Assembly: GCF_900182935.1 (NCBI RefSeq)
Contig: NZ_FXUE01000002.1
Location: 310,001-374,000 of the forward strand
Source of the DNA: Fibrobacter sp. UWB10
GTDB lineage: Bacteria; Fibrobacterota; Fibrobacteria; Fibrobacterales; Fibrobacteraceae
Reading direction: 5' to 3'
Length of the DNA stretch: 64,000 bases
Under the pieces are notes generated by a model. That model was not told where the DNA came from and made no database searches. It was given only the letters and a program-made list of their open reading frames with translations. This document shows, one piece after another, positions 1 through 64,000 of this stretch (its first letter is position 1; each line of letters starts with the position of its first letter). Made by a program: the position numbers and the translations under genes.

Positions 1-540
1 GTGATTGACTTTGAAACCTCGCTGGACAACGGTGCTGTGGCTTGCAACATCTGGCAGAATTCCGGAATGCGCGGCCTTGTGATGCAGTACAATTTCGCGG
101 TGGACTTCTCGGTGGCCGAAGAATGGGGCGTGTCGGACCTTGCTGGCCCGCGCTACATTAGCGTGCTTGTGAACCCGACTGGCGAAGACTTGACCGAAAA
201 GGTTCCGGAACTGAAGACTGCAAACTTCAAGGATGTGCCTGTTCCGCAGGGCAATGCCGCTGTGAACATGACGCTCAAGTATTTCGGTAAAGAAGGCCTT
301 GCCATCGCTCGCCGCATTGTGTCTGCCAAGGCAAAGGAAATTGCCGAAGTGGCCGCTGCCGCTGTCGAAGCCCGCGCCGAGCAGGAATACCAGCGTATGA
401 ACCATTTGCTCAGCATGCGTGGCAAGGCGGGTAATAACACCCAGTTGCAACAGCTCCGCAAGAATGCCCAAGAATGGAAAAAAGTAATTTCGAACCCGCA
501 ACTCCGCCTCGATGCAATCAGGCTTTTGGTGTGTAGGTAA
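1..540 (+). CDS. rapA: RapA-like SNF2 ATPase, C-terminal fragment
   Basis: This is the last 179 residues of a protein whose start lies before the window. The ending RLDAIRLLVCR closely resembles the C-terminus of E. coli RapA (RLDALRLIVV), and the preceding Ala/Glu-rich helical stretch (about residues 105-150) fits the RapA C-terminal domain. RapA is a Swi2/Snf2 ATPase that binds RNA polymerase and helps it recycle. The helicase motifs would be upstream and cannot be checked here. The gene stops 3 nt before proB starts, so the two may be co-transcribed. The family call is moderately secure. Confidence 0.7.
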   Translation: MIDFETSLDNGAVACNIWQNSGMRGLVMQYNFAVDFSVAEEWGVSDLAGPRYISVLVNPTGEDLTEKVPELKTANFKDVPVPQGNAAVNMTLKYFGKEGLAIARRIVSAKAKEIAEVAAAAVEARAEQEYQRMNHLLSMRGKAGNNTQLQQLRKNAQEWKKVISNPQLRLDAIRLLVCR

Positions 541-543
541 TCT

Positions 544-1683
544 ATGAGTGAATTAAGAAAGAATATTCTCGATGAATCCCGTCGCATTGTCGTAAAGATC
601 GGCTCGCGTATTTTGGTCGACTCCGAAAAGGGCGGCGTTCGTACCCGCTATATCCAGAAGCTTGCTGGTTCTGTGTCGCGCTTGATGGAAGCCGGCAAAG
701 AAGTTGTGATTGTGACTAGTGGTGCCGTGGGCACCGGCATGAGCCAGCTCGGCTACAAGGAAAAGCCGACGGTTCTCGCTGAAAAACAGGCCTGTGCTGC
801 CGTGGGTCAGATTGACTTGATGTATGCCTACCGCGAAATGTTCCGCTGGATGCAGCTTTCTGTGGGTCAGATTCTTCTGTCTGCCGAAGACTTCCGCGAC
901 CGCAATCGCTACAAGAATTTGCAGAACACCATCAAGGCAATGCTAGCCCGTAAGATTGTTCCGATTATCAACGAAAACGACTCGCTCGCTGTAGCCGAAA
1001 TCAAGGTGGGTGATAACGACAAGCTTTCGAGCGATGTGGCGCTGTTCCTTGATGCCGACTTGCTTTTGATTTTCACGGACGAAGACGGACTCTTCGATGA
1101 TAATCCGAAGAAGAATCCGAACGCCCGTTTGCTCCGCTTTGTGCCGGAAATTACGCCTGCTGTTTTGGCCCTTGCGGGTAAGCCCGGTGAAACGGGTTCT
1201 GCCGTGAGTACCGGCGGTATGCGCAGCAAGCTCGAAGCCATCCGTAACGTGACCAAGAGCGGTTGCAATGCGTTCCTCGCCAGTGGTATGAAGGTGTTGC
1301 CGCACGAAGTGATTTTTGAAAATGCCGAAGGCACGCTCTTTGTGGGCTCCAAGAAAAAGCTCAATAGCCGTCAGCGTTGGCTCAGCTTCGTAACGACTCC
1401 GCGCGGGGCCGTGGTGGTTGACGAAGGTGGCGTGAAGGCTCTGCGCGAAAAGCATTCTAGCCTGCTCCCCGTGGGCGTTTGCGCCGTCAAGAAACACTTT
1501 GACAAGGGCGACCTGATTGAAGTCTTGAGTCAAGACGGCGAAGCCGTGGCACGCGGTGTCGCAAAGTTCGACAGCGAAACGTTAAAGCTTGTTCTCCGCA
1601 AGAAGACCGCCCAGGTTCATGAACTCTTGGGCAAGGATGTCGCCGACGAACTGATTCACAAGAACGATCTGGTCGTGTTCTAG
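544..1683 (+). CDS. proB: Glutamate 5-kinase (ProB) with C-terminal PUA domain
   Basis: ProB phosphorylates L-glutamate to gamma-glutamyl phosphate, the first and feedback-controlled step of proline synthesis. The N-terminal amino-acid-kinase fold is clear: RRIVVKIGSRIL at the start, VTSGAVGTGMSQLG, INENDSLAVAEIKVGDNDKLSS for substrate binding, and STGGMRSKLEA for nucleotide binding. The last ~100 residues (from about TPRGAVVVDEGG) form a PUA domain, giving the usual long form of about 370-380 residues. The ATG lies 3 nt after the rapA stop. proA is not in the window. Confidence 0.95.
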   Translation: MSELRKNILDESRRIVVKIGSRILVDSEKGGVRTRYIQKLAGSVSRLMEAGKEVVIVTSGAVGTGMSQLGYKEKPTVLAEKQACAAVGQIDLMYAYREMFRWMQLSVGQILLSAEDFRDRNRYKNLQNTIKAMLARKIVPIINENDSLAVAEIKVGDNDKLSSDVALFLDADLLLIFTDEDGLFDDNPKKNPNARLLRFVPEITPAVLALAGKPGETGSAVSTGGMRSKLEAIRNVTKSGCNAFLASGMKVLPHEVIFENAEGTLFVGSKKKLNSRQRWLSFVTTPRGAVVVDEGGVKALREKHSSLLPVGVCAVKKHFDKGDLIEVLSQDGEAVARGVAKFDSETLKLVLRKKTAQVHELLGKDVADELIHKNDLVVF

Positions 1684-1694
1684 CTTAGAATGTC

Positions 1695-1729
1695 ATCCCG
1701 GCCCCCGAGCCGGGATCTATTGGTAGATC
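1695..1729. repeat. REP-like intergenic hairpin between proB and scpB
   Basis: An 8-bp stem (ATCCCGGC / GCCGGGAT, 1695-1702 and 1709-1716) closes a C-rich loop. It overlaps a second small dyad, GATCT / AGATC (1714-1718 and 1725-1729). No T-run follows, so it is not a classic terminator. Its form (ATCCCGGC-loop-GCCGGGAT) suggests a dispersed intergenic repeat, but only one copy is visible in this window. Confidence 0.45.
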
Positions 1730-1760
1730 TTGAACTGAAAATTTGTATCTTGGTAAGCGT

Positions 1761-2468
1761 ATGGAAGAAAATCAGAATTTGGACGATTTGGCCGAAGAAT
1801 CGGCGGAACTCCCGAAAGTCGAGAGCCAAGAGGATTTGGCCCGCATTATCCAGGCGCTCGTGTTTGCGTCTCCTGACATTGTGACGCTTAAGAAACTGCG
1901 TGAAATTCTGGGCGATTTTTTGGATGCGCGCTTGGTGTCCGATGCTTTGATTGCGGCGAACGATTCGCTGAACAAGATTAATTCCCCGTTTGAAATTGTG
2001 GAACAGGCGGGCGGTTACCGCTTTAGGACCCGCGCCAAGTATTACCCGTGGGTGCGCAAGCTGTTCCCCGAAGCAAACGCCCGTAGGCTCAGCCAGGCGG
2101 CGCTTGAAACGCTGGCTGTGATTGCTTACCAGCAGCCGATTACCAAGGCGGCGATTGAACAGGTGCGCGGCGTGTCGTCGGTGGATGGCCCGATCCGTAA
2201 CCTGCTCGACAAGGGCTTTATTGCTCTCGGTTCCCGTGCCGATACGGTCGGAAACCCCTATACCTACGTGACCACGCAGGAATTCATGAAGTATTTTGGC
2301 ATCAACCGCATTCCCGAAGATTTGCCGCGACTCCGCGAATTCAGTGAACTTCTGGAAGCGGGAGCCTTGGTGCCGCAGTATGCGAAACCCGAATCGGTGA
2401 GCCCCGAAGAACCGGTGCAGCCCGAAGAAAATCCGGACCAGGTTGAATTGTCGATGGGAGATGCCTAA
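1761..2468 (+). CDS. scpB: Segregation and condensation protein B (ScpB)
   Basis: ScpB is the winged-helix kleisin-associated subunit of the SMC-ScpAB condensin, needed for chromosome segregation. The 235-residue protein shows the family core: ALVFASPDIVTLKKLREIL near the N-terminus, then RRLSQAALETLAVIAYQQPITKAAIEQVRGVSSVDGPIRNLLDKGFI, which is the most conserved part. An acidic Pro/Glu-rich tail follows. ATG 1761 is chosen over the in-frame TTG at 1743 because the family normally begins just ahead of this acidic leader. The stop overlaps the mutS start by one base (TAATG), so the two are translationally coupled. Confidence 0.92.
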   Translation: MEENQNLDDLAEESAELPKVESQEDLARIIQALVFASPDIVTLKKLREILGDFLDARLVSDALIAANDSLNKINSPFEIVEQAGGYRFRTRAKYYPWVRKLFPEANARRLSQAALETLAVIAYQQPITKAAIEQVRGVSSVDGPIRNLLDKGFIALGSRADTVGNPYTYVTTQEFMKYFGINRIPEDLPRLREFSELLEAGALVPQYAKPESVSPEEPVQPEENPDQVELSMGDA

Positions 2469-5080
2469 TGGCTGTGACCCCGTTAATGCAGCAGTATTAC
2501 GAGATCAAGAAACAGAATCCCGGCTGCATCTTGTTTTTTAGAATGGGCGACTTCTTCGAACTTTTCGAAGACGATGCTGTGGTTGCCTCGAAGATTTTAG
2601 GACTTACGCTCACGAGCCGCAACAACGGCGCCTCGGGTGCGACCCCTTTGTGCGGATTCCCGCACCATGCTGCGGATCGCTACGTGCCCAAGATGGTGGC
2701 GGCGGGCTACCGCATTGCTATTTGCGAACAGGTAGAAGACCCGAAGCTTGCAAAGGGTATCGTCAAGCGCGACATTGTGGAAATTATCAGTGCCGGTACC
2801 GCGATGGATGAGTCGAACCTGAATGCGAAAGAAGCAAATTACCTTTGCGCGTTCATTCCCGAAAAAGATTCGGTTTCGTTTGCGATTGCCGACGTGACGA
2901 CCGGCTACCTCGCTGCATGCAAGAGCTCGGTGCAGGCTTTCGAATGTGAATTCTGCCGCCGTATGCCGAAAGAAGTCGTGGTGCCCGAAGGAACCGTGAT
3001 TCCTAGCGGCGTGATGGATTTGATCCGCTCCGAAAACATTCTGGTGACGGAACTTCCGGCATTCCTGTTCAGTGAAGATTCCGCGAAGGACGTACTGTTT
3101 ACGCACTTTAAGGTCGAGGCTTTGGATGGTCTCGGCTTGGACGGGCGAGTGGTTGAAACGCAGGTGACGGGAGCGCTTCTCCAGTACCTGATGGACCAGA
3201 AGAAGTCCGAACTTTCGCATTTTACGACGCTCGAGATTCTGAATCTCGACGATTACATGACGCTTGACCCGAGTACGCTGCGTAACTTGGAACTGGTGCG
3301 TCCATTGAATGCTGACGACATCAGCAGCACGCTCTGCTACGTGCTCGACTTTACGGTGACCGCGATGGGCGGGCGCAATCTGAAGGAGTGGGTGAGCCAT
3401 CCTTTGATTTCGGTGGACCGCATCAAGGAACGCGAAGAAGCCGTCGAAGAACTCGTCAATAATCCGGTCGCGCTTGACGAACTGAAGGAATCGCTGACTT
3501 CGATTCTTGATATGGAACGCCTGATGGGCCGTGTGGGCTCTGGCCGCGCGAATGCCCGCGACTTGGCGGGCATGGGCCGTTCGCTTTCGCAGGCTTCTAA
3601 GGTAGCTGACGTGCTTGAAGGATTGAATTCGCCGATTTTTGAACCGATGCGAGCGGCCCTCATTGCCGCCCGTGGCCGTGGCGAAGAACTTCTTTCGCAA
3701 TTTAACGATGACTTGCCGCTGACCGTTCGCGAGGGCGGCATGATTCGCGCGGGTGCAAATGCGGAACTCGATGCCATGAACGAAGACATCAAGGAACGCC
3801 GCGAATGGATTGCCTCGCTTGAAGTCCGTGAACGAGAACGCCTCGGAATTCCGAGCCTTAAGGTTGGCTACAACCGCGTTTTCGGTTACTACATTGAAAT
3901 TACCAAGGCGCAGATGGCGAAGGCGACAGCCCCGATTCCCGACGAATACATTCGCAAGCAGACGACGGTGAACGGCGAACGCTACATTACGCCCGAGATG
4001 AAGGAATGCGAATCCATCATCAGCAATGCCGAAGTCAACATTCATGCGCTGGAATACAAGATTTTCTGCGAACTCCGCGAACGCGTGAACAGCTGGCGTG
4101 CCGAACTCCAGGAAATCGCGAATGCGATTGCGCACGTGGATACGCTTTATAGCTTTGCCCGCGCCGCCCGCAAATACAATTACGTTTGTCCCGAAGTCTT
4201 CGAAGGCTCGGGTATCGAAATCAAGGGCGGTTTCCATCCGGTGATTGTCGCGGTCAATTCGGACCTTGACTTTATCCCGAACGATGTGAATCTTTCGCCC
4301 GAAGCGACCCGCTTGATGCTCATTACGGGCCCGAACATGGCCGGTAAATCAACTTACCTGCGCCAGACGGGACTCATTGTGCTCATGGCGCAAATCGGCT
4401 GCTTTGTGCCGGCGGAAAGTGCCCGCATCGGCGTGGTGGATCGCATCTTTACGCGCGTGGGCGCAAGCGACCGCTTGAGCCGTGGCCTTTCGACGTTCAT
4501 GGTCGAAATGATCGAAACGGCGAACATCTTGCGCAATGCGACTTCGCACAGCTTGGTGCTCCTCGACGAAATCGGTCGCGGAACCAGTACCTTTGACGGC
4601 CTCTCGATTGCGTGGGCGATTGTAGAAACTCTGCACGATGAGCCTGCCCGCGCCGCCATCACGCTGTTTGCAACGCACTACCACGAACTCACTGGCCTTG
4701 TAGAAAGCCTTGAACACGCCGGCAACTTCCAGGTGGGTGTTCAGGAAAAGGGCGACAAGCTCATCTTCTTGCACAAGATTCTCGAAGGCGCTTGCGATTC
4801 TAGCTACGGTATTCATGTGGCCGAAATGGCGGGCCTCCCGAACAATGTGCTCCGCCGTGCACGCAAGATTCTTTTGCGTCTCGAAAAGCAGAAGATTGAC
4901 CCGAGCGATGGCGCTACCCACAAGAAGCTTATGGAAAAGCCGCAGGTCGACCTGTTCGCACCTCCCGACGAATCCACGCAGCTCCTTAAAGAAGAAATCC
5001 GCCGCCTGAAACCCGAAGAAATGACTCCGATCCAGGCTCTCCAATGCCTGATGGACTTGAAGGAACATTACGGGAAATGA
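2468..5080 (+). CDS. mutS: DNA mismatch repair ATPase MutS
   Basis: MutS recognises base mismatches and small loops and starts mismatch repair. The mismatch-wedge Phe-X-Glu lies at F29-F30-E31 within MGDFFELFEDD. The core, lever and clamp domains fill the middle, and the ABC-type ATPase is at the C-terminus: Walker A GPNMAGKS at residues 621-628, the Q-loop/signature region with RLSRGLSTFMVEM, Walker B with LVLLDEIGRGTSTFDG near 700, and the FATHYHEL switch. The length (870 aa) is typical for MutS1. It overlaps scpB at its start and the HD-domain gene at its stop (ATGA). mutL is not in the window. Confidence 0.97.
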   Translation: MAVTPLMQQYYEIKKQNPGCILFFRMGDFFELFEDDAVVASKILGLTLTSRNNGASGATPLCGFPHHAADRYVPKMVAAGYRIAICEQVEDPKLAKGIVKRDIVEIISAGTAMDESNLNAKEANYLCAFIPEKDSVSFAIADVTTGYLAACKSSVQAFECEFCRRMPKEVVVPEGTVIPSGVMDLIRSENILVTELPAFLFSEDSAKDVLFTHFKVEALDGLGLDGRVVETQVTGALLQYLMDQKKSELSHFTTLEILNLDDYMTLDPSTLRNLELVRPLNADDISSTLCYVLDFTVTAMGGRNLKEWVSHPLISVDRIKEREEAVEELVNNPVALDELKESLTSILDMERLMGRVGSGRANARDLAGMGRSLSQASKVADVLEGLNSPIFEPMRAALIAARGRGEELLSQFNDDLPLTVREGGMIRAGANAELDAMNEDIKERREWIASLEVRERERLGIPSLKVGYNRVFGYYIEITKAQMAKATAPIPDEYIRKQTTVNGERYITPEMKECESIISNAEVNIHALEYKIFCELRERVNSWRAELQEIANAIAHVDTLYSFARAARKYNYVCPEVFEGSGIEIKGGFHPVIVAVNSDLDFIPNDVNLSPEATRLMLITGPNMAGKSTYLRQTGLIVLMAQIGCFVPAESARIGVVDRIFTRVGASDRLSRGLSTFMVEMIETANILRNATSHSLVLLDEIGRGTSTFDGLSIAWAIVETLHDEPARAAITLFATHYHELTGLVESLEHAGNFQVGVQEKGDKLIFLHKILEGACDSSYGIHVAEMAGLPNNVLRRARKILLRLEKQKIDPSDGATHKKLMEKPQVDLFAPPDESTQLLKEEIRRLKPEEMTPIQALQCLMDLKEHYGK

Positions 5081-5580
5081 TTGACTTTGCCGCCTTACAA
5101 GAGTTTGTCTATAGCAATCGAATCGTGGATTCGACGATTCATGGACTTTCTCATTGGCGGCAGGTGGAATTCAATGGCTTGCTTCTCGCACCCATTACAG
5201 GTGCCGACGTGACAGTCGTGCGACTGTTCGCTCTCTTTCACGATTGCAAACGCGAAGATGACGGCTACGATGGCGAACATGGTGAACGCGGAGCCGCCTT
5301 TGCCAAGGAATGCTTCGAAAAAGGCCTTCTTGATATCACGCAGGAACAGTTCGACAAACTGTATCACGCCTGCTTTTACCACACCAAGGAACATCAGACT
5401 GATGATCCGACCATCAACACTTGCTACGACGCTGACCGCCTAGATCTCGGCCGTGTGGGCATGTCGCTCAATCCGAAAAAGATGGCGACAGCACCGGGTG
5501 CAAGAATCGCCCACAAGTCTTTGCGGGCGAAAGTTGATGTCTATGAAATGCGCGAATGGTTAAAGACGATTGTTCTTTAA
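5077..5580 (+). CDS. HD-domain phosphohydrolase family protein
   Basis: A 167-residue protein with an HD metal-binding signature: an early His in HGLSHWRQVE, the HD pair in LFALFHDCKRE, a later His in DGEHGERGA, and a distal Asp in CYDADRLDLGRVG. HD proteins hydrolyse phosphate esters such as nucleotides or (p)ppGpp. The substrate here cannot be read from sequence. The ATG overlaps the mutS stop by 4 nt (ATGA), so it is co-translated at the end of the scpB-mutS run. Confidence 0.75.
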   Translation: MIDFAALQEFVYSNRIVDSTIHGLSHWRQVEFNGLLLAPITGADVTVVRLFALFHDCKREDDGYDGEHGERGAAFAKECFEKGLLDITQEQFDKLYHACFYHTKEHQTDDPTINTCYDADRLDLGRVGMSLNPKKMATAPGARIAHKSLRAKVDVYEMREWLKTIVL

Positions 5581-5592
5581 CCTCGCGAATAA

Positions 5593-6483
5593 TTAACCGG
5601 CAAAATTTTTTCCCAAAATTGCAGTGACGTTCTTGAGAATGCCTTCTGCAACGTCGGGCTTGTTCATCGAATACACGTGAACGTTCGTGATGCCGTTGGC
5701 GTACAGGTCAATGATCTGATCACTTGCGTAGATAATGCCGGCTTGCTTCATAGCTTCGGGATCGCTACCGAACTTGTCGACTAGCGACTTAAAGCGCTGC
5801 GGCATGAATGAACCGGAAAGCTTGATGGCGCGTTCCACCTGGTTGGCGTTCGTAATCGGCATAATACCGGGGAGCACCGGGCAGTTGACGCCTGCATCGC
5901 GCAGCTTGTAGAGGAAGCTGAAGAACAGGTTGTTGTCGAACACCATCTGCGTGGTCAAAAAGTCTGCACCGGCATCGACCTTTTCCTTAAGGTGCTTGAT
6001 GTCTTCGGCCTGGTTTGCACTTTCGGGGTGCTTTTCGGGGTAGCAGGCGGCACCAATGCAGAAGTCGGCATCAGAGGCCTTGAGTTCGCGAATGAGTTCG
6101 ACGGCGTAGTGGTAGTCGCAATTGTCGCGGCCCTTTTCGATGAGTTCCGGGGTCAAGTCGCCGCGGAGTGCCATGACGTTCTTGATGCCTGCGGCCTTCA
6201 TGTCTTCGATGCGCTGGTGCACCGTTTCCTTGCTGCTAGAAACGCAGGTAAGGTGGGCAAGCATCGGGATGCCGAACTTTTGCTTGAGGTTCTTGGCAAT
6301 ATCAAGAGTGAAGTGGCTAACGCCGCCGCCTGCACCGTAAGTCACGCTCATGAAGGCGGGGCCAAGGGCTGCAATCGATTCGGTGGCGGCCTTGACGCTT
6401 TCGAAGCTCGTCTCTTTTTTAGGCGGGAACACTTCGAACGAAAGGCTCATCTTGTCTTGCTTCAGAATGTCAACAATCTTCAT
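5593..6483 (-). CDS. metF: 5,10-methylenetetrahydrofolate reductase (MetF)
   Basis: MetF is an FAD-dependent TIM-barrel enzyme that reduces 5,10-methylene-THF to 5-methyl-THF, the methyl donor for methionine synthesis. The N-terminal LSFEVFPPKKE, the middle MALRGDL segment and ADFLTTQMVFD are characteristic; the length (296 aa) matches bacterial MetF. ATG 6483 is used because the ~50 residues that would extend upstream are not family-like. It is convergent with the HD gene and divergent from the zur-like gene, sharing a 203-bp control region with it. Confidence 0.95.
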   Translation of the reverse strand: MKIVDILKQDKMSLSFEVFPPKKETSFESVKAATESIAALGPAFMSVTYGAGGGVSHFTLDIAKNLKQKFGIPMLAHLTCVSSSKETVHQRIEDMKAAGIKNVMALRGDLTPELIEKGRDNCDYHYAVELIRELKASDADFCIGAACYPEKHPESANQAEDIKHLKEKVDAGADFLTTQMVFDNNLFFSFLYKLRDAGVNCPVLPGIMPITNANQVERAIKLSGSFMPQRFKSLVDKFGSDPEAMKQAGIIYASDQIIDLYANGITNVHVYSMNKPDVAEGILKNVTAILGKNFAG

Positions 6484-6521
6484 AATCTCTCCGTGGGCGG
6501 GTCGAACCGGCACCCTAAGTC

Positions 6522-6547
6522 TATGCAAATATTTTAATATATGCATA
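6522..6547. promoter_or_regulatory. Dyad TATGCA-N14-TGCATA upstream of metF
   Basis: An AT-rich inverted repeat (TATGCA at 6522-6527, TGCATA at 6542-6547; the inner AATAT/ATATT also pairs) lies about 40 bp upstream of the metF start, where an operator or promoter would be expected. The factor that would bind it is unknown. It differs from the ATTTGCAAAT boxes near the zur-like gene. Confidence 0.35.
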
Positions 6548-6638
6548 AATATATAAAATGTTCGGGAATGTGGCAAGTGCAAAAGGCGGGAGAGCCCTTG
6601 CACTGTAAAAATTAGATAGTTGAGCAAACTTGACAATC

Positions 6639-6681
6639 ATTTGCAAATTGACTAAATTTGAATTTGCAAATAGATTGCAAT
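6639..6681. promoter_or_regulatory. Cluster of three TTGCAA palindromes, candidate Zur operator
   Basis: Two perfect 10-bp palindromes ATTTGCAAAT occur at 6639-6648 and 6662-6671, and a shorter ATTGCAAT at 6674-6681, directly before the zur-like ATG at 6687. Their centres are 23 and 11 bp apart, about two turns and one turn of the helix, so they would lie on one face of the DNA. This fits cooperative binding by a dimeric repressor, and autoregulation by the adjacent Fur-family protein is the simplest reading. No sigma-70 promoter was pinned down with confidence. Confidence 0.5.
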
Positions 6682-6686
6682 TTAAA

Positions 6687-7088
6687 ATGGCCAAATCGGA
6701 ATATAAAACACAGACTCGCCAAATGATTTTGGACTATATGGTCGGGAATCCTGATCGGATTTTCATGGCCTCTGAAATTGCGCAAAGTCTGCCGGAAGTT
6801 TCGCTGAGTACCATTTATCGCAATCTTTCTAGGCTCGAAAAAGCGGGAATGATCCAGATTGTCGGTGCCGCAGATAATAATGAATTGCAATACCGTTACA
6901 CAGGCCCTGGCCAATGCGAAGAGAAAATGCACCTCGTGTGCAAGGAATGCGGCAAGTTTTTCCATTTAGAAGGCCCCGCCCTCAAGGTTTTGCAGCTTTC
7001 GGTTCAGCGCAGTGGTTTCGAACTAGACCAGCAACAATCAGTTTTACTCGGGCGTTGCTCCGGTTGTTCGCGGAGGCGTCATGATTAA
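6687..7088 (+). CDS. Fur-family regulator, probably zinc-responsive (Zur-like)
   Basis: A 133-residue Fur-family protein. The N-terminal winged helix (about residues 1-75) includes the recognition segment VSLSTIYRNLSRLEKAGMI. The C-terminal half carries the structural zinc cysteines CKECGKFFH and a terminal CSGC, with MHLVC before them. The family includes Fur, Zur, PerR and Nur; Zur is preferred because znuA, znuC, znuB and a znuD-like receptor follow directly. ATG 6687 is chosen because the DNA-binding helix starts shortly after, and the upstream in-frame region contains the palindromes. Its last 8 nt overlap the next gene. Confidence 0.8.
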   Translation: MAKSEYKTQTRQMILDYMVGNPDRIFMASEIAQSLPEVSLSTIYRNLSRLEKAGMIQIVGAADNNELQYRYTGPGQCEEKMHLVCKECGKFFHLEGPALKVLQLSVQRSGFELDQQQSVLLGRCSGCSRRRHD

Positions 7089-7347
7089 CACCTTGTTCAA
7101 CAAATTGCTTGTGGCGCTAGCTTCGCTCTATGTCGCCAAGCACTTGAAGCACCATTGTCACGGCGAACATTGCCACGTATGTCACCATATCCATCGTTGT
7201 CTGGAACTGATTTCGGTATGCATGGAACTGGTGGTGGCACCATTTGAACTTGCACTTCGATTTTTCTATTTCAAACTAGTTTGTTTTAAGGCTGCGACTT
7301 CGCAGTCGATGACACTTGTATCGCAGAAAGTCCTTTTACTGAATTGA
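7081..7347 (+). CDS. Small His/Cys-rich protein in the zinc locus
   Basis: An 88-residue protein that I cannot assign to a named family. A short hydrophobic N-terminal segment (LLVALASLYVA) is followed by a dense metal-ligand patch at about residues 23-39, HHCHGEHCHVCHHIHRC. A second hydrophobic segment (about 40-70) suggests membrane association. It overlaps the zur-like gene by 8 nt, so it is translationally coupled to the regulator. This points to a zinc chaperone, sensor or buffering role, but that is inference from composition and position. Confidence 0.6.
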   Translation: MINTLFNKLLVALASLYVAKHLKHHCHGEHCHVCHHIHRCLELISVCMELVVAPFELALRFFYFKLVCFKAATSQSMTLVSQKVLLLN

Positions 7348-7412
7348 TGTTTGCCGTATTCCGGTTTTAATTATCAATTCAATTTATAGCCCGAAAGGGT
7401 AAAGGACTTATA

Positions 7413-8474
7413 ATGAAAAAAATTGCAGCTTATGCAATGTTTGTTTTGGTGGCAGCCTTAGCGCTTGTCGCCTGCAGTGCGGAATCGAGCGAGAAAGCGC
7501 CTGCAAAAAAGAAAGTTTCTATTGTCGCGACGATTTATCCGCAGTATGATTGGCTGAAGAATGTTCTCGGAGATCGTCAGGACTCTGTGAACCTGAAATT
7601 ACTCATCAAGAACGGCACAGATTTGCACAGCTACAAGCCGTCGGCACAAGATGTTGCCGCAATTGCAAGCGCTGATATGGTTGTGTACGTGGGTGGCGAA
7701 TCGGATGCTTGGATTGAAAAAGCTTTGGCTGCAACACCGAAGGCTGGCCGCGTGCAGGTGAATCTGATGCAGGCTTTGGGTGACCGCGTCAAGGAAGAAG
7801 AAATCGTCGAAGGCATGCAAGCCGAAGAGGATCATCACCACGAACATGGCGAAGAAGCAGAAGAACACGAACATGAACATCATGAGCATGCAGAAGAACA
7901 TGAGCACGAACATCATGAACATGCTGAAGAAGCCGAAAACGATGAACATGTTTGGCTCTCGCTGAAGAATGCCGAAATATTGGTGATGAATCTTGCAGAC
8001 GCCATCTCGAAAGTGGATACGGCGAATGCTACGGAATACCACATGAACGCGGGTCTTTACATTGCAAAGATTAGCGCTTTGGATGCCCAGTATCGAGCAA
8101 CAACGGACAGCACTGCCCTCAAGACAATCCTATTCGGTGACCGTTTTCCGTTTCGCTATTTGGTGGATGATTACGGCATTAAGTATTTTGCCGCGTTTGT
8201 TGGTTGCTCCGCCGAAAGCGAAGCGAGCTTCGAGACGGTAGCCTTCTTGGCTGGCAAAATGGATTCGCTTGCACTCCCTGCCATATTTACGATTGACGGT
8301 AGCAATGGAAAGATTGCCCGTGCGATTCTCGATGCTAGCAAGAAGTCGAAGAACGCTCAGGTTCTCACGCTGAATTCGATGCAGTCGGTGACCGATGCCC
8401 AAATGCAATCTGGTGTAGATTACCTTTCGATCATGCGTGAAAATTTGGAAGTATTGAAAAAAGCGATAAAGTAA
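7413..8474 (+). CDS. znuA: Zinc ABC transporter substrate-binding lipoprotein (ZnuA)
   Basis: A cluster A-I/TroA-type metal-binding protein of 353 residues. A lipoprotein signal with lipobox LVAC (Cys21) anchors it to a membrane. The family core is visible: VSIVATIYPQYDWLKNVLG, a His ligand in NGTDLHSYKPSAQD, and DEHVWLSLKNAEIL. Between them (about residues 140-178) is the mobile acidic His-rich loop typical of ZnuA, here with two near-identical HEHEHHEHAEE units. It delivers Zn2+ to the ZnuB/ZnuC importer encoded next. A Shine-Dalgarno-like AAAGG precedes the ATG. Confidence 0.95.
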   Translation: MKKIAAYAMFVLVAALALVACSAESSEKAPAKKKVSIVATIYPQYDWLKNVLGDRQDSVNLKLLIKNGTDLHSYKPSAQDVAAIASADMVVYVGGESDAWIEKALAATPKAGRVQVNLMQALGDRVKEEEIVEGMQAEEDHHHEHGEEAEEHEHEHHEHAEEHEHEHHEHAEEAENDEHVWLSLKNAEILVMNLADAISKVDTANATEYHMNAGLYIAKISALDAQYRATTDSTALKTILFGDRFPFRYLVDDYGIKYFAAFVGCSAESEASFETVAFLAGKMDSLALPAIFTIDGSNGKIARAILDASKKSKNAQVLTLNSMQSVTDAQMQSGVDYLSIMRENLEVLKKAIK

Positions 8475-8522
8475 TGTGTAATGAGTGATGAGTAGTGAGT
8501 AATCAAAAGCAGAGAATGAATA
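8475..8522. repeat. Degenerate ATGAGT/GAGTAAT tandem tract
   Basis: The znuA-znuC gap is made largely of overlapping imperfect copies of an A/T/G 7-mer (AATGAGT, GATGAGT, AGTGAGT). It has no dyad, T-run or promoter motif and looks like low-complexity spacer. It may act only as a separator between two co-transcribed genes. Confidence 0.4.
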
Positions 8523-9248
8523 ATGAATAGTGAAGATGTACAGAAAAAAAATCTTAGCCAAAATTCTCAAAGGGAGCCGCAGGCAACCGAGCTCACTGCC
8601 CATACCTCGTTGCTCAAATGTCGCCAGTTGACTCTCGGTTACGGGAACAAGGATCTGGTACGCGATTTGGACTACGATGTAAACGCAGGTGATTACCTGT
8701 GCATTGTGGGCCGCAACGGTTCCGGAAAGACGACTTTTTTGAGAGGAATCGCGGGCCTGCTCAAGCCGAAATCGGGAGTCATCGAACTTTGCGATGGCCT
8801 TTCTCGAAACCAGATTGGTTACCTGCCGCAAATGACAATCGTGCAAAAGGATTTCCCGGCCTCGGTCGAAGAAATCGTGCTGTCGGCATTCCAGGGAAAG
8901 CACCGCTTACTGCCATTCTACAGAAAGGCGCACCGGGATCGCGCCATGGAATGCATGGCGCTAACCCGTACCGAAAGCCTCGCGAAATCTTGTTTCCGCG
9001 AGCTTTCGGGGGGCCAAAAGCAGCGCGTGCTTTTAGCGAGGGCCCTGTGCGCCGCTGAGCGCCTGCTGCTTCTCGACGAACCGGTAACGGGTCTCGATCC
9101 GGAATCTACAGAAACGATGTACCGCATTATCGAAAACCTGCATCAGCAGGGAATGACTGTTGTCATGGTCACCCACGATGTGGATACTGCCCTAGATGAC
9201 GCCACCCGCGTGCTGGACTTCAACACCATTTCGGTGAAGGGAAAATAA
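8523..9248 (+). CDS. znuC: Zinc ABC transporter ATP-binding protein (ZnuC)
   Basis: The ATPase of the zinc importer, 241 residues. Walker A is GRNGSGKT (residues 63-70), the ABC signature LSGGQKQR and Walker B LLLLDEPVTGLD follow, and the His switch is VTHD. It energises transport through ZnuB at the cytoplasmic face. About 30 extra polar residues precede the conserved CRQLTLGYG start, so a slightly later start cannot be excluded. It is 2 nt upstream of znuB. Confidence 0.93.
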   Translation: MNSEDVQKKNLSQNSQREPQATELTAHTSLLKCRQLTLGYGNKDLVRDLDYDVNAGDYLCIVGRNGSGKTTFLRGIAGLLKPKSGVIELCDGLSRNQIGYLPQMTIVQKDFPASVEEIVLSAFQGKHRLLPFYRKAHRDRAMECMALTRTESLAKSCFRELSGGQKQRVLLARALCAAERLLLLDEPVTGLDPESTETMYRIIENLHQQGMTVVMVTHDVDTALDDATRVLDFNTISVKGK

Positions 9249-9250
9249 TC

Positions 9251-10102
9251 ATGCCAGAACTTCTTGAAAAACTCACGTTCTATGTTGATTTTCCTTTCGT
9301 GCGTTATGCGGTTATCGTAGGCGTTCTCGTGTCGCTTTGCTCGTCGCTCTTGGGCGTGACCTTGGTTCTCAAGCGTTACTCCTACATCGGTGACGGTCTT
9401 TCCCATGTCGCCTTCGGTGCGCTTTCGATTGCGGCTGTGCTCAAGATTACGAACAATATGCTGCTTATCTTGCCGGTAACGGTTGCTGTGGCTGTACTCT
9501 TGCTGTGCACGGGCAAAAACGCCCGCATTAAGGGAGATGCAGCCATCGCAATGGTTTCGGTCGGTGCGCTTGCCATCGGTTACTTGCTGATGAACGTGTT
9601 CTCGACTTCGGCGAATATCTCGGGCGATGTTTGCACGACGCTTTTCGGCTCGACCTCTATTCTGACGCTTCGAGTAGAAGAAGTTTACTTGTGCGTTGCG
9701 CTTTCGATTGCAGTCCTCGCAGTCTTTATTCTTTTCTACCACAAAATTTTTGCCATCACCTTTGACGAGAATTTCGCGCAGGCAACAGGCGTCAACACGA
9801 CCTTATTCAACTTGCTGATTGCAGTCATCGTGGCCGTTATCATTGTGCTTGCCATGAACCTGGTGGGAGCCCTCTTGGTGTCAGCCTTGGTGGTATTCCC
9901 GTCGCTTTCGGCCATGCGCGTGTTCAAGAGTTTCTTTGCGGTAACGGTCGCTTCGGCCATTATCTCGGTCGTATGCTCGCTCATCGGAATCGTTGTCGCG
10001 ATTCTTGCTGGCACTCCTGTGGGCTCGACCATTGTGGCGGCAGATATTGTGGCATTCGGTATCTTCTATTCAATCAGTCTAATTCAAGGCAGAGGAGTAT
10101 AA
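9251..10102 (+). CDS. znuB: Zinc ABC transporter permease (ZnuB)
   Basis: A metal-type ABC permease (ABC-3 family, as in ZnuB/TroC) of 283 residues with about eight hydrophobic spans. Family segments include SLLGVTLVLKRYSYIGDGLSHVAFGA and the later ALLVSALVVFPSLSAMRV, the coupling region that contacts ZnuC. It forms the inner-membrane channel for zinc delivered by ZnuA. It ends 1 nt before the next gene, so this part of the locus is a tight operon. Confidence 0.93.
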   Translation: MPELLEKLTFYVDFPFVRYAVIVGVLVSLCSSLLGVTLVLKRYSYIGDGLSHVAFGALSIAAVLKITNNMLLILPVTVAVAVLLLCTGKNARIKGDAAIAMVSVGALAIGYLLMNVFSTSANISGDVCTTLFGSTSILTLRVEEVYLCVALSIAVLAVFILFYHKIFAITFDENFAQATGVNTTLFNLLIAVIVAVIIVLAMNLVGALLVSALVVFPSLSAMRVFKSFFAVTVASAIISVVCSLIGIVVAILAGTPVGSTIVAADIVAFGIFYSISLIQGRGV

Positions 10103-10103
10103 G

Positions 10104-10529
10104 TTGCCTAAAGTCCTTCTTGCCGTTTTGCTTGCCTTTGCGGCCATATTCGCAGAGGAATCCAGCGGTAAAAAGAAATACGACATTGACATTTCTCGTA
10201 TGAGCGGGACTATGGTCTATGGGCAAGTTTACCAGATGGTCATGTACCCGAGTAAGTATCTCGGAAAGCATATCAAGATGAAGGGTATCTTTTCGAGCTA
10301 TTACGATGAAGAACAGGAACGGCGCTTTTACGGTTGCGTAATCCAGGACGCCCTCGCTTGTTGTTCGCAGGGGCTTGCTTTTGAACTTGCAAAGCCGCGT
10401 AAGTTTCCGAAAGAATACCCGGCCGAAGGTGCCATAATCACGATTACAGGTGACTTTGATTTTGAAAGCGACGAAGGGGGCGGAGGTTTCCCTATCATTC
10501 GCAATGCCGAAATGCATATCGAAAAATAA
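10104..10529 (+). CDS. Exported small protein of the zinc operon, OB-fold-like
   Basis: A 141-residue protein starting at TTG, preceded by a strong AGAGGAG and only 1 nt after znuB. An N-terminal signal peptide (LLAVLLAFAAIFA) is followed by YPSKYLGKHIKMKGIF, YGCVIQDALACCSQGLAFEL and IITITGDFDFE. The beta-rich pattern and the CxxxDAxxCC motif recall small OB-fold-like exported proteins, and the paired cysteines could bind metal. The family was not verified. Position after znuB suggests an envelope accessory role in zinc uptake. Confidence 0.6.
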   Translation: MPKVLLAVLLAFAAIFAEESSGKKKYDIDISRMSGTMVYGQVYQMVMYPSKYLGKHIKMKGIFSSYYDEEQERRFYGCVIQDALACCSQGLAFELAKPRKFPKEYPAEGAIITITGDFDFESDEGGGGFPIIRNAEMHIEK

Positions 10530-10566
10530 ATTCGTTGTTTGACAGATTGATTTACTGGAATTTTTA

Positions 10567-10833
10567 GTGAAATTTTTGAAGACCATAATCGTTGCGTTGA
10601 TGGTGGCGGGCTTACTTTCTATTGCCCAGCACCATCATGATGATTTTGACGAGCATGACGATTGCCCGGTTTGCGCGCTGGTGCAGAATGGTCTCGACTT
10701 TAGTGGCGATATCCCTGATGTTGCCGTGTTTTTGGTGGTTATCTGTGAACTGCTAAGCGAAATTCGTGTATACAAGACGAATCCGCACTTTCATTTTTCG
10801 AGGCCTCGCGCCCCGCCTATTCTCTCGATATAA
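10567..10833 (+). CDS. Small exported His/Cys protein (HHHDD...HDDCPVC)
   Basis: An 88-residue protein starting at GTG. A signal peptide or membrane anchor (KTIIVALMVAGLLSIAQ) leads into a metal-ligand stretch, HHHDDFDEHDDCPVCALVQ. A second hydrophobic segment (VAVFLVVICELL) and a basic, Pro-rich tail follow. Its plan (hydrophobic helix, HxxC-type cluster, hydrophobic helix) mirrors the 7081-7347 protein, although sequence identity is low. I do not recognise a named family. A periplasmic zinc carrier or sensor is plausible from context only. Confidence 0.55.
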   Translation: MKFLKTIIVALMVAGLLSIAQHHHDDFDEHDDCPVCALVQNGLDFSGDIPDVAVFLVVICELLSEIRVYKTNPHFHFSRPRAPPILSI

Positions 10834-10955
10834 TCATCTAAAACTTCAATCGCAACATCCTGCTTTTTGCCTCGCGAAAAATCGCTAGGTGTTTTTGGCC
10901 TTGTTGTCCGCAAATCTTTTCGCGGATAGGATCGTTGTATTCAAACGAGAGAAAA

Positions 10956-11519
10956 ATGAAATCTATTAAGACCCTTTCCTTCGCCTTTTTGGGCATTATC
11001 CTTAGCCTATTCTTTGCCGCCTGCGGCGACAGCAACAGCACCTCTACTGACCAGCACGAACATTTTGAAGCCGAAGGCTGGAACCTTTACTGGGGTGACT
11101 GGCAGCTCGCCTACAGCGTTTACCGCGGCAAGGCCGATTCCTCTATCGAAGTGATGCACGTGAATGCAAATTGCATGAGTGAGCATATCTCTGTCAAATT
11201 TCTTGACGACAACAAGAAAGAAGTGGAGCCCCCGACGGATGACGAACATTCCCTCGCTTGGGAAATTGCCGACGAAAAAATTCTGGATGTACATTCCTGC
11301 GGCAGCTGGGGTTTCCACCTGAAGGGCGTCAAGGAAGGCGAAACGACTTTGATTCTCAAGGTAAATCACCACGACCATGCTGATGCACGTACGCCGGCAA
11401 TCCGCGTTGTCGTAGACAAGGCATTGGACGCAGAAGAATGCCCGTTCCATGAACATCACCATGATGATGAAGACCATGATCATGACCACCACGATCACGA
11501 GCACGAACATGAAGATTAG
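10956..11519 (+). CDS. Lipoprotein with a His-rich C-terminal tail
   Basis: A 187-residue lipoprotein (lipobox LFFAAC). The middle part is beta-rich: WNLYWGDWQLAYSVYRGK, then HVNANCMSEHISVKF and DVHSCGSWGFHLKGVKEGETTLILKV. The last ~30 residues are almost only His, Asp and Glu, in an HDHDHHDHEHEHED-type run. The tail resembles the His-rich loops of zinc-binding proteins such as ZnuA. It overlaps the ZnuD-like gene by 11 nt, so it is probably its surface or periplasmic partner. Function is inferred from composition and position. Confidence 0.65.
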   Translation: MKSIKTLSFAFLGIILSLFFAACGDSNSTSTDQHEHFEAEGWNLYWGDWQLAYSVYRGKADSSIEVMHVNANCMSEHISVKFLDDNKKEVEPPTDDEHSLAWEIADEKILDVHSCGSWGFHLKGVKEGETTLILKVNHHDHADARTPAIRVVVDKALDAEECPFHEHHHDDEDHDHDHHDHEHEHED

Positions 11520-13479
11520 CCTATTTAGGGCTGCCATGGGGAGCCTCCTTCTGGGAGGCTTCCTTCATTTTTCTTTTGCCCAAGAATTTGTACAAGATTT
11601 AGGAAGTTCGACCATTGAGGCCGAACAATCGAAACAGGCTTTATTGGAAGGTTTGCGCGATGAAGATGATTTGAAAGGCGCAACTCTTGAACGTGAAATT
11701 TCAACGACGATTGCAGAAACAATCGGAAATGAACTCGATGTGGCAATTCGCTCGATGGGGCCTGCGGCGGCGCGGCCTGTAATCAAGGGCCTTTCGGGGA
11801 GTCATGTCGAAGTGACGGAAGATGGCTCTATAAGTGGCGATATGAGCGCGACATCGCCGGACCATGCGGTTGCATCGGAAGTATTGACTGCGCAGCGCTT
11901 GCGCGTGTTGCGAGGCCCGCGTATTTTATTGCATTCGTACTCGGCAGCGGGCGGGGTAGTGCAAGTGGACCGCAAAGATATTCCTTTTGATGATTCGGTG
12001 TTTCATGGTTATGTTTCGTGGTACGGAGAAACGGGGCAACCGGGTTATGCGACAGCCGTTGGCGCAAATGCCTCGGTAATGGGATTCTCTCTCAAAGGAG
12101 AACTTTCGGGGCGCAGCATGCGCAATATGGAAACTCCTGACGGAACTCTTGAAAATACAGAAATCGAAAACAAGAGTGGTGCCGTGGGTGCCGCGTACGC
12201 CTTAGGGCGCATAAGGCTGGGTGCGTCTTATCGATGGTTTGATAGTGACTATGGAATTCCTGGCGGCTTTATTGGCGGGCATCCGAATGGGGTAGACATT
12301 GATTTGTGGAAGCGGGACCTGACTTTGCGCGGAATCTATTTGCCGACACACCAGCCTGCGGATACTTTGGATGTTACGGTGCGTTTTAATCAATATCATC
12401 ACAAGGAACTGGAAGGAGAAGCGGTGGGGGCCGAGTTCGCCGTGAATGAGGGGAATCTTCGTTTGGAGAAGTTCATGGCGAATCTGGGCCCCCTATTTGG
12501 CGTTCGCCTAGGGGCTGAATTAGACAATCGTTCGGTTAAAATGGGCGGCTACGTGTTTACGCCACCGACCCGCTCGTATACGTCCTCTTTATTTGCTGTT
12601 GCGAGCATGGGTGGGTGGCGTGGTCTTGAAATCACGCTTTCGGGGCGGTTTGGCGGTGCGTTCTTCCGCCCGCGTGAAAGCGTGGTTGCCGACAAAGATG
12701 CTATCTCGGATCGCAATTTTGCGCTGTGGGCATTCGACGCCGAATTCTCGCAACGAGTCGGTGTCGGTAAGTTTATGACGCTTGACCTTTTCAGGACGAC
12801 GCGGGCGCCGACGATTGAGGAGCTCTATAACCAGGGACCGCACTTGGCGGCGTATACATACGAACGCGGGTATCACAAGTTAGATGCTGAAAGCGGTTAT
12901 GGCGCAGAACTCGAGTACCGCTCTTATGGAGAATGGGTGATGCTTCGGGCGTCTGCGCACGGCACATGGTTCTTGAACCATCTTGCTCCGCGCGCTACAG
13001 GCGATACCAACTGGTCGCAGCTGTTGCCTATTTATCAAGTGCGCGGAGACGAAGCTCTGCTCTTTGGCGGAAGTGCCTCTATACAGACTGTCGCTGAACA
13101 AGGGTTTCATGCTTCTGCTTCGGCGAGTTACGTGCGAGGGTATTTCCGCGATGGCGACTGGGGCGATATGCCGCAGATTCCTCCGTTCAAGTTCCATGGC
13201 GAATTAGGGTATGTATGGGAGAGTCTGCGCGCTTTGGCTTATAGCGATTTTGCGCTGGCGCAAAAGTACGTAGACCGTTACGAAGAATCGACTCCGGGCT
13301 ATGTAACTCTAGGCCTGCTGGCAGAACTCCGTTGGAGCTTATCCCTTGCGCAATATAGCCTTGTGCTTCGCGCAGACAACCTGTTTGACGCTGACGTACG
13401 CAACCATCTTTCTCGCTTGAAGTCGGTGATGCCCGAAAAAGGCCGCAATTTCAGTTTGCTTGCCAAGATGGAGTTTTAA
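11509..13479 (+). CDS. TonB-dependent outer-membrane receptor, ZnuD-like
   Basis: A 656-residue outer-membrane receptor with signal peptide (LLLGGFLHFSFAQ). The plug domain reads RPVIKGLSGSHVEVTEDG, GDMSATSPDHAVASEVL and RLRVLRGPRILLHSYSAAGGVVQVD, very close to the plug of zinc receptor ZnuD. The 22-stranded-type barrel ends with MEF, a typical terminal Phe. It would import zinc across the outer membrane for ZnuABC. ATG 11509 is chosen because the signal peptide begins there; an upstream in-frame ATG lies inside the His-codon run of the previous gene. Confidence 0.85.
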   Translation: MKISLFRAAMGSLLLGGFLHFSFAQEFVQDLGSSTIEAEQSKQALLEGLRDEDDLKGATLEREISTTIAETIGNELDVAIRSMGPAAARPVIKGLSGSHVEVTEDGSISGDMSATSPDHAVASEVLTAQRLRVLRGPRILLHSYSAAGGVVQVDRKDIPFDDSVFHGYVSWYGETGQPGYATAVGANASVMGFSLKGELSGRSMRNMETPDGTLENTEIENKSGAVGAAYALGRIRLGASYRWFDSDYGIPGGFIGGHPNGVDIDLWKRDLTLRGIYLPTHQPADTLDVTVRFNQYHHKELEGEAVGAEFAVNEGNLRLEKFMANLGPLFGVRLGAELDNRSVKMGGYVFTPPTRSYTSSLFAVASMGGWRGLEITLSGRFGGAFFRPRESVVADKDAISDRNFALWAFDAEFSQRVGVGKFMTLDLFRTTRAPTIEELYNQGPHLAAYTYERGYHKLDAESGYGAELEYRSYGEWVMLRASAHGTWFLNHLAPRATGDTNWSQLLPIYQVRGDEALLFGGSASIQTVAEQGFHASASASYVRGYFRDGDWGDMPQIPPFKFHGELGYVWESLRALAYSDFALAQKYVDRYEESTPGYVTLGLLAELRWSLSLAQYSLVLRADNLFDADVRNHLSRLKSVMPEKGRNFSLLAKMEF

Positions 13480-13706
13480 GATTGACGCAAGCATGATTTT
13501 TGTCTATATTTGCGCTACCTTATATGAGTTTGCTCGAGTAGGACTTTTTTATGTGCCTACCCAAACCGATGAACCCAGTAAAATAGCGGTTCCGGCGCCG
13601 ATCCCTCTCCACAGATAATCTTGGCTTTCTCCTCAGAAGGAGTGTTGGCACCACCCTTTTTTCGGCCATTGTCAAGGCGCCTCCAATATGGCGCCAAAGG
13701 ACGAAA

Positions 13707-14762
13707 ATGGCTGAAAATACACTCAAAAAGACATTCTCTATCAGGCAAATCAACCTTTCCCGGGGTAACAGGACCTGGTACGGGGTGGTTCACACCGAGG
13801 GCCAGGCTCCTCGGAACATATCTTTGGGAACCACCAGCGCAAAGGCGGCCAAAGAATGGCTTGTTCGGATGCAAGCGGAGGAGCTTTTACCCCCATTGTA
13901 CAGGAAAGCCTTGCGGGATATTCCGCTAAAACAGGCTGAGGATGAGTTCTTTGCTTGCCTTGATGTGTCGGTGAAGAAGATTACTGGATATACCTATTTG
14001 AGCCGTTTGCGTCCATGCTGGCGGTTTTTGGACAGCGAAGGGATAACCACTTTACGCCAAATCACGCAACCAGTGCTTTTAAAGCTGATTAGCAGTTTTT
14101 GTGAAGACCGAAGAAAGACGCTTAGAGAGCGCTTTAAAGGTCTAAAAATGTGGCTGGTGTGGTGCCGCGATAATTATGAGCTAGCAGACTTTGAACCTTG
14201 GCACAATGTCAAATTGAAACAACTCCCTCCCGAGCCTGAAAAGGAGTTTTGGACCATGCCTCAGATTGAGGCTATTTTGAATGCTTGCCCAACGGATCTA
14301 TATAGGCTCTTTCTTGGGCTTATGGCCTATGCTGGCCTGAGGATGTCTGAAGCTCTATATATGCGCTGGGAGGACTTTGCGCCCGATCTTAGTGAGTTTG
14401 CCCTGGTTGGTAAAATGGACAAATTTGCCAAAATGCCCATTAGCGATAAACTCAGGTGCCTGATCGAGAAAGTCCGGCCAAAGAACCTCGAGGGGCGCCT
14501 GTTTGCTGAAGGTAAGTTTCCGCAAAAGTCTTGGGAGCTAATGCCCTTATTAAAAACCGTGGTTATGTCGGCGGGCTTAAATGCCCCGGGACGCATTGGA
14601 CATCACAAGCTCCGCCACTCCTTTGCGACGAACCTTTTAAGATCCCAGGTTGATATAAAAACCGTGTCGACGGCACTCCGACACGCTAAGGTGAGCACCA
14701 CACTTGACATCTATGTCCACACCGTAGATGAATCTGTTAAAGATGCGCTTGAAAAGCTGTGA
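13707..14762 (+). CDS. Tyrosine recombinase / integrase 1
   Basis: A 351-residue site-specific tyrosine recombinase. The catalytic set is complete: R212 (AGLRMSEAL), a Lys near 236-242, H300-x-x-R303 (HHKLRHSFAT), H326 (RHAKVSTT) and nucleophile Y336 (LDIYVH). The N-terminal region (NISLGTTSAKAAKEWL) resembles an arm-type binding domain; the core-binding domain follows at about 75-170. A clear AAAGGAC precedes the ATG. It converges on a second recombinase 11 nt away. The GGCGCC-rich 227-bp region upstream may contain its att or operator sites. Confidence 0.9.
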   Translation: MAENTLKKTFSIRQINLSRGNRTWYGVVHTEGQAPRNISLGTTSAKAAKEWLVRMQAEELLPPLYRKALRDIPLKQAEDEFFACLDVSVKKITGYTYLSRLRPCWRFLDSEGITTLRQITQPVLLKLISSFCEDRRKTLRERFKGLKMWLVWCRDNYELADFEPWHNVKLKQLPPEPEKEFWTMPQIEAILNACPTDLYRLFLGLMAYAGLRMSEALYMRWEDFAPDLSEFALVGKMDKFAKMPISDKLRCLIEKVRPKNLEGRLFAEGKFPQKSWELMPLLKTVVMSAGLNAPGRIGHHKLRHSFATNLLRSQVDIKTVSTALRHAKVSTTLDIYVHTVDESVKDALEKL

Positions 14763-14773
14763 CTTTGGGGCTT

Positions 14774-16021
14774 TTAGGACGCTGTAAGGGTGATTATTTT
14801 CCCGGTGTAGATTGCAGGATCTTCTTGCCCGATGATTGCGCCCTTGCTGTTTGTTAATTCATCGTACACCTCATCCCAGTAGCTGTTGACATCTTTAAAG
14901 TCTGTGCGGTCGCAGTAATATGTGTCTGTAATCCGTGAAGTGTTGGCGTGGCCTAGTTGTTTGTCTCCAAGTCCGGGATGTGCCATGTTTATGCTATGAC
15001 ATCCCGAGCGACGGAGGCAGTTTCCGCCAAGATCCTTGCCGCTTGCTCCACAAACTTCTCGGATGTGTTGTTGAATGATGTCATTTATTTGGCTGTAGGA
15101 GCGGTAAGTAAAAACAAAGTCTCCTTGCATGATGTTTTTTGTGCGAGTTCGACGAATTTTTTCAAAAGCCTCGCAAAGACATTTTGGATATTGGGCGTAT
15201 CTAGCGATTCCTCCCTTCGCGTTTGAAACAACAAGGTGCCCTTGTTGTTTATCAAGATCGCACCATCGTAGACCTCCAATTTCGTTATGGCGTAGACCAC
15301 CTACAAGATGAGCTAGGATGCGAGCTTTTAGCTCGGGAATTTCGCTTTCGCTAGTGAGTAATTTGTGAACATCATCATTGCTAAGGAATGTTTTCACCTT
15401 GCGAATCTTATGTGCAAAGATACGGCTATATCCTCGAATTGCTTCTTCAAATTCGCGGGTCGCTAAGGGTGTTTTGCTGGGGCGATCATACCAATGGAGA
15501 AAAGCCTTTGTTGTTTTGACAATGCTTGCACAGGTTGCCGATTCGGGAACAGTATCGTCTAGGTAATTCAGAAATTTGCCGACATTATCACGTTGGTAAA
15601 GTTCTTTTATATCTTTAATGTGATATTTATTGCAGAATGGAAGTAGATGGCATTTTAAACGAGAACAGTTTGTCTTTGCGGTCTTTATGCGAGGAAGGAC
15701 AAAGCGAAGGTGTCGCTCCTTGTCGCGACAAGCATCAACCATTCTAAGTTTATGTTCGTAATATTGCCTAATAACGGATGCTGGTGATGTGTCTGATTCA
15801 TCTGCTAAAAGTAGTCCAAGAATCCGATCAGCGTATTTCTTATCTGTTGTGCCTAGGCTTATTTGCCCTAGGCGTTGTTTTTCCCCATGTTTACGTGCGT
15901 GAAGTTTGCAGGTTTTACCCTCTTTACCTATACTGAGGTATTCGGCGCCTTTCGATTTCATTTGCTTCCACCATTCGTTTAATGCTTCGGTGGTCATTTC
16001 CCCGTAGGAGTTTCCTTGCAT
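14774..16021 (-). CDS. Tyrosine recombinase-like protein 2 (box II His replaced)
   Basis: A 415-residue phage-integrase-type protein on the opposite strand to integrase 1. Visible active-site positions are R244 (GGLRHNEIGGLRW), K269, R337 in NCLRRSG, H358 (LGHANTSR) and Y368/Y369 (TDTYYCD). The usual HxLR of box II is N334-C-L-R here, so the first His is Asn; many active recombinases tolerate this. Its N-terminus shares ISLGTT with integrase 1, suggesting related arm-binding domains. Both genes end 11 nt apart. Which one moved the island cannot be told from sequence. Confidence 0.8.
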   Translation of the reverse strand: MQGNSYGEMTTEALNEWWKQMKSKGAEYLSIGKEGKTCKLHARKHGEKQRLGQISLGTTDKKYADRILGLLLADESDTSPASVIRQYYEHKLRMVDACRDKERHLRFVLPRIKTAKTNCSRLKCHLLPFCNKYHIKDIKELYQRDNVGKFLNYLDDTVPESATCASIVKTTKAFLHWYDRPSKTPLATREFEEAIRGYSRIFAHKIRKVKTFLSNDDVHKLLTSESEIPELKARILAHLVGGLRHNEIGGLRWCDLDKQQGHLVVSNAKGGIARYAQYPKCLCEAFEKIRRTRTKNIMQGDFVFTYRSYSQINDIIQQHIREVCGASGKDLGGNCLRRSGCHSINMAHPGLGDKQLGHANTSRITDTYYCDRTDFKDVNSYWDEVYDELTNSKGAIIGQEDPAIYTGKIITLTAS

Positions 16022-16907
16022 AGAATGTTTACCCCTGCCTATAAGGAATAGGCTAAAACCAGGACTTGAATTGTCCTACTTTTTTCCGCTTTTGGAATTT
16101 TAGGGGTGAACACTCTCTACAGCCGTGCGAAATCCATGCCCCAGGCCGTAATCAGTAAGTTGATTATTGCCGTCATGGCGGCGCCCGGCCTTATACTGGA
16201 CTAAATTATCCTCGGGATTACATGTGCCAACACCGGACTCGACAGAAATATAGCAAAAACGGCGTTTGGCCTGTCATGTTGCCCATAATCCGTTTTTCTG
16301 CCTTCAATGGCCTGGGGCTATTCACGAATACATCATTGGGTGCGTCAAGTTCGAACCTTGGCTCGGGACTCTTATCAAATTCTCCCTTTACTATGGAATG
16401 TCGGATTTGCGGTTTGGTGGACCTATATAAGAGGCGCCTATCTCCCAGGGCGGTATTCGGAATAGGGCGGGCGCCTATGCCCTAGTGTTTGGTTGTTGCT
16501 GTGTTTATCTTGGCGCTGTTCTGTGGAGTGCGAATCTCTGCCAATGCGGCATGGTAGAGCGGTTTGCGTGAAGAATGGGCTCGTTAGAGTTTGAGCTATC
16601 AGTTCTATTTTCACCTCTATAATTCTAGCCCCCCCCTAATTTTTAATTTTTTTTCGGGGGGTCGCCGTTAGGATTTTTGTTTTTTTAGATCGAGGGCAAC
16701 AAGTGACGAAAAATCCTGGGGGGGCATTCAAGGTGTTCCAAAAAGTGTGCTTTTACGGAGGCGCCCAAAGGGCCCGAAAAGCATTCAAAGTTGTCTCTGA
16801 AAAAGTAGTTGTTGGACTTTTCAGATGTCCCAAAAATAAGACCACTTTTTGACATGTATTGACATTAAAACGATTCTATATTTATGGGTGTAGAAAAGGA
16901 GATAACA
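16022..16907. other. Gene-poor recombination-prone stretch between recombinases
   Basis: About 0.9 kb with no convincing gene. It holds a small dyad AGGAC/GTCCT (16062-16078), three GGCGCC-type sites (one GGAGGCGCC at 16757-16765), a C7 run (16629-16636) facing a G6 run (16656-16661), another G7 run near 16718, and a 9-bp inverted repeat AGGATTTTT/AAAAATCCT (16670-16678, 16709-16717). An 87-codon open frame at 16222-16485 has no ribosome site or protein-like composition. The stretch probably carries promoters of the divergent recombinases and perhaps a res/att site. Confidence 0.5.
16670..16717. repeat. Inverted repeat with flanking G-runs, candidate recombination site
   Basis: AGGATTTTT at 16670-16678 is matched by AAAAATCCT at 16709-16717, 30 bp apart. 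Each arm is flanked outward by a G-run (G6 before, G7 after). It sits about 190 bp upstream of the serine recombinase start, where resolvase/invertase target sites often lie. No experimental support; the role is inferred. Confidence 0.35.
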
Positions 16908-17519
16908 ATGATATACGCCTATGCTCGAGTAAGTTCACTGGATCAAAACCTTGACAGACAAATCGACGCTCTGAAATCTTATGTTACCGATCAGCGTTGC
17001 CTAATTACGGATAAGGCCTCCGGCAAAGACTTTAACAGGCCCGGCTATCGCACTTTGGTTGGCACTTCTGAAACTATGCCCCTACTTCATTCGGGCGATA
17101 CTCTCGTTATCACCTCTTTGGACAGGCTTGGCCGCGATTATGAGTCAATCCGTGAACAATATGCCTACATCACGCAAACCCTTGGGGTCGATATCGTCGT
17201 GCTTGATATGCCGATCCTGAATAGCGGCAAAGAACAAGGGCTTGAAAAGCGGTTCTTGGCCTCCCTGGTGTTGGAGGTGCTGGCTTTCTCAGCCGCAAAG
17301 GAACGCCAATCGATCAAGAGCCGCCAAGCGGAGGGTATCAAGAGCGCTCATGCCCGTGGCGTGAAATTTGGGCGTCCCACGGTTCAAAAGCCGGATAATT
17401 GGGACTCCGTTTATGCTGAATGGCAGGTTGGTAATATAACAGCGCGCGCCGCTCAGCAAATGCTTGGTTTAAAAAACAGCACCTTCTATCGTTTGGCCCA
17501 AGAATGCTCTAAAGCATAG
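16908..17519 (+). CDS. Serine recombinase (resolvase/invertase family)
   Basis: A 203-residue small serine recombinase. The N-terminus MIYAYARVSSLDQNLDRQ carries the nucleophile Ser9 after RV. Further family blocks are VITSLDRLGRDYESI and the long helix ERQSIKSRQAEGI; the C-terminal end GRPTVQKPDNWDSVYAEW...ARAAQQMLGLKNSTFYRLA is the helix-turn-helix DNA-binding domain. It would catalyse resolution or inversion. ATG 16908 is preferred over ATG 16884 because AAAGGAG lies 7 nt upstream and the family starts here. A strong terminator follows directly. Confidence 0.9.
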   Translation: MIYAYARVSSLDQNLDRQIDALKSYVTDQRCLITDKASGKDFNRPGYRTLVGTSETMPLLHSGDTLVITSLDRLGRDYESIREQYAYITQTLGVDIVVLDMPILNSGKEQGLEKRFLASLVLEVLAFSAAKERQSIKSRQAEGIKSAHARGVKFGRPTVQKPDNWDSVYAEWQVGNITARAAQQMLGLKNSTFYRLAQECSKA

Positions 17520-17533
17520 TGGCCCCATCAATG

Positions 17534-17575
17534 AAAAAGCCCCAAAGTGCCCTGTGGGGCGCCTTGGGGCTTTTT
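17534..17575. terminator. Bidirectional intrinsic terminator
   Basis: A near-perfect hairpin: AAAAAGCCCCAA (17534-17545) pairs with TTGGGGCTTTTT (17564-17575), with extra GCCC/GGGC pairing inside. The A-run and T-run on either side let it stop transcripts from both directions, so it ends the serine recombinase gene (+) and the restriction enzyme gene (-). Confidence 0.9.
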
Positions 17576-17592
17576 GTAACCCTTTTTTGTCC

Positions 17593-20500
17593 CTAGAACT
17601 TCACTTTGGGCAAGCCTTTGACGATTTTCATAGTTTCGAGGCTTACGGTGATGATGCGGAGGACCAGGTTAAAGATGTATTTTGGGTCGTTATGTTCTAA
17701 TGCCCAGTCGTTGGGATCGTTGACGATGCCGCTCGCCTTGTCGGTGGTGATGGCGTAGCGTTCCATTATCCATTCGATGGCGGATTTGCCATTGACTACA
17801 TATTCATAGGCCTCTTCAGGAATGCTGGCAATGGCAATTTTATCGTTGTAGATGATACGGGTCTTGTCATCGACATTCTTGGGTTTGCCCTTGCTGTCGT
17901 AACCAGCCTTTTTAGCGAAACGCATCTGACGAACTTTATACAGTGTCTCGGGAGCCTCTGCACTGTAAAAGCCCTTAACATCTGCCGCCATCCCGCTAAA
18001 CATCGGGAGTTCGGAGGCCACCTGGCTTGCTGAGACGATGAGCGCTTTGTAGGGCTCCGCCTGTTCATAATTCAGGTGGATATCGGCGAGTTTGTGGCCC
18101 GCCTTGCTGAACGCCCAAAAATCGTCTGCGGTATCGACAAGCGGGATGCGAGGGAGCATTTTCGTTAAGTCGGTGGAAAATTCGGTGCGGTATTCTTCGC
18201 AGTGCAGGAATCCATAGATGTAGTAGAAAACATCTTCTTTGCGGATTTTGGGGTCGTTATATTGCGTTCGTGCCTGTTTTAGAATGTAATCGCTGATGGC
18301 ATCCTTGCGGACATATTTTTCGTTGGATGCAAAGATGTCTGTTTGGCCCGTTGTCTTGGGTTCTTCGTAATAGTAGAGCGGGAAACATTGCGTTGTTGCG
18401 GCCAAGTGAAGATCTGGAATGCAGTCGGTTATTAACGCTGTAAAGTTTTTATCGCCAGGACTTGTTGTGCATATCACTAGGTTTTGGTGTTCCCGTGTAG
18501 GGAACAACTTATCTAATTGATATGTCATGTCGTTCATTGCAACATTGAAATAACCGTTTTGTTTGCAGAATGGACGATAACATGAAGTTCTTTTGGAATT
18601 ATCTTCAAAATCAATCGGTTTATTTCGCTCGCAGTAATTTAAAATTCCGCGGTTCCAGGAAAGTTTTGTCACATCGTAAGTGACAAATTCCTTTGCCGTT
18701 AATTTGGGCTTTAATTCACGTTCCTTTACAAAATTCAGTCGTTGCTCATTGTAGAAGTTGATGGATTTCTTTAATTGTCTTTCTAATTTTGCTTCTGAGT
18801 AGTTATAGCACCAGGCGTCACGCGCTGTCGCTAGGCCTCGGCTATACACAGGTAAGAACCAGGTCTTACTATTTGCTTTATCGTCTTTGTCACCTATCGG
18901 CGTCCATTTGCCAAAACTTTCGTTTCTAAGGTTGATCCAGTCCCCATGTTCGTTAGGATGGAGTACCGTCATTTCAAGGTGCGTTATGCTTTCGGTATCT
19001 TTGACGATTTTCAGCTTATCTTCGCGAGATAGATAATCGCCAATATCGTAGTATTTGATGACAGCTTTTTTAGTTTCGGTCGGTTGCTTGATAAGGATGG
19101 TAATGGCTACAGGGGTGCGGGATCCACTGCCGAATATCTTGCCGCCCTCCTTTCGGGAAAGTTCACCGCTGGTGCGTTGGTTGCCTCGTAGATTGAAAAC
19201 ATATATCTTGCTGAATTCGTTTTCGAGGCTCTTGCGGAACCCATCCATGGCGTTTCCATCAATCCAACTGCCGTTGGTAATGAAGCCTATAACGCCCCCG
19301 TTTTTAGGATCAAGCCTATCCGTTGCCCAACGGAATGCCTTGATGTAGCTATCGTAAAGCGAGTTTTTATTTGTTGCCGTGCTATTCTGTGCGTATTTCA
19401 GATCTATTCGGCTATCCAAATCGGGATATTTCTGATTTTGTGCATTATCATTTGCGGATTTCTGCCCCACAGAATAAGGTGGGTTGCCGATTACCACCTG
19501 GATGGGCACTTTCTTTTGTGCCCTTGCGCGTGGACCGTTTACGGGGAACACTTCATCGTTAAGGTCTTCTTGATAATCCTTTTCGCCCAACTGGAAACTG
19601 TCAGTCAAGCATATTCCTTCAAACGGCGTATAATCAGAGGCGCCCATAACATCGTGATAGGCATTTTCTATGTTCACGCTTGCGATATAATAGGCCAGCA
19701 ACACGATTTCGTTCGTCTTGAGTTCCTTCGTGAACTTGCGCTCCAAATCCTTCTTGCTTATGAGACCGCTTTGAATTAGGCGGGTCATAAAAGTTCCAGT
19801 TCCCGCAAACGGGTCGATGATGTTCACATTTTCGTCCGTGAGTCTACGCCCGAATTCCTGTTTGAGCACATCATCGACACTATGGAGAATGAAATCGACG
19901 CATTCCACAGGCGTATAGACGATACCCAGTTTCTCGACGGTCTTGGGGAGTGCGCTTTTAAAGAACTTGTCGTAGAGTTCGATAATGATTTTTTGCTTGC
20001 CCTCGGCGCTCTCTACGCCTTCCGCACGCAATTTGACACTCTGATAGAACTTTTCGAGACTGCTCTTATCTACATCGTCGGTGGTGCTTTCCACGGCGTT
20101 GATGACACGCTGTAAGGCCCTGGAAACCGGGTTGTTTTTCGCAAAATCGTAATCCTCAAACAGTGCCTCGAATACGGGCTTTGTAATCAGATGTTGCGAT
20201 AGCATTTCTATTGCCTGTTCCTCGTTTACGCCGGGATTCAGGTTCTTTTTCAATGCCGCAAGGAACTTCTCGAACTGCGCTTTGGGCTTGCCGTCCTGGG
20301 CAATGAGTTTGCGGATTCGGTCTTCGTGGCGTTTGGCAATATCGGCGACATCCTTCGCCCAGTCTTCCCAGTAGCGGCGGCTTCCAACCTTTTCGACCAT
20401 CTTGGCATAGATGGCGCCTTGAAGTTCCTGGAATCGCATTTCAATCTGGTCTTGCAATTCCTGCTGGACTTTTCTTTGCTCGGGAGACAGATTTTCAACA

Positions 20501-23046
20501 TCGCTTCCGGGGAGGCCGCTTGCAACACCAATGCGCCCGCCTGTAATGCTTTTGCCCTTTTGCGGGGTGTTGAACTGAATCTTGTTGACCATCGCGTTAA
20601 AGCGGTCATCATGGGCGCGCAAGGCGTTCAGGATCTTCCAAACGACCTTGAAACGCTCATTGTTGTTCAGTGCTTCTTCCGGTTTTTCGTTGGATGGGAC
20701 AATTACCGGGATAATGATATAGCCGTATTTTTTGCCGGGCGCCGTTCGCATCACGCGCCCCACGCTCTGCACCACATCGACTTCGGAATCGCGGGCGCTC
20801 AGGAACAGAACGGCATCAAGGCTCGGAACATCCACGCCCTCGCTTAGGCAACGGACATTGTTCAATATGCGGCATTCTCCGTCTTCGATGTCCGCCTTTA
20901 ACCATGCCAGGCGTTCCTCACGCTGGGTGGCGCCCATGCCGCCATCAATGTGCATTGCCGATACGCGAACGGTTTGCTTTTGCGCTTCGGGTGTTAGGGC
21001 TTCGTAATAGGAATCCTTTAATTCGTTGATTTGCGAGACGATTTCCTTAGAAACTTTGATGTTCTGCGAGAACGCCACCGCGCGTTTCATGGGTTGCGGG
21101 TCTGTATCTTTCAGCTGGCGGTCATCGACAAGCGTAATCTTAGAGAGCGCGTTAAAACAGCCGATCAGCTTCGCTTCGTCATCGGTGAGCATTTCGCCTG
21201 TTTTGGTCGCTAGGGAGAGTTGCAGACTTTCGCTCATCGCGAGCGGGTCAATGGTAAGGACAAGGACCTTATAATCAGATAGAAGTTCCTTGTTGACGGC
21301 ATCACCGAACCCGATACGATACATTTCTTCGCCGTAAAGTTTCGGATCGTCCATAGAGCATATTTCGACAGAACCCTCTTCAGCCTTCTTTTTACTGGAT
21401 TCGCTGTAAAGGCGTGGCGTTGCTGTCATGTAGACGCGTTTCTTTGCCCGCAAGAAATCCGGGTCATGAACCTTGACGAAGTTCGAGGCCTCGGCGCCTA
21501 ATTGGGTTGCGCCTGTGGTGCGGTGCGCCTCGTCACAGATGATCATGTCAAACTGAAAACTGGCGCCTATTTTCTTCTGAGCTTTGGAAATTACATCGAT
21601 TGACTGGTACGTGCTAAAAACGACCGTCATGCCGCCTTTCTTGTAACGGGCTATTTCCAACTGCTTGACGATGGAGTTCACATCTGTGGATGCTGGCAAA
21701 GCAAGGCTTGTGACGCTGTAGCCGTCGCCTTCGTTTTCTCCGCTTATATGGACTTTCTTGGAAACGCCCGTGTCGGAACAGATGCAGATGGGCTTAATCG
21801 GCTTTGTTGCATCGGCGGTCCATTCGCGAAGGGTTTGGCCTAAAAGCGCGATAGAGGGGACCAGGAACAGGATTGTTCCCTTGTTGTCGGTTTCCTTTTC
21901 GGCTATGCAGAGTGAGGTGTAGGTTTTTCCTGTTCCACATGCCATAATGAGTTTGCCGCGCTCATGCTTCTCGTCCTTGAAATACTCATGGACCTTTGCA
22001 ATGGCTTCTTTTTGATGGTCACGGGGCTGTTTCTTTTGCACCTGGGCGTTTTCGCCACTGGAGCCCTTATCGAGGCGGTCCCAATCCACCATGGCATTTT
22101 CAAGCTCTAAAAGTCCGACGCGGTGGAATTCCGGGTCCTGATTTTCAAGCGAGTTCAACGCCTCTTTATTGAAACCGTGTTCCGTTGTGTCAAGCCATAG
22201 GCGGTACGCAAAGTGGACCTTGTTTCCGTCCTTATCTTTGAATGTCTTTCCTGATGTTGCCAGGAATGTATCTACAGCGGGCTTGTCGATGATAGCGTCT
22301 GCCTTGTAGCACTTACACTGAATAGCCCAGTAGTTTCCGCCAGTCGTTTCGGCCACAAGGTCGATGCCGACATCCTTGCCGCCAAACTGGTCCTTAGCAA
22401 AGAAGTTTTCCCAAAGCCAAACATTCGAAAGACTGCTTGCAAAAATCGGGTCCGTTTGCAAATAGCGTTGCATCAACAGTTCGAACTTGTACCCCTTTTG
22501 CTTTTGGGATAGCGAGTCCTGACGATACTTGTCGAGTATGCGGGTGAATGTTGATTTGTAGGCGTTGCTATAATCCATCTTGATTTCGCTTTCGTGCTCC
22601 ACTCCGGGCATATAACGGATGCCGAGACCACCCGGCGACTTGATCCATTCGGATTCGGGCCACAACTTGAAACTAAGGATAGGGACTCCAAAATCGCCGT
22701 TGGACTCCATTGCATCGCCAGTTTCCACTTCGCCGATAATCATGCCGGATCCGTTGGTCTTGCCAAACAAGGTCTTTGCCTTGCGACAAGCCTTTTGGAA
22801 TGCTTCCTGGGCCGCTTCCTGTTCGCTAGCAGACTGCTTTTTAATGGATTTGCTCAACTGCTTCTGCCAGTATCCGAATTCGGCTTCTAGGTCGTTGTCT
22901 GTGGCTGTGTATTGTGATATAGCCACGGCTAGGCGCTTGTTTGCGAATGTCTTTGCATTGGTGCGATATTCGAATGTTTTTACTCCCGTAACGATGAGTT
23001 GGGCGAACGGGGATCGAACGACGAAGTACTGAAGCGGCTTGTCCAT
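17593..23046 (-). CDS. Type ISP-like restriction-modification enzyme with N-terminal ASCH domain
   Basis: A single 1817-residue chain. Residues 1-150 look like an ASCH domain (FVVRSPFAQLIVTGVKTFEYR). About 185-300 is an Mrr-type PD-(D/E)XK nuclease (VGIDLVAE then AIQCKCYK, 243-248). About 335-820 is an SF2 helicase: Walker A ACGTGKT (369-375), DEAH (505-508), TAT (541-543), QSVGRVMR. About 1020-1300 is an N6-adenine methylase: DPFAGTG (1078-1084) and NPPY (1198-1201). The rest is probably target recognition. The order nuclease-helicase-methylase-TRD matches Type ISP enzymes such as LlaGI; the ASCH head is extra. ATG 23046 is used because the frame upstream of it crosses a tRNA gene. Confidence 0.88.
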   Translation of the reverse strand: MDKPLQYFVVRSPFAQLIVTGVKTFEYRTNAKTFANKRLAVAISQYTATDNDLEAEFGYWQKQLSKSIKKQSASEQEAAQEAFQKACRKAKTLFGKTNGSGMIIGEVETGDAMESNGDFGVPILSFKLWPESEWIKSPGGLGIRYMPGVEHESEIKMDYSNAYKSTFTRILDKYRQDSLSQKQKGYKFELLMQRYLQTDPIFASSLSNVWLWENFFAKDQFGGKDVGIDLVAETTGGNYWAIQCKCYKADAIIDKPAVDTFLATSGKTFKDKDGNKVHFAYRLWLDTTEHGFNKEALNSLENQDPEFHRVGLLELENAMVDWDRLDKGSSGENAQVQKKQPRDHQKEAIAKVHEYFKDEKHERGKLIMACGTGKTYTSLCIAEKETDNKGTILFLVPSIALLGQTLREWTADATKPIKPICICSDTGVSKKVHISGENEGDGYSVTSLALPASTDVNSIVKQLEIARYKKGGMTVVFSTYQSIDVISKAQKKIGASFQFDMIICDEAHRTTGATQLGAEASNFVKVHDPDFLRAKKRVYMTATPRLYSESSKKKAEEGSVEICSMDDPKLYGEEMYRIGFGDAVNKELLSDYKVLVLTIDPLAMSESLQLSLATKTGEMLTDDEAKLIGCFNALSKITLVDDRQLKDTDPQPMKRAVAFSQNIKVSKEIVSQINELKDSYYEALTPEAQKQTVRVSAMHIDGGMGATQREERLAWLKADIEDGECRILNNVRCLSEGVDVPSLDAVLFLSARDSEVDVVQSVGRVMRTAPGKKYGYIIIPVIVPSNEKPEEALNNNERFKVVWKILNALRAHDDRFNAMVNKIQFNTPQKGKSITGGRIGVASGLPGSDVENLSPEQRKVQQELQDQIEMRFQELQGAIYAKMVEKVGSRRYWEDWAKDVADIAKRHEDRIRKLIAQDGKPKAQFEKFLAALKKNLNPGVNEEQAIEMLSQHLITKPVFEALFEDYDFAKNNPVSRALQRVINAVESTTDDVDKSSLEKFYQSVKLRAEGVESAEGKQKIIIELYDKFFKSALPKTVEKLGIVYTPVECVDFILHSVDDVLKQEFGRRLTDENVNIIDPFAGTGTFMTRLIQSGLISKKDLERKFTKELKTNEIVLLAYYIASVNIENAYHDVMGASDYTPFEGICLTDSFQLGEKDYQEDLNDEVFPVNGPRARAQKKVPIQVVIGNPPYSVGQKSANDNAQNQKYPDLDSRIDLKYAQNSTATNKNSLYDSYIKAFRWATDRLDPKNGGVIGFITNGSWIDGNAMDGFRKSLENEFSKIYVFNLRGNQRTSGELSRKEGGKIFGSGSRTPVAITILIKQPTETKKAVIKYYDIGDYLSREDKLKIVKDTESITHLEMTVLHPNEHGDWINLRNESFGKWTPIGDKDDKANSKTWFLPVYSRGLATARDAWCYNYSEAKLERQLKKSINFYNEQRLNFVKERELKPKLTAKEFVTYDVTKLSWNRGILNYCERNKPIDFEDNSKRTSCYRPFCKQNGYFNVAMNDMTYQLDKLFPTREHQNLVICTTSPGDKNFTALITDCIPDLHLAATTQCFPLYYYEEPKTTGQTDIFASNEKYVRKDAISDYILKQARTQYNDPKIRKEDVFYYIYGFLHCEEYRTEFSTDLTKMLPRIPLVDTADDFWAFSKAGHKLADIHLNYEQAEPYKALIVSASQVASELPMFSGMAADVKGFYSAEAPETLYKVRQMRFAKKAGYDSKGKPKNVDDKTRIIYNDKIAIASIPEEAYEYVVNGKSAIEWIMERYAITTDKASGIVNDPNDWALEHNDPKYIFNLVLRIITVSLETMKIVKGLPKVKF

Positions 23047-23079
23047 GTAAAACTCAGTGGTGGATGTTGTACGCCTGAA

Positions 23080-23102
23080 AATATAGTCATTTAGGAGGCG
23101 CC
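23080..23102 (-). promoter_or_regulatory. Candidate promoter of the restriction-modification gene
   Basis: On the minus strand a -10 hexamer TATATT (plus 23080-23085) lies 34 nt before the ATG, with a weak -35 (TTCAAG) 16 nt further upstream. The spacer contains GGCGCCTCC, the same 9-mer found upstream of integrase 1 and of the serine recombinase, so a shared island-encoded factor might act here. Evidence is by eye only. Confidence 0.35.
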
Positions 23103-23240
23103 TTGAATTGGTTTTGTGTGTTTGTGGAGCAAACGCTTTGAAGGCGAAATTTGCGTATTTTTGCAAACTTGCAAAGCAAAACCGGGTGACAAATGAGCAA
23201 AGTTTTGTTATCTTTGGAGGCACCTCAAAGATGAGGCCGG

Positions 23241-23314
23241 GCCGTCGTAGCTCAGTTGGATAGAGCAGTTGCCTTCTAAGCAACGGGTCGTGGGTTCGAC
23301 TCCCGCCGACGGTA
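23241..23314 (+). tRNA. tRNA-Arg (anticodon UCU)
   Basis: A 74-nt cloverleaf. The acceptor GCCGTCG pairs with CGACGGT (a G-U at 1-72), the D arm is GCTC...GAGC, the anticodon stem GTTGC/GCAAC holds loop CTTCTAA with anticodon TCT, and the T arm is GTGGG-TTCGACT-CCCGC. The discriminator is A and CCA is not encoded. It reads AGA codons. It is the first of two tandem copies and borders the mobile island. Confidence 0.93.
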
Positions 23315-23324
23315 GGAAATTGGA

Positions 23325-23352
23325 CGCCAGTCAAGATGACTGGCGCCTTTTT
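23325..23352 (+). terminator. Terminator after first tRNA-Arg
   Basis: Stem CGCCAGTC (23325-23332) / GACTGGCG (23338-23345), loop AAGAT, followed by CC and a T5 run. It ends the transcript of the first tRNA-Arg gene. Confidence 0.85.
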
Positions 23353-23470
23353 GTATTTAACGGCAAATTTAAAGCGTGCTGTTCGCGTGCTGACCACCCG
23401 TGCTGGTGCTTTGCTTTCAAGCCCTTATGGTTTGTGGTGTTGGTTGGATTCATGAATACCCAAAACGTGC

Positions 23471-23499
23471 TTGACAGAAACCAGCACGCGTGCTATATT
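23471..23499 (+). promoter_or_regulatory. Sigma-70 promoter with palindromic operator in the spacer
   Basis: A consensus -35 TTGACA (23471-23476) and -10 TATATT (23494-23499) are separated by exactly 17 bp. The spacer contains a perfect 12-bp palindrome, AGCACGCGTGCT (23483-23494). A repressor bound there would block RNA polymerase. Other copies of the half-site lie on both sides. It points at the short open frame starting at 23586. Confidence 0.7.
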
Positions 23500-23585
23500 C
23501 GTGTCATAAAATTGAGCCTTCGCGTGCTGTTTTGGTGGTGCTTAAATGCCGGGAAACCGCATCAACACTGGGAAAATACACGATG

Positions 23586-23708
23586 ATGGCCGAAAAAAAC
23601 AGCACGCATACTCCACAGAGGACTCCTCAGATTACTCCGCAGAGAAATTGGCGCTTTTGGCTGAAATTTGGCGATTTTGAACGAAAAACGGCAAATTCTA
23701 TCCAATAG
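23586..23708 (+). pseudogene. Truncated N-terminal remnant behind the remnant promoter
   Basis: A 40-codon frame starting MAEKNSTHTPQRTPQITPQR, about 85 bp downstream of a strong promoter. A TPQ unit is repeated three times, from imperfect ~15-nt DNA repeats. Both this frame and integrase 1 begin with MAE, but the similarity stops there. It may be the 5' end of a lost integrase or regulator, or non-coding. It stops 18 nt before the second tRNA. Confidence is low. Confidence 0.3.
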
Positions 23709-23726
23709 CTGGAACAATTCACAATT

Positions 23727-23800
23727 GTTCGCGTAGCTCAGTTGGATAGAGCAATTGCCTTCTAAGCAATGGGTCGTGGGTTCGAATCCCGCCTCGAGTA
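23727..23800 (+). tRNA. tRNA-Arg (anticodon UCU), second copy with imperfect acceptor stem
   Basis: A 74-nt tRNA nearly identical to the copy 486 bp upstream. The anticodon stem differs by a compensated change (ATTGC/GCAAT), which indicates real tRNA evolution. The acceptor arm GTTCGCG / CTCGAGT has one mismatch (6-67) and two G-U pairs (1-72, 2-71), so it may be damaged by integration or function poorly. The discriminator is A and CCA is not encoded. A strong terminator follows. Confidence 0.8.
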
Positions 23801-23802
23801 TG

Positions 23803-23844
23803 AATAGCCTAGACACCTTTACGGTGTCTAGGCTATTTATTTTT
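23803..23844 (+). terminator. Terminator after second tRNA-Arg
   Basis: A perfect 15-bp stem, AATAGCCTAGACACC (23803-23817) with GGTGTCTAGGCTATT (23823-23837), followed by a T-rich run (TATTTTT). Confidence 0.92.
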
Positions 23845-23848
23845 GTAG

Positions 23849-23965
23849 GAGGGAGCGAACCCGAAGGGTTCGACCTCTGCGTAAGGCGAACGCAACGACC
23901 GAGTTTGCTCGGGCAATGCTGAGCCGAAGCCGGAGCTTCTCCGCAAAGCGGAGAAGCATCCCGCC
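23849..23965. repeat. Three-hairpin structured intergenic element
   Basis: Three perfect small hairpins lie in series: CGAACCC-GAA-GGGTTCG, CCGAG-TTTG-CTCGG and GCTTCTCCGC-AAA-GCGGAGAAGC. None has a T-run, and no gene fits. The compact array resembles a dispersed extragenic repeat unit with a structured transcript. Only one copy is seen in this window. Confidence 0.5.
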
Positions 23966-24021
23966 GAGAAAGCGCCTTTGCCGAGCAGACTCCCGCCGTT
24001 AAGAATCAAAAAAATCATACA

Positions 24022-24054
24022 CAAAAAAAACGTCCGGTTCACAGAACCGGACGT
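24022..24054 (-). terminator. groEL terminator
   Basis: On the minus strand the stem ACGTCCGGTTC / GAACCGGACGT (11 bp, 3-nt loop; plus coordinates 24030-24054) is followed by an 8-nt T-run. It lies 23 bp after the groEL stop. Confidence 0.93.
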
Positions 24055-24076
24055 CCATAAGGAGATATTTGGCCGA

Positions 24077-25723
<1,647 letters not shown>

Positions 25724-25747
25724 TTATTAAAACCTTTTGTTGCGCTA

Positions 25748-26029
25748 TTACAGAGTAGCGATGACGTCGGATTCCTTCACGATCAGGTAGTTTTCGCCAT
25801 CAACGGTGACTTCAGTACCGCTGTACTTGCCGTAAAGCACCACGTCGCCGACCTTGACTTCCATGGCAACGAGGTCGCCCTTTTCGTTCTTGCGACCCGG
25901 GCCCACGGCCACGACCTTACCCTGCATCGGCTTTTCCTTGGCGTTGTCCGGGATAAAGAGACCCGAGGAGGTCTTCTGTTCGGCTTCTGCCGGCTTGACG
26001 ACGATTCGATCTGCAAGAGGCTTAATCAT
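25748..26029 (-). CDS. groES: Co-chaperonin GroES (10 kDa, Hsp10)
   Basis: GroES caps the GroEL chamber as a heptamer. The 93-residue protein starts [17 protein letters not shown] and contains the mobile loop with [16 protein letters not shown], then [10 protein letters not shown] and [18 protein letters not shown] 26029 is the family start; the upstream in-frame extension is not GroES-like. AAAAGGAAAAG lies ahead of it. Confidence 0.97.
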
Positions 26030-26539
26030 TTTCACTTTTCCTTTTTTGTGGGCTTTTGCGCCCTGATTGAACTTTTTAGTCCAAGCTGGACTATTTTTTT
26101 TGTTTCGCCCTAGAGTAAGCAATTTCTGTGCCAAGTTCTATTGGTGGGCGATTTGTGTCTGTTTTGGTCTTATTAGACAATTCGTAGTATCGTTTTGAAA
26201 CGTTTTTGGCGGCGTTTAAGGCTTTAAGGAGCTTGTGTTTTAATTTGAAACAAGGTGCTTTGCTTGTGACGGGCTTGCGGGCGATTCCGTAATTTTCCAC
26301 ACTTGACGGCATTAGTGAAAAAATGTAGACTTTTTATTTTTATTACAATTTTTAAAAATGCCAAATTGTCTAGAAAATTTTTAAAATAATGTGGACTTTT
26401 TATAGATTTTTTGATTATATTTAGAAAAGGAATTGCTGTAGAGTCTTGTTGTCTAAAGACTACAAATAAGAATAATTTGCGTTCTGTTTTGAACTTTTAG
26501 AAATAGATTAGCAGTAAGGCCATAGAAAATGGAGTTTAT
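26030..26539. other. Divergent 510-bp control region, groES and PL11 gene
   Basis: No gene is seen. The half near groES contains a sigma-54-like site on the minus strand (see 26118-26134). No CIRCE inverted repeat (TTAGCACTC...) is present. The half near the pectin lyase gene is strongly AT-rich with poly-T/poly-A stretches, and a GGAG ribosome site lies just before ATG 26540. A 73-codon minus frame at 26091-26312 is not convincing. Confidence 0.6.
26118..26134 (-). promoter_or_regulatory. Candidate sigma-54 (-24/-12) promoter of groESL
   Basis: Reading on the minus strand, TTGGCACAGAAATTGCT matches the sigma-54 consensus TGGCAC-N5-TTGCW, with GG and GC exactly 10 bp apart. The predicted transcript start would be about 80 nt upstream of groES. 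Such a match has a modest chance of arising at random, and no activator site was identified. Confidence 0.45.
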
Positions 26540-29179
26540 ATGGGTATTGGTTTAAAAACATCGACGATTTTTGCAGGAGTCGTGCTGGCGTTTGGGCTTG
26601 CATCTCCGGCTTTTTCTGCTAACCGCCAGATGGAAAATCTTTCGCGCGGTCTTGCTGTCACGAACACGGGCAAGGGTATGCTCGTGAGTTGGCGCCTTTT
26701 GGGTACCGACGCTCCGGACGTGGAGTTCAATCTCTATCGTGATGGCGAGAAAATTGCTTCCGTTGGTAAGACGGGTGGCACGAACTACCTGGACGCCGCC
26801 GGCAAGACAACTTCCAAATATACGGTCGCGGCAGTAGTTGGCGGCAAGGAAGGTGCCAAGCAGGGTGTTTCCGTGGTGCTCGACAAGACGGTCTCCAACA
26901 GCGGAAAGTCTTTCCCGTATAAGACGATTAAACTGGAAGTCCCCGCGGCACAGACGATGCCCGACGGCGAAAAATGCACGTACACTCCGAACGATGTGAG
27001 TACGGCCGACCTCGACGGCGACGGCGAATACGAACTGATTTTGAAATGGGATCCGTCTAACGCTCACGACAACTCGCAGACGGGCTATACGGGTACGGTA
27101 TTCATCGATGCCTACAAGCTCGACGGTACGCGCCTTTGGCGTATTGACCTCGGTAAGAATATTCGCGCGGGCGCACACTACACGCAGTTCCAGGTCTTTG
27201 ATTACGATGGCGACGGCAAGGCCGAGATGATCGTGAAGACTGCCGACGGCACGATTGACGGTACGGGCAAGGCGATTGGCGACAAGTCGAAGGATTACCG
27301 CGACGCGAGTGGTACGATTCTTAAAGGTCCTGAATACCTGACTGTTTTCCGTGGCGTAGACGGTGCCGCGATTTCGACCGTTACGTACGAACCGAGCCGT
27401 GATATTAACCAGCACGTGAAGGGCAAGGATGCCCATGGCTACTGGGGCGATAACTACGGCAACCGCTGTGAACGCTACTTGGCTGCAACGGGTTATCTGG
27501 ACGGAGTGCACCCGAGTGCAATCTTTGCACGTGGCTACTACAGTTCCTCCTATGTGGCGGCCTATGATTTTGACGGTAAGGACTTGAAGCTCCGCTGGCT
27601 CCACAAGTCGGAATATCCGGGCCAAGGCCTGTACGGCGAAGGAAACCACAGCCTTCAGGCGGTGGACCTTGACGGTGACGGCTACGACGAAATCTTTTTC
27701 GGGGCTGCGGCCTTGAACCACGATGGAACGCTGCGTTACCGCACGGGCCTCGGTCATGGCGATGCCCATCACATCGGTGATCTGGATCCGGATCTTCCGG
27801 GGCTTGAATCCTGGGACGTGCACGAACACAAGGATGCCCAGTACACCGAAGAAATGCGTGCCAATGATGGCAAGATTATTTGGGGCACTCCGCAGCCATC
27901 TGCCGAAGGTGTCGATAATGGCCGTGGCATGGCGGCGGACGTTGATTCTGAATATCGTGGCTATGAAATGTGGTCTGCAAAGGGCGGTGGAATGAAAACC
28001 GCCAAGGGCAAACTCATTGGAACGCCTGCAGTGTCTCAGAACTTCCGCATTTATTTTGATGGCGATGAGTATGACGAACTCTTGGACGGCGCTTTTGTGA
28101 CCAAGTTCAATTCTACGTCGAAAAAATCCGAAACTTATTTCGATGGTCCATCTGCCCTCGGTGTTACCGGTTGCAATGGCACCAAGAATACCCCGAGCCT
28201 TGTGGCCGACCTCTTTGGCGACTGGCGCGAAGAAATGGTAGTGCGTAGCGAAAAGGATCCGACGTTGCTGTACATCGTTTCGACCCCGGTAGAAAGCAAA
28301 CTTCGTGTCTACACGCTGATGCACGATGCCACCTACCGCACGGCGGTTGCGTCTCAAAATACGGCCTATAACCAGCCGTCGCACCTGGGCTACTACTTGC
28401 CCGACATGGTAAAGTCGCTCAAGCAGCCGAGCATCTTCGTAGTGGGCGAGGACCCGACTCCTGCCGACACGACCCCGGTGGTGAACAACGGAAAGTCCGA
28501 ACTGGATGCCTCTACCCCGAAGGATGGCAAGGGCTGGACTCAGAGCGAAAACGAAGGCTTCCTCAAGAACGGCTACTATAACTTTGACAATGCGCTTTCG
28601 AGCTACGGCACTTGGGAAATCTTCTCGAAGACCGAGGCAAAGACCACGCTTACGGTGCGCTTCACGAACGGTGGGAGTACTTCCCGCAATATGGCGGTTA
28701 CCGTGAACGGTGCTTCTGCCGGCACGATTAGCTTCCCCTCGACAGATGCCTCCTGGACGACTTATTCCGAGGCGAAGATCGACGTGAAAATTGTCGCTGG
28801 CGTGAATACGATTACGTTTACCTCGATGACAAGTGACGGCGGCCCGAACTTTGACATGTTCACTTTCGGTATCGACGGTGTAGAACTCTATGATGGTACG
28901 CAGAAGATTGATAATCCGACTGCACTTGCGGTAATTCCGTTCAAGAATGGAGTCTCCTTCAATCCTTCTACGGGCGTGCTCTTTACACCCAAGGCTGGCT
29001 TTGCGGAAGTCTACTTCTACGATATGTCCGGCGCAATGCGCATGGGGGTGTCGCGGAACGTGAATGCAGGCTCTACGACGATTTCGCTTGACCGCGAAAT
29101 GCTTCCGAAGGGAACTTATCTCGTTAAGGTAATGCTTGACGGAAAGGCTGTTTCGACGAAGAAATTCTCGAAGCTATAA
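26540..29179 (+). CDS. Rhamnogalacturonan lyase, PL11-like, with CBM35-like and C-terminal modules
   Basis: A secreted 879-residue enzyme (signal peptide to about A27) that would cleave the rhamnogalacturonan-I backbone of pectin by beta-elimination. The catalytic part (about 28-640) opens RQMENLSRGLAVT and carries calcium-type loops DLDGDGEYE (157), DYDGDGKAE (221) and DLDGDGYDE (376), as in PL11 beta-propellers. Residues about 655-795 form a CBM35-like module (GWTQSENEGFLKNGYYNFDN ... SDGGPNFDMFTFGIDGVE). The last ~75 residues (VYFYDMSG ... LPKGTYLVKV) look like a secretion or anchoring module. It heads a three-gene pectin cluster. Confidence 0.88.
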   Translation: MGIGLKTSTIFAGVVLAFGLASPAFSANRQMENLSRGLAVTNTGKGMLVSWRLLGTDAPDVEFNLYRDGEKIASVGKTGGTNYLDAAGKTTSKYTVAAVVGGKEGAKQGVSVVLDKTVSNSGKSFPYKTIKLEVPAAQTMPDGEKCTYTPNDVSTADLDGDGEYELILKWDPSNAHDNSQTGYTGTVFIDAYKLDGTRLWRIDLGKNIRAGAHYTQFQVFDYDGDGKAEMIVKTADGTIDGTGKAIGDKSKDYRDASGTILKGPEYLTVFRGVDGAAISTVTYEPSRDINQHVKGKDAHGYWGDNYGNRCERYLAATGYLDGVHPSAIFARGYYSSSYVAAYDFDGKDLKLRWLHKSEYPGQGLYGEGNHSLQAVDLDGDGYDEIFFGAAALNHDGTLRYRTGLGHGDAHHIGDLDPDLPGLESWDVHEHKDAQYTEEMRANDGKIIWGTPQPSAEGVDNGRGMAADVDSEYRGYEMWSAKGGGMKTAKGKLIGTPAVSQNFRIYFDGDEYDELLDGAFVTKFNSTSKKSETYFDGPSALGVTGCNGTKNTPSLVADLFGDWREEMVVRSEKDPTLLYIVSTPVESKLRVYTLMHDATYRTAVASQNTAYNQPSHLGYYLPDMVKSLKQPSIFVVGEDPTPADTTPVVNNGKSELDASTPKDGKGWTQSENEGFLKNGYYNFDNALSSYGTWEIFSKTEAKTTLTVRFTNGGSTSRNMAVTVNGASAGTISFPSTDASWTTYSEAKIDVKIVAGVNTITFTSMTSDGGPNFDMFTFGIDGVELYDGTQKIDNPTALAVIPFKNGVSFNPSTGVLFTPKAGFAEVYFYDMSGAMRMGVSRNVNAGSTTISLDREMLPKGTYLVKVMLDGKAVSTKKFSKL

Positions 29180-29189
29180 ACACCTCACT

Positions 29190-29236
29190 GCCTAGCCTTG
29201 GTCTTTCGAATGTTGGACCGGGGCTAGGCGATTTTT
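29190..29236 (+). terminator. Terminator after the PL11 gene
   Basis: A long stem: GCCTAGCC (29190-29197) pairs with GGCTAGGC (29222-29229), with extra GGTC/GACC pairing inside, followed by GATTTTT. It may reduce read-through into the esterase gene that starts at 29247. Confidence 0.8.
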
Positions 29237-29246
29237 GATTTTGGTT

Positions 29247-31106
29247 ATGAAGATGTTTAATAAAATCTGGCAATCTGCCGTAATCGCATCGATGGTCGTC
29301 GCTCCGCTCACATGGTCGGCAGTGGCTATCTACATGTGTGGTGACTCCACCATGCAGGACTGGGCCGAGGGTTACTACCCCAAGCAGGGGCAGGGCCAGG
29401 ATTTCCATTTTTGGTTTGATCCGACCAAGGCTACGGTCGTGAATCGCGGCCAGGGTGGCATGTCGCTCGGTGGCGGCGGTCTTGACAAGAAGGGTAATAC
29501 CGCTGTCGGCTATTACGACATGTTCTTCAAGAAAGGTTGCTCCAATGGCAACTGCATCGCTGAAAAACTCAAGGCGGGCGACTACGTCGTGATCCAGTTC
29601 GGTATTAACGACGTGAACTACAGTACCGAAGATTTCTTTGCTTCGAACATGAAAAAGATGGTGAGCGATGTCCGCGCGAAGGGCGCTTACCCGATTATTA
29701 TGAGCCCGATTCGTCGTAAGTATTACGATTCTCCGACGCAGATTCATAACAGCTACCGCGGCTACCCGGCGCTCAATAAGAGCCTCGCCGAAGAACTCAA
29801 CGTGCCGTTTATCGACATGAGCGAAATGGTCGCGAACTACATGATTTCTGTGGGTGAACGCTATGCGGAACAGTATGTCTTCAATTATGCGACCAAGTCT
29901 GAATACAGCAACTTGGGAAGCGACCAGACTGACGCCGTGCATTTGCAGATGAACGGTGCGAACGCTTTCGGTCGAATCATTACCGAGCAGATGCGCGCCC
30001 ACAGTGACCCGATTGTGAAAAAACTCGGTGACTATATGGCGCCCATGTACCAGGTCGAAGTCAAGGTGAGTCCCGAAGGTGCTGCCGAAGCGACTTCGAT
30101 TAACGCCTATTACCCGAAGGGCATGACCGTGATGCTCAAGACTATTCCGAAGAGCGGCAAGAAGTTCTTGGGCTGGTACGATGGCAACGGCAACAAAGTG
30201 GGTGCCCCGAGCCGTTCGAACGTGAAGTCTCCTTACATTCATACGTTCGTGATGGGTAGTGCCTCGACGCAGTTCACGGCGGTTTACGAGGGCGGAACGG
30301 CGCAGAAATATACCGGCGATGGTGCTGCGTTAACTGCGTTCCCGACCACGACTCCGAAGAGCCTTGACGATGTGACCTTTGTTCCGTTTACCCCGATTGA
30401 AGGCAGCACGCAGGATACGGTGAAAATTGACAAGGATATCAAGAAATTCTTTGATGCAAGCACTCCGGATACGGCTGGAATTGGCTGGACTCAGAACGAA
30501 TGGACTGGCTTTACGGGCGAAGGCTATTACAATCTGGATAATACGAATGCCTCGTTTGCCGCATATAAGGTCAAGTTCCCAGGCGCAGGCTACGTGACGC
30601 TTGCGGTGCGCTATGCAAACGGCGGATCGTCGGATCGTATGTTCAATGCCTATTTGGACCATGACTACCTCGTGAGTGCACCGCCGACGGGAGGTTGGGA
30701 CAAATGGGATACCGCCTACGTGGTGATGGATGCCCCGCAAGGTGAAGCCGAACTCAAGATTATGTCGCTTACAAGCGATGGCGCTCCGAATCTGGATGCC
30801 TTCGGTTTCAGTATCGACGGCGTTTGCCGCGTAAGCGAAGGCTGCGAAGAACAGGATACTTCGAAAACAGCTATTGCAATGGCTTCTACGCAGGTTGCAT
30901 TTGCTCAGTTGAATGGCAATGTTTTGAAAATTAATGGCAGTAATGCCCGTATTGATGTGTTCGATATGCGCGGTCGCTTGATGGCTCGCAAGATTGCGGG
31001 TGGTGAAGTTGACTTGTCGAACTTGGTGAAGGCAAATGGCCTGTACCGCGTTATGGTTCGCCAAGGTAGCGCCAAGTATGCAACCACATGGGCAAAGGTG
31101 AGGTAG
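29247..31106 (+). CDS. Rhamnogalacturonan acetylesterase-like SGNH hydrolase (CE12-like) with CBM35-like module
   Basis: A secreted 619-residue esterase that would remove acetyl groups from pectin so that the lyase can act. The SGNH residues are visible: S34 in YMCGDSTMQ, the oxyanion Gly in RGQGGMS, Asn in FGINDVNYS, and the D229/H232 pair in DAVHLQMNG. A signal peptide precedes them. A Big/InlB-like segment (about 270-350), a CBM35-like module (GWTQNEWTGFTGEGYYNLDN ... SDGAPNLDAFGF) and a C-terminal VFDMRGR module follow. ATG 29247 is used; the TTG at 29235 is less likely. Confidence 0.85.
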   Translation: MKMFNKIWQSAVIASMVVAPLTWSAVAIYMCGDSTMQDWAEGYYPKQGQGQDFHFWFDPTKATVVNRGQGGMSLGGGGLDKKGNTAVGYYDMFFKKGCSNGNCIAEKLKAGDYVVIQFGINDVNYSTEDFFASNMKKMVSDVRAKGAYPIIMSPIRRKYYDSPTQIHNSYRGYPALNKSLAEELNVPFIDMSEMVANYMISVGERYAEQYVFNYATKSEYSNLGSDQTDAVHLQMNGANAFGRIITEQMRAHSDPIVKKLGDYMAPMYQVEVKVSPEGAAEATSINAYYPKGMTVMLKTIPKSGKKFLGWYDGNGNKVGAPSRSNVKSPYIHTFVMGSASTQFTAVYEGGTAQKYTGDGAALTAFPTTTPKSLDDVTFVPFTPIEGSTQDTVKIDKDIKKFFDASTPDTAGIGWTQNEWTGFTGEGYYNLDNTNASFAAYKVKFPGAGYVTLAVRYANGGSSDRMFNAYLDHDYLVSAPPTGGWDKWDTAYVVMDAPQGEAELKIMSLTSDGAPNLDAFGFSIDGVCRVSEGCEEQDTSKTAIAMASTQVAFAQLNGNVLKINGSNARIDVFDMRGRLMARKIAGGEVDLSNLVKANGLYRVMVRQGSAKYATTWAKVR

Positions 31107-31109
31107 GCT

Positions 31110-32978
31110 ATGAAGGGTGTTTTAAAATTCTTCGTTGCTGCCGCCATTTTTGCTGGCGTTGCCGTGAGTGATTCCACTAGTTTCTCTATCTACGTGGTGG
31201 GTGATTCAACTGTTTGCACTTATAAGGATAATGCTTATCCGCAAACGGGTTGGGGCCAGGTTCTTGGCTATTTCTTTGATGCGTCTCGCGTGAAGGTGAA
31301 TAACTATGCCATCGGTGGCCGCAGTTCTAGAACCTTTATTGAAGAAGGCCGTTTGGACGAAGTCAAGGGCAAGCTCCAGAAGGGGGATTACCTGTTCGTG
31401 CAGTTTGGTCATAATGACCGCGACTACAGTAAGGCTGCCCGCTATGTGGAACCGTCGCAGTTTCCTGGCTACATCCAGAAGTATGTGGATGCTGCGCAGG
31501 CAAAGGGTGCCAATGCAATCTTGATTTCGCCGATGAACTTGAACGGTAGCCGTAACGTGTTCTCTACGGGCGACAAGAACTACGATGCTCGAGGCATGAT
31601 GCAGACGGTGGCGAAGAACAACAAGGTTCCGTTTGTCGATTTGAACATGAAGTCGTACAACACCTACAATACGACTTACAAGAACATGCCTGATTACGTG
31701 ACACGTTATCTGTACAAGAAACTGGAGAAGGGCGAATATCCGAATTACCCGGATGGCGTGAACGATGGAACGACACATTTCCAGGAGATGGGTTCCATGG
31801 GCCATGCCCAGATGATTTGCGAAGAACTTGAAGAAAATCTCAAGAGCAATTCGAATCTTTCTGCCGACGCAAAGGCGGCGCTCACCACGCTTGTTTCTAC
31901 TATCAAGAAACGTTACACCATCAAGGTGCAGACAAACCTTTCGAATTACAACGGTCTCATCACGCAGACTCAGTATTTCCCGGCGGGTTCCCCGATGACG
32001 CTCCGCGTGACTCCGAACGGTCAGACCTTCGAAAAGTGGGTGGACGACGACTGTAACGAAATCTCGAAGAATATGATTTATTACGGTTTCAAAACCAAGG
32101 CCCGCAATATCACTTATACGGCGGTGTTCAAGGGCGGTTCCGAATGCAAGAAAATTGCTCACGATTCCGAAGAACAGGGTGGCGACAATCCGACTTCTTC
32201 TAGTTCTGAAGGGCCGGAATCGTCTAGTTCCATTGATCCGAAACTTTGCTTTGACGGCACCGCTGATGCGGCGTGGCCTTCTCCGATTGATATGTCGAAT
32301 CCTGAAATTGCAGATGGCTTGACGGAATCGAACCATGAGGGCTATACGGGGCAGGGCTTCTTCAATATTGAAAATAGTGCTTACAGTACCGCGACTTATA
32401 AGTTGACTTCTGACCAGTCGGCCTCCAATGCCCGCGTCATGATCCGCTATTCGTTCCAAGGCAATTCTAACCGCGATATGAAATTCACGATCGATAACGG
32501 AACTTACGATGTGGCTTTCCCCTCGACGGGCAGTTGGGACAAGTGGGATACCGCTTATATCGAAGATGTTTGGGTGGATGCTCTTGACTTTAAGATGAAG
32601 ATTGCCTCGACGACAAGTGACGGCGGCCCGAATATCGATATGATTGCCTTTGATATGAAGGGAGTGTACCGCACGGGTTGTAAGCCTGCTAAGGTTGAAA
32701 ACGATGTGGAATCTTCTAGCAGCACGACTTCTTTTGTGAATCCGATTGCCTCGGGCGTTTCGTTTGATGCTCGTCATTTGACTGTTTCGACTCAGGGTGG
32801 TTTAATGGATGTCCAATTGATGGATGTCATGGGCAAAACCTTGAAACGTGAAGTCCGAAATGTGGCTCCGGGTACGGTTTCTCTGCTTTCTGATGGTGAA
32901 AAACTTGCTAAAGGTCGCTATTTTGCAAGAATTTCGCTTAATGGGCGGCTCTTGCTGGTGCAACCTTTTGTATATTAA
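31110..32978 (+). CDS. Rhamnogalacturonan acetylesterase-like SGNH hydrolase (CE12-like), second copy
   Basis: A 622-residue secreted paralogue starting 3 nt after the previous stop. SGNH blocks are YVVGDSTVCTY (S33), YAIGGRSSRTF, VQFGHNDRDYS and the D219/H223 pair in NDGTTHFQE. This version is closer to the YxiM/RhgT type than its neighbour, so the two may prefer different acetyl positions. Poly-serine linkers (SSSSEGPESSSS) join the catalytic part to a CBM35-like module ending SDGGPNIDMIAFDMKGV. The C-terminal VQLMDVMGK ... KGRYFARI module matches the other two enzymes. Confidence 0.86.
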   Translation: MKGVLKFFVAAAIFAGVAVSDSTSFSIYVVGDSTVCTYKDNAYPQTGWGQVLGYFFDASRVKVNNYAIGGRSSRTFIEEGRLDEVKGKLQKGDYLFVQFGHNDRDYSKAARYVEPSQFPGYIQKYVDAAQAKGANAILISPMNLNGSRNVFSTGDKNYDARGMMQTVAKNNKVPFVDLNMKSYNTYNTTYKNMPDYVTRYLYKKLEKGEYPNYPDGVNDGTTHFQEMGSMGHAQMICEELEENLKSNSNLSADAKAALTTLVSTIKKRYTIKVQTNLSNYNGLITQTQYFPAGSPMTLRVTPNGQTFEKWVDDDCNEISKNMIYYGFKTKARNITYTAVFKGGSECKKIAHDSEEQGGDNPTSSSSEGPESSSSIDPKLCFDGTADAAWPSPIDMSNPEIADGLTESNHEGYTGQGFFNIENSAYSTATYKLTSDQSASNARVMIRYSFQGNSNRDMKFTIDNGTYDVAFPSTGSWDKWDTAYIEDVWVDALDFKMKIASTTSDGGPNIDMIAFDMKGVYRTGCKPAKVENDVESSSSTTSFVNPIASGVSFDARHLTVSTQGGLMDVQLMDVMGKTLKREVRNVAPGTVSLLSDGEKLAKGRYFARISLNGRLLLVQPFVY

Positions 32979-32995
32979 GAAAAAACGGAGGCTTT

Positions 32996-33433
32996 ATGAA
33001 GCTTTTTAAATTGATTACATCTGTGTGCGCAGTGTCTGCTGCATTTATGTTTGTTGCATGTGACGATTCTTCGTCTGCAAGTGCCAATGACGACGAAAAG
33101 CTTGATTGCTCGGTTTCTGATGGCGTGAAAGTTGTTTCTCCCAAGAAGGGCGATTCCTTCAAGATGGGCGAAACCATCACGGTGGTTTACGGTTCTGATG
33201 TACAGGGCTCCGGTTACCGCTTTGTGTTCAAGACGTCTGAAGAAGATGCCGGTATCGACATGCTCGAAGAATCTGCCGGTCCTGAAAAACCGGACGGAAA
33301 GACTTGCTATGAACAGCAGGTGAAGCTGACTGAAGATGTCGCTGAACCGACCGAAACGGCTATCATTCGCGTGATTCCGTACGAAAAGACCTCCAAGGCT
33401 GGTAATTCTGCCACCTTTAAGGTGACAAAATAG
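32996..33433 (+). CDS. Small lipoprotein downstream of the pectin cluster
   Basis: A 145-residue lipoprotein (lipobox FVAC) with a Ser-rich spacer after the Cys. The rest reads VKVVSPKKGDSFKMGETITVVYGSD, then a beta-rich stretch with a conserved-looking Cys (KTCYEQQVKL) and IIRVIPYEKTSKAGNSATFKV. It resembles an Ig-like or GPI-anchor-type (Ser-Thr) beta-sandwich domain. I do not recognise a defined family. It could help assemble or hold enzymes at the surface. Confidence 0.7.
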   Translation: MKLFKLITSVCAVSAAFMFVACDDSSSASANDDEKLDCSVSDGVKVVSPKKGDSFKMGETITVVYGSDVQGSGYRFVFKTSEEDAGIDMLEESAGPEKPDGKTCYEQQVKLTEDVAEPTETAIIRVIPYEKTSKAGNSATFKVTK

Positions 33434-33435
33434 TC

Positions 33436-34497
33436 TTGAACTCGACTTTAAAATTCGAAGACACCTCAATCACCGTAGCCCTTGTGGGTTGCGGTGGTTT
33501 TATTGGTAGTCACCTTTTGCGCGCCATTTTTGAACGCACTAGTTGGCGTGTTTTTGGCGTGGACCTGGATTCGTACCGCATTCAAGAACATTTGACGAAT
33601 CCTCGGTTTGAATTTTTGAGCGCAGACCTTGCTGACCCCGAGGTGGTAGCGCGCATTGCGCAGTTCCCGGTAGTGGTGAACTTGGCGGCCATCTGTACGC
33701 CCGGTCGCTACATGGCCGAAGCGGCCGAGGTGATTCGCAGCAATTACGATCATCCGCGTGTATTGGCTGATGCTTGTGCCAAGAGCGGTAGCTGGCTGAT
33801 TCATTTTTCGACTTCTGAAATTTACGGCAAGACGGCGGCTGATTCGGGCGCGCTTTTCGAAGACGAGTCCGAAATTGTGCTTGGGCCGGTAGCGGCAAGT
33901 CGCTGGAGCTATGCGACAGCGAAACTCTTGACCGAACGTTATTTGGCAGGGCTCGCGGGCTTGAATTGGACGGTAGTCCGCCCGTTTAATTTCGTGGGCC
34001 CGTTCATGGACTTTATGCCGGGAGTCGATGGCGAAGGAATCCCGCGTGTGCTTGCGAATTTTTCGACGGCGCTTGTACGCGGCGAAACGCTTAAGCTTGT
34101 AAACGGCGGCTTAGCCAAACGTTGCTTTACCTCGGTGCACGATGCGGTAGACTTTATGTTCTGCGTATTTGCGGCGGGCGAAAATCCGGAACGTCGTGCT
34201 GGAGTGCTTTCGCAGGCTTTTAATGTGGGAAATGCCGCAAACGAAGTTTCGATTGCAGAACTCTCGCAGTTGATGCGCTCGGTGTATGCCGAAGTCAAGG
34301 GAATTCCTGAAAGTGCGGTTCCCGGAGTCGAAATTGTTTCGGGCGAAGAATATTACGGCAAGGGCTACGATGATTCGTTGCGCCGCCTGCCTTCTGTCGA
34401 AAAGGCGGAACGCTTGCTTGGCTTTAAGGCGAAAATTCCGCTGAAAGAAGCTCTCGAAGAATCGTTGGCCTGGTTTGTGGGGCATTATGAAGTGTGA
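33436..34497 (+). CDS. NAD-dependent epimerase/decarboxylase, ArnA C-domain-like
   Basis: An extended short-chain dehydrogenase of 353 residues. The Rossmann motif is ALVGCGGFIGSHLL, the catalytic set is in STSEIYGK and SYATAKLLTERYL (YxxxK), and RPFNFVGPFMD follows. The RW-SY-AK arrangement is like the decarboxylase domain of ArnA and related UDP-sugar enzymes, so the substrate is probably a UDP-uronate or UDP-sugar. It starts at TTG 2 nt after the lipoprotein stop, with AAGGTG upstream and no nearer ATG. It overlaps the following GT2 gene by 11 nt, so the two probably work in one glycan or lipid modification. Confidence 0.8.
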   Translation: MNSTLKFEDTSITVALVGCGGFIGSHLLRAIFERTSWRVFGVDLDSYRIQEHLTNPRFEFLSADLADPEVVARIAQFPVVVNLAAICTPGRYMAEAAEVIRSNYDHPRVLADACAKSGSWLIHFSTSEIYGKTAADSGALFEDESEIVLGPVAASRWSYATAKLLTERYLAGLAGLNWTVVRPFNFVGPFMDFMPGVDGEGIPRVLANFSTALVRGETLKLVNGGLAKRCFTSVHDAVDFMFCVFAAGENPERRAGVLSQAFNVGNAANEVSIAELSQLMRSVYAEVKGIPESAVPGVEIVSGEEYYGKGYDDSLRRLPSVEKAERLLGFKAKIPLKEALEESLAWFVGHYEV

Positions 34498-35242
34498 CCA
34501 TTTTATTTTTGTCCCCGCTTATAATGTAGCTGATACTCTTGCCTCTGTCCTGCAAAAAATTTCCGACGAAGTTTGGAATACATCGGTTATCTTGGTGATT
34601 GATGATGGCTCTGTTGACGATACCCGCGGAGCCTTTGAAAACTTTGTCGCGACACTCGATAGTAATAAAAAGTCAAGGCTGCGTTACATGCGCTTTGAAC
34701 TGAATGCGGGCTATGGCGCTGTGGTTAAGAAGGGTATAGCCGAGGGGCTCCGTTCTGGTGCCGAACTCGTGGCATGTTTGCATGGCGATGGACAGTACCC
34801 GGCAGAACAGCTCGATGAATTTTTTGACTATCTCAAGACGGTCAACCATGTTGACCACGAAGACGAAAGAAAGTTTGCCTTGGTTCAAGGCTCGCGTCTC
34901 TTGACTCGCGGTGGTGCAAAGGCGGGAAATATGCCCTTGCACAAGCGTGTTGGCGGTGCCTTCTTGACGGCTGTTGAGAACCTGGCTTTTTACCAGAAGT
35001 TGACAGATCGTCACAGCGGATTTATCGTGTATGATTCGGAATTTTTGAGGACGCTTGAACTCGATAAATTGAGTACATCGTTCGATATTGATCTCGAAAT
35101 TATCTCGATTGCGGATTCTTTGGGCTACAAGCTTGCGGAACTCCCGATTCCAACGCGTTACGCCGGCGAAAAGTCGAACTTGAACGTCTTTACCTACGGT
35201 CTGCGCGTTTTGCGTCAGGTTGTTCGCCGTTTTGGCACTTAG
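34487..35242 (+). CDS. Family 2 glycosyltransferase (DPM1/ArnC-like)
   Basis: A 251-residue GT-A transferase: FVPAYNVADTLASVLQKI at the N-terminus, VILVIDDGSVDD for nucleotide-sugar binding, NAGYGAVVKKGI and ACLHGDGQYPAEQ (metal-binding Asp). It lacks the C-terminal membrane helices of ArnC, so it may be a soluble or membrane-associated polyprenyl-phosphate sugar transferase. ATG 34487 is used because the family pattern begins immediately. Coupling with the upstream epimerase supports a joint pathway. Confidence 0.82.
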   Translation: MKCDHFIFVPAYNVADTLASVLQKISDEVWNTSVILVIDDGSVDDTRGAFENFVATLDSNKKSRLRYMRFELNAGYGAVVKKGIAEGLRSGAELVACLHGDGQYPAEQLDEFFDYLKTVNHVDHEDERKFALVQGSRLLTRGGAKAGNMPLHKRVGGAFLTAVENLAFYQKLTDRHSGFIVYDSEFLRTLELDKLSTSFDIDLEIISIADSLGYKLAELPIPTRYAGEKSNLNVFTYGLRVLRQVVRRFGT

Positions 35243-35286
35243 CTTTTTTATAATTACTATGGAAAATACCAATTAGGGAGCGAATA

Positions 35287-36609
35287 ATGATTAATAGAAA
35301 TATTTTTTGCATACTTGTGGGCTCGTTGATTTATGTGACGATGTTTTCTGCCTGCGGTGATGAAAATACGTATATCGTGGATGATCAGTATTCGGGAATT
35401 GAGTCTGTTGAAAATTTAGATTCATGTTCTGTAGATAATGACAAAAAGATTGTATTTCTTTTAGACTCTTCTTCCTTTTGGTCTTGTTCTGAGGGAAAAT
35501 GGATTCTAGTCAATTTAGTCTTTGATAAACAATCGGTAAAGGATACGGTCCTTGTTAAGGATACTCTTTATTTAAAGGATTCGTTAATATCTAGAGACAC
35601 GCTGTACTTGTATGATTCGTTAGTTATTAAGGATACGATAGCCTACAAAGATTCTGTGTTTTCGTATGACACCCTAGTTGTTAAGGATACACTCTTCGTT
35701 AAAGATACTGTTCTTGTGTATGACTCCCTAGTTGTGAAGGATACGCTCGTTTCCAAAGATACTGTGTTTTCTTATGATACTTTGGTTGTGAAAGATACGC
35801 TAGTTTTGAAAGATTCAATCTATTTTGTCGATACAGTCTATTCGTTTGACACCCTTGTTGTGAATCATTACGATACCTTACGTGTTTATGATACGAATAC
35901 GGTTGTTTATGTTCCCAAGTATGATACTGTTACTACGGAATTCTTGAATCAGGAAATGCTTAAGAATGGTGATTATGGAATTCTTGTGGATGAACGGGAC
36001 AATAAGGTTTACAGAACGATAAAGATTGGAACTCAGACTTGGATGGCACAGAATCTTTCGTATGCCGATGGTGGAGTAACAAGCTATTGCCGAAATAATT
36101 CTGTTCAAGGCTATGGGGATGAGTATTGCCGTCGTTTTGGACGCTTGTATACATGGGCTGCAGCACTGAATTTGGATGATATGTACAATTCTAATCGTGC
36201 AACAGAATCAGATGGCTCGGATAAGTACTTGTATCATCCTGCACAGGGACTATGTCCTGATGGTTATCACATCCCGCAAAAGTCTGAATTCGAGACGCTT
36301 ATAAATTATGTGGCTGCCCAAAATACGGTTAACAACGTCAAGACGGGCGTTTCTCCATCACTTGAATCGGTTAATGGTTTATGGGATATACCTGCCGGTG
36401 ATTCTTATCCAACGAATACCACGGGTTTCTCTGGTGTGGCAAATGGTTCTTTATTTAGTGGCTACTCAGCAACGCTTTCGATGGTTTCGTCTACGGAAAA
36501 CTCGGCTACCACCTTTACAGTGTATACATTGCACCATTCATCGACTTCTTTCAAAATCGAAGCCCATGAAAAAGCGAGTTTCATGTCTATTCGTTGCGTA
36601 AAGAATTGA
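35287..36609 (+). CDS. FISUMP-domain lipoprotein with exact hexapeptide repeat
   Basis: A 440-residue lipoprotein (lipobox FSAC). Residues 85-190 are an 18-unit hexapeptide repeat of the form D-(T/S)-(L/V/I)-x-x-(K/Y/R/S): Asp occurs at every sixth residue from 86 to 188 without a break. Every third unit tends to carry Tyr or Phe, giving an 18-residue super-period. The C-terminal half (about 225-440) is the Fibrobacter major paralogous domain: YGILVDERDNKVYRTIKIG, TWMAQNLSYAD, LYTWAAAL and GLCPDGYHIPQKSEFETL, ending SIRCVKN. The FISUMP function is unknown; the repeat may be a beta-solenoid stalk holding it off the surface. Confidence 0.9.
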   Translation: MINRNIFCILVGSLIYVTMFSACGDENTYIVDDQYSGIESVENLDSCSVDNDKKIVFLLDSSSFWSCSEGKWILVNLVFDKQSVKDTVLVKDTLYLKDSLISRDTLYLYDSLVIKDTIAYKDSVFSYDTLVVKDTLFVKDTVLVYDSLVVKDTLVSKDTVFSYDTLVVKDTLVLKDSIYFVDTVYSFDTLVVNHYDTLRVYDTNTVVYVPKYDTVTTEFLNQEMLKNGDYGILVDERDNKVYRTIKIGTQTWMAQNLSYADGGVTSYCRNNSVQGYGDEYCRRFGRLYTWAAALNLDDMYNSNRATESDGSDKYLYHPAQGLCPDGYHIPQKSEFETLINYVAAQNTVNNVKTGVSPSLESVNGLWDIPAGDSYPTNTTGFSGVANGSLFSGYSATLSMVSSTENSATTFTVYTLHHSSTSFKIEAHEKASFMSIRCVKN

Positions 36610-36650
36610 TGAAAACAAGTTTTATCAACTAAAAAACATATATTTAAAGC

Positions 36651-37562
36651 ATGGTTAAAGATTTAATTCATGCTTTGAATGGGGTGCTGCTCGGAAAGTC
36701 TGAGACAGTGGAACTTTTGGTGATGGCGCTGCTGGCCGATGGTCACGTGCTGGTGGAAGATGTTCCTGGCACGGGCAAGACCACACTTTCGAAGGCGCTT
36801 GCGGCCGCAATTGGGGCTGACTTTGCACGAATCCAGTTTACGCCGGATTTGCTGCCCGCTGATGTAACGGGCGGTGCCGTATTCAAGGCGAATACGGGTG
36901 AATTTGAAATTCGTAAAGGGCCTGTATTTACGCAGGTGCTCCTGGCAGACGAAATCAACCGAGCCTCGCCGCGTACGCAGAGTGCTTTGCTCGAAGCTAT
37001 GGAGGAGCGCCAGGTTTCGTTGGAAGGCGAGCGCTTTAAACTGCCGGAACTCTTTATGGTGCTTGCAACCGAGAATCCGGTGGAATTCCACGGCGTGTTC
37101 CCATTGCCCGAAGCGCAGATGGACCGCTTTATGGTGCGCATTTCGGTTGGGTATCCGACTGCAGAAACAGAGCTTGAAATTTTGCGTGCGCATCGCAGCA
37201 GTCGTCCGATTGACGCTTTGAAGGCGGTGACGACTCCCGAAGAAATTTTGAAGGCTCGCGCCACGGTGCGTGATATTCATATTGATGAATCGCTGGAACG
37301 TTATGTGATTTCGCTGGTGCAGGCGACGCGTAACGACGGCAGCGTGCGCTTGGCGGCAAGCCCGCGTGCAGGCATGAACTTGGTGCGCATGGCGCAGGCG
37401 TGTGCGTATGTGAACGGGCGCGACTTCGTGAATCCAGACGATATTCAACGTGTGTTCTTCCCAGTGATGGAACACCGTGTGTTCGCTAAGGATAGCGGCG
37501 ATCCCGATGCCAGCAAGAAGATTTTGCAGGGAATCCTGAAGCAGGTCAATATACCCAAATAA
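36651..37562 (+). CDS. MoxR-family AAA+ ATPase
   Basis: A 303-residue AAA+ ATPase. Walker A is PGTGKT (39-44), Walker B lies in VLLADEINRASPRTQSALLEAMEE, sensor 1 is in VLATENPVEFHGVFPLPEAQMDRF, and the lid is in the C-terminal ~80 residues. MoxR proteins act as chaperones for von Willebrand/DUF58 partners. The DUF58 and transglutaminase genes follow, the usual MoxR module, but a FISUMP lipoprotein gene is inserted between them. Confidence 0.93.
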   Translation: MVKDLIHALNGVLLGKSETVELLVMALLADGHVLVEDVPGTGKTTLSKALAAAIGADFARIQFTPDLLPADVTGGAVFKANTGEFEIRKGPVFTQVLLADEINRASPRTQSALLEAMEERQVSLEGERFKLPELFMVLATENPVEFHGVFPLPEAQMDRFMVRISVGYPTAETELEILRAHRSSRPIDALKAVTTPEEILKARATVRDIHIDESLERYVISLVQATRNDGSVRLAASPRAGMNLVRMAQACAYVNGRDFVNPDDIQRVFFPVMEHRVFAKDSGDPDASKKILQGILKQVNIPK

Positions 37563-37596
37563 CACTGCAAAGACGGCTTTCGATAACGGAATCTTT

Positions 37597-38844
37597 ATGA
37601 AAATTATATTGCCGTTTTGGGTGGGCTTGATATTTTTGTTTGTGGCTTGCAGCAATGCTGATTATGAGGCTTTAGAAGAGTCTCCTTTTGAAGCTGCTGA
37701 TAAGGCTATGCAAGATACGAGTGTCAATGATGAGAATGAATGGCTCGAACCAGTTGTAAGTTCTAGTAGTAGCGGTGACTCTGTATTGTATTTGCCGCTA
37801 GATGATGCTGCTGAAGAAAGAAAAGTAGATTCGCTGATTCATCTTTATGATGATGTGTTGTTTGAACCGGATACCCTTGAGTTAGATAGCGTTGAATCAG
37901 ACAGCATCGAACCTGGTAATAATGAACCTGACTTGGGTTTGCCAAGTTGCTCGATTGAAAATGAAGGCGAAATTGCTCGAAGTGTTAAGGATGAAATGTA
38001 TTATGTCTGTAGAGATTCTGAATGGGTCTATGCATTAGTTTCAGAGTATGATACATACGGTGAAACTTGTACCTTGGCTGATGTCGGAAAAATCATTAAT
38101 GGAGCCGTGTCTGACTACAGTAAATATTACTGCACGGCAAATGGTTGGATTGATTATGTGGATTGGAGTTGGGAAGTTCCCAAAGAAGCTCGGTTGAATC
38201 CTGAAATAAGCTATGATACTTTAGTAGATCCTCGTGATGGTAAGGTTTATAAGACGATAAAGATTGCCTCTCAAACATGGATGGCAGAAAACTTGAATTA
38301 TGCGGATAGCGTTAAAACGGAAAGCTTAAAAGGGAACAATTGGTGCTATCATAATGATACCATGAACTGTGATGTAGTGGGCCGTTATTATACTTGGGCT
38401 GCCGCTATTGATTCTGTCGGGTTGGCTGAAAATGAAGCTTTGGATTGCGGCTATGGAAAAAGATGCTGGCTACCGGACACTATTTATGGTATTTGTCCGC
38501 CGGGTTGGCACCTGCCAAAGGAAAAAGAATGGTATGCATTGTTAGATGCCTTGGGCGGAAAGGATATTGCCGGTAGAGTGCTTAAATCTCAAAGCGGTTG
38601 GTTCCTTCATGGTTGCGGAACAGATTCTACGGGCTTTAGTGCTTTGCCTGCTGGTAGAAAATTTGTTGATGATTATTTTGATTACGAAGGTCTTATTGCG
38701 TATTTTTGGAGTTCCTCGGAGTATACAGAAGATTATGCACGCTTTATGGGCTTGACCTATGACCATTATTGGGAGGCTTTCATGTATACTCATAAAAAGT
38801 CTTACGGTTTTTCTGTTCGTTGTTTGAAAAATTCTGAAATCTGA
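37597..38844 (+). CDS. FISUMP-domain lipoprotein inside the MoxR operon
   Basis: A 415-residue lipoprotein (lipobox FVAC) with an acidic, Ser-rich linker region (about 30-140) and a C-terminal FISUMP domain: YDTLVDPRDGKVYKTIKIA, TWMAENLNYAD, YYTWAAAIDS, GICPPGWHLPKEKEWYALLDALGG, GFSALPAGRKF, AYFWSSSEY and GFSVRCLKN. All core FISUMP blocks are present, unlike the copy at 53920-54807. It lies 34 nt after moxR and 10 nt before the DUF58 gene, so it appears to be a member of this operon. The role is unknown. Confidence 0.9.
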   Translation: MKIILPFWVGLIFLFVACSNADYEALEESPFEAADKAMQDTSVNDENEWLEPVVSSSSSGDSVLYLPLDDAAEERKVDSLIHLYDDVLFEPDTLELDSVESDSIEPGNNEPDLGLPSCSIENEGEIARSVKDEMYYVCRDSEWVYALVSEYDTYGETCTLADVGKIINGAVSDYSKYYCTANGWIDYVDWSWEVPKEARLNPEISYDTLVDPRDGKVYKTIKIASQTWMAENLNYADSVKTESLKGNNWCYHNDTMNCDVVGRYYTWAAAIDSVGLAENEALDCGYGKRCWLPDTIYGICPPGWHLPKEKEWYALLDALGGKDIAGRVLKSQSGWFLHGCGTDSTGFSALPAGRKFVDDYFDYEGLIAYFWSSSEYTEDYARFMGLTYDHYWEAFMYTHKKSYGFSVRCLKNSEI

Positions 38845-38854
38845 GTAAAATCGA

Positions 38855-40054
38855 ATGCTTACTTTAGTTAAATGGCTGTTGAACGCGATTCCGCGGGCCC
38901 CGAAAAAATCGGGGATTTTGATGGCTGTTTACTTTTGGTGGCTAGATTATTTTACTCCGGCGGGTCGTGCATTTGCTTCGTTATTTTTGCTGGCGATGTT
39001 TGCGGGGGCGGTGCCTGGATTTTGGGCGGCCTGGATTTTTGCGGGCATTGATTTCCTGCTTTTCTTGGGACTTGTCTTTAGCCTTTTTGTGACGGCGAAG
39101 CGGAGCAAAATTGCGGTTGAAAGCGTGTCGGTGAATCGTGTGCGCGAAGGCGAAACGGCTACGGTGACGGCGTATGTGGCGGTGCGTTCGACGATTGACT
39201 GCGTGACTTTGGGGGCGAACCGTTTGCCGCCCTCGCTTACAGGCTTTGAATCGGACCGCGAGAAGATTAAGAAGGGCGAGCCGCCGCGCAAGATGGAATG
39301 CCAAGTGCGCACGACGCGCCGCGGCTCCTTCATGCTGAATAAGGTCTCGGCGAATGTGCCTGAAATTATGGGCCTTTTGCGCTGGCCTTATGGCTTTAAC
39401 GGCTCGGTAGAATTGCTGGTTTACCCCCGTGCGCTCAAGGTGCAAGAATTTCCATTCCTGACGCAGGGCGCTTCGGGCATGGCATTTGCGCCCTTCTTGA
39501 TGCCAAGCCTTACCCGAGGCATGAATTTTATCGGCGTGCGGCCTTACTGCGAAGGCGATTCTCTGCGCGATTTGCACCATAAGGCCTTTGCCCGCTACGG
39601 CAAACCTTTTACGAAAGAATTTGAAATCGAGCGCGGCGCAGGCGTGATTTTGCTTTTGGATACGGCGACTCCGAATTTCAAGTCGCGACAGTACTTGGAA
39701 CATGCAATTCGAATGACGGCGGCAGTGGGCGAGTGGCTCTTGAACCGCGAAATTCTCGGACGATTCTTTATCGATAGCGAAGAAATTGCCTTGGATGGCG
39801 GTAACGAAAGCCGCAAGAATTTGCTGGATGCTCTGGCGAGAATTCCGCCCGCATCGCTTGCGCACGCAAAACAGCCCGCACCTTGGGCTCCTGCGGCGCG
39901 CCCGATGGATCCGGTGCTTCGCATCGGACTTTACGAAAACGATGAACCGCTTGTGAACAAGCATGTCGTGGTCGGAACGCAGCCTGCTTCGACCGAAGAT
40001 AAATTGCTGGTGATTTCGCCTGAAGATTGCGAAGGCGAGAGGGTGACGCTATGA
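38855..40054 (+). CDS. DUF58-domain membrane protein
   Basis: A 399-residue protein with two N-terminal membrane segments (about 32-80: GRAFASLFLLAMFAGAVPGF and a following IDFLLFLGLVFSLFVTA). The DUF58 signature is seen at about 229-255: RPYCEGDSLRDLHHKAFARYG. DUF58 proteins are the usual MoxR partners. The last residues overlap the transglutaminase gene by 4 nt (ATGA), so the two are co-translated. Confidence 0.88.
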   Translation: MLTLVKWLLNAIPRAPKKSGILMAVYFWWLDYFTPAGRAFASLFLLAMFAGAVPGFWAAWIFAGIDFLLFLGLVFSLFVTAKRSKIAVESVSVNRVREGETATVTAYVAVRSTIDCVTLGANRLPPSLTGFESDREKIKKGEPPRKMECQVRTTRRGSFMLNKVSANVPEIMGLLRWPYGFNGSVELLVYPRALKVQEFPFLTQGASGMAFAPFLMPSLTRGMNFIGVRPYCEGDSLRDLHHKAFARYGKPFTKEFEIERGAGVILLLDTATPNFKSRQYLEHAIRMTAAVGEWLLNREILGRFFIDSEEIALDGGNESRKNLLDALARIPPASLAHAKQPAPWAPAARPMDPVLRIGLYENDEPLVNKHVVVGTQPASTEDKLLVISPEDCEGERVTL

Positions 40055-42096
40055 TGGCGAGTGAGAAAGTAGACATTCGCTACGCCTTTAAGGTGCTGTT
40101 CCTTTGCCTGGCTTCGGTGAATTTGGGTCATACGTTTGATTTCTTGTGGCTCGGCCTTTTGTTTGCAATTTACTTTGTGGTCATCGGTGTGTTGAATGCG
40201 ACGCGTCGCCGCGAATTTGCGAAACGCCCGCGTTACAACAAAATTTTGGCGTACGGAGCGATTGTCCCGCTTGCGCTTTTCTGGGTGATGACGCCTTCGG
40301 TTGAAAACGGCGTGTCGCCTTATTTGATTTTCTTGCCGGGAATTTACTTGCTGTATTTGGCGGCGTTGCAGGAACGGAGTCGCGGAAACGGAGGCTTTGA
40401 AGTTTTTGTCGCCTTCGATGGCGTAGGTGCTTTGCTCTTTGGAATGTACATGGTGCCGCATGGCTGGGGCTTTGTCGGACTTGTTGGATTCTTGCTTGCG
40501 CTTTGCGCTTATAGCCGTCGCGGAACAGCGCCTTACAAGTACGGACTCTTTTTGCTCGTGATTGCTGCTCTCGGTGCAATCTCTTACGGCGGTTGGCAAC
40601 ATTGGAAATCGCAGCGTTACCGCTACGGTGCGAAAATGGCCGAAGACTACTACCAGCGCGAACGCATGATGGGCTTTGATCCGGTCGCTGCCTTGGGTAG
40701 TTTCGGGAGCAATTACAATTCCCGTTATAATAGCCAAGTCGTGTTGCGCGTGTGGGATAAACAGCCGTCAAGATACTTTAAGGCGGCTAGCTACGAAAAG
40801 TACGTGGCGGGCATTTGGAAATTGCCGACACAATTTACGACAAGACTTTATCCGGCCTACTATCAGGTGGACTATGCTGTGTTTGAGACTGCGGATTCGC
40901 TGACGAAGGCCGATTCCTTGCGTGAGGTGGAACAAATCTGGGTTCAATCGACGCTGGATAACTTTGGCTTTGTGTTTGCGCCCTATGGTGCCGTGGGCTT
41001 TGCGGCAAAAGATGTGGACTCGTTGACCTATTATTCGGGCGGTATGGTGCAGGGCCTGAATGGTAATGGAAAACGCTCTGACTGGCATTATTTTAAATGT
41101 TGGCCTGTTTCGGCGGAGAATGCGCCGGAGGCTTGCTCGCTGCCGGATTCTTTGCTGGCTCCGGGTGATGGCGACTTGATGGTAGGCGAGCGGTATTTGC
41201 CGCTGATTGACTCCGTGATTGCGGCGATGGACTTGCGCGACTCTGCGGCGGTGGATTCTGCAGCACCTGCAAAATCGATGCCGGATTCGCTAGTGTTGCA
41301 AAAAATGCTTGCCTATTACCTCACGAACTTTACCTATTCGCTTACGGTGCCGGGAATTACGCGCTGGGGTGGTGCGAAGAATGAGCCTTTGGCGATTTTC
41401 TGGCGCGAAAAGCAGGGCTTCTGCGAATACTATGCGACGCTTTCGGCGTTGGTGCTTCGTCGGCTTGGAATTCCGGCACGGTATGTCACTGGCTTTGCAA
41501 ATCCTGAGATTGTCGAGGGCTTGCCTTATAGCATTTTCCGCCGCAAGCATTCGCATGCATGGGTCGAAGCGTATGTAGATAATCGCTGGGTTATCTTCGA
41601 CCCGACGCCTCCCATTTTGCCGCAGTTTGTACAGGCTCCCAGCTGGTGGAGCGTCAAATGGGAGGGCGTGCGCGGGCGTTTCGCCCGCGTGATGCATGCT
41701 CTTAAAGAAGGCGAGTGGCGCCGCGTTGTCGATAGCTGGCAAAATCAATCGACCGCCCTCTTGGAAAGTCCGATTCTGTATGCAGTGCTGGTGATTCTTG
41801 TTGTTGGCTTTGCGGGGCGCAAGATTTATATTGCGTATAAATTAATCTCCAAGAATCGCGCTTATGTCTCGGCGCGGTCTCTAGAATGGGTAAGCAAGCT
41901 GAACCGCGCCGAGCGTGATTTAGCCCGCGCCGGCTTTAGACGGGAGCCCGGCGAAACGGTCGGCAAATTTGCGGCTCGTGTTAGGATTGCGCTTTCACAC
42001 CTCGCCGAGGACCAAACCCATCTCAAAAAAATCCAGAAGGCTCGCCAGGCCTTGTCCATTCTCGACGAGTACGAATCAAACCGCTGGAAATTCTAA
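40051..42096 (+). CDS. Transglutaminase-like membrane protein (DUF3488/TgpA-type)
   Basis: A 681-residue protein with several N-terminal membrane spans (residues ~10-190) and a large periplasmic transglutaminase-like domain. The catalytic triad reads C458 (KQGFCEYYATLSA), H502 (HSHAWVEAYV) and D517 (VIFDPTPP). A single membrane span (ILYAVLVILVVGFA, about residues 572-585) and a cytoplasmic tail follow. This matches TgpA-type proteins found with MoxR and DUF58. Start ATG 40051 is chosen for the ATGA overlap. Confidence 0.9.
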   Translation: MMASEKVDIRYAFKVLFLCLASVNLGHTFDFLWLGLLFAIYFVVIGVLNATRRREFAKRPRYNKILAYGAIVPLALFWVMTPSVENGVSPYLIFLPGIYLLYLAALQERSRGNGGFEVFVAFDGVGALLFGMYMVPHGWGFVGLVGFLLALCAYSRRGTAPYKYGLFLLVIAALGAISYGGWQHWKSQRYRYGAKMAEDYYQRERMMGFDPVAALGSFGSNYNSRYNSQVVLRVWDKQPSRYFKAASYEKYVAGIWKLPTQFTTRLYPAYYQVDYAVFETADSLTKADSLREVEQIWVQSTLDNFGFVFAPYGAVGFAAKDVDSLTYYSGGMVQGLNGNGKRSDWHYFKCWPVSAENAPEACSLPDSLLAPGDGDLMVGERYLPLIDSVIAAMDLRDSAAVDSAAPAKSMPDSLVLQKMLAYYLTNFTYSLTVPGITRWGGAKNEPLAIFWREKQGFCEYYATLSALVLRRLGIPARYVTGFANPEIVEGLPYSIFRRKHSHAWVEAYVDNRWVIFDPTPPILPQFVQAPSWWSVKWEGVRGRFARVMHALKEGEWRRVVDSWQNQSTALLESPILYAVLVILVVGFAGRKIYIAYKLISKNRAYVSARSLEWVSKLNRAERDLARAGFRREPGETVGKFAARVRIALSHLAEDQTHLKKIQKARQALSILDEYESNRWKF

Positions 42097-42157
42097 GTTC
42101 TAAGTTCTACCAACTAAGTTCTTTTTCTATCTTTCCTCCCAAAAACTAGGAGTTATT

Positions 42158-42988
42158 ATGTCTGTACAAGTGATGGTAAATGGTATTCCGGGCAACATGG
42201 GCCGCATTGTGGCCGAAACCTGCGTGGCCCGCGGCCTCGAACTCGTTCCGTATTCTCTGACGGGTGAAATTATCGTTGAAAACGAAGCCGAAGTCGCCGG
42301 CAAGACCATCCAACTTTTGAAGCCGAGCAATCGTGAAGCTCGCATTGGCGAAGTTCTTGAAAAGTATCCGAACGTCATTTGCATTGACTATACGCACCCG
42401 ACGGCCGTGAATGACAACGCCGCCTTCTACGTCAAGCACAAGATTCCGTTCGTGATGGGCACCACCGGCGGTGACCGCGAAGCGCTCGCCAAGCTCGTTG
42501 CCGATGCAAATCACCCGAGCGTGATTGCTCCGAATATGGCAAAGCAGATTGTCGCTTTCCAAACGATGATTGAATTCTTGGCTAAGGAATTCCCGACGGC
42601 ATTCAGCGGCTACAAGCTCTCCGTGGTCGAAAGCCACCAGAAGACCAAGGCCGATACGAGCGGTACCGCACGCGCCGTGGTGGGTGACTTCCAGAAGATG
42701 GGTTTTGACTTTACCGTCGATGATATCGAAAAGGTTCGTGACGAGAAGGAACAGATGGAACGCATGCACGTGCCCGAAGAATACCTCGGCGGTCACGCAT
42801 TCCACACCTACAGCCTTGACAGCGCTGACGGTACGGTTCACTTTGAATTCCAGCATAACGTGTGCGGCCGCAAGATTTACGCCGAAGGTACTGTGGACGC
42901 CGTGAACTTCCTCGCTTGCCACATTGCAAACGGAACGGCAAGACCCTTCAACATGATGGACGTGCTCCGCTCCGGCAAGATGCGCTAA
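42158..42988 (+). CDS. dapB: 4-hydroxy-tetrahydrodipicolinate reductase (DapB)
   Basis: DapB makes tetrahydrodipicolinate for lysine and meso-diaminopimelate (cell wall) synthesis. The 276-residue protein has the Rossmann start VNGIPGNMGRIVAETC, then IDYTHPTAVNDNAAFY, VMGTTGGDRE and the substrate motif ESHQKTKADTSGTARAV. The family's typical ESH(HxxK)/SGTA pattern is present. The distance between it and the upstream operon and the AGGAG ribosome site suggest its own start region. dapA is not in the window. Confidence 0.92.
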   Translation: MSVQVMVNGIPGNMGRIVAETCVARGLELVPYSLTGEIIVENEAEVAGKTIQLLKPSNREARIGEVLEKYPNVICIDYTHPTAVNDNAAFYVKHKIPFVMGTTGGDREALAKLVADANHPSVIAPNMAKQIVAFQTMIEFLAKEFPTAFSGYKLSVVESHQKTKADTSGTARAVVGDFQKMGFDFTVDDIEKVRDEKEQMERMHVPEEYLGGHAFHTYSLDSADGTVHFEFQHNVCGRKIYAEGTVDAVNFLACHIANGTARPFNMMDVLRSGKMR

Positions 42989-43003
42989 TCGCATTGTAAG
43001 CTC

Positions 43004-44020
43004 ATGCGTTCTTATATCCTCCGCCGCTTACTTTTGATGATCCCGACCCTCATCGGGATTTCTCTGGTATGCTTTATTCTTATCCAGCTGTTGCCGGGTG
43101 GACCTGTGGAGGAAATGATTTCGCGTGCGCAGCAGGCCGCTGCCATGAAGGGCGGGGTAGATGCCTCCAAGGCGCTCTCGCCCGATCAGATTGCGCAAAT
43201 CCAGGCGTACTTCGGTTTTGACCAACCCGCCTGGAAGCGTTACCTGACTTGGCTCTGGAATGTTCTGCACCTGGACTTGGGCTCTAGCTATACCTATGGC
43301 CTCCCTGTGTGGGACGTGATTACGAGTCGTTTCCCGATTTCGCTGTTCTTTGGAATTACTTCGTTTTTCTTGAGCTACCTGGTTTGCATTCCGCTTGGCC
43401 TCTGGAAGGCGGTGCATCACGGAAGCAAGCTGGATTCCCTTTCTTCGGGCGTGATTTTCTCGGGCTACGTGATGCCGGGCTACGCTCTCGGTATTTTGCT
43501 CATTATCTTCCTCGCGGGCGGTTCTTACCTCGACATTTTCCCGCTGGGAGGTCTCACGAGCGATGACTTCGAGGACTTTACCTTCTTCGAAAAGATTGTG
43601 GACCTCGGACATCATTTGATTCTGCCGATTTTCTGCTACATGATTAGCGAATTTGCGTTCTTGACCTTCCTCATGAAGAACTCCGCACTGGAAGAACTGG
43701 GCAAGGACTATATGCGCACGGCTCTGGCGAAGGGCATGAGCTTTAACCAGGCGCTCGTCCGCCACGCGCTCCGTAACGCCCTGATTCCCATTGCCACGCG
43801 CCTTTCCGAAATCTGCACCCTGATGTTTGCGGGTGCGCTCCTTATCGAAAAGGTCTTCGATATCGACGGCATGGGACTGCTCTACTACAACTCCATGGTG
43901 AACCGCGACTACAACGTGGTCATGGGCGTCATCTTCCTCAGCAGCTTGATGGCGATGATTGGCCGCCTTTTCAGCGATATCCTCTACACGCTCGTAGACC
44001 CGCGTATCAAATTCTCGTAA
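43004..44020 (+). CDS. ABC transporter permease, OppB/YejB-like
   Basis: A 338-residue inner-membrane permease for peptide/oligopeptide import with about six spans. It begins RSYILRRLLLMIPTLIGISLVCFILIQLLPGGPVEEM, as in YejB, and carries the EAA-loop-like DYMRTALAKGMSFNQALVRHALRNALIPI. The partner permease, ATPase and binding-protein genes are not in this window. It follows dapB by 15 nt and a terminator-like hairpin follows it. Confidence 0.85.
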   Translation: MRSYILRRLLLMIPTLIGISLVCFILIQLLPGGPVEEMISRAQQAAAMKGGVDASKALSPDQIAQIQAYFGFDQPAWKRYLTWLWNVLHLDLGSSYTYGLPVWDVITSRFPISLFFGITSFFLSYLVCIPLGLWKAVHHGSKLDSLSSGVIFSGYVMPGYALGILLIIFLAGGSYLDIFPLGGLTSDDFEDFTFFEKIVDLGHHLILPIFCYMISEFAFLTFLMKNSALEELGKDYMRTALAKGMSFNQALVRHALRNALIPIATRLSEICTLMFAGALLIEKVFDIDGMGLLYYNSMVNRDYNVVMGVIFLSSLMAMIGRLFSDILYTLVDPRIKFS

Positions 44021-44053
44021 TAAGAAAGCTTTTTTATTGCCACACGGATTCGG

Positions 44054-44080
44054 TTCCACTAGCGTGGAATCATTTTTTTT
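44054..44080 (+). terminator. Terminator after the permease gene
   Basis: A hairpin with stem TTCCAC/GTGGAA (44054-44059, 44064-44069) and TAGC loop, extended by a G-U pair, is followed by CATTTTTTTT. Only 13 bp separate it from the next ATG, so it could also influence expression of that gene. Confidence 0.7.
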
Positions 44081-44092
44081 ATATTGGAAGGC

Positions 44093-45106
44093 ATGAGTAA
44101 CGAAATTGTTTCGCCTGTTATTGAAAAGTATTTGAAGTCCCGCGGCTATGCCGATTACGAAGTCACCTCTATCGCCGGTGCCGGTTCGGGCCGTAAATAT
44201 TATCGAATTGCCTCTGGCAAGCAGAGTGCTGTGCTGCAGGTATCTGCCTCGGTCGATGAAGATTTTAAGCGTTTTGTGGATTATGCCGAAGCTTTCAATT
44301 CCTTCGGACTTCCGGTTCCTAAGATTTATTGCGTAGACGAAGCTTCTTGCTCCGTGCTTCAAGAAGACCTGGGCGCACACAATTTGCTCGACAACATTGT
44401 TTCGCCGGGGTCCGAAAAGAAAACGGGCAACGTTCGCATTCTTTACCCCGAAGTCATTGATTCTTTGATCAAGTGGCAGAACATTTCTCGTTCGCTGTTC
44501 AGTTCCCGCTCTGACCTCTGGCTGCGTCGCTTTGATTTCGCTGCTCTCAAGTGGGAAACGGACTACTTTACTGAAAACTACCTGAAGAATTTCAAGGGCA
44601 TTGCTGAAATCCCCGAATACGTGCGTCAGTTCTATTCCTTGATTGCTGTTTCTGTGGAAGCCCAGCACAAGGTCCTGATGCATCGCGATTTCCAGAGCCA
44701 GAACATCATGGTGAAGCCGAATTCCGAAATCGCCTTCGTGGATTTCCAGGGCGCTCGCCGTGGTGCCATGTTCTATGACTTGGCCTCTCTCTTGTGGGAC
44801 CCGTACGTAGAACTTTCTCTGACCGAAATCAAGGATTTCTTTGAATACTGGCGCGTTTCTTATCGCGAAACCAAGACCTACACCAAGGACGACGCTTGGG
44901 AAGCCTTTATTCACGCTAGCTTGCAGCGCGTGATGCAGGCCATGGGCGCCTACTGCTTCTTGAGCAAGGTGAAGGGAATCCAGAAGTTTGAACAGTACAT
45001 TGAACCGGGTAAGCGTCAGTTGCGCGTAGTCTTCGATGAATTCAAGAAGATTGCCAAGGCTACATCTCCGAAGACCTTCGACTTCATGGACAACGCACTG
45101 GTATAA
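44093..45106 (+). CDS. Aminoglycoside-phosphotransferase-family kinase (AmgK-like)
   Basis: A 337-residue small-molecule kinase of the APH/choline-kinase fold. The Brenner motif is H197-R-D-F-Q-S-Q-N204 and the metal Asp is D217 (FVDFQGA). The N-lobe has GSGRKYYRI. Proteins of this subtype often act as sugar kinases (AmgK phosphorylates the anomeric carbon of amino sugars) in cell-wall recycling, but the substrate cannot be read here. ATG 44093 follows GGAAGG. The next gene starts right after the stop (TAAATG), so the two are an operon pair. Confidence 0.78.
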   Translation: MSNEIVSPVIEKYLKSRGYADYEVTSIAGAGSGRKYYRIASGKQSAVLQVSASVDEDFKRFVDYAEAFNSFGLPVPKIYCVDEASCSVLQEDLGAHNLLDNIVSPGSEKKTGNVRILYPEVIDSLIKWQNISRSLFSSRSDLWLRRFDFAALKWETDYFTENYLKNFKGIAEIPEYVRQFYSLIAVSVEAQHKVLMHRDFQSQNIMVKPNSEIAFVDFQGARRGAMFYDLASLLWDPYVELSLTEIKDFFEYWRVSYRETKTYTKDDAWEAFIHASLQRVMQAMGAYCFLSKVKGIQKFEQYIEPGKRQLRVVFDEFKKIAKATSPKTFDFMDNALV

Positions 45107-45535
45107 ATGCAGCCAATCTACGTAAAACACTATGCAGAATCCGAGTCCTTTGCTAGGGCTTTGGGCTTTGCTTACGATGCCTTGGTGCATGGCCCGGTCA
45201 AGTTCGACCCCATGGCGACATGGAAGTCTTTGTCGGAACGCGTGTCCCAGGGAATCTATATGGGCGAGGGCCTGCTCTTGCCGCATACCCGCGTGCCTGG
45301 GCTTCCGCAGCCTCTGTTTGCTTTTGCTGTTTGCCCTAAAGGATTTACCGATATCAAGGTGAAAGAAGGGCAAGTGCCGCAATACATTTGCTTGCTGCTT
45401 TCTCCGGCGGAGTCTGCAACGTGCCATACACAATTTATTGCAGGCATTGCTCGCAAACTGCTGAATCCAGAGTGGCGTGCGAAGGCGTTGGCGGCAACAA
45501 CTCCCGAACAGCTGAACGCATTGTTTGAAGAATAG
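45107..45535 (+). CDS. PTS EIIA (fructose/Ntr-type) domain protein
   Basis: A 142-residue protein with the EIIA-2 signature: GIYMGEGLLLPHTRVPGLPQPLFAFAVCPKG, where H60 is the expected phosphorylated His, and CLLLSPAESATCHTQFIAGIARKLLNP later. EIIA-Ntr-like proteins act as regulators in many bacteria. No EIIB/EIIC transporter is nearby, so a regulatory role coupled to the preceding kinase is more likely than sugar import. Confidence 0.8.
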   Translation: MQPIYVKHYAESESFARALGFAYDALVHGPVKFDPMATWKSLSERVSQGIYMGEGLLLPHTRVPGLPQPLFAFAVCPKGFTDIKVKEGQVPQYICLLLSPAESATCHTQFIAGIARKLLNPEWRAKALAATTPEQLNALFEE

Positions 45536-45571
45536 TCTCTTTCTACTTCTTTCTGCTTACTGCCAACTGAC

Positions 45572-47005
45572 TTAGTACTGTACGCTTCCGCCGACCATGG
45601 CACGGAATCCTTCGTAATCGCCAAAGTAACGGTCATAGCCCGCGCGGAAAGTCATCCAATCCCACGGCTTGATTTCGATTTTACCGCCGACTTCCGCGTA
45701 GTGCAAGGTGGTATTTTCGTTCAAGAATTTCTTATCGGTAGCGCTTTCGGGCGTGTGCATGTCGGTGATGTTTCCGCCGAAGGCCGTGTCTTTTGCGACG
45801 GCGCTTGCATGTAGCGTTCCCTTGAACAAGGCGTCTTTCAGCATGCCGCTTTCAACCTTGTAAAGTCCGCTGACTTCGCTGTAAACTTCGCGACTGTTCG
45901 GGCCGAGATCGGTGCCGAGACTTTGCGAGTAACTGCGGTAAGTGTAGCCGCCGCCCTTGTGGTGCGTGTAGACCCACGGTTCTACGCGGGTGTATTCCAG
46001 GTACCAGTTCCAAAGCGTGCTGCCGAGCTTAAGGCTGTCGCGGGCAATGCCGACCGAGGTGGCCCACTTGTTGCCCCACCAGCCGTCGTCAAACATGCTC
46101 GTGGGCGATTTCATGTCGTCCCACAAAAGTTCGCCGTAAAATTCCCAATGCGGAATCGTCTTCACGCTCAAATCGAACGCGAGCGAAATGTTGTCCTGGT
46201 CGCCCTGCAGGTGTTCCTGGAAAACGTAAGGAATGAACGGAATCACGTAAGCCCATTCGAATTCGCGGCCGGTGCTGTCAGCGTCTTCGTTCGGGTTCGG
46301 GAATTCTTCGGTGGTGCTTCCGTAGAGTGCCGTTTCCGAAATACCCAGCGTAATGTCCTTGGGCAAGTTCAAATCTAAGCGGTGTACGTGCATGTATTTG
46401 CCGAAGTTCTTCTTTTCGAAAAGCTTCATGGCGTACTGCGTGTAAACAATCGGGCCTAATTCAAATTGGTAGCCGAAATACGGCGTAGGTGCGGGCTCGT
46501 AAATGCGGCTCGTAGAATCTTGCCACGGGCGGTAATTGCTTTGTTCGCCGCGCAAAATCACGTGGTTTCTGCGGGCGGGTCCCATGCTCAAATAATCAAA
46601 TCCTGCGAGCAGGCGAACGGCATCCAAGTCATAGCTGGCATTAGCTGCAAAAAGGTCCCAAGTGCGCTTGTTGTCACTCTGCTTGTTGTAGGGGATTCCT
46701 TCGCTCGGGTTGTAAAAGTTGTCGTAAATGTCCTTATTCGTGTGGTCCGTGCTCACCTTGACGCGGGCGTTGAACAAGAATCGTTCGGTAAAGTGCCCGT
46801 TCAAGAACAAGCGCACCGAAGCCGAATTGTCGTAATGCGTGGGCGCATTCGTCAGGTTCGTAATCGCAAGGGAATCAAGCAACTGCGCGGTAATATTCAC
46901 CTCGTGGTGGCGCGCAGAATCGCTGAACGTAATATGCGGATTTGCCCATGCAGCGGTAAACGTTGCAAGTGTCGCTAAAACCGTTAATTTACAAGAACTC
47001 TTCAT
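45572..47005 (-). CDS. Outer-membrane beta-barrel protein, possibly Wzi-like
   Basis: A 477-residue exported protein (signal peptide ending TAAWA) with alternating aromatic strands throughout: SVRLFLNGHFTERFLFNARVKV, HWEFYGELLWDDMKS, WNWYLEYTRVEPWVYTHHKGGGYTYRSYSQSLG, ending MVGGSVQY with a terminal aromatic. The segment PARRNHVILRGEQSNYRP and the arrangement recall capsule-assembly (Wzi) barrels, and the downstream position in a glycosyltransferase operon agrees. The exact family is uncertain. It is the last gene of the minus-strand operon. Confidence 0.65.
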   Translation of the reverse strand: MKSSCKLTVLATLATFTAAWANPHITFSDSARHHEVNITAQLLDSLAITNLTNAPTHYDNSASVRLFLNGHFTERFLFNARVKVSTDHTNKDIYDNFYNPSEGIPYNKQSDNKRTWDLFAANASYDLDAVRLLAGFDYLSMGPARRNHVILRGEQSNYRPWQDSTSRIYEPAPTPYFGYQFELGPIVYTQYAMKLFEKKNFGKYMHVHRLDLNLPKDITLGISETALYGSTTEEFPNPNEDADSTGREFEWAYVIPFIPYVFQEHLQGDQDNISLAFDLSVKTIPHWEFYGELLWDDMKSPTSMFDDGWWGNKWATSVGIARDSLKLGSTLWNWYLEYTRVEPWVYTHHKGGGYTYRSYSQSLGTDLGPNSREVYSEVSGLYKVESGMLKDALFKGTLHASAVAKDTAFGGNITDMHTPESATDKKFLNENTTLHYAEVGGKIEIKPWDWMTFRAGYDRYFGDYEGFRAMVGGSVQY

Positions 47006-47010
47006 AATCC

Positions 47011-47976
47011 TTACCATAAAGCAGCCTTCAACAAGGCCAAGTGGTGCACAAGGTACTTTCTCTTTTCGCTAGAACCGATGTGCGGAATAGCCGACGCAAT
47101 TCGTACAGAACTGCGCAAAATGCGGAATGCCTTTGAAAGCAAAAGTCCGTGCATGCCAAAATGCTTTTTAAATACGTATTGCTGGGCGCGGTCGTGCTGC
47201 AAGGCGCGGCTCGTGTTGCTTTGCGCAGAGCCTCCGCCCAAGTGCGTAAGCTCGATATCTTTGCAAATAAAGAATCTAGTTCCTAACTTGCGGGCGCGCA
47301 GGGCGAGGTCGGCATCTTCGTAATACATGAAAATCTTTTCGTCAAAAAAGCCGCCTTCACTTGTTAAGGCGTTGTAAAGCTCTTTGCCGAACATCCAGCA
47401 TACGCCGCTGAGCCAATTCGTTTCCAAAAGGTTTTCTTGCGCGGTCTTGCTCGGCTTGCCTTGCAAAATTTCGGCGGCGCCTTCTTCGTTGCGGAGCGCA
47501 TTCGTGAAGAACTTCAGGCTTCCGATTCCTTCGGGGCCAAGGCCTGCAAAGTAATTCGGCTGGTCGCTGCCGTCTTTGTTCTTGGTGCTTGGCGCTATAA
47601 CGGCGTAAGCATTTCCGCTTTCGCGAGCGAGCGCTTCTGCCTTTTCCCATGCTTTTTGCAAGCGGGGGAGCATGTTCGGCAAGAATCGCGTGTCGTTGTT
47701 CAGCAGACAAATCGAATCGAACGATTCTCCGTCGCCTAGCAATCCCTTGATGGCCAAATTATTGGCGGCTCCGAATCCAAGATTCTTGTCGCTCGGGTAA
47801 ACATGAACTGTCGGGAATTCTTTGCGCAAATGTTCTACCGTGCCGTCGGAGCTGGCGTTGTCGGCGATGGCGACTACAAAGTGCTCGCTGTCCGTGAGTT
47901 GCGCTGCCATATCGCTCAGGCAGTTCCGGGTCATTTCCCACCCGTTGAAAGTCACTAGAATGACGGCGGTTCTCAT
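47011..47976 (-). CDS. Family 2 glycosyltransferase (rhamnosyltransferase-like)
   Basis: A 321-residue GT-A enzyme: VILVTFNGWEMTRNCL at the start, IADNASSDGTVEHL for nucleotide sugar, GFGAANNLAI, and ICLLNNDTRFLPN with the metal-binding NDT. A late YYEDADLALRARKLG carries the ED base often seen in rhamnosyl or related transferases. It overlaps the GT4 gene by 4 nt (ATGA) and ends 5 nt before the barrel gene, so all are one operon. Confidence 0.88.
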   Translation of the reverse strand: MRTAVILVTFNGWEMTRNCLSDMAAQLTDSEHFVVAIADNASSDGTVEHLRKEFPTVHVYPSDKNLGFGAANNLAIKGLLGDGESFDSICLLNNDTRFLPNMLPRLQKAWEKAEALARESGNAYAVIAPSTKNKDGSDQPNYFAGLGPEGIGSLKFFTNALRNEEGAAEILQGKPSKTAQENLLETNWLSGVCWMFGKELYNALTSEGGFFDEKIFMYYEDADLALRARKLGTRFFICKDIELTHLGGGSAQSNTSRALQHDRAQQYVFKKHFGMHGLLLSKAFRILRSSVRIASAIPHIGSSEKRKYLVHHLALLKAALW

Positions 47977-49091
47977 GCGGCACCTCCGCGAGAACGGCCC
48001 AGTCGTTCAAAAATTTCCACTAACTGCTTCGCCGAATTTTTCCACTGGTATTTTTCGAGAATGGCTTTGCGCTTGTCTTCTTTGTCGCTCAAGAAATCTT
48101 GCTGCCTGTTTAAAAAGGTTTCAATTGTTTGCGCAATCGATTCTGGATTCTTGGCGTCAAAATAAATCCCGCAATCTTCCGCGATTTCTTCCATCACGGA
48201 GCCCTTGGTGGTTAACACCGGCGTCTTGTAGTTCAGCGCTTCCAACACCGGGAGCCCGAAACCCTCGTACACAGAAGGGAATATGACTGCGGCGCTGTTG
48301 GCGTACAAGTTCCGCAGTTCGTCGTCGCTCACGAACCCTAAATGCTGAATGTTCTTTGCCACCGGCGAATTTTGCAACAGGCTGTTTTCGGAACTGTTTT
48401 TCCACCCCTTGGGGCCCGTCATGGTAAGCGTTACCTGAATTCCCTTTTTGTCGAGAATTTCAAGTGCCTTCACCAGGTTGCCGAAATTCTTTCGCGGCTC
48501 TAGGCTTCCGACAAAGAGCAATCCTTTTCTTTGTGGGTTCGCACACAAAGGCGTGACAACGCAATTGATCCCACAAGGGACTACTTCAAGCTTGTCCTGT
48601 GCTATGTTTGGGTGAAAATGCAGAAGTTCGCTTTTCGTAAAATCAGAATTGACCGCGACCACGTCGGCTTCTAGAATCGATTTCTCGCCGATATGGTTGT
48701 TAATCCAGCGGACCGATTTGCGCATGGTTTCAGGAAAGCGCTTGTATACGAAATCATGAACCGTCAGAACTTTTTTGCAGTCAGACTTGCCCAAGGGCAG
48801 CGTTTGCTCCGGTCCCCAGAAAACATCAATCTGGTGTTGCTTGAGCAGGCGCGGGAGCGTCAGTTGCTGCCAGAGAATGCCCGGAATTTTCTTTTGAAAT
48901 GCGAATTTTCCGGAATAGGGGCAAAGTTTGAAATTCTTGTTTGTAATCGTGTATTCGATTGCATGCGGCGAAAACAGAAAATATTCGTTTTCGTTGTCGA
49001 TTTCCTGGAGCGCATCTAACAGGCTAATCAGATAGCGGCCGATGCCGCTATTGTTATAGCGTAAACACTTGATGTCGATTCCGATACGCAT
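47973..49091 (-). CDS. Family 4 glycosyltransferase (group 1)
   Basis: A 372-residue GT-B enzyme: MRIGIDIKCLRYNNSGIGRYL at the start, LLFVGSLEPRKNFGNLVKAL for the C-terminal nucleotide-binding start, and PSVYEGFGLPVLEALNYKTPV, the E-x7-E motif. It would add a sugar to a lipid-linked glycan. Start ATG 49091 overlaps the previous gene's stop (TAATG). Confidence 0.93.
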   Translation of the reverse strand: MRIGIDIKCLRYNNSGIGRYLISLLDALQEIDNENEYFLFSPHAIEYTITNKNFKLCPYSGKFAFQKKIPGILWQQLTLPRLLKQHQIDVFWGPEQTLPLGKSDCKKVLTVHDFVYKRFPETMRKSVRWINNHIGEKSILEADVVAVNSDFTKSELLHFHPNIAQDKLEVVPCGINCVVTPLCANPQRKGLLFVGSLEPRKNFGNLVKALEILDKKGIQVTLTMTGPKGWKNSSENSLLQNSPVAKNIQHLGFVSDDELRNLYANSAAVIFPSVYEGFGLPVLEALNYKTPVLTTKGSVMEEIAEDCGIYFDAKNPESIAQTIETFLNRQQDFLSDKEDKRKAILEKYQWKNSAKQLVEIFERLGRSRGGAA

Positions 49092-50032
49092 TAGTCTTTT
49101 TTCCAAATCTTGCGTGCAAGCGGCAGGCCAACAGCGGTAAATAGAATGCGCTTCAGGGTAACAGCGGCGGAATCTTTCAAGAAAAGTTCTTTACGGTGCT
49201 TGGCAATCCACAGCAAACGGAGCGGCGAAATGGCGCGCGTGAGTCGCGCCTTGGTAAGGCCTAAAAGCTTTTTGGCAAAGCGAATCTCTTTTTTTGTGAG
49301 CAAGAGTTTGCCTGCGTTATCAAGGATAGTCTGAATCCATTGAATCTGGGTTTCAAGCGTCTTGCTCATCGAAGGCGCTGCCACACCGCCTACGGCGTTG
49401 TTGCCATGAATACGGTATTGCACAACAGGTGTGTCGATGGCGGCAATTCCGCCTTGTCTGTCGGCAATCATCGCAATCCAGCGGTCATGAACGGTCACAC
49501 CCTCGGGAATCGGGAGAATCGTCTTCAGCAATGCGGCGCGGAAAAGTGAAAGGCAACCCGTCACATTGTTGATTCCCGCAATTTGCTGTTCCATCGAAAT
49601 TTTCTTTTCAATCTTCGAATAGCTGCGCCAAGATGTGGCCATGATTTTTCCGTCGGCGTCAACCACTTGGGCATCTCCGAAAACGAGAGCTTTGTCCAGG
49701 ATTTCTTTTTCGAGTAATTCCTGCTTTTGCGGGAGCCAAATGTCGTCTTGGTCGGCAAGCGCTATCAAATCGCTATCAGTTACTTGCGGCTGCGCCAGTT
49801 CCAAAGCCTTCGAAAACGCGGCGCGGTGCCCGGAATTCTTTTCGAGAATTGTCACTTGCAGCGGCAAGCGATTCTCATAGCTCTTTAAAATCGCGGGCGT
49901 ATTGTCTTTTGAACCGTCATCGACGGCGACAATAAAGTCGGCTTGCCTAGTTTGCGCCACAAGCGAATCAAGCATCTGAGAGAGATACTTTTCGCCATTG
50001 TAGGTCGCAAGGACTATGCCGATTTTTGCCAT
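49091..50032 (-). CDS. Family 2 glycosyltransferase, first gene of the glycan operon
   Basis: A 313-residue GT-A enzyme: IGIVLATYNGEKYLSQMLDSL, VAVDDGSKDNTPAIL, and LIALADQDDIWLPQ with the DQDD metal site, then TVHDRWIAMIA. The Asp/Gln-rich site resembles transferases of O-antigen or capsule synthesis. It overlaps the GT4 gene by one base (TAATG). A TATATT is 11-16 nt from its start, so an independent promoter is possible. Confidence 0.9.
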   Translation of the reverse strand: MAKIGIVLATYNGEKYLSQMLDSLVAQTRQADFIVAVDDGSKDNTPAILKSYENRLPLQVTILEKNSGHRAAFSKALELAQPQVTDSDLIALADQDDIWLPQKQELLEKEILDKALVFGDAQVVDADGKIMATSWRSYSKIEKKISMEQQIAGINNVTGCLSLFRAALLKTILPIPEGVTVHDRWIAMIADRQGGIAAIDTPVVQYRIHGNNAVGGVAAPSMSKTLETQIQWIQTILDNAGKLLLTKKEIRFAKKLLGLTKARLTRAISPLRLLWIAKHRKELFLKDSAAVTLKRILFTAVGLPLARKIWKKD

Positions 50033-50072
50033 ACTCTGAATATAGCAAAAGTTCCTGTTTTAATAGCTGTAT

Positions 50073-50477
50073 TTAATCAATAATTGTGCTAAAGCCTGCT
50101 AAGGAATGCGTAGCGGAGTCAAGATGACCTTGGAAATAAATAAAAAATCGTTTCTTGTCGATAGGCTTGCATTGTAATGGTTTGAAAGGAAGATTCTCAT
50201 TTAGAATTTCTGCAGAATCTCCTTTAAATGAAAAATGCAATTCTTCCGCAAATTCTTGTTTTTCGCATGAGCCGGGGTGGTTTCGCAACATTTGTATTGT
50301 TTTGCTTTTTTTGACATTGTAGTCGAAAAAAACATCATGCTTGTTTTTGTCTTTTAAAAAAGTGCAGTTTGCGGTGCTGTATAGATTAAAAGCTAAAATG
50401 GTAAATATGCCCGAAACAGCCATGGTGACTATGAGCTCTATTAGAGTGAAGCCTTTTTTGCCATTGAATCGGGACAT
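50073..50477 (-). CDS. Prepilin-like minor pseudopilin (GspJ/PilW-type)
   Basis: A 134-residue protein with class III prepilin leader KKGFTLIELIVTMAVSGIFTILAFNLYS: Gly before Phe is the cleavage site and the Glu at +5 is present. The rest is a small periplasmic domain with two Cys residues. It is the last gene of the secretion-like operon. ATG 50477 overlaps the upstream stop (TAATG). Confidence 0.85.
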   Translation of the reverse strand: MSRFNGKKGFTLIELIVTMAVSGIFTILAFNLYSTANCTFLKDKNKHDVFFDYNVKKSKTIQMLRNHPGSCEKQEFAEELHFSFKGDSAEILNENLPFKPLQCKPIDKKRFFIYFQGHLDSATHSLAGFSTIID

Positions 50478-50827
50478 TATCTTGATTCTCCGTATATGCA
50501 ATAGTTTAGGGCTCGGGTAGAGTCAGTCTTGTTGCGGATCGATATGACTTTGTAACAGGTTTCGAACTCGTCTTGGGATTGTTTAACTAATGTTTCCCAG
50601 AAGACTCCGTTGGAGTCTGTATGCAAGATTGTTGTGTCTTTTTTAATATTTGTTGTAAATAGAACGATTTTGCTTAATTCTTGCCCGTAGCAATCATTCC
50701 ATGCCTTGTTGCTCATTGGGTTTTGAAATAAAAAGCCCATAACAAAAACGCCTGTTGTTGCGAGGATTGAAAGACTGACGAGAACTTCGACGAGTGTGCT
50801 GCCAACGCGAGAATATCTATTTTTCAT
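50477..50827 (-). CDS. Prepilin-like minor pseudopilin (GspI/PilV-type)
   Basis: A 116-residue protein with leader VGSTLVEVLVSLSILATTGVFVMGF: the +1 residue is Ser rather than Phe, while Glu at +5 is kept. A short periplasmic domain with three Cys follows. It overlaps the large pseudopilin gene by 11 nt and PilW by 1 nt. Confidence 0.82.
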   Translation of the reverse strand: MKNRYSRVGSTLVEVLVSLSILATTGVFVMGFLFQNPMSNKAWNDCYGQELSKIVLFTTNIKKDTTILHTDSNGVFWETLVKQSQDEFETCYKVISIRNKTDSTRALNYCIYGESR

Positions 50828-52043
50828 AGCTAGCTCTCCCGCCTAAATATACGATATCTGGCAAAAATGGGTGGATTGTGGTGTCTCCGATAATTTGGCC
50901 GTCTCGAAGGAACCCACTCCAAAGGGTTGATCCTTCGTAGAACCCGAAATTGTAGGCAATCATTTGACCTGTGATTTTTCCTCGGAAATCAACTGTCCCT
51001 CCTGAAATCAACGCTCCGCGTAAGTCCACAGAATCTGCAATAGTTACAGGAATGTTTTTGAAAGTGTCTTCCCAATTGTCTGCTAAAAAAATAATCAAGG
51101 CGTTTTCTGCCCTTATCTTTTGAATGTTTAATGAACCGGTATATGCATTCTCACCTGTTTTGAAACCCTGGAGAATAAATTTGTTTGAAAGTTCTTGTTT
51201 TGAAGATAGAGAAATTTCGATTGAGTCTCGTGCGAAAAATGTGCCTGAAGAAGTTACCGAATCTTTTAAGGATATTGTTCTTGCTATAATACTAGCGTTG
51301 TTTAATTGTACGTTTTCGCGTATGAAAATGCGGTCTGCTGTAATGCGACACCGGTCGCAGCGACTTCTGCCTTGCATAATGACTGTTTTACAGTTGAGCA
51401 TACTGCTTAAAGTTTCTGAACCGTCATAAACACAACGTTCCTTTGCAAACTGATTTGGAAACTGGTTGCGGCTTAAGTCTGGATAGAATTTTAATGTTTT
51501 AAAATAGGGCGAAAATTCTCCGGTGTAGACAGTGTCATAAAATGCTTCTTTGGAGGCTTGCATTTTATAATGGGTGCTATAGCTAAGCGATCCTGTTTTT
51601 AGGGCTATTCCGCCCTCTATTCTTGCTTTTCCCGCAAGGCTTGTGTTTGCTTGCGATGCTAGTAGCGTTAGCGCTGGACGGTTAGGGGGAATAAAACCGG
51701 AATGTGCGTCGAATGATTGCGAAGAATCGTGGTTGAATACGCTTATTTTGGCGAAAGCACCGTCTTGTTTTTGTGAAATACAAAAATGAATGGTCCCGTT
51801 TTGTGAGGTGTGGCACAAACTGTCGGTACGCCAGGGTTTGTTTTCTTTTTGCATTCGAAAAAAAACGTAATTTGTTCCGCTTTCAAGCTCTAGTTCATTT
51901 TGTATGGTTGTAAAGCGGCGATAAGACTCGATACGTTCGCTTTTGACCATGTTGTAAAAAGATGTGGCCAAAGCGCCGATAACTATAAGAATTACAATCG
52001 TGAGTGGGAGCGTAAATCCGTTTTTTTTGCTAAAACAGGGCAT
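50817..52043 (-). CDS. Large pseudopilin-like protein (GspK/PilX-type position) with repetitive beta region
   Basis: A 408-residue protein starting KKNGFTLPLTIVILIVIGALATSFYNMV, a pilin-type N-terminus without the +5 Glu (Pro at that place), as in GspK. The long remainder is beta-rich with several Cys, including CDRCRITADRIFIRE. The segment from about 235 to 390 alternates short strands and Gly turns (ASIIARTISLKDSVTSSGTFFARD), suggesting a beta-helix-like domain. It could cap the pseudopilus tip. Confidence in the fold is moderate. Confidence 0.75.
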   Translation of the reverse strand: MPCFSKKNGFTLPLTIVILIVIGALATSFYNMVKSERIESYRRFTTIQNELELESGTNYVFFRMQKENKPWRTDSLCHTSQNGTIHFCISQKQDGAFAKISVFNHDSSQSFDAHSGFIPPNRPALTLLASQANTSLAGKARIEGGIALKTGSLSYSTHYKMQASKEAFYDTVYTGEFSPYFKTLKFYPDLSRNQFPNQFAKERCVYDGSETLSSMLNCKTVIMQGRSRCDRCRITADRIFIRENVQLNNASIIARTISLKDSVTSSGTFFARDSIEISLSSKQELSNKFILQGFKTGENAYTGSLNIQKIRAENALIIFLADNWEDTFKNIPVTIADSVDLRGALISGGTVDFRGKITGQMIAYNFGFYEGSTLWSGFLRDGQIIGDTTIHPFLPDIVYLGGRASYEK

Positions 52044-52047
52044 TGTA

Positions 52048-53424
52048 TCAAACGATGGCTTCTGCTGCGATTTCGGATTGCGTTGTATAGCCTGCTGCGA
52101 CTTTATCTGCTCCGTCGGCGGCCAAAGTCTTCATACCGCCTTGTATGGCGGCTTTCTTTAATTCAGAGTTGGATGCGCCTTTGTGTATCATGTCACGAAG
52201 GGTTTCGGTAAGCGGCATCATTTCGAAAATGCCGATACGTCCTTTGTAGCCGCAGTTCCCACAGGTAAGGCAGTTTGGGTCTTTTCCGCCGCATTTGGGG
52301 CAGATTCGGCGAACAAGCCTTTGTGCCATGATAAAGTTGACTGCCGACGCCACCAGGAATGGCTCTATACCCATGTCAATCAAACGGACGATTGCAGAGG
52401 GGGCGTCGTTTGTATGGAGCGTACTAAAAACAAGATGTCCCGTAAGGGCCGCTCTAATGGCAAGTTCTGCGGTTTCCCTGTCGCGGATTTCACCCACCAT
52501 GATTACATCGGGGTCTTGCCTAAGGAGTGTTCGCAACGCCGCCGCAAAGGTAAGGTCTATTTTGGTGTTGACGGCGGTCTGGGTAATGCCTTCTAGTTTG
52601 TATTCGATAGGCTCTTCGATGGTAGATATATTTAACTCTGTACTGCGGATCATTTGTAATAAGGTGTACAGGGTTGTCGTTTTACCGCTGCCAGTTGGAC
52701 CCGTAATCAAGAACATGCCGTAGGGCTTGTGAATTTCTTTTTCACACAGGTCAATCTGGGCTTGGGTCATACCCAAGGAATCGAGTTTGTGGATAATCTG
52801 GCCTTTATCCAAAAGACGTAAGACCATTTTTTGGCCGTAATCGGTTGGGAGTGCTGATACGCGAATGTCTACAGCCTTGGATTCGTCGTCAAAATGAATT
52901 CGGCCGTCTTGTGGGCGTCTCTTTTCGGCGATATCCATGCTCGCCATAATCTTGATGCGTGAAATGACTTCCGAAATGGAACGTAGCGGCAATTTTCTTG
53001 CGATTTTAAGTACGCCGTCTTTACGAAACCTTACAAGAAAGGCTTTTTCTCCTGGTTCAAAATGAATGTCCGAAACGCCCGTGTGCATGGCTTCTGAAAT
53101 GATTTCGTTAACAAGACGAATAATTGGAGAATTGGCCTTGCTACTTGCAGAATTTAGCCCGAAAGTTGGAATAGACTTTTCTGCAAAAGCGTTTATCCAT
53201 TGGATAATCTGGTCTTCTGTGGCCTCTACCGGTAAAATATGAACGCCCGAGGCAACCTGTAAATCGTTTATGAGGTCGATGTCTCCAGCATCGGGTACCG
53301 CTACTGTCAATACCCTTTTTTCTTCGTTGAAATCTATGGGTATAGAAGAATACCGCATCATAAGTTCCTGCGATAGAAAACGCAGGGCGCTTTGCGGAGG
53401 CGGATTCTTGAGCTCAAAAGACAT
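52048..53424 (-). CDS. Type II secretion / type IV pilus assembly ATPase (GspE/PilB family)
   Basis: A 458-residue hexameric motor ATPase. Walker A lies in ITGPTGSGKTTTLYTLLQMI, the Asp box is in TLLRQDPDVIMVGEIRDRETAELAIRAA, the His box in TGHLVFSTLHTND, and a Zn-finger is ICPKCGGKDPNCLTCGNCGYKGRIG. The N-terminal domain is shorter than in typical GspE/PilB (500-570 aa). The downstream minor pseudopilins fit a secretion or pilus role. GspF, GspD and major pilin genes are not in this window. Confidence 0.93.
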   Translation of the reverse strand: MSFELKNPPPQSALRFLSQELMMRYSSIPIDFNEEKRVLTVAVPDAGDIDLINDLQVASGVHILPVEATEDQIIQWINAFAEKSIPTFGLNSASSKANSPIIRLVNEIISEAMHTGVSDIHFEPGEKAFLVRFRKDGVLKIARKLPLRSISEVISRIKIMASMDIAEKRRPQDGRIHFDDESKAVDIRVSALPTDYGQKMVLRLLDKGQIIHKLDSLGMTQAQIDLCEKEIHKPYGMFLITGPTGSGKTTTLYTLLQMIRSTELNISTIEEPIEYKLEGITQTAVNTKIDLTFAAALRTLLRQDPDVIMVGEIRDRETAELAIRAALTGHLVFSTLHTNDAPSAIVRLIDMGIEPFLVASAVNFIMAQRLVRRICPKCGGKDPNCLTCGNCGYKGRIGIFEMMPLTETLRDMIHKGASNSELKKAAIQGGMKTLAADGADKVAAGYTTQSEIAAEAIV

Positions 53425-53429
53425 GGAAT

Positions 53430-53840
53430 TTATTGCTTGTTCGTTGAATCCGTTTTCGCGGTGTCGGTCGGTACAAGGTAAATGCTGATAGAACGGAGAA
53501 TGAGCGTCAGGTTAGAGTCCGGGTTGCTAATGACGTCTACGGTGTCTTTCGGAAAATAGCCGTCTTTGGTGACTATAATCTGATTGACGTAGCTTTCTTC
53601 AGATGGGAATATTACCGTGCCGCTCGAATTTGTTTTTAAATCTTGTGCGGATTGCACTTCGTTTGTCAGTTCTACTTTGGCGCCTTTAATCGCTTCGCCA
53701 GAAATCTTGTCGGTGACGATGACGGTGTAACGCACGGGAATGCGATCATTTTCTTCGCTATCTTGGAGACAGGATGAAAAAAAGAACGCACAAAAAAAAG
53801 CGATAATGAGAAGTTGAAATTTTTTCAAAACTAAAACCAT
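53430..53840 (-). CDS. Lipoprotein with carboxypeptidase-regulatory-like domain
   Basis: A 136-residue lipoprotein (lipobox FFSSC). The domain VIVTDKISGEAIKGAKVELTNE ... NSSGTVIFP ... IIVTKDGYFPKDTVDV is a beta-sandwich of the CarboxypepD-regulatory/PEGA type. It lies 5 nt upstream of the GspE gene, so it is probably translated with the secretion operon; it may be a pilotin-like or surface-cargo protein. Function is inferred. Confidence 0.7.
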   Translation of the reverse strand: MVLVLKKFQLLIIAFFCAFFFSSCLQDSEENDRIPVRYTVIVTDKISGEAIKGAKVELTNEVQSAQDLKTNSSGTVIFPSEESYVNQIIVTKDGYFPKDTVDVISNPDSNLTLILRSISIYLVPTDTAKTDSTNKQ

Positions 53841-53882
53841 AATAAGTTATGTATTAATTTAGAAAAATACAATGAGAATAAA

Positions 53883-53911
53883 AAATGCCAATGATGTTCT
53901 CATTGGCATTT
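53883..53911 (-). terminator. Terminator after the third FISUMP gene
   Basis: On the minus strand AAATGCCAATGA and TCATTGGCATTT (12 bp; loop of 5) are followed by a T-rich TTTTTATT. It lies 9 bp past the stop of the FISUMP gene at 53920. Confidence 0.88.
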
Positions 53912-53919
53912 CTTGAATA

Positions 53920-54807
53920 TTAGTCCATCAAACAACGGAGATAAAGCTCGTAAACAGTTTTAACGATATAAGCTGTTTCCAATTGAACCGTTGCTCCTGC
54001 CATGTTGTCAAAAACCATTGTTTGGGCTCTTCCTCCATTGTCTAGCATAATAAACAAGACAGAAATGCCATTAAGTGGCTTAAGTACATTGAATCCGTAA
54101 TCGTCTGTTCCTGCATAATCAAATGCTTCTCCAGACCAACCTGTAGAGAGTAGTTTGTATAATTGACTGTCGATAGCTTCAATCATTATTTTCCATTCTT
54201 CTAAGCTAGGAATATGCCAACCTTTGGGACAAAGACCTTGATGTGGTAAGGGGAATTCTTCACTGCCAAAAGTGGCTTTTTTGGATATGTAATCACAGGG
54301 AATACGAGTTGCTCCTATCCATGAATAAGTTCTTCCATAAGTTGATAAATTTGGAACATCTTCTGTTAAATCATTGTAGGTGTATTCGCAGCCTTCGGCG
54401 GGCTCTTCGGTATAGTAACGTAAGTTCTGTCCCATCCAAATTTGGTCGCCTATTTTTGCAGTTGTATAAACTTCGCCATCGCGTTCGTCAGTCAAAAGAC
54501 CTGTTTCGGCATTGTAGTTTGCTGGAAATCCCTTTACAGTTGAACTACTCGATAAGTCTTTTTGATCGGAACTGCTTTGTATAGCGGAACTGCTGGACAG
54601 TATTGTTGCGTTGCTAGATGCAATTGAACTGCTTGAAAAGTCGTCTTGTTCGTTTTGGTTAGAATCAGAAGACTCTGAATTGTTTACTATAGATGAACTT
54701 GAATTTTGCTCTATGCTTGCATCATTGGGACTTGAGGATGATTCATCTCCACAAGCAATAAGGATGCCTGCTGCAAACAAACTGTAAATGAAAAGATTGG
54801 CTTTCAT
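53920..54807 (-). CDS. FISUMP-domain lipoprotein, third copy
   Basis: A 295-residue lipoprotein (lipobox LIAC) with a Ser-rich linker (residues ~25-95, many SSSS units) and a FISUMP domain: YNAETGLLTDERDGEVYTTAKIG, IWMGQNLRYY, YGRTYSWIGATRI and GLCPKGWHIPSLEEWKIMIEAI, ending YLRCLMD. The GFSALPAG and WSSSE blocks of the other copies are not evident, so this copy is divergent. A good ribosome site (AAAAGGAA) precedes ATG 54807. It is divergently transcribed from the giant surface protein. Confidence 0.87.
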   Translation of the reverse strand: MKANLFIYSLFAAGILIACGDESSSSPNDASIEQNSSSSIVNNSESSDSNQNEQDDFSSSSIASSNATILSSSSAIQSSSDQKDLSSSSTVKGFPANYNAETGLLTDERDGEVYTTAKIGDQIWMGQNLRYYTEEPAEGCEYTYNDLTEDVPNLSTYGRTYSWIGATRIPCDYISKKATFGSEEFPLPHQGLCPKGWHIPSLEEWKIMIEAIDSQLYKLLSTGWSGEAFDYAGTDDYGFNVLKPLNGISVLFIMLDNGGRAQTMVFDNMAGATVQLETAYIVKTVYELYLRCLMD

Positions 54808-54966
54808 GCTAATTCCTTTTAACTTAGTCAATATAACTAATTAAATGAATAATAAAGTAGATTTAGTGTTGCGTAATAAAAAAAACAGAATTTGATGATG
54901 TTTTTGTTTGTTTTAAAAGTTGCTAAGTTGTTCTAAATTTACAACTTAATTTTTAAGAAATAAGGT

Positions 54967-57900
54967 ATGACATTGTTTAAGCAACTGTTTCTTGCGTGTG
55001 GCCTGTTTTTAGCATTTTCTACCTCGTATGCGGAAAATGGAAACAATTCCAATGCCTTCAATAGATATATGTCGCCTGAAGGGGGCGTAAATCCTTTGTC
55101 GGGTACGGTTGCTTTGACCAAGTCGCTTGTCAGCATTTCCGTGGGTGAAGTCTCGGTAAGTTTTGATTTGAGTTATTCGGGAAACATCTTTAAGGAGATG
55201 GAAACGAGGAATGACCGGACTTCTGTAGGCCTTGTAGGCCTCGGGTGGACCTTGGGTCGGGCGAAGGTTGTCAGCGATAATCGCGGAACAAGTTTTATTG
55301 GCGATGACCAATACTATTTGATGCTGCCTTCTGGCGGTAGGTTCAAAATTTTCAAGGATTCCTGTGATAAGTGGTGGGTGGAAAGAAACCCGTTCTTGAA
55401 AGTTGAACAGATTGTTGTTTCGACCGATGTCACTGGAACGGGGGACGTTATAACCTGTGTTAAAGGGTGGAAAATCACGGATACGAAGGGGGTTGTTCAT
55501 GAATATGGAGACCTTGGTGAGAAAAATGATAAAATTTTGATTGCCCCGGAAAGGAATGCTACAGAATACGACCTGTTTTGGCCATTGAAAGATGATGGAA
55601 CGCTTGGTTATGGCTTGATTGGTAAGGCTATAAAGGGGACTCCATGGCTTTACCCTACAGTATGGAATGTTAGCAAGGAAATAGATGTTGAAGGCAACTA
55701 CCTTCAATATACCTACGAGCAGATTACGGAGGGGCTTTCCGGTGATTTTGAAACAAGTGGGCCTTGGAAATCTGGTACGATGGAATATACAAAGGAATCT
55801 TACCTGACGAAGGTCGTTTCGTCCATGAATGATGTTCTTCAGTTTAAATATGGAGCTAAGGGCGAGGGGGAGTTTTTTGGCGAATTTCTCGACTATGAAG
55901 GAAAAAAGAATGAACTTTTGGGTGATACTGATGTAGATATGGCTATAGAAAAGGTGAACCGCAAGTATTTGTCCAAGATTGAAATTTCGGGTAGATATGG
56001 CAGGGTTGGGTCCGTCGAACTATGCTACGTGCCTTTGGTACAATATGCAGAAAATGGTGATAAAAAGGTTGGCTTTACCAAGAGGCTTCTTTCTGCGGTA
56101 CGTTTTTTCAATAAGGCGGGTGTGGAAAGCGATTATGAGTATTATAAGTATTATGGACAAGAAACGGGTGTTACAACAGGAAATAGTGCTGAGTCTCCGT
56201 GGGGAGCTCTTTTCAAGGTGAAAGGTAAAGATTGTGGATGGGTGGAATATACATACGTGAAGGAAACCCTTGGAAATGGACATGTCGATACTCTTGATGC
56301 CGAAAAGATTTTCGGTAAAGGATATCTGGATGATGGTACGCCGTACTTGGTCGGGAAGAAGACAGATAAGAAAGTAGTGGTGTTTCACAGGATCAATGGA
56401 AGTTGGGTGCATGTCAAGGATATCGACGTGAATAAAGTGTCTGATGTTGAGTTTGGTGACCAAGGGTGGTTTCTTATTAAGGATAAACTAGAGAAGGATG
56501 TTGCTGGTGCTGTGATTTATCAGTGGGACGGAAAAGATTGGAATGAAGTACATAAGGAAACGGTTGATAATGGTAGGAAGTTCTGGTCGTGGAGTTCTAG
56601 AGCGATGAATGTATTTGCTGGGCCAGATTATGTCATTCGAGTGGAAACGAATGGTGGAACTCTTGCAACACCGGTTTCGACATTAGACGTTGTTTGGTCA
56701 AAATGGGGCGAGTCCTTTACTTTAGATACAATTAATAAAGCGATGGTGAATGAGGACGGCATTAGAATTATGGCTCAGAAGAATCATATTCTCGTCCAAG
56801 TGAATTCGACCGAAGCCGTTAATTCTGTACGATTCTTTGTCTATACATTTGATAGCAAGGGTGGCGTGAAACAGACTTATGAGGATTACAATCAGGATAA
56901 TGGAAGTACATATTTTTTAGGTGATGGCTACTTTGTCGGTGTTGAAGAACCTTCGGCCTATTGGGGACAATCCCGGTTCCGTGCTTGGCATTGGACCGGC
57001 TCTGGCTGGGTAAGGGAATTCAAGGATGAATTTGAAAATCTTTTTACAGCGATGGATTTGCAGGCTCATGGTCAGGATTACTATACAGTACGGCACCATG
57101 CAAAGGAACACTTGACCAACTATTATTGGGATACGGAGAAATGGTCAAGTCCGAATAGACATTTGCATATTCAGGATTTTTCATGGCCTTCTGCAGCGTG
57201 GAAATGGGCCGGTTTTAGCGGCCGTGATTTCTTTGTTGTTGGGCAGAGCCGCTTGAAGTGCAAGTGGTGGGGTTGTGATGTGAAAAAGTATGTCTATTTG
57301 CAACTTTATTACATGAAGGATGTGGAAAATAAAGATTGGGGCTATAGCTATATCGGAGCCAAAGACGAAAAAATGATACAGAAGGATGTCATAACGGGCG
57401 AAGACTGGTTCCTTGAAAAAAATAGTGTGTCTATTGCCTGGATTTGGGACGGCGAAAAATGGGTCGAGGAATCTTTAAAAAATATACCTGATTTGAAAAA
57501 AGCCTATTCGCTGGGGGATAATGCTTTTGCTGTTCCTGCGAAGAATAACAAGACGAACGTCTACTATAAGACTGGGAATACATTTGTCGGTTCGTACGAT
57601 TCATATTATGTGAAAACGAAGACTATTTTTGATCCCGTTGTCGACAAGACGATTGAATATAATTACGATTTTACGAGGAATAATGCTCAAATAGCCTATG
57701 ATGAGGCAAACAATACTCCGTTGTTTAAGGAAATGAATGTCATTCTTCCCTTTGGTCAAGGGGAAGTGCATAGCGTATTGTGCGACGGAAAATATCCGGA
57801 AAGTGCAGAATACAATGTTGGACTGGGTTCTTCGTGTATTGAAAGCCAGAGGGGCCGTTCGAATTCTGGTGAGCCAGGCCATACGGCGCTTTTATCTAGA

Positions 57901-60900
57901 AAGCAGACGTTTTTCGAACGACACCGCGAATCCGGTTGGCCTGCAAGAGTGTATCAGGATCGAGTAAAGAAGGTTGTTTCGTTCAATGGAACGATTAAGG
58001 AAACAACCACTTACGAGTATTCTTCCAAGAATGGACAAGTGGTGTCTACGAAAAAGAAGAATGGTACAAAGACAACAGAAGAGGTTGTCAAATATGTGGT
58101 CGATATGGATTCTTCGATTCGCGACTATGAAACAAAACTAGGCAATGCGAATAGAATTGACGCTGTTGCAGGAGGGTATTCTTGCATTGGAGAATGTAGC
58201 AAGGGTCGAATTGTTACCGCGTACGCAAATGGTTGGGATACTGTAGATAGCATTTTCCGGTCAGTATCCACTTGGAACATGGTTCCGAAAAAAAGAATGT
58301 TAAAGAGTGATGTTGAACTGGATATCTGTTCTATTGTGCAAAACGGGGCTGGATCTTCGTATGCCAATTGGAAGCGTTCCTCGTATAACTCCGTATATAA
58401 TAAAGGGGATGTCATTGAAACGGAAGAAGGACCGAAAAAGATTAAAATGGCATCTTTCAAGAATCCGTTGACTCGCCGTGTTTATGGTACTGCAGCTGGC
58501 TGCGGTGTTAACGAATGCCTCATGCTTTCTGGTGAATATTGTGGTGAGGTCAATGATGTTGTGTGGTCTGGTTGTGTGCCGACTAGAGAAATGGACGGGA
58601 TAACCGGCTATGCTATACATGGAAATTCAGGTAAGCTATATGGTCGTTTTTCGACGAAAATGCTCAAATTATCCTCTACGGGTGCAATTTCGGCAATAAT
58701 TAAAAACCCACAGTTAAAAAAATACAGAATATCCGCATGGGTCCAGACCATGGACAATGATTCTGTGAAGGTTCAAGTAGCCTTGGGAACAGAAGTGCTG
58801 GACAAGAATGTGAAAACAAATATGGGGTGGCAAAAGGTTGATTTTGAAACATCTGCCATGCAATCTAATGCTGCCGTACAATTCTCGCTAACAACAACGG
58901 CTCCGTCTGGAATACGAGTTCAAGATATCCGCGTTCTCCCGTATGACGCCACGTCTTCGGCCCTGTTTTGGGATGACATGTGGGACAAGGTCATTACTAC
59001 GGTGAACGATAGGGGGGTGGGTTCCTATGTACTCTATGATGATATGGGAAGAGAGGCTGAATCCTATTTGGAAACGGCTGAAGGAAATGTTTACTTGGCC
59101 TCTCGCCAGACATTTGTCGATGGAAGTTGTGTGATAACGGCATCGGGTTCAGACAAACTTGATTATGTGAAAGTAAACAACACAACTTACAAGAATCCTT
59201 CTTCGAAAAGGAGTTTTGCTCTTGATGCAATTGATGTGAGTGTTTCTCTGGGTTTGGATTCTGCAAGCGATTCCGAAATCAGGTATGCGTTGGTAAAGGG
59301 AAGTGAATCCGATTGGAAAAATAAGAATTTGCAAGAATGGATTCCTGCGGCATGTGGTGGACTTTGTCCAATATCGTTCAAGTTTACGGATAATCCTGAA
59401 TGGACTCTCTTTGTTGATGTAGCTCCTTTTGATTCTGCTAAGGGAGCAAAAGGTGATTATGCATTCCAGTTCGGGATGAAGAAGAAGGACTGGGTTGTCT
59501 ATGGACAAATTGAGGGCTTTGCTGATGGCGAAATTCCGCAGTTCGTAAATCCGTACGATTCATCGAATGTTGTTTACAAGAACGATCGCAACGATTCCTT
59601 GTATAAGTCAATATTCAAACAAAGCCTATGGGAATGTGATTCGTCGGCGATTGTTGGCGTACGATCCGTTGCTTATAATGTTGCTTATGGGAATGGTGGT
59701 AAGGGAACATATAGTTTGAGTCTTATTCCGCTTGCGAGTGACGCTGGCAAGAGTGACGGTGACTCTACGACAACGCTTGCGTATCCAAGAATTTATGGTA
59801 GTGATGATGGAAAAAACTATATCTATAGAGACCTGAAAGACACGACTTTCAGTGCCGATGATGTGAAAACAGCTGTAAATGGAAATGTACCGGCATTAAT
59901 TTTCCGTGCGGATGTAAGGGAAAAAGTTGTTTCCATCTCGGGAAAACTTTTTTCGGTGACGGGCCGTGATACGACCTTGACTAGGCTTGTTACAGATAGC
60001 TTGCTTTATAGTAAAATCTGGAACGGACAGTCTAATCAATGGGAAAATCTTGGATCGATTCCAGTGTTTGATAGGGATACCTTCTCGGTGTCAATTTCTG
60101 GTAGGGACACGGTGTTGAAGGTTACTCATGGAAATATAGTCTCCTATTTAGATGGAGTTGTCTGCGATTACAATAATAATGCTTTCGATATGGTTTCAGG
60201 GCCTGAAGATAAACTCTATGTAGCCTATATAGGAAATCCAAAAAACTTTGCTGTAAATGCGAAAGTTGATGAAGATGACGGAACTGTGAACTATGTGAAA
60301 GTCGCTCCAGCCTATATAGTTGTGAAACGTCTCTATGATGCGTCTGAAACGTCAATGGGACGGTCTGTGTGGGCGGGCCCGAGTAAGGTTTCAGGACAGC
60401 CTCGGTATGAAGGTGATATTGTTTCATGGGATGGCTCAAATTTGCATGCGGTTGAAAATGCGAAATCTGTAAAGTTAGCGTACGATGGAAAATCTTTATT
60501 TATGGCTGTGGCTTATAGGACTCATGCGGATGAGCAGTTTGATGATGACGAAAATACTGGGGTAGATAATGCGAATGATGGTGCAAATGTGGATTATGGA
60601 GAGCTTGCTCTGACCGTTTTTAGGGCCTCTTTGGAACAGAATGTGAATTCGGATGGTGTAACCTACAGCAGTTATCTTCGATGGACGCCAGTTGAAGACA
60701 AGTCAATTGTTGTAGCAAAGAGAGGTAATTCCCTTGCTGATGAACGGAATAGGGTGATTTACATGCAACCCGGTGATGCTTTCGACTTGAAGGTTCGCGG
60801 AGATACTCCATATATTCTGTTTAGAAATAAGGCCAACGCGAATAAAATTTCAGTTATAACTCATGATGGCAACAGGTGGTTATCGATAGGCAATCCTGCT

Positions 60901-62700
60901 TTTGCTTATCCTGTTCAAACAGGGAAATCCGCAGATTTGGCTATATCCGTGAAAAAAGATTCTATTGTTCATCCGTATGTTGTGTTTGAACAGGGCTTTG
61001 CGGAGGGGTATGCAACCCGTAAAGATAGACTTGTCGCGATGCGTTATAATGCGGATGATAAAATTGATTTGAGCATTTCTTCCTTGGATCTTGGTGCTGA
61101 TTCCTTGAATGAATCGTGTGCGTTTAGACAGTATATATTGAACTATGCACTCAATGTTGGTTATGAAGATTCCTTGTCTATAAAGCCAACCTTACGTACA
61201 TCAGCTGATGTTGCCCGAATTGATATTTATGTCAATGACAATTTTGTTTTAAATAGGACTGCGAGTTCAAACGCATATTCTGTCGTCAGTTTGGATTCAG
61301 GGTTAAATAGGATAGAATTGCGTGTTATCGGGAAGGATAGCTCTGAATTGTCTTACTATCTCAATACGATTCGAGCTCCGAGACCTAATCCGAATCTGTG
61401 GGGAACGGGCAATTCCTTAGTTGTGAATGGTTACATGGTGGGCTCAAATATCACCAAAATAGATGTGACTAAGCTTGTTCCGAATCCTAGTAGCGTGACA
61501 AGGACTACTCGCAAGGATGATACTACCAAGATTCATATTCATGTAACCGGTGGTTGGGTGATTCACGTGCCCAATCCATTGGTAGACAAGGATACCGTTT
61601 TGTTCGGTGGGGATACGCTTCGTTTCTTGGGCGACTCTATTCCTAAAGGAGTGTATACGGTTAGTCCTGAGGGTGATACTGTTATTATTGATTTCTTTGT
61701 AAGACCTGACAATCAACCTTTGTTCTGGTCAAGTAGCTCTGCGAATGCGACATCTAGTTCATCGAATAATCCTTGGGAGCCGAATTTGTCCGAGGGAAAT
61801 GATGATGATATTTATCAAGGTGGCTTGAGCTCTTCATCAGGTATTGGTGGCTATAGTTCGTCATGCGAAGGCGATGCATGCTGGTCTGTGTCGTCATCGT
61901 CATGTTATGGAGGCTCCTGTTCGACAAGTTCTTCTTCTAGTTCGTTGAATGGGGGATCATATCGTGATTCTTTGACTCACAATGTGCCTGATGGTGTGAA
62001 GGATATTGCCTATGCAAAATTCTTGATTACGGGGAATTTACGTGTGGGCAATCGGGTGTCGGTTGCTGGGACGATTGCAGCCGGGGGCCGTGTTGAAGTA
62101 GGTGTTGAAACGTATGCTCTTGAAGGGACAATCTCTGGTGATGATATATTCCTTGCGAATAGATCTCAAGTAGATGGCCTTCGGTTGATAGGTAATCTTC
62201 ATCTACAAGATGGCGCGGTGTATGGAAGTGTAATTAATGAACCTAACCTTGCGATACCCACGATGCCTTCTTTCTCGTTCGCTACAGGTTCTTCGGATAT
62301 TATCGTTGAACCTGGTCAAAATGGAAATGTTTCGCCGGGTGCATATAGAAACTTTGCTGCTCGTGAAAAGTCTAAAATTCATTTTGCTGCAGGGGACTAT
62401 TATTTTGATTCGTTCTGGACGGATCCTTATGTTGAATTGGAATTTGAACCCGGGACTCGGATTTGGGTTACGAATGGCTTTAATATAGCCAATTTTAGCC
62501 GAGTTACGCATTCGGGTAATACTGGTGATTTGTTTGTTTACGTGGGTTATAGTGGGCTTGTCTCGATTGGTAATAATGTGCAGATGAAGGCTGTGCTTTA
62601 TGCCCCGCAAGCATCTGTACAGATGTTTGACCATACTATTTTCGAAGGCTTTGTCTGGTCTGCAAACTTAAATGTAGAACCTTTCTGCGAGCTGAAATAA
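54967..62700 (+). CDS. Giant SpvB/RHS-like exported surface protein (2577 aa)
   Basis: An exported protein (signal peptide ending STSYA). Its N-terminal part, from VNPLSGTVALTKSLVSISVGEVSVSFDLSYSGN to VGLGWTLG, is the SpvB/RHS-type beta-rich opening. A long middle region is strongly Trp/Tyr-rich and beta-like; VLYDDMGREAE (about 1358) recalls an RHS/YD unit but no RHS array is seen. A cadherin-like beta-sandwich is at about 2051-2140. A poly-serine, Cys-containing linker (about 2255-2325) then leads to a Gly-rich beta domain (about 2330-2577). It ends 12 nt before the next gene. A surface-contact or adhesion role is inferred. Confidence 0.75.
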   Translation: MTLFKQLFLACGLFLAFSTSYAENGNNSNAFNRYMSPEGGVNPLSGTVALTKSLVSISVGEVSVSFDLSYSGNIFKEMETRNDRTSVGLVGLGWTLGRAKVVSDNRGTSFIGDDQYYLMLPSGGRFKIFKDSCDKWWVERNPFLKVEQIVVSTDVTGTGDVITCVKGWKITDTKGVVHEYGDLGEKNDKILIAPERNATEYDLFWPLKDDGTLGYGLIGKAIKGTPWLYPTVWNVSKEIDVEGNYLQYTYEQITEGLSGDFETSGPWKSGTMEYTKESYLTKVVSSMNDVLQFKYGAKGEGEFFGEFLDYEGKKNELLGDTDVDMAIEKVNRKYLSKIEISGRYGRVGSVELCYVPLVQYAENGDKKVGFTKRLLSAVRFFNKAGVESDYEYYKYYGQETGVTTGNSAESPWGALFKVKGKDCGWVEYTYVKETLGNGHVDTLDAEKIFGKGYLDDGTPYLVGKKTDKKVVVFHRINGSWVHVKDIDVNKVSDVEFGDQGWFLIKDKLEKDVAGAVIYQWDGKDWNEVHKETVDNGRKFWSWSSRAMNVFAGPDYVIRVETNGGTLATPVSTLDVVWSKWGESFTLDTINKAMVNEDGIRIMAQKNHILVQVNSTEAVNSVRFFVYTFDSKGGVKQTYEDYNQDNGSTYFLGDGYFVGVEEPSAYWGQSRFRAWHWTGSGWVREFKDEFENLFTAMDLQAHGQDYYTVRHHAKEHLTNYYWDTEKWSSPNRHLHIQDFSWPSAAWKWAGFSGRDFFVVGQSRLKCKWWGCDVKKYVYLQLYYMKDVENKDWGYSYIGAKDEKMIQKDVITGEDWFLEKNSVSIAWIWDGEKWVEESLKNIPDLKKAYSLGDNAFAVPAKNNKTNVYYKTGNTFVGSYDSYYVKTKTIFDPVVDKTIEYNYDFTRNNAQIAYDEANNTPLFKEMNVILPFGQGEVHSVLCDGKYPESAEYNVGLGSSCIESQRGRSNSGEPGHTALLSRKQTFFERHRESGWPARVYQDRVKKVVSFNGTIKETTTYEYSSKNGQVVSTKKKNGTKTTEEVVKYVVDMDSSIRDYETKLGNANRIDAVAGGYSCIGECSKGRIVTAYANGWDTVDSIFRSVSTWNMVPKKRMLKSDVELDICSIVQNGAGSSYANWKRSSYNSVYNKGDVIETEEGPKKIKMASFKNPLTRRVYGTAAGCGVNECLMLSGEYCGEVNDVVWSGCVPTREMDGITGYAIHGNSGKLYGRFSTKMLKLSSTGAISAIIKNPQLKKYRISAWVQTMDNDSVKVQVALGTEVLDKNVKTNMGWQKVDFETSAMQSNAAVQFSLTTTAPSGIRVQDIRVLPYDATSSALFWDDMWDKVITTVNDRGVGSYVLYDDMGREAESYLETAEGNVYLASRQTFVDGSCVITASGSDKLDYVKVNNTTYKNPSSKRSFALDAIDVSVSLGLDSASDSEIRYALVKGSESDWKNKNLQEWIPAACGGLCPISFKFTDNPEWTLFVDVAPFDSAKGAKGDYAFQFGMKKKDWVVYGQIEGFADGEIPQFVNPYDSSNVVYKNDRNDSLYKSIFKQSLWECDSSAIVGVRSVAYNVAYGNGGKGTYSLSLIPLASDAGKSDGDSTTTLAYPRIYGSDDGKNYIYRDLKDTTFSADDVKTAVNGNVPALIFRADVREKVVSISGKLFSVTGRDTTLTRLVTDSLLYSKIWNGQSNQWENLGSIPVFDRDTFSVSISGRDTVLKVTHGNIVSYLDGVVCDYNNNAFDMVSGPEDKLYVAYIGNPKNFAVNAKVDEDDGTVNYVKVAPAYIVVKRLYDASETSMGRSVWAGPSKVSGQPRYEGDIVSWDGSNLHAVENAKSVKLAYDGKSLFMAVAYRTHADEQFDDDENTGVDNANDGANVDYGELALTVFRASLEQNVNSDGVTYSSYLRWTPVEDKSIVVAKRGNSLADERNRVIYMQPGDAFDLKVRGDTPYILFRNKANANKISVITHDGNRWLSIGNPAFAYPVQTGKSADLAISVKKDSIVHPYVVFEQGFAEGYATRKDRLVAMRYNADDKIDLSISSLDLGADSLNESCAFRQYILNYALNVGYEDSLSIKPTLRTSADVARIDIYVNDNFVLNRTASSNAYSVVSLDSGLNRIELRVIGKDSSELSYYLNTIRAPRPNPNLWGTGNSLVVNGYMVGSNITKIDVTKLVPNPSSVTRTTRKDDTTKIHIHVTGGWVIHVPNPLVDKDTVLFGGDTLRFLGDSIPKGVYTVSPEGDTVIIDFFVRPDNQPLFWSSSSANATSSSSNNPWEPNLSEGNDDDIYQGGLSSSSGIGGYSSSCEGDACWSVSSSSCYGGSCSTSSSSSSLNGGSYRDSLTHNVPDGVKDIAYAKFLITGNLRVGNRVSVAGTIAAGGRVEVGVETYALEGTISGDDIFLANRSQVDGLRLIGNLHLQDGAVYGSVINEPNLAIPTMPSFSFATGSSDIIVEPGQNGNVSPGAYRNFAAREKSKIHFAAGDYYFDSFWTDPYVELEFEPGTRIWVTNGFNIANFSRVTHSGNTGDLFVYVGYSGLVSIGNNVQMKAVLYAPQASVQMFDHTIFEGFVWSANLNVEPFCELK

Positions 62701-62712
62701 GGAGAAAAGATC

Positions 62713-64000
62713 ATGGGTGCTTTTATCAAGAAAATTATTCAGATAGCTCTTTTCTCAGCTTGCATTTCCGTTGCCCTTGCAGATACCTGTCCTGCTGCGG
62801 ATGAGCAAATCTGTCCGCCGAGACTTGACCCTGACAGTAGAATTCTTTATGGCCTTCCTGGATGGGAAAATATAAAATATCCTGCCCTTTATGGAGTCCT
62901 TACTGAGGATGATTCTGTTCTTCATGTGGACTTGAGAGCCAATATAAAGTTTGGTGGGACTACTTATAGTGAGGTAACTGTTACAAATAAAGGACGTGTT
63001 TATCTAGGACATTTGCCTAATGATTTTGATTATTCTGACGGAGCTAGGGGATATACTCCTTTTTTAGAAACTACGAAGAAAAAGATAAGACCGCTTTCAG
63101 GCTCATCTTCAATTGGAGTAGTATGGCAGACTATTAATTCTTTGGAAACGTATTCTGTTATTGAGATTGGCCCCTTTAATATTGATGATTTTGAATATCC
63201 AGTATTGTTTCAGGTGATTCTGTATATGAATGGCGAAATCCAGTTCCAGCCATGGGTTAAATGGGGAGATGCTGCCGCATATGCGTATAATGGACAATAT
63301 TATAGTTCTCTTTTGAATAAACTTGTAGGAAAGGACTTGTTTTATCCGAGACTTTATAATGGTGGACATGATGTAATAGCTGATTATAATGCAATGATAA
63401 GTTCAAAAAAAGAACCTTTGGTTTTCGATGGACAATTAAGACCTGGTTGGGTTGCAAAGTCCTTTAATAATATGGGTGTTTCATTTAGTCCTGGCGAGAA
63501 TGGCATTAATGTTTATTTTGGATCGGAAAAGGCTGCTGGTGGTCTTTTTGCGTATGATCATTCTCGTGAACGGCCGGTTGTCGGAAGCTTTAACTATGTG
63601 ACTGTGGAGGCGTATTCGATTTCGTATGGATTTAACCTGAATGCGGAAAGTGCTGTTCCGGTATTCTTTTGGTATTTCGGCAAGGATAATGGAGATTGGA
63701 TAAGTGAAGCTCATGCTGCTAACTATCCATACTTTGTTGATGGCTTTCAACTTAAGCAAACCATGCCTATTTATGCAAAAAAAGACTTACTTTCTGTTTC
63801 CAATAGGCTTCGTTTAAGGGGGGGAGATTTACTTCCGTATTCATGGAAATTTACAACTGCACACGATTATTCTGTGATTTGGCCGATTGCTTACATGGAT
63901 TCCTGGAATGTCGCTGACTCAGCTGTTCAGGATATAGATATGACTAGGGCTGTTGCATTTAAGTTCCAGACATGGGATGATGCTAAGGATAGAGCAATCT
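62713..64000 (+). CDS. Exported protein, N-terminal fragment running off the window end
   Basis: At least 429 residues, open to the end of the window. A signal peptide (KIIQIALFSACISVALA) precedes a Cys-containing N-terminus (DTCPAADEQICPPR). The body is beta-rich: IKFGGTTYSEVTVTNKGRVYLG recalls nidogen-like or adhesin beta-domains, then VIEIGPFNIDDFEYPVLFQV. A GGAG ribosome site precedes ATG 62713, and the gene follows the giant protein by 12 nt, so both are one transcript. No family is assigned with confidence. Confidence 0.7.
   Translation, partial: MGAFIKKIIQIALFSACISVALADTCPAADEQICPPRLDPDSRILYGLPGWENIKYPALYGVLTEDDSVLHVDLRANIKFGGTTYSEVTVTNKGRVYLGHLPNDFDYSDGARGYTPFLETTKKKIRPLSGSSSIGVVWQTINSLETYSVIEIGPFNIDDFEYPVLFQVILYMNGEIQFQPWVKWGDAAAYAYNGQYYSSLLNKLVGKDLFYPRLYNGGHDVIADYNAMISSKKEPLVFDGQLRPGWVAKSFNNMGVSFSPGENGINVYFGSEKAAGGLFAYDHSRERPVVGSFNYVTVEAYSISYGFNLNAESAVPVFFWYFGKDNGDWISEAHAANYPYFVDGFQLKQTMPIYAKKDLLSVSNRLRLRGGDLLPYSWKFTTAHDYSVIWPIAYMDSWNVADSAVQDIDMTRAVAFKFQTWDDAKDRAI

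Follow-up and report, generated by a model that had tools for sequence, protein, structure and literature searches.

The Type ISP restriction-modification enzymes LlaGI and LlaBIII combine in a single chain an Mrr nuclease, an SF2 ATPase, a coupler, an N6-adenine methylase and a target-recognition domain. Such enzymes start from an asymmetric site that lacks methylation, translocate along the DNA and nick it when they collide head to head (PMC7049714). ASCH domains, in turn, are long-standing candidates for readers of modified bases in defence systems. Standalone ASCH proteins and ASCH-HsdS fusions, predicted binders of modified DNA, occur in archaeal Type I restriction-modification (R-M) loci (Bell et al., 2020; PMC7641849), an ASCH-nuclease fusion occurs in other defence loci (PMC10853773), and BapA, which has an ASCH fold, assists its partner Brig3 by deglucosylating phage DNA that contains glucosyl-5hmC (PMC13160076). 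The YqfB-type ASCH proteins of Escherichia coli bind no nucleic acid and have free ac4C as substrate (PMC9599836). Finally, the EVE-HNH enzyme VcaM4I and YTH-McrB place a PUA-superfamily domain N-terminal to a restriction nuclease; these are Type IV enzymes without a methylase.

The window analysed here, i.e. the whole stretch of 64,000 nucleotides from the rumen-type bacterium Fibrobacter sp. UWB10, codes for an enzyme with the single-chain layout of LlaGI and LlaBIII (Table 1). We place its start at 23046, since an open reading frame from an upstream GTG at 23397 is ruled out because it would cross a tRNA-Arg gene (23241-23314), and since homologues start at the equivalent methionine (MQQDKPLQYF, MPQDKPLQYF). 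Pfam finds Mrr_cat_2 (residues 197-330, 1.6e-37), ResIII (339-545) and Helicase_C (655-768), followed by ISP_coupler (892-1016, 1.1e-47), Eco57I (1152-1283) and Type_ISP_C (1398-1794, 4e-105). The succession of nuclease, SF2 ATPase, coupler, methylase and target-recognition domain, given by this Pfam order and by alignment with LlaBIII, agrees with the nuclease-helicase-methylase order that a first-pass annotation of the locus had recognised as that of Type ISP. The nuclease, ATPase and methylase motifs are all present, GKDVGID..QCK being aligned with LlaBIII, and judged by architecture and motifs the protein is a complete Type ISP restriction-modification enzyme.

Table 1. Positions of the predicted features of the window.
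Feature	Position	Strand	Remarks
Mobile island carrying the enzyme	13542..23724		10.2 kb; inserted in the 5' part of a tRNA-Arg gene
Tyrosine recombinase of the island (Phage_integrase)	13707..14762	+	
Second tyrosine recombinase of the island	14774..16021	-	
Serine resolvase-family recombinase adjoining the enzyme	16884..17519	+	
Type ISP restriction-modification enzyme with N-terminal ASCH head	17593..23046	-	1817 aa; ATG at 23046, stop at 17593
ASCH head, aa 1-147	22606..23046	-	GxKTxExR aa 21-28; IIGE aa 103-106
Linker, aa 148-163	22558..22605	-	Variable length; lowest conservation (alignment, substitution rates)
Mrr-family nuclease, aa 164-335	22042..22557	-	GKDVGIDLV at 223, IQCK at 242
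SF2 helicase-like ATPase, aa 336-780	20707..22041	-	GTGKT 371, DEAH 505, QSVGR 760
ISP coupler domain, aa 892-1016	19999..20373	-	Pfam
N6-adenine methyltransferase, aa about 1020-1290	19177..19989	-	DPFAGTGTF 1078, NPPY 1188
Type_ISP_C target-recognition domain, aa 1398-1794	17665..18855	-	Pfam
Second tRNA-Arg(TCT) gene	23241..23314		
Open reading frame of 2577 aa	54967..62700	+	Low-GC DNA; no Pfam match

The enzyme lies on a mobile island that is missing from a genome of the same species (G136) and that rebuilds its target tRNA-Arg(TCT) with a different 5' acceptor strand. Its match to LlaBIII (4xqk) is collinear from residue 164 on (phmmer E reported as 0, 1194 bits), and since both LlaBIII and the ISP-type models of PADLOC align only from that residue, residues 1-163 are extra. 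LlaBIII and all examined ISP enzymes outside Fibrobacteraceae start at the nuclease, in contrast to the window enzyme with its approximately 163 additional N-terminal residues.

In order to identify this head, we compared it with domain and structure collections. Taken alone it matches Pfam ASCH with an E-value of 7.6e-4 and 20.6 bits, against a gathering cut-off of 21.2 bits; 14 of the 15 members of its family match ASCH weakly (E<0.1, best 4.3e-4), and the family profile retrieves EOLA1/CXorf40A from the PDB (E 0.015). A fold predicted from a five-sequence alignment with moderate confidence (mean pLDDT 66) has ASCH/ASC-1-type proteins as all 16 of its 16 best structural matches (VIA-align, Z 8.7 to 3.8), led by EOLA1 (Z 8.7) and TRIP4 (Z 8.2) and followed by Thermus, Zymomonas and other ASCH structures; TRIP4 ASCH entries with bound dsDNA (8yfj, 9kyl) are among these matches, and Foldseek likewise puts EOLA1 first (E 6.8e-4). 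The signature G-x-K-x-x-E-x-R (G21, K23, T24, E26 and R28) is invariant in the 15 members and aligned with EOLA1. Also invariant within the family are R11, P13, T29, N30, N36, K37, R38, I103, I104, G105, E106, W129, E133, W134 and S137-G142. The competing assignments, namely DUF6065, DUF3289 and NCBIfam families, gave single, weak matches that are not common to the family. Family-wide similarity and the modelled fold thus identify the head as an ASCH domain, and the match is not due to chance. The first-pass annotation, which had proposed an ASCH-like domain of about 150 residues ahead of the nuclease, is therefore borne out by the weak Pfam matches across the family, by the family profile and by the predicted fold, the HMM and structure searches placing ASCH-type proteins on top.

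The head shares the ASCH fold and the G-x-K-T-x-E-x-R motif with EOLA1, the ASCH domain of TRIP4, ZmASCH and YqfB, and carries a helical insert at residues 50-96; unlike all four, it is fused to a restriction enzyme. The comparison with YqfB bears on the idea that the head is itself an enzyme, which would remove or trim a base modification and thereby expose masked sites to the restriction enzyme that it is fused to or encoded beside. We consider this unlikely, though somewhat less so than the other alternatives discussed below. The pocket-type residues K23, E26, R28 and E106 are invariant in 15 of 15 members and can be set beside the catalytic residues K21, T24, R26 and E74 of YqfB (PMC9599836), and the deglucosylation of 5hmC by the ASCH-fold BapA offers a precedent. 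Lysine and arginine are retained, and Glu106 is likely the equivalent of Glu74, a correspondence made by eye. However, in the gap-free GxKTxxxR alignment the nucleophile Thr24 of YqfB is replaced by Glu26 in all 15 members, which makes amidohydrolase chemistry of the YqfB type on ac4C unlikely.

Head sequences occur in 17 of the 167 genomes of the phylum, every one of them from Fibrobacteraceae. Four genomes carry the head fused to an ISP enzyme (the window's own, G000, together with G076, G129 and G150), and in the remaining carriers it is either a separate gene coding for about 150 aa or a broken copy. A profile search of 391 genomes from 253 genera added one match, a very weak Fibrobacteraceae fragment, and found no head outside the phylum; no relatives were found in plasmid, phage and viral collections either. 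Given the absence from the 391-genome sample, the family looks limited to Fibrobacteraceae at the sensitivity of the search. Among genome-encoded ISP-type nuclease matches, 4 of 26 have the head. The plasmid ISP enzymes compared come from Spirochaetota, Actinomycetota, Pseudomonadota and Bacillota; 12 of 12 start within 26 residues of the nuclease match and lack a head. A head found on the ISP enzymes of four Fibrobacteraceae genomes only is not a common feature, and the earlier remark that no described enzyme of this kind was known holds for the open-access papers searched, in which we found no description of an ASCH-ISP fusion.

The head can also be lost. The enzyme of G126, 85% identical over the nuclease, has no head and yet nests among the fused enzymes in the tree (fork of four 98/93). 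Its N-terminus, MPQDKPLQ-NKSSFTRIL, joins the first residues of the head straight to the nuclease, an in-frame loss; because its ISP part is intact, the head is dispensable for the enzyme. The sister G139 is headless too. From these comparisons, the fusion is a lineage-specific event in Fibrobacteraceae, both recent and reversible. Where the head is kept, sequence comparison indicates that purifying selection acts on it, whether fused or free: synonymous sites between the fused genes are near saturation (pS 0.64-0.93), pN of the head is 0.10-0.23, somewhat higher than in the catalytic domains (0.06-0.14), and omega of the free heads is about 0.04-0.18.

Free heads, genes of approximately 150 aa, are found in about a dozen Fibrobacter genomes and mostly adjoin R-M genes of differing types, counted when directly downstream or within a few kb. 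The neighbours comprise a C5 methylase, a MutH-fold nuclease and a further C5 methylase (L025), a SEC-C protein with a C5 methylase (L037, L029), a Dam-type methylase (DpnM) with DpnII (L028), an SNF2 helicase with a small gene and a Type III methylase (L030), a control protein with a McrB-like nuclease gene (L026, L035), a two-domain C5 methylase with a Type II nuclease (L024), C5 methylases (L023) and a UvrD-like defence helicase (L027); a broken head lies beside a Type I HsdM (L031), and at L036 and L038 an R-M gene is absent from the sequence stretch around the head. Of the 13 free or broken copies, 6 have a C5 methylase at a distance of at most 10 kb, where the frequency of such genes in these genomes would predict 0.18; with homologous operons collapsed, the figures are 4 and 0.13. 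The clusters were merged by hand, and as the copies are related, the probability serves as an indication only. Most free heads hardly differ in sequence, although the methylases beside them produce either m5C or N6-methyl-A; the head is therefore probably blind to its partner's own mark. That partner chemistry is irrelevant is also what an unmasking enzyme would predict. Since the same domain stands as a separate gene beside many R-M systems, it can be regarded as a plug-in module of DNA defence.

Two further explanations have to be weighed against this arrangement, both of which we hold to be improbable, and slightly more so than a catalytic head. One is a regulatory or protective role, in which the head would bind RNA or DNA and either control the expression of R-M genes or keep the nuclease in check on the host's own DNA. 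Free heads often stand first in the R-M operon in the fashion of a controller protein, RNA binding is a classical ASCH property, and control of an ISP nuclease is critical; a transcriptional controller, however, would hardly be expected at the nuclease end of the enzyme, and G126 tolerates the loss. The other is that the ASCH gene merely hitch-hikes, marking the edge of an insertion hot spot for R-M genes in Fibrobacter, the ISP fusion being an insertion accident without functional coupling. In the free copies DNA similarity ends near the end of the ASCH gene and gives way to unrelated R-M cargo, a multi-copy repeat lies just upstream, and one fused relative has lost the head. Against such an accident speaks the maintenance of an in-frame fusion under purifying selection in four diverged genomes, as does the fact that rearrangements (G123, G082, G144) have left the ASCH gene in place ahead of one and the same C5 methylase.

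The best reading of the head is that of a modular accessory which handles or reads nucleic acid, probably modified, for restriction systems, by analogy with the published cases. This one conserved head occurs in three states: as a gene of its own among R-M systems of unlike kinds, as the N-terminus of one enzyme, and deleted in an enzyme closely related to the latter. For the window locus in particular, we give about even chances to the proposal that a mobile, complete Type ISP enzyme carries an ASCH plug-in that handles a modified base of invading nucleic acid. The ISP part would work like LlaGI and LlaBIII, with unmethylated asymmetric sites triggering ATP-driven translocation and converging enzymes nicking the DNA. 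The head, tethered at the nuclease end by what appears to be a short flexible linker, might bind, and possibly flip out or process, a modified base close to the nuclease. Phage DNA that conceals ISP sites through its modifications could then still be caught; a joint model of head and nuclease (pLDDT 45) is too poor to show contact. Its target would be something common to all partner systems, most likely foreign modified DNA. That YqfB-type ASCH proteins do not bind nucleic acid counts against such binding. The loss of the head in G126 and the moderate quality of the head model also weigh against the proposal. The sensing of modified or phage DNA that the first-pass annotation had suggested can reasonably be inferred from the ASCH/PUA superfamily and its published links to R-M systems, an enzymatic or regulatory role being possible as well.

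Set beside these published links, the Fibrobacter family shows both likeness and difference. As in the cases of Bell et al. (2020; PMC7641849), an ASCH domain is tied to an R-M system with predicted recognition of modified DNA; those cases are archaeal Type I loci and involve HsdS, whereas in the window the domain sits at the nuclease end of a Type ISP enzyme and its family adjoins Type I, II, III, McrB-like and ISP systems. The N-terminal placement recalls VcaM4I and YTH-McrB, from which the window enzyme differs in its own predicted methylase. The proposed action resembles that of BapA-Brig3 (PMC13160076), where an ASCH fold likewise serves a partner in defence against phages with modified DNA; BapA, unlike the head, has two barrels, is a separate protein and aids a glycosylase rather than an R-M enzyme. 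A bolder version, which we regard as tentative and clearly less probable than the proposal for the window locus, would make the Fibrobacter-specific ASCH family a universal plug-in of Type I, II, III, McrB-like and ISP systems that reads or strips phage modifications, the ISP fusion both marking its own DNA and attacking modified DNA. If true, the fused protein would merge Type I-like with Type IV-like restriction. The natural set of ISP enzymes with and without the head makes the modified-base question directly testable.

Several observations were made alongside this analysis. The repeat upstream of the free ASCH genes measures approximately 400-600 bp, is often present in several copies per locus (for example L024:8075-8774 (-), L035:1750-2146 and L023:6767-7176) and contains an open reading frame of about 105-130 aa (MENDTFGGAILAWVK..., without a Pfam match). 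Free ASCH, KilA-N/RhuM-like and R-M genes are placed like cassettes between its copies.

In G129 and G076 the fused ISP gene, and in G126 its headless counterpart, is preceded by an RNA-like element of approximately 165 nt. It consists of two hypervariable but complementary helices in otherwise near-invariant sequence and ends in a terminal U-run. In 26 copies it has 13 covarying pairs and 115 doubly-changed cells, 98% of cells being paired, and its covariation score was reached by 0 of 500 shuffles. The inner hairpin has a competitor in a long 3' helix that precedes the U-run, an arrangement reminiscent of an attenuator; being conserved but hardly variable, this helix is without covariation support. 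The element, which has no match in Rfam 15, occurs in 87 of 167 genomes and is multi-copy in Fibrobacteraceae (e.g. L033:4469-4634 (+), L002:7773-7937 (+), L117:12704-12866 (-) and L120-L148). Its model finds no copy in the window, and we rejected such a leader as part of the window locus; the window's genome holds two strong copies elsewhere (G000:C5:66590-66758 (-) and G000:C1:814826-814995 (+)), each preceding an R-M gene, one HsdM and one HsdR-like.

An R-M gene stands next to the element in about 22 of 29 sampled best copies, usually 30-105 nt downstream, and the genes behind it include HsdM, HsdR, Type III Mod, MmeI- and other Type IIG, EcoRI methylase and ISP genes. The element is a candidate for a new regulatory RNA or a shared leader of restriction systems. 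Helix combinations recur across genomes (one stem pair in L002, L132 and L143, another in L134, L137 and L148, and another in L126 and L142), as if the variable stems were type labels. Behind the element there also recurs a three-gene module of about 224, 139 and 101-119 aa, the first weakly matching DUF4417, which lies between or behind element copies at L120, L121, L127, L132, L133 and L138. It is possibly a defence or anti-restriction module, and in several of its loci a second element copy follows, with an R-M gene about 1.8 kb further along.
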